Assembly (NCBI GenBank): GCA_013792055.1
Contig: VMSQ01000273.1
Span: forward strand, 1-34,529
Length of the DNA stretch: 34,529 bases
From: Desulfobacteraceae bacterium
GTDB lineage: Bacteria; Desulfobacterota; Desulfobacteria; Desulfobacterales; ETH-SRB1
Direction: 5' to 3'
Shown: positions 1 through 34,529 of the stretch, one piece after another
Layout of the letters: the number at the start of each line of letters is the position of its first letter
Numbering within the stretch: position 1 is the first letter of the stretch
The notes under the pieces: model-generated
Databases searched by the model: none
What the model was told of the DNA's origin: nothing
Seen by the model: only the letters and a program-made list of their open reading frames with translations
Program-made: the position numbers and the translations under genes

Positions 1-696
1 AAATTGCGGTTTTGCGCGAAGTATTCCAATTTTTTCTATTAATTCATTGTAAGTAAAATCTTCCGGCATCTGGTTAAGAACATAACCGGTTACCTCATTG
101 CCGGCCCCCATCTCGTTCAGCTTGAGCTGGAAAGGATTGCGCTTGTATACCGAGTCTAATTGGAGATCCGGCGTTTCCACAAAATCACTGATCGGGTCGA
201 AAAGGAACGTATTGTGCCGGTCAAGAACGCCACTGCGAAAGACAATTGACGAAATATGGCCTTCACCCGTTGCCCGCAGGCTCATGACAAAGCGCAAGCT
301 GCCTTCGTTCAGATGGCTCTGATCAGGATGGGGAACGATGGAAGGGTTAAAAAGAGCGGCCGATTCAATAGAGTACTCCTTTGTAAAGTAAGCTCCGATG
401 AGGGCCCTTTGAACATCGCTGAGTATTGTATCCCGTGGAAGATAATCCTTCACCGCATTCAGGTGCTGCTCAAAAATGTGCCCGATGTCTTCGTGCCTCC
501 CGGAAAAGTCAACCATTATTTGCGCAATTAAATTTTCGGCCGCCGTGTCCGGCAAGCTCATTATCCGCTGAATTATTTTAGGGATGCGATACTTCTCATC
601 GGGAAGATGAAGACTGGTGATTACCCGTGATGTATCCCTTAAGATCTTATTTGCTTTTCTTTCAACTTTCAGCCCTTGATACTTTTTTGCTTGCAT
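1..696 (-). CDS. Partial GH130-like glycoside phosphorylase/glycosidase (C-terminus off the left edge)
   Basis: Minus-strand open frame from ATG at 696 through position 1 without a stop (MQAKKYQGLKVERKANKILRDTSRVITSLHLPDEKYRIPKIIQRIMSLPD...NPSIVPHPDQSHLNEGSLRFVMSLRATGEGHISSIVFRSGVLD...). The NPSIVPHPDQS and RFVMSLRATGEGHISSI motifs resemble GH130-family proteins. Missing from the ORF track because it has no stop in the window. Confidence 0.8.
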   Translation of the reverse strand, partial: MQAKKYQGLKVERKANKILRDTSRVITSLHLPDEKYRIPKIIQRIMSLPDTAAENLIAQIMVDFSGRHEDIGHIFEQHLNAVKDYLPRDTILSDVQRALIGAYFTKEYSIESAALFNPSIVPHPDQSHLNEGSLRFVMSLRATGEGHISSIVFRSGVLDRHNTFLFDPISDFVETPDLQLDSVYKRNPFQLKLNEMGAGNEVTGYVLNQMPEDFTYNELIEKIGILRAKPQF

Positions 697-782
697 GTCG
701 TTGTGTCCTTAATGTCGGTTGAAATTTTATGTAGTGATAGGCCAAAGGCCCGGCTATCTGTTTCAGATTTTTTGAGGCCATT

Positions 783-1802
783 CTACAGTCTTTCAGGGTC
801 AAGAATCATTTCATAGACTTGTATGTATTCATTGATCATGCGATCGACTGTGAAATGCCCTTCAACATGGCGACGACAGTATGCGCGGTCAATCTCTTTA
901 ATACGTGCAACAGTCTCAACGGCTTCGTCTACGTTACCCACCAAAAAACCACTTTTGCCGTTTTCGATAAGTTCAGGCATGCTGCCCCTGTCAAAGGCGA
1001 TCACGGGCGTACCGCAGGCCATGGATTCGATAACGGACAGACCGAAAGGCTCATCAAACTGTATTGGGTGCAATAATGCGCAGGCTTTGCCGAGCAGCCG
1101 GTTGCGCTCAACTGGTCCGGCACTGCCGGCATAAATCACCTTGTCGTTGTCTATGTGAGGGGCGACATATTGGTCATAGTAAGCCTGGTCCTGGATAATA
1201 CCCGCCAATATCAGCTTTTTATTGCAGGCCCTGGCGATTTCAATAGCTTGACGGGCACCCTTGTCATTGTGAATGCGCCCGAAAAAAAGCAGGTAATCGT
1301 CCGGGGCGGGCTGAAAATCAAACTGCTTGATATCAATGCCATGATGGATGGTTTTGATATAATCAAGATCCGGCGATCGATCGGCATCGCTGATGGAAAC
1401 ATAGAAGACTTTGTTGTTGTATTTTTTGTAAACCGGCAGTATCCCGGGCGATGAAAAACCGTGAATGGTGGTTACTACCGGGGTGCTGATAAGGCCGGTA
1501 TAGGTCAAGGGCAAAAAATCAAAATTGTTATGTATAATATCAAAATCTTCAGCATGCTCAAACAGTTCTGAAATGTGCAGGCACTCCCATACTTTTGGTA
1601 TCATAGAGCGGTCTTCTTCATAGCCCCGCGGGCAAACGGCATGCAGTGTGCCGCTGGTCTGCGAATCCGCGGTCGCAAACAAGGAGACATCATGACCGCA
1701 CGATACGAGCCCCTCGGTCAAGAGTGACGCCACGTTTTCCCAGGGCCCATAATGTCGCGGCGGTGTGCGCCAGGCAATGGGCGAGAGCATGGCAATGTGC
1801 AT
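783..1802 (-). CDS. Glycosyltransferase family 4 protein
   Basis: 339 aa; MHIAMLSPIAWRTPPRHYGPWE N-terminus, LLFFGRIHNDKGARQAIEIA, FDEPFGLSVIESMACGTPVIAFDRGSMPELI (GT4 E-x7-E region). Confidence 0.88.
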   Translation of the reverse strand: MHIAMLSPIAWRTPPRHYGPWENVASLLTEGLVSCGHDVSLFATADSQTSGTLHAVCPRGYEEDRSMIPKVWECLHISELFEHAEDFDIIHNNFDFLPLTYTGLISTPVVTTIHGFSSPGILPVYKKYNNKVFYVSISDADRSPDLDYIKTIHHGIDIKQFDFQPAPDDYLLFFGRIHNDKGARQAIEIARACNKKLILAGIIQDQAYYDQYVAPHIDNDKVIYAGSAGPVERNRLLGKACALLHPIQFDEPFGLSVIESMACGTPVIAFDRGSMPELIENGKSGFLVGNVDEAVETVARIKEIDRAYCRRHVEGHFTVDRMINEYIQVYEMILDPERL

Positions 1803-1812
1803 AGGTAATCCT

Positions 1813-4125
1813 TTAAGCTGAGTCAGTTAATTGGGACAATGGCTGCTTTAAAATCTCGTCGGCATAAAGCTTTTGCAATGTCATCAGCGAAAGCAGCCAG
1901 GCAAGGGAGGACTCGGCGCCTTCATTCTGGTTGATGCCGTCCGCCATCAATCCATCTCGGCAGCCGCCGGTCTTGGGATCATAGAGCGGCATATTCAGGT
2001 CATTGTGTCCGAGATACCAGTTAAAGCACATGACCGCATTGTCGAACCATGTTTTGTCTCGGGTGATGTTAAAGGCTTCCACACAAGCCTCGACCATGGA
2101 ATTGGCCTCAATGGGCTGCTGGTCGAAACGTGCTCTGGGTCCCCCTTTTTTATACCATCCGTTGCTGCCGATGGGGGCAAAGTGACCGTCTTCGGTCTGG
2201 ATGGTGAGCAGCCACTTGAGGGATCTGAGTCCCATATCGATCATGTCGTTGCGTTGTATCCATTGACCGGATAGGAGCAGGGCATGGGGCAGCTTACCGT
2301 TGGCATAGTTTAGGGCGTTCTCAAGCCAGGGCCAATCGTCTGTTCCATTGTTTTTAAACTGATTGAAAAGCCTGTCGGCAAGAACTTTCCGGATCCTGCG
2401 CACATCACTGTCGCCTGCAAATTTATACAGGTAGCCATGAATTCCAACCAGGGTAAAAGCGATGGCGCGGGGCGAATGAAAATTTTCGGCAGCCCTCAGC
2501 GCCTTGTTGAAAAGGGTCGTGCTCACTGCGAGATGCCCGGGATTTTGAAGAAAAGCCAACGATTTGCCAAGGCACCAGAGCGTTCTGCCATGCGCATCCT
2601 CGGACCCGATCTCATCCATCCACTGCCGCGAATAAGTCATGAAGTTGCGAAAGCGCCCATTTTTTTCATCATAGGCATACAGGAGAAATCCGAGATAATG
2701 ATCGCTGAGAAGATCAAGTCTCGAGCCGTTTGTTGGCAGGTATTTTTGACACATGGCGGCAACCAGCAGCGCTCTGGCATTATCATCGGTGCAGTAGCCA
2801 TGGGTGCGATCGGGAATGGTATAAGTGGCATGTTGCAAGATGCCGGTATCATCGGTAAAGGCTTTCAGGTGATCGATCTTGATCTCCGGGAGCTCGAAAT
2901 TCGTGATGGCCTTGATGTTTTCAACATAGGAATGCCGGGGACGGGGGTTCCGGGTGCGGTTTTGCCGCACTTCACTGAAAACCTGGAGGTATTTTCGAGA
3001 TACCTCCTTCCAGACTGCATCGCGGCTGAACATATAGGCTTTTTTGCGCATGGCGTGCCGGTCGACATCGTTGTCCAGAAGGTTGATGATTTGTTGTGCC
3101 ATGGCATCCGGATTGTGGAAGGGCACAATCCGGCCCCGGTCTTCGGCAAGCATCTCGGTGGCATACCAGTACGGTGTCGAAATGACGGCTTTGCCTGTGC
3201 CCATGGCATAGGCAAGGGTCCCGGATGTAATCTGAGCTTCTTCAAGATAAGTGGTTACGTAGATATCGGCGATGCCGAGAAACTCACATAACTCTTTTAG
3301 TTCAACAAAACGATTTTGAAAAATAACATGCTCACCGATATCGAGTTTGCGCACGAGCTGCTGCAGCATGATACGGTATGCATCCCCATGCAAATTTAGA
3401 ATATGTGGGTGGGTTGCGCCCAGGATAATATAGACCACATCAGGGTGTTTTTTGATGACCTCCGGAAGCGCCTGCAATACATTTTCGATGCCCTTATTTG
3501 GGGAAAGCAAACCGAATGTGAGCAGCACCTTTTTGCCTTCCACCCCGAACTTGTCTTTGTAGAAGCTGGGATCAATAAAAGGCGTATCCGGAATGCCGTG
3601 ATGGATAAAGGCAATTTTCTCCTCGGGCACGGCATAGATATCTTTAAGGAAATCAGATGCCTTACGGCTCATCACCACCAGTTTATCGGACAGATCGGAT
3701 AGCTTGCACATGACGGCACGATATTCCGGCGCGGGGTCCTTCAAAACCGTGTGTAGCGTAGTCACCACCGGCATGCGCAGATCACCCAATAGTTTCAGCA
3801 GATGGCTGCCGGCCGGACCGCCGAAAAGACCGTATTCATGCTGCACGCAGACAATATCCGTCTGACTGATATTGAGAAATTGAGACGCCATGCTGTAATC
3901 GCTCAACTTGTTCTGGTTGATCTCAAAGCGCACTTTTTCCGGATATGGATATCCCTCGAGTTTGTCATTCAAGGCAACCGCCCAGCAGTAAATATCGGGG
4001 GCTTCCGCTGATAAGCCTTCAACCAGATCTGTGGTGAAGGTTGCGATACCGCACTGGCGGGGCAAATAGTTGCCGATGACGGCAACCGAATTGATCCCCT
4101 CATAATACTTAATAACAGATGTCAT
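1813..4125 (-). CDS. Glycosyltransferase (GT4-type) fused to a C-terminal alpha-helical glycoside-processing-like domain
   Basis: ORF to 4218; likely start is MTSVIKYYEGINSVAVIGNYLPRQCGIATFTTDL (ATG at 4123-4125). The N-terminal half has GT4 features (TFGLLSPNKGIENVLQALP, GTLAYAMGTGKAVISTPYWYATEML). The C-terminal ~370 aa (HATYTIPDRTHGYCTDDNARAL...WPWLENALNYANGKLPHALL) looks like an (alpha/alpha)6-barrel type domain. Confidence 0.82.
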   Translation of the reverse strand: MTSVIKYYEGINSVAVIGNYLPRQCGIATFTTDLVEGLSAEAPDIYCWAVALNDKLEGYPYPEKVRFEINQNKLSDYSMASQFLNISQTDIVCVQHEYGLFGGPAGSHLLKLLGDLRMPVVTTLHTVLKDPAPEYRAVMCKLSDLSDKLVVMSRKASDFLKDIYAVPEEKIAFIHHGIPDTPFIDPSFYKDKFGVEGKKVLLTFGLLSPNKGIENVLQALPEVIKKHPDVVYIILGATHPHILNLHGDAYRIMLQQLVRKLDIGEHVIFQNRFVELKELCEFLGIADIYVTTYLEEAQITSGTLAYAMGTGKAVISTPYWYATEMLAEDRGRIVPFHNPDAMAQQIINLLDNDVDRHAMRKKAYMFSRDAVWKEVSRKYLQVFSEVRQNRTRNPRPRHSYVENIKAITNFELPEIKIDHLKAFTDDTGILQHATYTIPDRTHGYCTDDNARALLVAAMCQKYLPTNGSRLDLLSDHYLGFLLYAYDEKNGRFRNFMTYSRQWMDEIGSEDAHGRTLWCLGKSLAFLQNPGHLAVSTTLFNKALRAAENFHSPRAIAFTLVGIHGYLYKFAGDSDVRRIRKVLADRLFNQFKNNGTDDWPWLENALNYANGKLPHALLLSGQWIQRNDMIDMGLRSLKWLLTIQTEDGHFAPIGSNGWYKKGGPRARFDQQPIEANSMVEACVEAFNITRDKTWFDNAVMCFNWYLGHNDLNMPLYDPKTGGCRDGLMADGINQNEGAESSLAWLLSLMTLQKLYADEILKQPLSQLTDSA

Positions 4126-4278
4126 AACCGATACCTTTTTGCTTTTGATTCTTAACCCATGCAGTATAGATGAGATTTCCAACGGTTTCCTTTTCACCAA
4201 CCTGTTGGCGCAACTCAACTAATTCCCTTATGAGCTGAATTTTTGTTTTACGTTATCTTCCATTTGCCCAAATCGATT

Positions 4279-4377
4279 TCATTTTATCTTTTTTTGCTTC
4301 CGTTTCTCCTTTAGTGTGTGCTTACCTTTTTTCTGTTCTTCGCGTTTGCCTTTATCTTTTTTTCCCTTGTCTCCCAT
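4279..4377 (-). CDS. Small Lys-rich hypothetical protein (32 aa)
   Basis: MGDKGKKDKGKREEQKKGKHTLKEKRKQKKIK*, ATG at 4377, TGA at 4279; below the length cutoff of the ORF track. Resembles small MGDKGKKDKGK... hypothetical proteins I recall from other genomes. Confidence 0.55.
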   Translation of the reverse strand: MGDKGKKDKGKREEQKKGKHTLKEKRKQKKIK

Positions 4378-4378
4378 C

Positions 4379-4652
4379 TCAGCACCTTTCCTTATAACCT
4401 TTTTCCGATAATGTTTGCCGGTATGGCTGACCAAGCGATGAAGTCACCATTCCGGATGTGGCTGCCGACAACATCTTTCTAAGCTCCTCTCCCTGCACAC
4501 TTTCCTTCTGCGAAAGGAGATGGGCCAAATCATCAAGGACAGTTCGCCGCTCCGAGAGAATTTTACGCACGCGTTGATGGGCTTCCTCGACGAACCGCGT
4601 GATCTCTTCGTCAATTTGAGCGGCTTTCGCTTCACTGAGAACAAAAAACGGG
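4379..4652 (-). pseudogene. ftsH: C-terminal remnant of FtsH-type ATP-dependent zinc metalloprotease
   Basis: Frame reads RPFFVLSEAKAAQIDEEITRFVEEAHQRVRKILSERRTVLDDLAHLLSQKESVQGEELRKMLSA, the typical FtsH C-terminal helical region. The open frame breaks at the transposase element boundary (~4650) and no upstream FtsH sequence is present. Confidence 0.75.
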
Positions 4653-4671
4653 CGCCCTTTAGTTTTACAGT

Positions 4672-5589
4672 TTAAAGATCTACAAGCTTATAGCCATTAT
4701 CTTTTGCCATCTTTTCTCCTCGCTTTACAGACAAACTTACCCCTGATAATGAAAGTTTCAAATGTCTTGATAATTCAGCCATGCTTATGCCAAGATCTCT
4801 TACAGCCCAGTAACATAATAAACTTCGTGCATTAACCCGTTTTCGTTCTTTGCCTTGTGCCCAGATCTCAGATGGTTTAAGCTGCATTTGAGCAGACACC
4901 TTTAAAGCAATTTTATCAAGATCATATCCTTTGGCAAGCAACCCATGCTTTTTCTCTATTTGTTCTTTAACAGCGGCCCAACCCCCGTGGCTTCGAATTA
5001 GACCACCGCCAGTTAAATCAGTATGTCGTCCCTGGGAAACACCTTTTTGAATAAACGCCCGGTATTTTCGACGGGCAACCCATAAACTATCATCGTAAAG
5101 TTTTAATACCCATTCAATATCCTGCCAGTCGTTTTTAACTTTTCCCATGATAACTGTATGACCGGTATATGGGTATTTGTCTAATGCTGTAATATCTTTA
5201 ACAATGTTGGCACGTATCGGATTTAGATGAATATACCGCACAAGTTCCAAAAGATAAGCATCTTCCTGACACAAAATGGATTTATACCGGTTTTGGAAAA
5301 GATGCCCATGACGGTGGTGCCTTCTGTTGTAGGAAACAGCATATCCTGTCAGCAACCGTCGCATCACTGTAGCAATGGGAACCTGACCGGTTTTTAGCAG
5401 CAAATGGAAATGATTAGGAATAAGGCTCCAGGCAAAACATCGGGTTTTGGTTTCCTGAATGATTCTACCGAGCCGATCTATAAAATTATTGCGATCAACG
5501 TTATCATTAAAAATTTCTGACTGATCAATTCCTCTTACTATTATGTGATGTAAAGCACCTGGTGCATCTATTCTAGATTTTCTTGGCAT
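4672..5589 (-). CDS. REP-associated tyrosine transposase (Y1_Tnp / IS200-like family)
   Basis: MPRKSRIDAPGALHHIIVRGIDQSEIFNDNVDRNNFIDRLGRIIQETKTRCFAWSLIPNHFHLLLKTG (HxH = HFH) ... YHRHGHLFQNRYKSILCQEDAYLLELVRYIHLNPIRA. Start at 5589 (MPRKSR) preferred over 5658, which lies inside the repeat. Confidence 0.88.
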   Translation of the reverse strand: MPRKSRIDAPGALHHIIVRGIDQSEIFNDNVDRNNFIDRLGRIIQETKTRCFAWSLIPNHFHLLLKTGQVPIATVMRRLLTGYAVSYNRRHHRHGHLFQNRYKSILCQEDAYLLELVRYIHLNPIRANIVKDITALDKYPYTGHTVIMGKVKNDWQDIEWVLKLYDDSLWVARRKYRAFIQKGVSQGRHTDLTGGGLIRSHGGWAAVKEQIEKKHGLLAKGYDLDKIALKVSAQMQLKPSEIWAQGKERKRVNARSLLCYWAVRDLGISMAELSRHLKLSLSGVSLSVKRGEKMAKDNGYKLVDL

Positions 5590-5602
5590 AGGACTGATAG
5601 CA

Positions 5603-5708
5603 CAATAATAGCTATCTGTAAACTGTAAAACTAAAGGGCGTCCCATTTTTAATCCCAATAATAGCTATCTGTAAACTGTAAAACTAAAGGGCGTCCCATT
5701 TTTAATCC
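5603..5708. repeat. Exact 53-bp tandem duplication at one end of the transposase element
   Basis: CAATAATAGCTATCTGTAAACTGTAAAACTAAAGGGCGTCCCATTTTTAATCC at 5603-5655 and identically at 5656-5708. Confidence 0.95.
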
Positions 5709-5767
5709 ATGATCGATCGATAGATTATACCCAAAATCAATTATAGGCTTGTTCAATTTCGTATTCA

Positions 5768-5798
5768 TTTTGTAATATTGCATTGCAATTTTACAAAA
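5768..5798. promoter_or_regulatory. Near-perfect 31-bp palindrome, candidate operator for the downstream ATPase gene
   Basis: TTTTGTAATATTGCATTGCAATTTTACAAAA: 14 of 15 base pairs symmetric around the centre; ends 19 bp before the ATG at 5817. Confidence 0.7.
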
Positions 5799-5810
5799 TA
5801 GTTGTATAAT
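5783..5810 (+). promoter_or_regulatory. Candidate sigma70-type promoter
   Basis: TTGCAA (5783-5788), 16-bp spacer, TATAAT (5805-5810); expected start near the ATG at 5817. Confidence 0.5.
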
Positions 5811-5816
5811 TGCGTT

Positions 5817-6998
5817 ATGAAAAAATTTCACATAACACGATTGCTTAGACTTCCCGACCGTTCTTTTTTCCTTTTCGGCCCACGTGGTGTTGGGAAAACC
5901 ACCTGGCTAAGAGAAGTTCTGCCTGATGCATCCTATTTTGACCTGCTTGATTCCTCTTTGTATCTGGAACTTTCTCAAAAGCCAGGCAACATAGAAGCAA
6001 TGGTCGGAGATCTTCAGGAGAATTCATGGGTTGTTATTGACGAGATTCAAAAAATACCCGGCCTCCTTGATGAAGTTCATCGCCTGATGGAAACGAAGGG
6101 ATGGAGGTTCGCGTTATGCGGTTCGTCAGCAAGAAAATTGCGTCGTGCCGGAGTCAATCTCCTCGGTGGGCGGGCCATTACCCGTAATCTTGATGCCTTT
6201 TCATACAAAGAACTTGGTGATGCCTTTGATGCTGAATTTTCACTCCAATGGGGATTTCTACCATATGTTCAACTTGACCGGAAAAACGCACCCGATATTC
6301 TGAATTCCTATGTTAATACTTACATTAAAGAGGAAATCAAAGAGGAAGGCATTGTCAGGAGTCTTCCCCCATTTTTGCGCTTTTTGAGCATTGCCGGGCA
6401 ACTAAACGGTCAATTGGTAAACGCTCAGAACATTGCCCGGGAGGCCGCAGTACCACGAAGCAGTGTGGATGTGTATTTTTCCATTCTGGAGGATACACTT
6501 CTTGGACACTTCCTTCCAGCCTATCGGCCGAATGTGAAGGTTAGAGAACAAACGCATCCAAAGTTTTACTGGTTTGACCCTGGCGTTGCAAGAGCAGCGG
6601 CGGGTCTTGTTTTCGAGCCCGTTGACAGGCTTTGGAAAGGTACGGCACTTGAAAACATGATTTACCACGAATTAAGAGTCTATAATCTTACCCAAAACAA
6701 GAACCGGCCGATATCCTTCTATCGGACAGGCAGCGGGGTGGAAATCGATTTTGTGATTGAAATCCGGAAACGGCAAGCATCCTCTAATGCTCACATTGTT
6801 TGTCTGGAAGTGAAAATGGCGGAAAAATGGGACAGGAAATGGGAACGCCCCATGCGTTCGCTGAGCAGCTCTGACCGTATCCATGTAGACAGGATGATCG
6901 GTATTTACATGGGCAAAAGAGCGTATCATTTTGACGGCATAGACGTTCTATCCCTGGAGGATTTCCTGAAACGGCTGCACCAGGGTGATGTTTTCTAA
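5817..6998 (+). CDS. ATP-binding protein, AAA_14/DUF4143 type
   Basis: MKKFHITRLLRLPDRSFFLFGPRGVGKTTWLREVLPDASYFDLLDS (Walker A GPRGVGKTT), VVIDEIQKIPGLLDEVH (Walker B), C-terminal FYRTGSGVEIDFVIE...LEVKMAEKWDRKW nuclease-fold-like DUF4143 tail. Confidence 0.88.
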   Translation: MKKFHITRLLRLPDRSFFLFGPRGVGKTTWLREVLPDASYFDLLDSSLYLELSQKPGNIEAMVGDLQENSWVVIDEIQKIPGLLDEVHRLMETKGWRFALCGSSARKLRRAGVNLLGGRAITRNLDAFSYKELGDAFDAEFSLQWGFLPYVQLDRKNAPDILNSYVNTYIKEEIKEEGIVRSLPPFLRFLSIAGQLNGQLVNAQNIAREAAVPRSSVDVYFSILEDTLLGHFLPAYRPNVKVREQTHPKFYWFDPGVARAAAGLVFEPVDRLWKGTALENMIYHELRVYNLTQNKNRPISFYRTGSGVEIDFVIEIRKRQASSNAHIVCLEVKMAEKWDRKWERPMRSLSSSDRIHVDRMIGIYMGKRAYHFDGIDVLSLEDFLKRLHQGDVF

Positions 6999-7102
6999 AG
7001 CACGCTGTAAAAGTATTGGAGCTGAGAACCCATGGCCATGTTCGTCAAAAGCTGGAAATGCAGAAATCAGGTTATTGCATCAACGGGAAAGCCACTGAGA
7101 TT

Positions 7103-7186
7103 TTGAAACGCTTTAATATTTGTGATATACAAATGCAATCTATAAGAACATTATTTGATTCTTGAGTTGCTCCGCTGGCAAGACAT
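7103..7186. repeat. Left copy of imperfect direct repeat flanking the restriction-modification module
   Basis: TTGAAACGCTTTAATATTTGTGATATACAAATGCAATCTATAAGAACATTATTTGATTCTTGAGTTGCTCCGCTGGCAAGACAT; aligns with 17491-17573. Confidence 0.8.
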
Positions 7187-7288
7187 CTGAACTTCAAAAC
7201 GTCTGGCGGGTTAGCCTTCAAGGGGTTATCCGGCTTTCTGTTTAATCTCAGAATTATTATAATATACAGTTAGAAAAAGGTAATCAAA

Positions 7289-7525
7289 TTGATTGAAGAA
7301 CAGCAAAATCAGAAAACCGAAAGGCTTTCCGGTCAACATTTTGATACTTCGCTATATGTTATAGGTGGAATTACCGGAGAGCCAGAGCGTTACTTGGCGG
7401 ACAAGCCGCCTCGCAGGTTAACCCAATGTTATATCTATGAAATCAATAAAAACTTGCCCGTTAAGAATGCCCAACGTCCGTGTTTGGGCAGGGAGAATGA
7501 TTTCGAAGAGGAAAATGGATACTGA
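7289..7525 (+). CDS. Small hypothetical ORF (TTG start)
   Basis: 78 aa, open frame immediately upstream of the helicase gene with AAAAGG upstream; no recognised motif. Confidence 0.3.
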   Translation: MIEEQQNQKTERLSGQHFDTSLYVIGGITGEPERYLADKPPRRLTQCYIYEINKNLPVKNAQRPCLGRENDFEEENGY

Positions 7526-7528
7526 AAG

Positions 7529-10500
7529 ATGATTCAAATCTTCAACAATAAGACTGACAAAGTCGGTGATGATTTTAAAAAGGGTATCAACAGAGAAAGC
7601 AAACTTCAGGTTGCTGCCAGTATATTTTCTATATACGGTTTTGAATCGCTAAAAAATGAGCTGAAAAAGATTGATAAGCTGAGGTTTATCTTTACCGACC
7701 CGACTTTTATTGAACTCGACAAAAACAAAAGAGAACAAAAGCAGTTTCAAATACATGCCAATTTCAGGCAAAAGGCTATAAGCGGATCTGAGTTTGAAAT
7801 AAACCTGAAAAATGAGCTTAAAGGTAAAGCGATTGCGAAAGAGTGCAAAAAATGGATTGAACAGAAAGTGGAATTCAAAACAAATATCGACAATAAATAC
7901 ATACAGCCGCATATTTCACTCGTAAACAATGATAACAGCTATGTGTACATGGGCATCAATGAATTCAGCAGTGCCGGGTTTGGATATGAGAAGGACAACT
8001 CGATACTGCATCAGATTATAAAAACCGATGACTATGAGACAACCAGGCGATACTTGCAGAATTTTGAAGATATTTGGAATGACGAGAAAACATTAAAAAA
8101 TGTAACGAACGAAGTTGTTGGGTACATTGCTGATCTCTATAAAGAAAACCCGCCGGAGTTTATCTATTATCTCACTCTCTACAATATTTTCGATGAATTC
8201 CTTGAAGATATTTCAGAAGATGAACTGGCGAACGAAAAAACGGGATTTAAAAAATCGATAATCTGGAACAAGCTCTATGACTTTCAGCGTGATGCTGTTC
8301 TGGGCATTATCAATAAATTGGAGCGGCATAACGGCTGTATACTTGCTGACAGTGTCGGACTTGGCAAAACATTCACGGCTTTGGGCGTCATAAAATATTA
8401 TCAGGAAAGAAACCGCACGGTACTTGTACTCTGTCCCAAAAAATTGGAAGATAACTGGCAGACTTTTTTAAACAACTATGAAGACAACCCACTGGTCAAA
8501 GACCGTTTAAATTATGATGTCTTATTTCATACAGACTTATCAAGAGAAAAAGGTATATCTAATGGAATAGATTTATCACGAATAAACTGGGGCAATTATG
8601 ATCTGGTGGTCATTGATGAATCGCATAATTTCAGAAACAACGACCCCCGCAAAGATAGAGTGACCCGCTACCAAAAGCTGCTTAACGATGTCATGAAGGC
8701 TGGTGTTAAAACAAAACTCCTCATGCTTTCAGCAACACCTGTCAATAACAGATTTACGGATTTTAAAAACCAGATTGCTTTGGCATGGGAAGGAGAAACC
8801 GGCAAGACAGATGGAAAACTGGGTACTGAAAAATCAGTTGAAAACATTTTATCCAATGCTCAGAAAATCTTTAATGACTGGACTAAACTGCCGATAGAAG
8901 AACGAAGCAGCCAGACGCTGCTTGCCAGCCTCAATACGAATTTTGATTTTTTTAAACTGCTTGATAGCGTTACCATTGCCAGAAGCAGAAAACATATCGA
9001 AAAATATTATGACATCAATAAAATCGGCAAGTTCCCTAATCGGTTAAAACCCATTACACACCATGCGGATATTACTGATCTTGCAGGTTTTATTGAGATG
9101 TCGGAACTCTATAAGGAACTCTCAAGGCTGAACCTGGCCATCTATTCGCCTACAGAATATATTCTGGACAGTAAACGAAGCTTTTATAGCGAGTTATACG
9201 ACACCAACATCAGTGAAAAAGTAAGCTTTAAACAGTCACACCGGGAAAAAAGCCTGCAAACCCTTATGCGGGTAAACTTGCTTAAGAGGCTGGAAAGTTC
9301 TGTCGATTCATTCAGAATCACCCTGAGTAAATTTATAAAAGAGAATGAAATCACCATAGGAAAAATTGAGGCTTTTGAAAAGACAGGCACTCAAGGATTT
9401 GCCGAATCAACCCAACTGAATGATATTAACTTAGACGCAGAAAGTGATGACTGGCTGAGTGATGAAATGAGTGTTGGCGGCAAAGTTAAGGTAAACCTTG
9501 TCGATATGAACACATCCGGCTGGAAACAGGATTTGCAGGCAGATATACTTATTGCAAAGTCCATATTTAAAGAAATGGCAAAAGTTACGCCGGAACACGA
9601 CACAAAGCTACGGGATTTAAAGAAATTCATTAAAAAGAAAATAGAAGCTCCTATAAATCCGGGGAACCGCAAAATTCTAATTTTCAGTGCTTTTGCAGAT
9701 ACGGTGAATTATCTCTATCAGAACCTTGCCGACTATAATAAACAAGTGCACAACTTGGCAACCGCAAAGATAACCGGTTCCGATAACAACCAGAATACAC
9801 TAAAAATCGACAACCGTTTTAACAACCTTCTTATAAACTTTTCACCCCGATCAAAAGAACGCAGAAAAAAGGATGCCCCTGAAATCGATATTCTGATTGC
9901 AACAGACTGTATATCAGAGGGTCAAAACCTGCAGGATTGCGATACGCTCATTAATTATGATATTCACTGGAATCCGGTCCGCATTATCCAGCGGTTTGGC
10001 CGAATAGACAGAATCGGGTCGATAAATAAAGATATTCAGCTCATTAACTTCTGGCCGCAGCTTTCTCTTGATGACTATATCAATTTGAAAAACCGGGTCG
10101 AAAGCAAAATGTTTATGGTGGATGCCACTGCTTCCGGCGAAGATAATGTGCTCACCAATAAATCATCAGACCTGGTTTTCAGAAAAAAACAGCTTGAAAA
10201 GCTGCAGGAAGAAGTGGTGGATATAGAAGATATGGGTTCAGGAGTATCCATAACAGATCTTGGCTTAAATGATTTCCGAATGGACCTGGTGAATTATATC
10301 AAAGAGCATGGCAGTCTTGAGAGTGTTGCAAACGGCATGCAGACGGTATGCAAAAAGGATACTGAACGGGGCATTGAAGAAGGCGTTGTTTTTGTTTTAA
10401 AGAATATTAATAATGAAGTCAATATCGACAAAACCAACCCATTGCATCCATTTTATCTGGTATATATAAAAACAGATGGTTCAATTCTCTCCAACCATTT

Positions 10501-10777
10501 GAATGTTAAAAACACCCTGGATATCCTGCGCACTTTGTGCAAGGGAAAAAGTGAACCGATAAAAGAAGTGTATGATCTTTTTAATGATGAAACCAATGAC
10601 GGCAAAAATATGTCGAAGTATTCCGGTTTACTCAATAAGTCCATAGAAGCGGTGCTCAATGTCAAAGATGAAAGCGATGTTGACAGTCTTTTTACAGCAG
10701 GCGGTACCACTGCCCTGATGAATAATATTAAAGGTCTGGAAGATTTTGAGCTCTTAACCTTTGTGGTGGTGAAATAA
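7529..10777 (+). CDS. SNF2/DEAD-like superfamily 2 helicase with N-terminal degenerate PLD-like region
   Basis: 1082 aa; ILADSVGLGKTFTALGVI (motif I), VVIDESHNFRN (motif II), LLMLSATPVNN (motif III), IDILIATDCISEGQNLQDCDTLINYDIHWNPVRIIQRFGRIDRIGS (motifs V/VI). Confidence 0.92.
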   Translation: MIQIFNNKTDKVGDDFKKGINRESKLQVAASIFSIYGFESLKNELKKIDKLRFIFTDPTFIELDKNKREQKQFQIHANFRQKAISGSEFEINLKNELKGKAIAKECKKWIEQKVEFKTNIDNKYIQPHISLVNNDNSYVYMGINEFSSAGFGYEKDNSILHQIIKTDDYETTRRYLQNFEDIWNDEKTLKNVTNEVVGYIADLYKENPPEFIYYLTLYNIFDEFLEDISEDELANEKTGFKKSIIWNKLYDFQRDAVLGIINKLERHNGCILADSVGLGKTFTALGVIKYYQERNRTVLVLCPKKLEDNWQTFLNNYEDNPLVKDRLNYDVLFHTDLSREKGISNGIDLSRINWGNYDLVVIDESHNFRNNDPRKDRVTRYQKLLNDVMKAGVKTKLLMLSATPVNNRFTDFKNQIALAWEGETGKTDGKLGTEKSVENILSNAQKIFNDWTKLPIEERSSQTLLASLNTNFDFFKLLDSVTIARSRKHIEKYYDINKIGKFPNRLKPITHHADITDLAGFIEMSELYKELSRLNLAIYSPTEYILDSKRSFYSELYDTNISEKVSFKQSHREKSLQTLMRVNLLKRLESSVDSFRITLSKFIKENEITIGKIEAFEKTGTQGFAESTQLNDINLDAESDDWLSDEMSVGGKVKVNLVDMNTSGWKQDLQADILIAKSIFKEMAKVTPEHDTKLRDLKKFIKKKIEAPINPGNRKILIFSAFADTVNYLYQNLADYNKQVHNLATAKITGSDNNQNTLKIDNRFNNLLINFSPRSKERRKKDAPEIDILIATDCISEGQNLQDCDTLINYDIHWNPVRIIQRFGRIDRIGSINKDIQLINFWPQLSLDDYINLKNRVESKMFMVDATASGEDNVLTNKSSDLVFRKKQLEKLQEEVVDIEDMGSGVSITDLGLNDFRMDLVNYIKEHGSLESVANGMQTVCKKDTERGIEEGVVFVLKNINNEVNIDKTNPLHPFYLVYIKTDGSILSNHLNVKNTLDILRTLCKGKSEPIKEVYDLFNDETNDGKNMSKYSGLLNKSIEAVLNVKDESDVDSLFTAGGTTALMNNIKGLEDFELLTFVVVK

Positions 10778-10807
10778 TTATGAATTATGAATTATGAATT
10801 ATGAATT
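10777..10807. repeat. Heptanucleotide tandem repeat (ATTATGA)x4 + ATT
   Basis: Four perfect ATTATGA copies 10777-10804 overlapping the start codon of the next gene. Confidence 0.95.
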
Positions 10808-11435
10808 GAAATTACCGCGAGAGGCTTTTGTAAACAAGTTTATTGCAAAAACCAAGTTTTACGAAAAGGCAACGCTCAGTTCAAAGCTTCAAAAAGAATT
10901 TGTCGATAAAATACAGAAAATCACCTGGAAGTATAAACTTGCTGAAAGCACTGTCGGCATTACCAAAACAGCTACAGTTACAGAGATACAGATATTTGAA
11001 ATTGAGTTGAAAGAACAGATAATCCCTAAGAAAGTTCTGCAGGTTATTGATAAAACCATACCTTACCAGATTTTATATTGCTTTGTTTTTAATAAGAGCG
11101 TGGCGTATGGAATAACATTGAAAGAAAATACCAGTGTTGAAAGCTACTATTTTTCAAACTGGAATGAAGATATGCTTTTTGATTTTACTGGTATTGATCT
11201 GGAAAGGGTCTATCAGAAATTGGTGAAAGCCTTTATCCGGAACAAAGCGAAAACGAAAAGCAGTTTTCAAGAGATTGTTGATGTTGATAATAAAATAAAA
11301 GCATTGGAAGCTGAAATAGCCAGGTTGGAGAGTAAAATTTCGCAGGAAAAGCAGTTTAACCGCAAAGTTGAGATAAATAAGGTTTTGCTGGAACGAAAAA
11401 AAGAGCTGGATATTATTTTGAATCACAAATTATGA
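10794..11435 (+). CDS. DUF4391-like protein
   Basis: 213 aa, MNYELKLPREAFVNKFIAKTKFYEKATLSSKLQKEFVDKIQKITWKYKLAESTVGI...; C-terminal coiled coil KALEAEIARLESKISQEKQFNRKVEINKVLLERKKEL. Position next to helicase/mod/res fits DUF4391. Confidence 0.75.
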   Translation: MNYELKLPREAFVNKFIAKTKFYEKATLSSKLQKEFVDKIQKITWKYKLAESTVGITKTATVTEIQIFEIELKEQIIPKKVLQVIDKTIPYQILYCFVFNKSVAYGITLKENTSVESYYFSNWNEDMLFDFTGIDLERVYQKLVKAFIRNKAKTKSSFQEIVDVDNKIKALEAEIARLESKISQEKQFNRKVEINKVLLERKKELDIILNHKL

Positions 11436-11499
11436 AAAACTTAGAACATTTTCCCAACGCCGGGAAAACGATTGATTCAAGCATTTTGGAGAGAATATA

Positions 11500-12344
11500 A
11501 TGGAAAGCCATAAAATAGCCTTATTTCAGAAAAAAGAGATTCGTAAAATCATTTATGAAAATGAATGGTGGTTCGTTATAAATGATGTCATTGCAGCCCT
11601 TACCGATTCAAAAGATCCTGCGCAATATTTTAAGCGGATGAAATCAAGGGACACTGAGTTAAAAAACCTCACCGAACAAGGGGGGGTACAACTTGTACCA
11701 CCCCTTATGTTGGAAGTAGAATCAGCGGGCGGTAAACAAAAAATGTATTGCTGGCATACGGAAGGCATTTTCAGGCTTATCCAGTCTGTTCCATCTGCAA
11801 AAGCAGAACCTTTTAAAAGATGGCTCGCTAAAGTTGGCTATGAACGGGTGCAGGAGATTGAAAATCCTGAGTTGGCCACTAAAAGAACCCGTGCTCTTTA
11901 TATTGCAAAAGGATACAGTGAGGACTGGATTGAAAAACGAATGCGGGGAATTTCAATTCGTGAAGAGTTAACTGATGAATGGAAAAACCGTGGTGCAAAA
12001 GACCAAATCGAATATGCGATTTTAACGGCAGAGATCAGCAAAGCGACATTTGGAATGACCCCGGGTGAATATAAAGAATTTAAAAATCTGAAAAGAGAAA
12101 ACTTCGAGATCACATGACAGACCTTGAACTTATTTTTTCTATGCTTGGTGAAAGAGCAACAACAGAAATAACACAGGTTAATAATACTCATGGGTTTAAT
12201 AGTCTTAAAAATGATGCCAGTGAAGGCGGCAAAATTGCGGGAGATGCAAAACAGGCATTGGAAAAGAAAACAGGAAAATCTGTAAGTACCAATGAGAATT
12301 ATTTAGATGCACCAGAAATAAAGAAAAGGCTAAAGGAGAAGTGA
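11500..12344 (+). pseudogene. Bro-N / phage antirepressor-like protein, split by an apparent single-nucleotide frameshift
   Basis: ORFs 11500-12117 (Bro-N: EIRKIIYENEWWFVINDVIAALTDSKDPAQYFKRMKSRD...) and 12114-12344 (MTDLELIFSMLGERATTEITQ...). Frame 1 reads LKRENFEIT*; one extra nucleotide would give LKREN-LRDHMTDLELIF, the usual continuous sequence in this family. The two ORFs overlap at ATGA (12114-12117). Confidence 0.7.
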
Positions 12345-12348
12345 AATA

Positions 12349-14295
12349 ATGGACAAACTGAAAATGCAGACACCGGACTTGACCGATAAAAATATAGAAC
12401 AGATTGCCGCATTATTTCCCAATGTAATTACCGAAACAAAAGATGAGAAAGGCAATCTTAGGAAAGCTGTTGATTTTGACCTGCTCAAACAGGCGTTATC
12501 CAAAAATCTTGTTGAAGCCGATGACGAACGCTACCGACTGGACTGGCCCGGGAAAAAGGCATCACTTCTAAAAGCCAATACGCCCATTACCAAAACCCTG
12601 AGACCGTGCCGTGAAGAATCGGTGAATTTTGATACCACCGAAAATTTGTATATCGAAGGGGATAATTTTGAAGTGCTGAAGATTTTGCAGGAGAGTTATC
12701 TCGGTAAAGTGAAGATGATTGACATTGACCCGCCCTATAATACGGGCAATGATTTTATCTATAAAGATGACTTTAAAAAGGGCAAAGAAGAGTATGAAGA
12801 AGAACTGGGTGTTGAGGATGAAGACGGCGGAAAGTTATTCAGGAATACCGACAGCAACGGCAGGTTTCATTCCGATTGGTTGAGTATGATGTATGAGAGA
12901 CTGGTGGTTGCGAGGGATTTGCTGAGGGATGATGGGGTTATTTTTATCAGTATTGATGATAATGAAGTACATAATTTGAGGAAGATTTGCGATGAGATTT
13001 TTGGGGAGGGAAATTTCATTGCACAACTTATCAGAAAAACGATAGAAGGGGGTAAACAAGATTCTGGAAGTGTTCAATCTAATCAAGAGTATTGTTTGGT
13101 CTATCACGGAAAAGACCAGTCGGGCACAAACCGTAAGTTAATTACTGATTTTGGACATTACACAAAAGAAGATAAGTTTATTCATGAGAGGGGTAAATAT
13201 TATCTAAAGCCGCTTGAAAACGGTGGGTTGGGATATGTCCCGAGTCTCGACTACCCAATAATCGGACCTGATGGTATCGAAATATTCCCAGGAGGCTCTC
13301 ATGGTGATAATGGGTATCGTTGGGTGTGGGGAAAAGAGAGGTATGGAAAAGCTGTATCCCTTGACTTGATCGCATTTATAGAAGCGCGTGATGGTGTCGG
13401 ATATAAAGTGTACTACAAAATATATCAATATTTCAATTCAGATGGAGATGTTGTTGAAAGAAGCTCGCCGTTTGGAACGCTATATCTGGAAGGGTACACT
13501 AATAGGCAAGCGGTCTTAGAGCTTAAAAAAATATTTGATGACAAAAGACTTCTTGACTATCCGAAGCCCACATCATTTTTAAGAGAGTGTATTTCTATGG
13601 GCTGCCACAAAGATTCTATTATCATGGACTTCTTTTCCGGCTCCGCCACCACCGCCCACGCTGTCATGCAGCAAAACGCTGAAGACGGCGGTAACCGCAA
13701 ATTCATCATGGTGCAACTTCCCGAAAAAACCGACGAAAAAAGCGAAGCCTACAAAGCTGGCTACAAAACCATCGCAGAAATCGGCAAAGAACGCATCCGC
13801 CGTGCAGGGAAGAAAATACTCTCTGAACTCGAAGCTAAAAATCGGCAGTTAAAACTCGGAGAAGAACCTGTTGATGCCAGTAAGCTCGATATCGGCTTCC
13901 GTGTTTACAAAACCGACTCCACCAACATGAAAGATGTATTTTATCACCCGAGTAAGTTAAAACAAATGACTCTTGGTGATTTATTGAGCAACATCAAAGA
14001 AGACCGCACCCCCGAAGACCTTTTGACGCAAGTTATTCTCGATCTCGGCCTTGAACTCACCTTGCCCATTGAAATAAAGAAGATACTCGGCAACACAGTT
14101 TTTATCGTCCAAACCAATGCCCTTGTCGCTTGCTTTGATAAGAACATTGACTTCAAAATTGTCGATACCATAGCAGACCTGAAACCTTTTAAAGTAGTCT
14201 TTAAAGATGCCAGCTTCAAAGACGATAAAGACCGCATCAATGTGGAAGAACGTTTTAAAAGGCTGTCGCCGGAAACGAAAGTAATGGTGATTTAA
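12349..14295 (+). CDS. mod: Type III restriction-modification DNA methyltransferase (Mod), beta-class N6-adenine
   Basis: 648 aa; ENLYIEGDNFEVLKILQESYLGKVKMIDIDPPYNTGNDFIY (DPPY) followed later by IIMDFFSGSATTAHAVMQQNAEDGGNRKFIMVQLPE (SAM-binding FSGSA). Confidence 0.93.
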   Translation: MDKLKMQTPDLTDKNIEQIAALFPNVITETKDEKGNLRKAVDFDLLKQALSKNLVEADDERYRLDWPGKKASLLKANTPITKTLRPCREESVNFDTTENLYIEGDNFEVLKILQESYLGKVKMIDIDPPYNTGNDFIYKDDFKKGKEEYEEELGVEDEDGGKLFRNTDSNGRFHSDWLSMMYERLVVARDLLRDDGVIFISIDDNEVHNLRKICDEIFGEGNFIAQLIRKTIEGGKQDSGSVQSNQEYCLVYHGKDQSGTNRKLITDFGHYTKEDKFIHERGKYYLKPLENGGLGYVPSLDYPIIGPDGIEIFPGGSHGDNGYRWVWGKERYGKAVSLDLIAFIEARDGVGYKVYYKIYQYFNSDGDVVERSSPFGTLYLEGYTNRQAVLELKKIFDDKRLLDYPKPTSFLRECISMGCHKDSIIMDFFSGSATTAHAVMQQNAEDGGNRKFIMVQLPEKTDEKSEAYKAGYKTIAEIGKERIRRAGKKILSELEAKNRQLKLGEEPVDASKLDIGFRVYKTDSTNMKDVFYHPSKLKQMTLGDLLSNIKEDRTPEDLLTQVILDLGLELTLPIEIKKILGNTVFIVQTNALVACFDKNIDFKIVDTIADLKPFKVVFKDASFKDDKDRINVEERFKRLSPETKVMVI

Positions 14296-14297
14296 TT

Positions 14298-17200
14298 ATG
14301 AAGCTGATATTCAAACAGCAACCCTACCAGACCGATGCCACCATGGCCGCTGTCCGTTGTTTCGAAGGACAAGGCAAGGGATTTAGAAAAGAAGTTATTG
14401 GCAGGACAGAACTTTTTAAGGAAGAGATTTTTTCCAACAAAAAGCTGGAAATTACCGATACTGATATTTTAAAGAATGTCCAAGCCTTGCAAAAAGAACA
14501 AGGATTAAAAACAATCAGCCGTTTGGACGGGTTGAATTTTACCATTGAGATGGAAACCGGAACAGGAAAAACCTATGTCTATACCAAAACAATGTATGAA
14601 TTCAGCAAGCATTACGGCTGGAACAAGTTTATTATCATGGTGCCTTCCGTGGCTATCCGTGAAGGCGTGCACAAATCCCTTGAAAATACTGCGGAGCATT
14701 TTCAGGAAATATACGGTAAAAAAATCCGGTTTTCGATTTACAACACCAACAATAAATCCAATTTAATAAACATTAAAAGCTTTGCGGACACTTCCAATAT
14801 CGAAGTTATCATTATGAACTATCAGGCGTTTAATGTAAAAGAACCAGATCAAGATATTAAATCAATAAGATCTGAGGTTGCACGAAAAATTTATCAAAAA
14901 CTTGACTCTCTGCAAAGTGAACGACCAATAGATATCATTAAGAGAGCCCGCCCGATTTTAATCATTGACGAACCGCAACGCTTCGGCGAAAAGGCTGAAA
15001 AGATATTTACCAACAAGGTATTTAATCAGCTTTTTACATTGCGATATTCGGCTACGCACAAAAAAGAATTCAATAAAATCTACCGCCTTGATGCCATTGA
15101 TGCCTATAACCAGAAGCTGGTTAAAAAAATAAGTGTAAAAGGGATTGAAGTCGTTGGTAACTCCGGTACTAACAGTTATCTCTTTCTCGATAGAATACAG
15201 ATTAGTACCAGCAAGTACCCCGTTGCCTATTTGGAGCTTGAGGTCAAACAGATCAACGGCATTCAGAAAAAAATCAGACAAGTAAAAGAAAAGGATGATT
15301 TGTTTGTTCTCTCAAACGAACTCAAACAGTATAAAGGCTTTATTGTAAAAGAGATTAACGGATTAACCAACAGAGTTTCCTTTACTAATGGCGTCAAATT
15401 AACAGTCGGGCAAACAACCGGAGATGTGGATGAAGAACATGTCCGCCGAATACAGATTCGGGAGACCGTAAAATCCCACATTGAAAAAGAGCGGATGATG
15501 TTTACAAAAGGTATAAAGGTTTTATCCCTCTTTTTTATTGATGAGGTGGCAAAATACCGGCTGTATGACAATAACAATAATCAGCAGAAAGGCGACTACG
15601 CAAAAGTATTTGAAGAGGAGTATAAGCGGGCAATCAGCCAGTTAAATTTGTTTGAAACAGATTACAATGACTATTTGCACCGATTTGCAGTGGAAGAGAT
15701 TCACAAAGGTTATTTCTCAATTGATAAAAAAGGGAAATTTGTCAATTCAAAAGAAAATAAAAATGAGGGCGGCATCAGTAATGATGTAAGTGCGTATGAT
15801 CTTATTATGAAAAATAAAGAAACGCTTTTAAGCCTGAGCGAACCAACCCGCTTTATTTTTTCTCATTCTGCACTGCGGGAAGGCTGGGACAATCCCAATG
15901 TGTTCCAGATATGCACTTTGAAACACAGTCAGTCAGAAATCAGCAAAAGACAGGAAATAGGACGAGGTTTGCGTATTTGTGTAAATTCCAATGGTGACCG
16001 CATGGACACTTCTGTTCTGGAAAGTGACTTTTTTGATATAAACAAATTAACTGTGGTTGCCAGCGAATCCTATGATTCTTTTGCTAAGGCTCTTCAGAAT
16101 GAAATTGTAGCGTCACTATCCGAAAGACCGGTCAATCTTACAATTGATGTATTGAATAACCGTGTTTTAAAAAATGAAAAGGGCGAGAAGTTCACCTTTG
16201 ATAATCAGAGTTCAATGGATTTGATCTTTGATATGAAAACTAAAGGATATATTGATAATAATTACCAGATTACAGATGTCTTAATCAAAGCCATAGAAAG
16301 CAAAACATACGAAGTTCCCGAAAAATTAAAGGGGTTTGAAGGCTGTGTCGCAGAACTGATGCAGAATATCTACACAACAGCAAATTTTACAGCCGCTGAA
16401 GATGAAAGCGCCAATAACATTGATGAACCTGTTTTAAAGCCGAATGATAATTTTGATAGAAAAGAGTTTCAGGATTTATGGAAAAAAATTAAAGTAAAGA
16501 CCGTGTATGAAGTAGATTTTGCCAGTCAAGAACTTATAGTGAAATGTATAAAAGCAATTGATAACAATCTGACGGTAAAAAAGATTTTGATAAACATAAC
16601 TTCCGGCCAACAACAGGACAAAATTGATGAGGCGACACTTAAAGCCGGTGAAAGCATGAGAAAGGAGAAAAGCATAACAGAAAGGGCAGCGTCTCTTCTT
16701 GGTTCTTTGAAGTATGACTTAGTGGCTGAAATTGCGAAAGAGACAAACCTTACCAGAAAAACAATCGTTAAAATATTGAAGGATTTACGGCAGGATACTT
16801 TTCATAACTTCAGAGTTAATCCGGAGAGTTTCATACAGGGTGTCGCACGAATTATAAACAGTGAAAAAGCAGCGATGCTTATAAACAACATTGTTTATTC
16901 AAAAACAGATAAGACTTATGATGACAGCATTTTTACCATAAATAACTTCAAGGGCTCCCTTGCCAAGAACATTCTGGAAGTCAAAAAACATGTGCATGAT
17001 TATGTAAAAACTGATTCTGATATTGAGAGAAAATTCGCCTCTGATCTTGAATGTGAAGAAGTTCTCGTTTATGCAAAATTACCAAAAGGTCAAAAAGGTT
17101 TTCAAATACCAACTCCACTCGGCAATTATTCTCCTGACTGGGCAATAGTTTTTAATACCGACAAATTTAAGTATGTGTATTTCATTGCTGAAACTAAGGG

Positions 17201-17345
17201 AAGTATGGAAACGCTGCAGCTGAAAGAGATCGAACAGAAGAAAATCAGTTATGCCAAAAAACATTTTGATGCTTTGGGGCATGCGGATATTAAATATGAT
17301 GTTATTGATTCTTACCAGTCATTGAGAGATAAGATAATGAAGTAA
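14298..17345 (+). CDS. res: Type III restriction endonuclease Res subunit (DEAD-like helicase + PD-(D/E)xK nuclease)
   Basis: 1015 aa; FTIEMETGTGKTYVYTKTMYE (motif I), PILIIDEPQRFGE (motif II), RFIFSHSALREGWDNPNVFQICTL and RQEIGRGLRICV (V/VI), C-terminal SPDWAIVFN...YVYFIAETKGS nuclease motif. Confidence 0.93.
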   Translation: MKLIFKQQPYQTDATMAAVRCFEGQGKGFRKEVIGRTELFKEEIFSNKKLEITDTDILKNVQALQKEQGLKTISRLDGLNFTIEMETGTGKTYVYTKTMYEFSKHYGWNKFIIMVPSVAIREGVHKSLENTAEHFQEIYGKKIRFSIYNTNNKSNLINIKSFADTSNIEVIIMNYQAFNVKEPDQDIKSIRSEVARKIYQKLDSLQSERPIDIIKRARPILIIDEPQRFGEKAEKIFTNKVFNQLFTLRYSATHKKEFNKIYRLDAIDAYNQKLVKKISVKGIEVVGNSGTNSYLFLDRIQISTSKYPVAYLELEVKQINGIQKKIRQVKEKDDLFVLSNELKQYKGFIVKEINGLTNRVSFTNGVKLTVGQTTGDVDEEHVRRIQIRETVKSHIEKERMMFTKGIKVLSLFFIDEVAKYRLYDNNNNQQKGDYAKVFEEEYKRAISQLNLFETDYNDYLHRFAVEEIHKGYFSIDKKGKFVNSKENKNEGGISNDVSAYDLIMKNKETLLSLSEPTRFIFSHSALREGWDNPNVFQICTLKHSQSEISKRQEIGRGLRICVNSNGDRMDTSVLESDFFDINKLTVVASESYDSFAKALQNEIVASLSERPVNLTIDVLNNRVLKNEKGEKFTFDNQSSMDLIFDMKTKGYIDNNYQITDVLIKAIESKTYEVPEKLKGFEGCVAELMQNIYTTANFTAAEDESANNIDEPVLKPNDNFDRKEFQDLWKKIKVKTVYEVDFASQELIVKCIKAIDNNLTVKKILINITSGQQQDKIDEATLKAGESMRKEKSITERAASLLGSLKYDLVAEIAKETNLTRKTIVKILKDLRQDTFHNFRVNPESFIQGVARIINSEKAAMLINNIVYSKTDKTYDDSIFTINNFKGSLAKNILEVKKHVHDYVKTDSDIERKFASDLECEEVLVYAKLPKGQKGFQIPTPLGNYSPDWAIVFNTDKFKYVYFIAETKGSMETLQLKEIEQKKISYAKKHFDALGHADIKYDVIDSYQSLRDKIMK

Positions 17346-17490
17346 GAAATCAGCTTCCGCCGTTCTGACTCCGGATGAAAAATACGGGCAAGTTTGAAAA
17401 TGAATGAAATTAAAAACACATAATCGGGTAAGGGGGAGTTTCTCTCTTCCTCCCCACAACACATAGAAAGCGGCTTCGCACCGTGATAAA

Positions 17491-17573
17491 TTGAAACGCT
17501 TTAAAATTTGTGATATACAAACACTATCTGCATGAGAATTATTGAATTCTTGAGTTGCATACTGGCAAGATAT
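17491..17573. repeat. Right copy of imperfect direct repeat flanking the restriction-modification module
   Basis: TTGAAACGCTTTAAAATTTGTGATATACAAACACTATCTGCATGAGAATTATTGAATTCTTGAGTTGCATACTGGCAAGATAT; aligns with 7103-7186. Confidence 0.8.
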
Positions 17574-17871
17574 GGCAAAACGGCCTAACCCCGTTAAAGC
17601 ATCACGTAAAAATCAATATCTTGTGGTTTTAGCTTGTCTATGATATTGAAACTTAAATTTTCAATCTGCACCTAATTTCGACCTCATATGACCCAGCATT
17701 TTGGCAAGCAATGCTCACTTTGGATAGGGTGGGGATATTGCTGTCATGTAATTTTGCACTGTGAATTTTTAGAGTGTTATACATGTGTTATAATGATTTT
17801 TAGCTTGCATAATCCTTATAGTTTGCATATTTAGGCGGAAAGTGTTAATTTTCTGTTTACAGGGGGGGAAT

Positions 17872-18825
17872 ATGTCAACACGAGAATTGCTTACACGGCT
17901 ACAAAGATCCGATAATGAACTTGCAATGTCTCTTATATATGGCCGGAAGAATCCTCCGGATCTGTTTGGGACACAAATTGCACATGATATCATCCCAATC
18001 CTTTATGAGATCTTTAAAAAGAACCAAAAAAAAGACACCTTGAATCTTGTACTTCGTAGCAACGGTGGAATCCTTGAAGCCCCTTTGCCAATTGTTAGTC
18101 TAATCCGTGAGTTCTTCGACAATTTTAGTGTTTATATACCAGAAAACGCTCATAGTGCTGCCACGCTTTTATCCCTCGGTGCGAACAAAATAGTAATGAG
18201 CCCGTTGTCGTCACTTTCACCAGTTGACCCGCAAATAAACTTACCCAATCCGGAGCAGAAAGAAAACCAACCTATCCTACGTTTTAGCGTCGAAGATGTG
18301 GCGGGTTATTATAAGCTGTTGGATAAGCTTCAAATAACCGATGAAAAAAAAGTCGAAGCACTGAAGTTCCTTACGGAAAAAATCCATCCCGCTCTTCTTG
18401 GACAAATAGAACGTGTTAGAACGTTAATCCAAGTTATTGCTGATAGGATCATAAAGGCTAATTCCATCGATGAAACCAGAAAAGCATTGATAATTAAGAA
18501 ACTTACAGAGGATATTCCCTCCCACAATTATTGGATCTCAAGAGCAGAAGCCATAGAAATAGGTCTTCCTGTTGAAAAGGCAGACCCTGAAACGAATCAA
18601 CTGCTTGATGCCCTTATGGCAAAATACAAACTCATGCTTGCAGAGCATGAACACGAAATCGTAATCGATATCCCCGATGGTTCTGCCACTCTGGAAAGAG
18701 TCTATGATCGCGCTTTCATCGAAACACCAAATCATAGATATTCATTTCAGACGAAATATGTATTTCACCGAAACGGCAAAGTAGATCGGTCAATAAACGA
18801 ATGGAGGCCCAAAAATGAAGATTAA
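17872..18825 (+). CDS. ClpP/crotonase-fold serine protease, SDH_sah (serine dehydrogenase proteinase)-like
   Basis: MSTRELLTRLQRSDNELAMSLIYGRKNPPD...; LVLRSNGGILEAPLPIVSLIREFFDNFSVYIPENAHSAATLLSLGANKIVMSPLSSLSPVDPQI (oxyanion GG and HSAATL Ser motif). ATG at 17872 preceded by AGGGGGGG. Confidence 0.8.
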   Translation: MSTRELLTRLQRSDNELAMSLIYGRKNPPDLFGTQIAHDIIPILYEIFKKNQKKDTLNLVLRSNGGILEAPLPIVSLIREFFDNFSVYIPENAHSAATLLSLGANKIVMSPLSSLSPVDPQINLPNPEQKENQPILRFSVEDVAGYYKLLDKLQITDEKKVEALKFLTEKIHPALLGQIERVRTLIQVIADRIIKANSIDETRKALIIKKLTEDIPSHNYWISRAEAIEIGLPVEKADPETNQLLDALMAKYKLMLAEHEHEIVIDIPDGSATLERVYDRAFIETPNHRYSFQTKYVFHRNGKVDRSINEWRPKNED

Positions 18826-19012
18826 TTTCACTAATTTTAGGATAAATAGAAGTCACTATATTCACTCTGACTACCAGTTGGCAGGACAAAATCATGAGTC
18901 CACATGTGAGGTGCAACCTACACCTTCGTTGCGTATAAAAGGACTCAATACATTTCAAGCTGACTATGTCAGAAATGAGGAGATAAGAACGGCAATCCGC
19001 ATCAAAGAGTAA
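18815..19012 (+). CDS. 65-aa hypothetical protein
   Basis: ATG overlaps the end of the protease gene by 11 nt; its stop overlaps the next start (TAATG). MKINFTNFRINRSHYIHSDYQLAGQNHESTCEVQPTPSLRIKG... Confidence 0.6.
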   Translation: MKINFTNFRINRSHYIHSDYQLAGQNHESTCEVQPTPSLRIKGLNTFQADYVRNEEIRTAIRIKE

Positions 19013-19602
19013 TGATATATAACTTCGATATTTCGGGCCCTCTGTTGAACCAATGTGACGTTTTCCAGACAATCGATTTTGCCTGTGATGGCAGCAAAAG
19101 ACCTGCGGTTTTGCTTACACCCGAGTGCGATTTAGCGAATCAAGAAGGCAGGAACAAACCCAAGGCAAAGTATCTTTTATTTGTGGGAATTGATACCTTT
19201 GACGAAATTTTATACAATATTATGTCGCAGCTTAAGATCACCAAAAACCAGCGAAAAGGTGAGGAAACACTAGATGAAATTACTTACAACGACTTCCACA
19301 CGACATTAAAAAGGTTTTTTAATGGCGGTATATTTCCACGATATTTCTACCTCCCGCCTATTCCTTCCTTTATACAACACTCTGTTATCGACTTTCAGAT
19401 AACAGAAACTCGAAAAGTAACTACAGAGTTGATAAACCAATTGAAAAAAAATCGAATCGCTAGAATTCGATCGAGTTGGAAAGAGGCTATTCCCGTACGG
19501 TTTTCGACCTACACCTCGCGCATTGGAGTTGAAGATCTAAGCGATGATTACATCGACGAAATCTTCAAGAACTACAAACTCGATTTTTCGATTACAAAAT
19601 AA
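19012..19602 (+). CDS. 196-aa hypothetical protein with a TPECDLAN motif
   Basis: TAATG-coupled start. RPAVLLTPECDLANQEGRNKPKAKYLLFVGIDTFDEI; no family assigned. Confidence 0.7.
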   Translation: MIYNFDISGPLLNQCDVFQTIDFACDGSKRPAVLLTPECDLANQEGRNKPKAKYLLFVGIDTFDEILYNIMSQLKITKNQRKGEETLDEITYNDFHTTLKRFFNGGIFPRYFYLPPIPSFIQHSVIDFQITETRKVTTELINQLKKNRIARIRSSWKEAIPVRFSTYTSRIGVEDLSDDYIDEIFKNYKLDFSITK

Positions 19603-19845
19603 CTGCTTAAGTCAGTAATCTAAAATATTTTCCTACTTTAATCATGGTACTAACTGCTTTGGGACTTCATCCCTTGCCGTATCATCCTCTATCTTAAGGC
19701 CAAAATCAATCCAGCAGGCTGCAGATCGGGTGAATTTTTCTTTAATGCGAACTTCGGCTATCATGGTTGACCGGAGGCGCTCATTTAAAAATCGCAGAAT
19801 ATCGATTTCATTCCCCTCTTTTTGCCTTCGGAACTTTCCACAACA

Positions 19846-19908
19846 TATAGAGATCGCCCAGAACCCAAAATAGGTTCGACGTCGGGCGATATCTGCTATC
19901 TATATGTA
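19846..19908. other. Nested inverted-repeat (long hairpin) in intergenic DNA
   Basis: CATATAGA-GAT-CGCCC-A-GAACC-caaaata-GGTTC-gacgtc-GGGCG-ATaTC-tgcta-TCTATATG: three nested arms. Confidence 0.6.
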
Positions 19909-20234
19909 ATATTTAGCAATTTAATGATGTTATGATATCCATACTGAATCTGTCATTTTGAGGAAAAATAGGGGGTCACCCATTATTTCTTCTTATTTCT
20001 TTACCTTTTCATGGTGGCAGCCATTAATATGAACAGTCTTCTTTTCCTTTTATACTTTAAGTAGATAACTAACTGAATTCATCTATATTTCTTGACTTAA
20101 TCTATTTTTTGTTATTTATTGCAAAAATTATTAACAGTTATATGCTTAAAAAAGGAAAACTTTTGCTGTAAGAAAATTATCTCATGCTGACGTTCAAACC
20201 TGACTTAAGACAATGATATTACAGGAGGTGCTCT

Positions 20235-20588
20235 ATGAATGAGGGTGCAAGATATTCAGTATCACTAAATTTTGAGGGGGTACAATTACCGCCATTTGAG
20301 GATATACTTCTTCTGGGAAGAAGATGTCCGCATGGTAAGATGGGTATTATAAAATGTTTAGATCTGTTATCGCCGGAAGGTTTTGAACTTGTTGAGCTTG
20401 ATAATGATGTGGTCCAGGCAATGCTGGTAAGCAAACGAATTCTTAAACGTATGCCGGTTGATAAAATCATCGGCATACTGAAGGAAAAGGTTTTTCCTTT
20501 TATTACAAATGGTGAAATTGTAAAGATAGTTTTTAACGTAAAGATCTATTTTGATAATATAGAGGAGCCATTCGACCAGTCATCATGA
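20235..20588 (+). CDS. 117-aa hypothetical protein, co-transcribed with histidine kinase
   Basis: Preceded by AGGAGGTG; its stop overlaps the ATG of the downstream kinase (ATGA at 20585). Confidence 0.75.
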   Translation: MNEGARYSVSLNFEGVQLPPFEDILLLGRRCPHGKMGIIKCLDLLSPEGFELVELDNDVVQAMLVSKRILKRMPVDKIIGILKEKVFPFITNGEIVKIVFNVKIYFDNIEEPFDQSS

Positions 20589-22177
20589 AAATAAAGCATC
20601 ATATTCAAAAAACGTTTGAAACTACAGATGCGTATGCCGGGATTGACTCTGTTGAGAAGTGTCTCAGAGGCAATTCATTTCTGGTCGTAATGGATGAAGG
20701 CTCATTCATTGGGATTCTCACGCCTTTTGACATCATTGAATCTCCGCACAGATTGGTAATCGATTGTCTGCATGAAAAACCTCGTATAGATTGTGAGCAG
20801 GACATTGAATCGGTTTTAGCAATAATGAAGGAGAGCCAAAATTATGTATTGCCGGTATTTAATGGCGATGCCTTTATTGGTGTAGTACTTCAAGCGGCTA
20901 TTACGGATTTTTTGTTTGAATATCGCAACAAACTCAAACAAACAATTGATGAGCAAACTTCCCAACTTAACAAAGCCAATAATCAACTGAAGCAGGAAAT
21001 AGAAGAACGCAAGCAAGCGGAGGGAAAAACCAAGCAAATTGAAGCCCAATTACAAATGGCCCAAAAAATGGAGGCCATCGGCACCTTAGCCGGAGGTATT
21101 GCACATGACTTTAACAATCTCCTCATGGGTATCCAGGGCAACACATCTTTGATGTTTGAAGACATTGATTCTTCACATCCACATTATAACAGACTGAAAA
21201 GCATTGAAAAACAGATTCAAAGCGGTGTGAAGCTAACAAGTCAGCTTCTTGGTTATGCCAGAAAGGGTAAATATGAGGTAAGGCCGATTAGTCTTAACAA
21301 GATAGTTGAAGAGATTTCTTATACTTTTGGTATGACAAGGAAGGAAATCGTGATTCATCAAAAACTTGCCGAAGACTTACTTGCAATAGAGGCTGACCAG
21401 GGACAAATCGAGCAAGTTCTGTTAAATCTCTTTGTAAATGCCGCAGATGCCATGCCGAGTGGCGGAGAGCTTATTTTAGAAACCATGAATGTTAAAGATA
21501 AGGATATAAAAGGTGCGCTTTATGATCCAAAGGCAGGTAGCTATGTCATGCTGACTGTCACAGACACAGGCGAAGGTATGGACAAAAACACTATGGAACG
21601 GATATTTGACCCTTTCTTTACAACAAAAAAGATGGGAAGAGGCACCGGTCTGGGGCTTGCATCTGTTTACGGTATTATAAAGGCTCATGGCGGATATATT
21701 GATGTTAAATCTATCAAGCAACACGGGACCACCTTCAGGATTTATCTGCCTGCATCTAAAAAAAAGGTCCGGAAAGTTACTAAAACTTCTGATAAACTCA
21801 TTAATGGTACCGGAACTGTCCTCCTGGTAGATGATGAAGAAGTTATTCAAGAAGTATGCAAGGAATTGCTGGAGAACATAGGCTACAAAGTCTTTTTAGC
21901 TAACGACGGGAAAAAGGCTATAGAACTTTACAGAAAAAATCAGGATGAGATAGATATAGTGCTTTTAGATATGATTATGCCTAATATGAGCGGTAGCGAA
22001 GTCTATAACCGAATGAAGGAAATGAACCAGGATATAAAGGTACTTCTTTCAAGCGGCTACAGCATTGATGGCGAGGCGACTGCTATATTGAACCGCGGCT
22101 GTGATGGTTTTATACAGAAGCCTTTTAGTCTAAATGATCTGTCAGGAAAAATAAAGGAGATATTAAACAAGAAATAA
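20585..22177 (+). CDS. Hybrid sensor histidine kinase with N-terminal CBS-pair-like input, HisKA/HATPase and C-terminal receiver
   Basis: MAQKMEAIGTLAGGIAHDFNNLLMGIQG (H box), DTGEGMDKNTMERIFDPFFTTKKMGRGTGLGLASVYGI (N/G boxes), LLVDDEEVIQEV...IVLLDMIMPNMSG...IQKPF (REC). Confidence 0.9.
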   Translation: MKIKHHIQKTFETTDAYAGIDSVEKCLRGNSFLVVMDEGSFIGILTPFDIIESPHRLVIDCLHEKPRIDCEQDIESVLAIMKESQNYVLPVFNGDAFIGVVLQAAITDFLFEYRNKLKQTIDEQTSQLNKANNQLKQEIEERKQAEGKTKQIEAQLQMAQKMEAIGTLAGGIAHDFNNLLMGIQGNTSLMFEDIDSSHPHYNRLKSIEKQIQSGVKLTSQLLGYARKGKYEVRPISLNKIVEEISYTFGMTRKEIVIHQKLAEDLLAIEADQGQIEQVLLNLFVNAADAMPSGGELILETMNVKDKDIKGALYDPKAGSYVMLTVTDTGEGMDKNTMERIFDPFFTTKKMGRGTGLGLASVYGIIKAHGGYIDVKSIKQHGTTFRIYLPASKKKVRKVTKTSDKLINGTGTVLLVDDEEVIQEVCKELLENIGYKVFLANDGKKAIELYRKNQDEIDIVLLDMIMPNMSGSEVYNRMKEMNQDIKVLLSSGYSIDGEATAILNRGCDGFIQKPFSLNDLSGKIKEILNKK

Positions 22178-22203
22178 GATTTCTTAGAGGGGAGCCTTTG
22201 AGA

Positions 22204-23316
22204 TTAGGTTTTTTTATCACGCAGTCTTTTTTCAACCACGCAATATACACCTTTTCCGCTCATGGCAGGAGCAAAGCACTTGCTGTCGGAAAGGCAGTTC
22301 GCCTTATCCTGACTCCCTGACTTCCATCGGTTAATTAAATCGGGTTCTCTTATGAATGGCCTGCTCATGGAAATATAGTCTGCAATATTACCCTCAACTA
22401 AATCTTTTGCAACACCATAAGACCTGATTCCACCCACAAGAATTAGCGGGATATCGATACTCTCCTTAAAAGCACGTGCTGCATCTTTAAAGTAGGCCTC
22501 ATCCTCTTCGGATAAGATGCCTGTTCTAACAGGACTCAGCTTCCCCGAAACAGCAGTTCCACCGCTGATTTCTATCGCATCTATACCCTCTTCTTTAAGC
22601 ATTGCCCCCACTTTTATTGATTCTTCGAGTTCAAGGCCTCCTTCCAGGAAATCCCTTGAGTTCATTTTTATTAGCAATGGATAGTTTTTACCAACTTTCT
22701 TTCTTATACTTCTTAATATCTCAATAAGGATATACGCCCTGTTTGCTATGCTGCCTCCATATTGATCTTTCCTTTTATTGAAAACCGGTGAAAGAAACTG
22801 GCTTATCAGATAACCGTGAGCTGCATGTATCTGTATCCCATCAAAACCCGCATTTTTCCCTCGCAAAGCAGCCTCGCCAAAACCTTTAACCAGTTCCTCT
22901 ATATCATTGAAATCCATCTCCTTTGAAATATGTTCAGTAAAACCGCTTAAAGCCGATGGAGCAACAGGTGTTTCTCCTGTTAGCTTAGGATTTGCAAACA
23001 TACCTGCATGTGCAAGCTGAACCATGATTTTCCCCCCTTTTTCATGGACAGCATCCGTCATCTCTTGCAGGCCATGGACAAGCTCGTCTTTGTAAATACC
23101 TAACTGCCATGGACTTGCCTGCCCCTTCTTGCAAACATATGTATGTCCTGAGATGATTAAACCAACCCCTCCCTCTGCAAGCTTAACCAGCAATTCTATA
23201 AGCTTTGGTGTACATGATCCGTCATCTCCTGCCATGCCTGACCAGGTCGCTGAACGGACAAACCTGTTCTTAATGGTCATTCCATTAATTTCTGTGGCTT
23301 CAAACAGTATAGACAC
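22204..23316 (-). CDS. NADH:flavin oxidoreductase, Old Yellow Enzyme family
   Basis: 370 aa; NRFVRSATWSGMAGDDGSCTPKLIELL, GFDGIQIHAAHGYLISQFLSPVFNKRKDQYGGSIANRAYILIEIL. Confidence 0.92.
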   Translation of the reverse strand: MSILFEATEINGMTIKNRFVRSATWSGMAGDDGSCTPKLIELLVKLAEGGVGLIISGHTYVCKKGQASPWQLGIYKDELVHGLQEMTDAVHEKGGKIMVQLAHAGMFANPKLTGETPVAPSALSGFTEHISKEMDFNDIEELVKGFGEAALRGKNAGFDGIQIHAAHGYLISQFLSPVFNKRKDQYGGSIANRAYILIEILRSIRKKVGKNYPLLIKMNSRDFLEGGLELEESIKVGAMLKEEGIDAIEISGGTAVSGKLSPVRTGILSEEDEAYFKDAARAFKESIDIPLILVGGIRSYGVAKDLVEGNIADYISMSRPFIREPDLINRWKSGSQDKANCLSDSKCFAPAMSGKGVYCVVEKRLRDKKT

Positions 23317-23334
23317 ATAAACCTCCTATATAAA

Positions 23335-23512
23335 AACTACTCGGGTTGTCAGGTTCACGGTTCACGGTTGGCTACTTTGCGCTTTTCATATTTTTTGAGA
23401 TAGTTGATGAATTCACGTGCCAGTTGCCAAGCCTCAATATCCTCAAAACGTTCAATTTTCATCGTTCTCTAACCTTGAACCGTGAACCCTGGAACTGTGA
23501 ACCTGAGTAGTT
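23335..23512. repeat. Inverted-repeat bounded cassette with GTGAACC-type repeats
   Basis: Outer arms AACTACTC (23335-23342) / GAGTAGTT (23505-23512), inner AGGTTCACGGTTCACGGTT and AACCTTGAACCGTGAACCCTGGAACTGTGAACCT. Confidence 0.6.
23355..23462 (-). pseudogene. Remnant of four-helix-bundle (23S rRNA intervening-sequence-type) protein gene
   Basis: MKIERFEDIEAWQLAREFINYLKKYEKRKVANREP*; the N-terminus matches the ...FEDIEAWQLAREL... start typical of this family, but the ORF is only 35 aa. Confidence 0.6.
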
Positions 23513-23520
23513 ACAAATTT

Positions 23521-24834
23521 TTACAGTCTCCAATATGTAATACCAAGTTTCTTTGCCTCAGCAATGCTGAAGGCGCCCTTTAAATCCATTACAAGCGGCA
23601 CCCCATTCGTGCATAAACCCGCAATTTTTGAAAGACCGATCTCCCTGTATAATTTATGAATAACGGCAACAATAACTCCATCAACCCCTGCAAGCCTTTG
23701 AATATCCTCCTGCAGTTCAAGGTTGTAATATGCTTTGGCTTCGCTTGCTTCTGCCAGCGGGTCGTGCACACAAACTTCCACCCCGTAGTCCTTAAGCTCA
23801 TTTATGATTGTAACTACCTTTGTATTTCTCAAATCAGGCACATCTTCCTTGAAGGTAAGCCCCAGTATCGCAATTTTTGCACCACGCACCTGCTTGCCCG
23901 CTCTGATTAGCAATTTAACTGTCTGTTCTGCGACATATTTACCCATATTATCATTAATTCTTCTACCCGCTAATATGATTTCAGGACGGTACCCTAAATA
24001 TTCGGCCTTGAAAGTCAAATAATATGGATCAACTCCTATGCAGTGTCCACCGACCAGACCTGGCCTGAAAGGAAGAAAGTTCCATTTTGTTCCCGCGGCC
24101 TTAAGAACTTCTAATGTATCTATTCCAATTTTATGAAAAATCATGGAAAGTTCATTCATAAGTGCTATGTTTAAATCTCTCTGCGTATTTTCAATAACTT
24201 TGGCTGCCTCTGCTACTTTTATAGAAGAAACCCTGTGAATCCCAGCCTTTACCACCGTACTATAGACCTCAGACAAAAGATCCGCTGTTTCTTCATCCGA
24301 TCCTGAAACCACCTTAACTATACTTTCAAGAGTATGCTCCTTGTCGCCGGGATTTATTCTTTCCGGAGAATAACCAACTGTAAAATCTCTTCCCAGTATA
24401 AACCCTGATTCCCGCTCCAGGATAGGGACACAGACTTCTTCCGTAGCGCCGGGATAAACCGTGGATTCAAACACAACGCATGCTCCTTTAACCATATTTT
24501 CCCCAACTTCTTTTGAAGCTCCAATCAAAGGTCCTAAATCCGGAATTCTATGTTCGTCAATCGGTGTAGGCACGGCAACAATAATCAGGCTACATGAAGA
24601 CAGATCTTTCGGATCGCTGGTGAAAAATATTTTAGCCTTACTCAAATCTTCTGCAGAGACCTCCAGTGTTCGATCACGGCCTGATTCAAGTTCTTTAATT
24701 CTATCAGACTTCAGATCATAGCCAACTACTTCAAAGTGTTTTGAAAGATGAACAGCCAGGGGAAGCCCGACATATCCCAGACCAACAACGGCGACTTTAC
24801 TCTTACGTGAAATTAAAGATTCAAATGTTACCAT
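23521..24834 (-). CDS. Nucleotide sugar dehydrogenase (UDP-GlcNAc/GalNAc 6-dehydrogenase, TviB/WbpO-like)
   Basis: 437 aa; VAVVGLGYVGLPLAVHLSKHFEVVGYD, VFESTVYPGATEEVCVPILE, FRPGLVGGHCIGVDPYYLTFKAEYLGY, LGLTFKEDVPDLRNTKV. Confidence 0.93.
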   Translation of the reverse strand: MVTFESLISRKSKVAVVGLGYVGLPLAVHLSKHFEVVGYDLKSDRIKELESGRDRTLEVSAEDLSKAKIFFTSDPKDLSSCSLIIVAVPTPIDEHRIPDLGPLIGASKEVGENMVKGACVVFESTVYPGATEEVCVPILERESGFILGRDFTVGYSPERINPGDKEHTLESIVKVVSGSDEETADLLSEVYSTVVKAGIHRVSSIKVAEAAKVIENTQRDLNIALMNELSMIFHKIGIDTLEVLKAAGTKWNFLPFRPGLVGGHCIGVDPYYLTFKAEYLGYRPEIILAGRRINDNMGKYVAEQTVKLLIRAGKQVRGAKIAILGLTFKEDVPDLRNTKVVTIINELKDYGVEVCVHDPLAEASEAKAYYNLELQEDIQRLAGVDGVIVAVIHKLYREIGLSKIAGLCTNGVPLVMDLKGAFSIAEAKKLGITYWRL

Positions 24835-24878
24835 ATATTGTTCTCCATGAACTTAGCTGCACCTTCGGTGTGGACATA

Positions 24879-25163
24879 AGTGCCTAAAGTGAGCTAAAGT
24901 ATATTAAAGTGCCTAAAGTTAAGGAATGCGCCTTCGGCGCTGCCAATTTTAACTTTTTTAGCATACAACTTTGCTTACTTTATTTCCGACTGAAGTTATA
25001 ATCAAGACCTGAATATCTATAGCACGCCGAAGGCGTACCACCCTGCCCGCCATCGCGAGCACTACTCAATGCCCTTCGTCCTTTCGTTGACTTGCTCAGG
25101 CGAGGCAGGCGGGAACTTTAGGCATTTTAGGCATTTTAGGCACTTTAGCTCACTTTAGGCACT
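24879..25163. repeat. Intergenic inverted repeat element (TGCCTAAAGTGAGCTAAAG family), copy A
   Basis: Left arm AAGTGCCTAAAGTGAGCTAAAGTATATTAAAGTGCCTAAAGTT (24879-24920), right arm AACTTTAGGCATTTTAGGCATTTTAGGCACTTTAGCTCACTTTAGGCACT (25114-25163); internal GCGCCTTCGGCGC and ACGCCGAAGGCGT hairpins. Confidence 0.8.
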
Positions 25164-25236
25164 TTTTACTCATCTGTCTTATCATACCGAATTCATTAAC
25201 CAAAAAATGGAAATTCCTATACTATCAAGTTTTATG

Positions 25237-25929
25237 TTACAAAAGTTCTTGTTTCTCTTCTTCCGTCAGATAGCGCCAGCTCCCTTCAGGCAGATTCCCA
25301 AGTTTTATATTTGAAATCCTTATTCTCTTAAGTCGAACAACATTATTCCCCATCTTCCTGACCATACGTCTTATCTGCTTGTTTTTACCTTCTTTAAGTA
25401 TGATGGAAAAAACCTTCGCTGAAATTCTTTTAACATCAGCGGGTCTGGTTTTCGTACCCATCATAGGCATGCCTTGGGCCATTTTTCTAAGAGCGCCATC
25501 TGAAATCGGCGTAACTACAACAACCTCATATTCTTTTTCATGATCAAAGGAAGGATGTGACAGCCTGAGATGAAGCTCACCATCATTTGTAAGAAGCAGA
25601 AGGCCGGTAGAATCCTTGTCAAGCCTGCCGACAGGATATACACGATCTTGAATATTTATTAGATCAAGTACTATCTTATCGCCTTTCTGGCTGCAACTCG
25701 CAACATAACCTCGCGGCTTGTTCAGGGCTATATAAATAAGATCATGTTTTGCTTCAACGAGCTTACCCTTTACTTCGACACGGTCTGTTTCCGGATCAAT
25801 TTTTGTCCCGAGTACAGAAACCACCTCTCCATTAACCTTGACATGCCCATCCTTAATATATTCCTCTGCTTTTCTCCTCGAGCAAAATCCTGCAGATGAA
25901 AGAAACTTTTGAAGTCGCATTAAAGGCAT
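25237..25929 (-). CDS. Ribosomal pseudouridine synthase, RsuA/RluB family
   Basis: 230 aa; S4 domain MRLQKFLSSAGFCSRRKAEEYIKDGHVKVNG, catalytic YPVGRLDKDSTGLLLLTNDGEL, EGKNKQIRRMVRKMG. Confidence 0.93.
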   Translation of the reverse strand: MPLMRLQKFLSSAGFCSRRKAEEYIKDGHVKVNGEVVSVLGTKIDPETDRVEVKGKLVEAKHDLIYIALNKPRGYVASCSQKGDKIVLDLINIQDRVYPVGRLDKDSTGLLLLTNDGELHLRLSHPSFDHEKEYEVVVVTPISDGALRKMAQGMPMMGTKTRPADVKRISAKVFSIILKEGKNKQIRRMVRKMGNNVVRLKRIRISNIKLGNLPEGSWRYLTEEEKQELL

Positions 25930-26010
25930 AATTCGAGTTGCCTATTATTTTTATATTATTTAGTTTCCTGTTCATAAATGAGCAATTTTTTGCAAGGTCA
26001 AGGAAATCAA

Positions 26011-26056
26011 AGGATTGTGCGGAGACGTACTCTTAGTACTTCGCACAAGCAATCCT
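26011..26056. other. Imperfect palindrome/hairpin between rsuA-like gene and argJ
   Basis: AGGATTGTGCGGAGACGTACTCTTAGTACTTCGCACAAGCAATCCT: AGGATTG/CAATCCT, TGCG/CGCA and GTACT/AGTAC nested arms with bulges. Confidence 0.6.
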
Positions 26057-26104
26057 GACGATTGACACTGAGATTGTGAAAAAGGGCCATTTAGGAACAG
26101 GGAA

Positions 26105-27289
26105 CTACGATCTGTAGTCTGCATTAATCTTAACATACTCAACAGAAAAATCGCACGTAAATACAGATGCACATCCTTTACCCATGTTTAAGTCAATAGA
26201 TATACGCAGCTCAGGCTTCATAAGAACCTTCGTTGCTTCAGCTTCAACAGCCTTCCCGCATCCCATACCGTTTTTTACCATCAAAACATCATCAAACAAT
26301 ATATTTATCTTACCCTCCTCAAGAGGGGCATCCGCCCTTCCAGCCGCAGCAATAATTCTTCCCCAGTTGGCATCCTCGCCAAAAAGTGCTGTTTTAACAA
26401 GATTTGAATTTGCAACAGTATTGGCTATTTTATGCGCATCATTATCCGATAAAGCGCCCTTAACATATATCTCAATAAATTTTGTTGCCCCCTCGCCATC
26501 TCTAACTATCTGTTTTGCAAGATCGATAAGTACGTCATCTAGTAAATTCTGGAAATAATCTATACGCTCAACACCTTTAATAACTGCACTTGAAAGACCA
26601 TTTGCCATGATAATAACTGTATCATTAGTACTTGTATCACCATCTATGGTTATTCGATTAAAGGATCGCTGAGTCGAGTTATAAAGAAGATTCTTAAGCA
26701 ATTCATGGTCAGCATCAATATCAGTGCAGATAAAACATAACATGGTTGCCATGTCAGGGCATATCATGCCGGAACCCTTAGCAACGCCGATTACCGTAAA
26801 GGTTTTACCGTCTATTTTACCCTGCCTTGAAATAGTCTTTGGAACAGTATCTGTCGTCATTATAGCTCTTGCAAGATCATAAACTCCTTCTGGTCTTAAA
26901 GAGTCGATAAGGCCTGGAATCGCTTGCTGTATCTTGTCAATCGGCAATGGCTCCCCAATAACTCCTGTTGAACACACAAGAACCAGATCTTCAGAGATTC
27001 CGAGGCCCGAGGCCGCATATCTTGCCATGGTTTTTGCATCATCCAATCCTTTATCGCCCGTACAGCAGTTAGCGTTTCCGCTGTTTACTATTACTGCCTG
27101 ACATCTGCCCGATTGAATGCGTTCCATATCAAGTATCACTGGTGCTGCCTTAACTTTATTGCTGGTAAAAACTCCCGCAGCTTTTGCAGGAATCTTTGAA
27201 AAAATAATGGCTAAATCCTTTCCGCCAGACTTTTTAAGACCGGAAGCTACTCCTGCCGCCATAAAACCCGGACAAATTAAATTTTCCAT
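26105..27289 (-). CDS. argJ: Bifunctional glutamate N-acetyltransferase/amino-acid acetyltransferase ArgJ
   Basis: 394 aa; [75 protein letters not shown] (KGSGMI and [10 protein letters not shown] motifs). Confidence 0.96.
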
Positions 27290-27462
27290 ATATGAAATTC
27301 CTCTAAAAAAAGTTTCCTGAAACCCCTGATCCCCGGTCCATGATTTATAATAAACGCAAACTATCTTTTTTTACAATATATATTTCGGCGTTTGACTTCA
27401 ATAGAATTTTACTGTAAATTAATATTGTTAACGATATTTTGAGCTTAAGGAGTCGTAAAAAA

Positions 27463-27648
27463 GTGGAAGAAAAACATTTTGCTATTTGCTTAACTTGCGG
27501 TAAAAAACTGATTCTAAAAAAATCGTGACGGCGTGCTTACCTTTTCTGCAAGTTCTGCAGTACCGAGTACCCTATAAAAAAATTTGCTGATTTGATGGAT
27601 GATATTTTTGAAGAACAGCTCGCGAATACACGTTGTGACAGGTTATAA
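27463..27648 (+). CDS. Probable selenoprotein: small dual-CXXC protein with in-frame UGA (Sec)
   Basis: GTG at 27463 with AAGGAG upstream (27447-27452); VEEKHFAICLTCGKKLILKKS-U-RRAYLFCKFCSTEYPIKKFADLMDDIFEEQLANTRCDRL*, TGA at 27526-27528, TAA at 27646. The coding character and second CXXC continue in the same frame after TGA. I recall a dual-CXXC small (seleno)protein family in delta-proteobacterial genomes. Confidence 0.75.
27533..27570 (+). promoter_or_regulatory. Candidate bacterial SECIS hairpin
   Basis: Outer stem GUGCU (27533-27537)/AGUAC (27566-27570), upper stem CUGCA (27546-27550)/UGCAG (27556-27560), loop AGUUC with G at loop position 2. The loop starts 22 nt after the UGA, in the usual range for bacterial SECIS elements. 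Confidence 0.6.
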
Positions 27649-27732
27649 CTCAAGTTTCGCACCCCCCCTATGCAACAAAAGCTTTAAAGTGCAGGTTCAT
27701 AGGAATTAGTGGTTGCGAAACTTGAGTTATAA
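27643..27732. repeat. MITE-like element with perfect 19-bp inverted ends
   Basis: TTATAACTCAAGTTTCGCA (27643-27661) and its exact reverse complement TGCGAAACTTGAGTTATAA (27714-27732), 52-bp centre. Confidence 0.85.
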
Positions 27733-27823
27733 ATTAAGCTTTAATAAATCTATCCCCCTGATAAAACTTCTTGATGTGCCATTCAAAGGACTTCTTCGAA
27801 AGAGACTCGTAGAATAACACGCA

Positions 27824-28564
27824 ATGCCTAAAAACTTCAAAATTACAATAGAATATGACGGCAGCTCCTATCATGGCTGGCAGAGACAGAAAAATCTGAG
27901 TACGATTCAGGGAGAAATTGAAAAGGCTTTGATGAAAATGACGGGCAATAAAGTTAGCCTGACAGGCTCCGGCAGAACTGATGCTGGAGTCCACGCCTTT
28001 GGCCAGGCAGCTAACTTTAATTGCAATACAGCCCTGTTGCCGGAAACATTTTATAAAGGGTTAAACAGCCTCCTGCCGGATGATATTGTAATAAAGGAAT
28101 GTAAGGAAGTTGATGAAAAGTTTCATGCCCGATATGACGCAAAAAGCAAAATTTACAGCTACAGGATATTAAATTGCCATACACCTGCTGCCATCGGCAG
28201 GCAGTATGTGTGGTTTATTCGAAAAAAACTTGATTCGAATGCTATGAGATCATCAATTTCTCATATAATAGGTCTACATGATTTCAAGGCATTTGAAGGA
28301 ACGGGAAGCCCAAGATCACATACTACAAGGAACATTTTGAATGCAACGATCGAGCAAAAAGATATAAGCTGTCTTTACTTTGAAATAGAAGCAGATGGTT
28401 TTTTAAAGCATATGGTACGCAATATCGTTGGTACTCTTGTAGATGTAGGGCTTGGTAAAATCACACCTGATGACTTCAAGCAAATACTTATTTCAAAAAA
28501 CCGCAACAAAGCCGGCGCTACAGCACCTCCACATGGTCTTTTTTTAATGCACGTTAAATATTAA
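27824..28564 (+). CDS. truA: tRNA pseudouridine(38-40) synthase TruA
   Basis: 246 aa; FKITIEYDGSSYHGWQRQKNLSTIQGEIEKAL, GSGRTDAGVHAFGQAANF (catalytic Asp), FLKHMVRNIVGTLVDVGLGK. Confidence 0.96.
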   Translation: MPKNFKITIEYDGSSYHGWQRQKNLSTIQGEIEKALMKMTGNKVSLTGSGRTDAGVHAFGQAANFNCNTALLPETFYKGLNSLLPDDIVIKECKEVDEKFHARYDAKSKIYSYRILNCHTPAAIGRQYVWFIRKKLDSNAMRSSISHIIGLHDFKAFEGTGSPRSHTTRNILNATIEQKDISCLYFEIEADGFLKHMVRNIVGTLVDVGLGKITPDDFKQILISKNRNKAGATAPPHGLFLMHVKY

Positions 28565-28735
28565 GTAAACGTTCATGGAACGTCGAAAATAGAATTTTGA
28601 AATTTGGCCTTCATGTTTTTGTACTGTTCTCCCCAATTTCTACTTTCCAATTTCAAGTTTCAAGCCGTGAACGGCTACCGATAATTTAAATCCTGTCAAA
28701 AAAATAATATTTAACAGCGCTAAAGTGTTACAATA

Positions 28736-30568
28736 TTAGCTGTTTTTTTCTGCCTCGTTCTTTATCTTCTGTATCTGCTCATTGTAAAAAGAAATTACTT
28801 CTCTCCTGTTCAGCATTCCGACAAGAATACCGTGATCATCATCTTTAACCACAGGAAGGCTGTCTATATTTTTTATGGTAAACTTTCTAAGTACAGAGTT
28901 TAGATCTTCTGAAGGTGTGGCTACAATTATATCTGATATCGCAATATCCTGCATTATAACAAGGTGCTCAATCTCCTGTGAAAAGATAACTTCCCTGATA
29001 TCAGTACTGGAAAATATTCCTACAAGTCTTTCATCCTTGTCCATAACAGGAAAATAATGCTGCTTTGTCTTTGAAAAAAACTCCTTAAAATCCAAGAAAG
29101 GCATGTCCTGAGAGATAAGGCTTACCTTTTTCACAAGGTGCATTAGATCCTTCACCTTAATTGCCTGTAAAATATCTACAAAAAAATCTCCCGCATGTGC
29201 AGGAGAATCTATCTTGCGTTTTACCTGTTTTTCATAAATAGTCCATTTCTGCGCTGCGAGGTAAGACACAGAGCAAACGAGAAGGCTCGGCAAAAGCAGA
29301 TGATAAGAATTGGTCATCTCGCTTACAAATATAATGGTTGAAATCGGAGTGTTTGAAACAGCCGTAAAAAAGCCGGCCATGCCAACAATTACAAAAGCTC
29401 CGGGCTGGGTTACAACACCCGGCATAATTTGATTGAAAACCTTTCCAACCACACCGCCGACTGCTCCACCGATTACAATTGAAGGCCCGAAAACCCCCCC
29501 GCTCCCTCCTGAACCAATAGAAAATGATGTTGTTAAAATTTTGCCGACCGCAAGAAAGAGCAAAAAAGGTATTGTCAGTTCATTATAAATCGCTTTCTGA
29601 GCAAAACCGTATCCAAAAGCCAGTGTCTGGGGTAAAAAGAAGCCTATTATGCCTGTACAGAGTCCCCCTATGGCTGGTTTTATGTGATTTGGAACATTTA
29701 ATTTTTTAAAAAATCTGACTGCACTGTAAAATGATTTAATGTAAAAAATGCCCATACCTACAAGCACCAGGGCAAGAATGGTATATGGCCCTAATTCCAG
29801 CGGATTGCGGAATTTAAAATCCGGCGACTCAAACAGAGACCCCCAGCCAAAAACCAGGCAGAACACGCAATAGGCAACAACAGAAGAAATCCCCGCAGGT
29901 ATAATAACTTCTGACTCAAATTCAGGATCTCTGTATAGAACTTCAGCAGCAAAAAGTGCTCCTGCCAGAGGAGCCCTGAAAATACTGCCTACACCTGCAC
30001 CTACGCCGGCAGCCATCATTATCCTGCGCTCCCTGTCGGAAAGTTTCAACTTTGTCGCAAGAAATGAACCAAATCCAGCCCCAATTTGAGCTATAGGGCC
30101 TTCCCTGCCCCCTGAACCTCCTGTTGTAAGGGTGATGGCCGAAGCTATGGTCTTTATAATTGGAACTCTGCCTCGCATAAAGCCGCCTTTTCTATGATAG
30201 GCATCAATAGCGGCATCTGTTCCATGTCCTTCTGCTTCAGGCGCAAAGGAATATACAAGCCAGCCACTAATAATTCCACCAAAAGCGGGAAGAAAAAGCA
30301 GAATCCATTTATTAAAGGGGGTTGTTGTTGGTGGTAGAGTATGATGCTCACCGGCAGGAAACGGAGGTCTATAACCAGCCATAAAATCCATGAAATAATG
30401 AATTCCAAGCTGGCATAGATAATGAAAAATAATTGAGCCGAGGCCTGCAATTATGCCGATTACTATAAAATAAAGAGTCCACTTGCCAGCAAGAGCTATG
30501 CTGACAGATCTTTCTCTGCCGGCAACAGACTGAAAAATTTTTTTAAATAGATTAATAAATATAGCCAT
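28736..30568 (-). CDS. Chloride channel (ClC) family protein with C-terminal CBS domains
   Basis: 610 aa; GSGGREGPIAQIGAGFGSFLA, SIGSGGSGGVFGPSIVIGGAVGG, C-terminal CBS pair (VKDLMHLVKKVSLISQDMPF...HYFPVMDKDERLVGIFS...). Confidence 0.93.
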   Translation of the reverse strand: MAIFINLFKKIFQSVAGRERSVSIALAGKWTLYFIVIGIIAGLGSIIFHYLCQLGIHYFMDFMAGYRPPFPAGEHHTLPPTTTPFNKWILLFLPAFGGIISGWLVYSFAPEAEGHGTDAAIDAYHRKGGFMRGRVPIIKTIASAITLTTGGSGGREGPIAQIGAGFGSFLATKLKLSDRERRIMMAAGVGAGVGSIFRAPLAGALFAAEVLYRDPEFESEVIIPAGISSVVAYCVFCLVFGWGSLFESPDFKFRNPLELGPYTILALVLVGMGIFYIKSFYSAVRFFKKLNVPNHIKPAIGGLCTGIIGFFLPQTLAFGYGFAQKAIYNELTIPFLLFLAVGKILTTSFSIGSGGSGGVFGPSIVIGGAVGGVVGKVFNQIMPGVVTQPGAFVIVGMAGFFTAVSNTPISTIIFVSEMTNSYHLLLPSLLVCSVSYLAAQKWTIYEKQVKRKIDSPAHAGDFFVDILQAIKVKDLMHLVKKVSLISQDMPFLDFKEFFSKTKQHYFPVMDKDERLVGIFSSTDIREVIFSQEIEHLVIMQDIAISDIIVATPSEDLNSVLRKFTIKNIDSLPVVKDDDHGILVGMLNRREVISFYNEQIQKIKNEAEKNS

Positions 30569-30631
30569 TTGCTATAATTGGGCCTGGTTCTAATTTTGGC
30601 CAATAAACGACTGTACATGCCATAGTCAAAA

Positions 30632-30746
30632 TTGAATATTGAATATTGAATATTGAATATTTGTGGAATCGCTTCGCTCTGTCTTTTTGTTATAAAATTA
30701 ATAGAATTCCTTCAATCTTCAATCTTCAATTTTCAATCTTCAATTC
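30632..30746. repeat. Inverted low-complexity repeat pair (TTGAATA / TTCAATC)
   Basis: TTGAATATTGAATATTGAATATTGAATA (from 30632) and TTCAATCTTCAATCTTCAATTTTCAATCTTCAATTC (30711-30746), overlapping the 3' end of the aminotransferase gene. Confidence 0.75.
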
Positions 30747-32047
30747 AGATCTTCTATTCCTTTTAGTATGATATCAAACAATTCAGGGATATCTTCCTCT
30801 TCCAGGCATGAAAAGGCTATTCTTAAATTGGATTCTCCCATGGAAATAAGCCCAACTCCGTATTTTTCCAGAAGATGAAGCCTGAGCTTTTCAGCATTAA
30901 CCCGCTTTAGTCTGATACACATAAAGTACCCTGAATTAAAGGGATAAACATCCCAGGCATCTTTGTATCTGGGCTCCAAAAGAACTTTTTTAACTCGCAT
31001 GGCTCTACTTTTAAGTATCTCGAACTTCTCCTTCTTCTCTTCGGGATATTTTCCATGCTGCATAGACTTTAATACTATAGACTGGCCCAGATGTGAAGCA
31101 TTGGATATGGAACCCCTGACAGCTCCAGCAGTTTTTCTTTCAAGAGCATCATAAATATCTGCAGAATCACCTTCGGTTTGACATCCGTACGTAATAAAAC
31201 CCACTCTCAAGCCCCACACAAAGTTCTCTTTTGTTGCACCATCAAGCTTTATAGCGAGAAGCCTGGGATGCTGCCCGCTAAGACGTGCAAATATAGATTC
31301 CTTTAATGTTTCTTCTTCATAAAAGAGTCCAAAATAAGCATCATCAGAAACAACAATTGTGTTTGTTCCTCCTTCTGCTACATCAGTAAGAGTTTTAATT
31401 ATACTATCTGCCTCTTTCTCGGTAAGCGTATATCCGGTAGGGTTGTGCGGAAAATTAAGTAAAACGATAATCTTTTCATGTTTTTTTGCCTCATCCTTTA
31501 CTTTTTCCTCAAAGGCTTTAAGATTATATCCCCCCTTTTCTGAAAATATAGGATATTTGCTAATTCTTGCCATTTTTCTAACATTTAAAATAAGATTATA
31601 GTTTCCCCACATCATGTCGGGTAATATTATAACATCGCCCGGATCCACCCAGACATCTGCAAATACACTGATGGCATGAGTAATACCGCATGTAACCACA
31701 GGCATGCTTATGGATTTGCCGGATAGAGAAGGGTTTTTTTCAAATTGAGATTTCTGCCATAGCTTTCTTAAAGCAGGAATACCAAATGACGGAGCATAGG
31801 TTAATGACTCTCCGGGACGGATTTCATTTATCGACGATACGACCGAATCAAAGCGCATGGTTCTACCCTGCTCTTTAGCAATACCGATTGTTGCGTTAAT
31901 CTTATAAGCCTTTTCCTTTGCCTCTGCGCTCTGGCTCAAGATACCTTTTGGGAAAAAAAGGTTTTTACCAAGTTTAGACAGCATTCCCATTATATAGGGA
32001 TTCCCTTTATTGATAATATTATTAAGATCTGTAGCAATAGGATTCAT
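30740..32047 (-). CDS. Pyridoxal-phosphate-dependent aminotransferase (class I/II)
   Basis: 435 aa; LTYAPSFGIPALRKLWQ, VTCGITHAISVFADVWVDPGDVIILPDMMWGNYNLI, LLNFPHNPTGYTLTEKEA, VVSDDAYFGLFYEE, LDGATKENFVWGLRVGFITYG. Confidence 0.92.
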   Translation of the reverse strand: MNPIATDLNNIINKGNPYIMGMLSKLGKNLFFPKGILSQSAEAKEKAYKINATIGIAKEQGRTMRFDSVVSSINEIRPGESLTYAPSFGIPALRKLWQKSQFEKNPSLSGKSISMPVVTCGITHAISVFADVWVDPGDVIILPDMMWGNYNLILNVRKMARISKYPIFSEKGGYNLKAFEEKVKDEAKKHEKIIVLLNFPHNPTGYTLTEKEADSIIKTLTDVAEGGTNTIVVSDDAYFGLFYEEETLKESIFARLSGQHPRLLAIKLDGATKENFVWGLRVGFITYGCQTEGDSADIYDALERKTAGAVRGSISNASHLGQSIVLKSMQHGKYPEEKKEKFEILKSRAMRVKKVLLEPRYKDAWDVYPFNSGYFMCIRLKRVNAEKLRLHLLEKYGVGLISMGESNLRIAFSCLEEEDIPELFDIILKGIEDLN

Positions 32048-32106
32048 AAATAAAACCTCCGAACATGGCCTTATGAGAGATCTAAATTTGGGATAAATAA
32101 ACTGTT

Positions 32107-32285
32107 AAGTGCCTAAAATGCCTAAAGTGAGCTAAAGTGCCTAAAGTTGTGGTACGCCTTCGGCGTGCTAATTGATAACTCAAAGAGGAGTTTGCCCCTC
32201 GTGCATTGATGGCTTAAGGGATATATAAGATGGCGGAATTCCTTAACTTTAGGCATTTTAGGCACTTTAGCTCACTTTAGGCACT
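32107..32285. repeat. Intergenic inverted repeat element (TGCCTAAAGTGAGCTAAAG family), copy B
   Basis: Left arm AAGTGCCTAAAATGCCTAAAGTGAGCTAAAGTGCCTAAAGTT (32107-32148), right arm AACTTTAGGCATTTTAGGCACTTTAGCTCACTTTAGGCACT (32245-32285); ACGCCTTCGGCGT hairpin 32154-32166. Confidence 0.8.
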
Positions 32286-32438
32286 CTTGAATAATTACTG
32301 TAACGGTAAAACCTTTTTATAGAGTACCACCAAGTGTAGTAGTTTAAACAGATTAATCAATAAGAGTGGTCTTACAGGTTAGGCAGGAAAAATGTCAAGG
32401 GAAAAGAAGCTTAAATTTCAGGAAGATGTAAGACAAGA

Positions 32439-32467
32439 AAACCCCGCCCTTCAATTGAGCGGGGTTT
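32439..32467 (-). terminator. Rho-independent terminator after the PxxKW gene
   Basis: AAACCCCGC-CCTTCAATTGA-GCGGGGTTT, 9-bp perfect stem; the minus strand continues with a T-rich tail (TTTTCTTG overlapping the arm). Confidence 0.75.
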
Positions 32468-32488
32468 ATCTTTGGATCGAAAGCAACA

Positions 32489-32776
32489 TTATCTGTTCCC
32501 TCTTTTGGATGCCTTTAATGGATTAAGTTTTGCTTTTGTACCATTTGATGCTACGGAAATATGAGAGGCAAAGTTGCAATCCCCGTTTTTCCATTTTAAA
32601 GATGGATCAGGATATACAGTACAATACCATCCAGATGAAAATTCAGCACTGCGGTTACATCCTTTACATTTCTCATCAATTTTATGGCAAACTCCGCCAT
32701 TATAATCACATCCATTTGCAGTCATAAATGGGCAATTCATACCCTCTCTAACAGTTGAACAAACCAATGGAACCAC
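32489..32776 (-). CDS. PxxKW-family cysteine-rich protein
   Basis: 95 aa; MVPLVCSTVREGMNCPFMTANGCDYNGGVCHKIDEKCKGCNRSAEFSSGWYCTVYPDPSLKWKNGDCNFASHI. Confidence 0.8.
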   Translation of the reverse strand: MVPLVCSTVREGMNCPFMTANGCDYNGGVCHKIDEKCKGCNRSAEFSSGWYCTVYPDPSLKWKNGDCNFASHISVASNGTKAKLNPLKASKRGNR

Positions 32777-32801
32777 CTCCTTTTTTTACCTTATAAAATC
32801 C

Positions 32802-32838
32802 AAAAAAAAGGCCTCAGGAACATAAAGTTCCCCGGCCT
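32802..32838 (-). terminator. Rho-independent terminator downstream of the hybrid histidine kinase
   Basis: Minus strand: GGCCGGGGAACTTTATGTTCCTGAGGCC followed by TTTTTTTT. Confidence 0.75.
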
Positions 32839-32953
32839 CCAAGAAATACTTCCAGAAAAGCAGGCAAAGTATATAATTAACTCAAAACTGATTGTCAACT
32901 AAAAAAACAGGGATCAGGGATCGGGGGTGAACCTTGAACCTCTGAACCCTGTT

Positions 32954-34529
32954 TTATTTTTTCTCTAAAATGTTCCTTATTTTGTGAGACAATTTTGTCA
33001 TTGTAAATGGCTTCTGAATAAAATCGTTAACCCCTTGTTTCATAATTTCTGCTGCCTCCCCGCCAAGGTTGTATCCACTGGAAAGCATAACCTTAATATC
33101 AGGGTTGATACTCTTTAAAGACTTGTAAGTTTCCCCTCCACCCATGCCAGGCATAACCATATCAAGAATAACCAAAGCAATTTTATCTTTATTCTCTTTA
33201 TAGATTTCTATAGCTTCATTGCCTCCTGATGCCAAAAACACCTTGTATCCAAGTACGTCGAGGATCTCTTTACCTACATCCAATATTATCGCCTCATCAT
33301 CTACCAAAAGTATTGCTTCTTCATTGCCGGTCTTCACCTCTTCCTCATCATGAAATGATATCGGCTCAGCCTTTGCATCTATTGCCGGCAGGTAAATATT
33401 AAAAGTTGAACCTTGACCTTTCTCGCTGTAAACATGAATCATACCGCCATGGTTTTTAATAATACCGTAGGCTGAAGCCAGCCCAAGTCCGGTGCCCCTT
33501 CCCACACCTTTTGTTGTAAAGAAGGGATCAAAGACACGACTCGCAGTTTCCTTATCCATGCCGATACCTGTATCGGTAACTGATATCCTGACGTATTTTC
33601 CCGGTTTCACCTCATGAGGCTTTGTATAACTCTTGCTGAAAACGACATTGCTTGTCTCCAGATAAATGTCACCGGCATCCGGCATTGCCTGCCAGGCATT
33701 TATAAATAAATTCAAAAAAACCTGCTCTATCTGTCCCCGATCAACTTTTACTGTCCAAAGATCAGGTGCATATTTCTCTCTGATGGTGATTTCTTTTTTT
33801 GTACGTCCAAACATTTCAGCGCTTTTTTTAAGCAATTTATTGATATGCGTAGGTTTAACATCATATTTCCCGCCTCTGGCAAAACCTAACAACTGTGCAC
33901 TGAGTTCTGCACCCCTTTTAACCTGTTTTTCAATGTTTTTGAGCTTATCATAATGATCTTCACCTGGATTAAGATCGTTTAGTATTAAAGATGTATATCC
34001 TTGAATCCCCATAAGCAGATTATTAAAATCATGAGCAATTCCTCCAGCCAGCGTGCCTATTGACTCCATTTTCTGGGCTTGTCGGACTTGATGCTCAAGA
34101 TGTTTCCTCTCGGTAATATCTATCATTGCACCTTCAATATAACCGTCTTCGGGATATATTTTTGCAGAAATAATTAAATCTATTTTTCCCCCATCCTTTT
34201 TTTTAACTTCTATCTCAAAATCGGTGAGAGTACCTTCTTGTTCAAGAATTCTTATAAGTTCCAACCTTCTTTCCGGAGAATAAGCCTCGGAAAATTTAAA
34301 TTCTTTTGTCAGTTCTTCAACAGACTCGTATCCCAACATGTCTGCGACAATTTTATTTGCCAGTAAAATTTTGCCGTCACTTATTCTGCTTCTATATAAA
34401 CCGGACAATGCCTGTTCATAAAGTGACCTGTACCTTTTCTCCGACTCCTGCAACTTCTTCTCAGCCTCATAGCGCTCAATAATGTCATGGAAAACCAGAA
34501 CAACGCCTATAATGTTCCCCTTTTCATCT
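32954..34529 (-). CDS. Hybrid PAS-sensor histidine kinase with receiver domain (N-terminus off the right edge)
   Basis: KRYRSLYEQALSGLYRSRISDGKILLANKIVADMLGY (PAS), QAQKMESIGTLAGGIAHDFNNLLMGIQG (HisKA), FDPFFTTKGVGRGTGLGLASAYGI (HATPase), LLVDDEAIILDV...VILDMVMPGMGGG (REC). The frame stays open upstream of 34453 to the window edge (DEKGNIIGVVLVFHDIIERYEAEKKLQESEK), so the listed start is internal. Confidence 0.9.
   Translation of the reverse strand, partial: DEKGNIIGVVLVFHDIIERYEAEKKLQESEKRYRSLYEQALSGLYRSRISDGKILLANKIVADMLGYESVEELTKEFKFSEAYSPERRLELIRILEQEGTLTDFEIEVKKKDGGKIDLIISAKIYPEDGYIEGAMIDITERKHLEHQVRQAQKMESIGTLAGGIAHDFNNLLMGIQGYTSLILNDLNPGEDHYDKLKNIEKQVKRGAELSAQLLGFARGGKYDVKPTHINKLLKKSAEMFGRTKKEITIREKYAPDLWTVKVDRGQIEQVFLNLFINAWQAMPDAGDIYLETSNVVFSKSYTKPHEVKPGKYVRISVTDTGIGMDKETASRVFDPFFTTKGVGRGTGLGLASAYGIIKNHGGMIHVYSEKGQGSTFNIYLPAIDAKAEPISFHDEEEVKTGNEEAILLVDDEAIILDVGKEILDVLGYKVFLASGGNEAIEIYKENKDKIALVILDMVMPGMGGGETYKSLKSINPDIKVMLSSGYNLGGEAAEIMKQGVNDFIQKPFTMTKLSHKIRNILEKK

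Follow-up and report, generated by a model that had tools for sequence, protein, structure and literature searches.

Results

Identification of a probable selenoprotein gene of the NF041197 family

A gene at 27463-27648 on the plus strand, encoding a small protein with two CXXC motifs, very probably specifies a functional selenoprotein of the NF041197 family in which an in-frame UGA is decoded as selenocysteine (Sec), as judged from its sequence and those of its relatives. The gene lies in a stretch of 34,529 nucleotides from a Desulfobacteraceae bacterium (contig VMSQ01000273.1), referred to here as the window. The initial annotation had described a 61-residue dual CXXC frame with a GTG start, an AAGGAG Shine-Dalgarno sequence, an in-frame TGA, a second CXXC and a TAA stop, and each of these was recovered when the sequence was read again. 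The Shine-Dalgarno sequence (27447-27452, plus strand) stands 10 nt before the GTG at 27463, and both it and the same GTG are kept in two near relatives, L171 and L172. Direct translation gives VEEKHFAICLTCGKKLILKKS-U-RRAYLFCKFCSTEYPIKKFADLMDDIFEEQLANTRCDRL, followed by TAA at 27646-27648. The first CXXC is CLTC (residues 9-12, 27487-27498) and the second is CKFC (residues 29-32, 27547-27558), the latter overlapping the stem and loop of the hairpin described below. The TGA at 27526-27528 corresponds to residue 22, which is located between the two motifs and in neither of them, the knuckle cysteines being residues 9, 12, 29, and 32. A conserved C-terminal CDRL at 27634-27645 contains Cys 58.

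The frame matched the NF041197 profile with 69.8 bits when the TGA was written as Cys and with 61.8 bits when it was written as X (curated cut-off 40), and the match spans both sides of the TGA. Translation and alignment both place a Sec/Cys position between two CXXC motifs, which is the arrangement that characterizes NF041197. A 2026 review (PMC13188914) lists OS_HP3, from the Olavius algarvensis Delta 1 symbiont, as the NF041197 selenoprotein with an RxU site, and cites Zhang and Gladyshev (2007) for it. The small dual CXXC (seleno)protein family to which the initial annotation had pointed in related genomes therefore exists and is catalogued as a selenoprotein in that review. Because NF041197 is already catalogued, the kind of protein is known and the window copy is a new member. 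The two are alike in length, in both CXXC motifs, in a Sec located between them in an [ST]-U context, and in a C-terminal C[DN]R[LI]. The window copy differs in its GTG start and in a stop codon supplied by an inserted repeat. It also differs from the CRSC motif common in the family in having Lys for Arg and Phe for Ser, and as a result of these substitutions the apical loop of its hairpin reads AGUUC instead of the common GGUCC.

The inserted element is a multicopy palindromic repeat at 27643-27732 with 32 matches in the genome. It folds at -39 kcal/mol (z -6.55) and is absent from L171, which has TTATGAAC in the place of TTATAACTC in the window, indicating that the repeat replaced a TGA stop by TAA and left the protein unchanged. 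The insertion falls exactly at the selenoprotein stop codon, and several of the genome matches are located near contig ends. In appearance the repeat resembles a MITE or the end of an insertion sequence.

Conservation at and beyond the in-frame TGA

Homologs were examined in the same order and in the wider phylum. Matches above the NF041197 cut-off were present in 148 of 243 genomes of the order, and almost all of these contained a single TGA. When 85 distinct copies were read base by base, the aligned codon was TGA in 83, TGT (Cys) in one, and TGG (Trp) in one. The TGT copy (L020, in genome G090) has a codon +8 that no longer ends in G. The TGG copy (L034, in genome G115) has lost its first Cys and thus looks degenerate. 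In the wider phylum, 88/395 genomes scored above the cut-off. Stop-free matches were frequent among the highest scores, and all 20 stop-free loci inspected, which belong to other orders, carried Cys at the aligned position. The expectation that Sec- and Cys-containing homologs would align at the TGA was thus borne out.

In a 44-row alignment, with TGA written as Cys, the invariant positions were Cys 9, 12, 29, and 32, position 22, Glu 50, and Arg 60, with Cys 58 nearly invariant. Conservation was therefore found to continue past the TGA, one of the points that the initial annotation had named as a check on its reading of the frame. Compared to L171, the nearest named relative, the stretch after the TGA showed a dN of 0.09 and a dS of 0.95, with 12 of the 20 changes at third positions. 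A scan of named genomes with a tighter alignment yielded 11 named loci, all from Deltaproteobacteria/Desulfobacterales-type MAGs, and a search of plasmids returned no match. Sec decoding, family membership, and the conserved position are each supported by this comparative evidence.

SECIS-type hairpin within the second CXXC

The region 27526-27572 on the plus strand is predicted to contain a SECIS-type hairpin, on the basis of both the fold and the family evidence, with an upper stem at 27546-27550/27556-27560 and an apical loop at 27551-27555. The hairpin CUGCA-AGUUC-UGCAG has a 5-bp upper stem and a 5-nt loop whose first two bases are AG; it folds as originally proposed, with the loop starting 22 nt after the UGA and a G at loop position 2. 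Published rules for bacterial SECIS elements (PMC13188914) give a loop of 3-9 nt, a stem of 4-16 bp, a G at loop position 1 or 2, a distance of 16-37 nt from the UGA, and a minimum free energy (MFE) of at most -7.5 kcal/mol. The window hairpin lies within all of these limits, with an MFE of -13.3 kcal/mol over 50 nt. Its energy is modest compared to shuffled sequences (z -2.05), and among synonymous recodings of the window peptide 17% fold as well and 16% fit a simplified SECIS rule. MFE alone was accordingly set aside as proof of a SECIS in the window copy.

The family provides a stronger signal. The simplified rule is fitted by 94% of family copies compared to 52% of recodings. The third base of codon +8 after the TGA is G in 82/83 copies, whatever amino acid is encoded, and where Arg is encoded there the codon is AGG in 56/62 cases versus 45/469 elsewhere in the same genes (Fisher p 1e-40, a value that ignores shared ancestry; as this holds for the selection tests on the hairpin generally, their p values are not to be taken literally). 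One stem pair covaries: base 3 of codon +6 pairs with base 2 of codon +11 as C-G 59 times and as U-A 17 times, with 3 mixed C/U versus G/A cells. The G at the end of codon +8 is less frequent among the Cys forms that have no stop (11/19). These patterns of nucleotide-level selection past the TGA support a SECIS, with the proof lying at the family level and the window hairpin alone being weak.

Selenocysteine machinery in the host genome

The host genome assembly (340 contigs, 95.8% complete) was examined for the Sec system. It contains tRNA-Sec (74.3 bits), selB (383.7), selA (628.2), and selD (387.5), so that the whole machinery whose presence had been proposed as a check is there; the host selD carries one in-frame TGA of its own. 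Across the order, selB was found in 141/159 family-positive and 64/84 family-negative genomes, a difference that is significant but makes a weak test because selB is nearly ubiquitous there. A strong selB match was missing in 18 family-positive genomes, several of them fragmented.

These data bear on two other readings of the TGA. In bacteria TGA is by default a stop, and the window hairpin offers only a modest improvement over recoded sequence, so the gene could be a pseudogene or encode a 21-residue peptide, in which case the TGA would be a plain nonsense codon and the similarity beyond it a relic. At the family level this is refuted by the retention of the same TGA in nearly every distinct copy, by purifying selection beyond it, and by selection on the hairpin, and for the window gene we regard it as highly improbable. 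A second possibility is that an altered genetic code or near-cognate suppression places a different amino acid, for example Trp, at the UGA, and the TGG of L034 would speak for this; that copy, however, also lacks the first Cys, and the stop-free homologs from the rest of the phylum carry Cys rather than Trp. Moreover, of 20 long genes in the window 3 have TGA as their stop codon, TGG is used throughout, and a full Sec system is present. Insertion of Trp was rejected on these grounds and is scarcely credible. Under the preferred reading, the hairpin immediately after the UGA would direct SelB with Sec-tRNA to decode codon 22, and translation would proceed to the TAA.

A second dual CXXC gene and other features

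The same genome contains a second dual CXXC selenoprotein-like gene (L151, in genome G000, contig C124, match at 7193-7330 on the minus strand), just upstream of a frame resembling a sugar-nucleotide (RfbA-type) enzyme. Many genomes of the phylum contain dual CXXC genes like it. It has a GRU site and scored 36.4 bits against NF041197, below the cut-off of 40. The review also files hypothetical protein DW, of the GxU group, under NF041197 (PMC13188914). The C124 copy resembles the DW group and, as in the window gene, has a TGA between its two CXXC motifs; it differs from the window gene in its GRU context and in having no CDRL end. It is a paralog, separate from the window gene.

Elsewhere in the window, 7529-17345 is an apparent defence island. 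It comprises an HKD and Snf2 helicase gene (PADLOC C3a139, 434 bits) and a PDC-S13 candidate whose start resembles Bro-N, together with a type III pair of methyltransferase (748 bits) and restriction enzyme (929 bits). A small Cys-rich frame was noted at 32489-32776 on the minus strand, and similar frames are found near the selenoprotein in eight family loci.

Predicted fold and chemistry

An AlphaFold model built with 11 sequences was of moderate confidence (mean pLDDT 71, pTM 0.51) and placed strands at residues 15-21 and 25-29, which would put residue 22 at a hairpin turn. The best Foldseek matches were zinc ribbons of the RPB9/RPC11 type, with an rmsd of about 1.6 over about 33 residues and a probability of 0.99 but an E-value of 0.1, every E-value being above 0.001. 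As modelled, two knuckles and a β-hairpin would be shared with these proteins, a resemblance at the level of the fold that is not significant by Foldseek E-value, and the RPB9/RPC11-type ribbons are without Sec. Matches to Pfam zinc ribbons fell below cut-off. By sequence profile, the closest solved structures were YfgJ-type zinc ribbon proteins (2jrp, E 3e-5; 2jne, E 0.0014), which are nevertheless remote and also have no Sec. The protein probably folds as a zinc ribbon whose hairpin, as the model suggests, carries Sec at its tip.

Zinc binding, the modelled hairpin-tip position, redox chemistry, and a resolving partner are what we infer for the protein. The two CXXC knuckles would most likely hold one zinc, and this site would be structural. 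Sec would be positioned at the tip of the β-hairpin between the knuckles, so that the selenol would be displayed away from the metal. The selenol would then most likely be the working nucleophile, acting in thiol/selenol redox exchange or as a trap for an oxidant, electrophile, or metal, and the conserved Cys near the C terminus could be its resolving partner. A redox role for the protein is put forward tentatively.

Genomic neighborhood

The selenoprotein gene is flanked by a divergent argJ (26105-27289, minus strand; NCBIfam ArgJ, 521.5 bits) and a co-directional downstream truA (27824-28564, plus strand; NCBIfam TruA, 208 bits). Across the 85 family loci, argJ was divergent upstream in 43, truA followed on the same strand in 48, the two occurred together in 35, and a permease of the auxin-efflux type (AEC) was downstream in 21, usually between the selenoprotein gene and truA; as several contigs are short, these counts are lower bounds. 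Many loci have a selenoprotein stop that overlaps the next start or falls within 30 bases of it, which suggests one operon. In the window, 175 bases separate the gene from truA, and the palindromic repeat lies in this gap. A literature search retrieved no paper joining truA with a dual CXXC selenoprotein.

Discussion

The function of this protein may be viewed in more than one way. With five chalcogen residues and a C-terminal Cys within 61 residues, and with zinc ribbons as its look-alikes in Pfam and among PDB sequences, the protein might use Sec as a metal ligand, or mainly bind a metal or selenium-containing species, and so be a metal sensor, store, or chaperone and not a redox catalyst. 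In the model, residue 22 occupies the turn of the hairpin and is separated from the knuckles both along the chain and in the fold, which speaks against such a role, as does the lack of any metal gene consistently linked to the family loci, and we consider it rather unlikely. The frequent co-directional truA, often overlapping or within about 30 bases, and the nearest folds, which are zinc ribbons of RNA polymerase and the ribosome, could also indicate an accessory linked to translation or RNA that works with TruA and reports selenium or redox state to tRNA modification. However, the linkage may mean only a shared operon, the AEC permease usually intervenes where it occurs, and many loci have no truA nearby, making this role improbable. 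The fuller proposal, that a predicted zinc ribbon presenting its selenol at the hairpin tip from within a truA operon would couple tRNA pseudouridylation or translation to selenium or redox state, is a long shot. To our knowledge, no selenoprotein is known to have such a function. The tentatively favored reading is still that of a zinc ribbon with a structural metal site and a reactive selenol at the turn.

The finding corrects an easily missed gene and bears on a family of unassigned function that occurs in 148/243 sampled genomes of one order. With selection acting on the putative SECIS inside the second CXXC, the gene clearly illustrates how a single stretch can encode both protein and RNA signal. 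The conserved argJ/truA setting and the likely position of Sec at the tip of a zinc-ribbon hairpin are leads that we did not find in the literature searched, and they make the function of the family testable.
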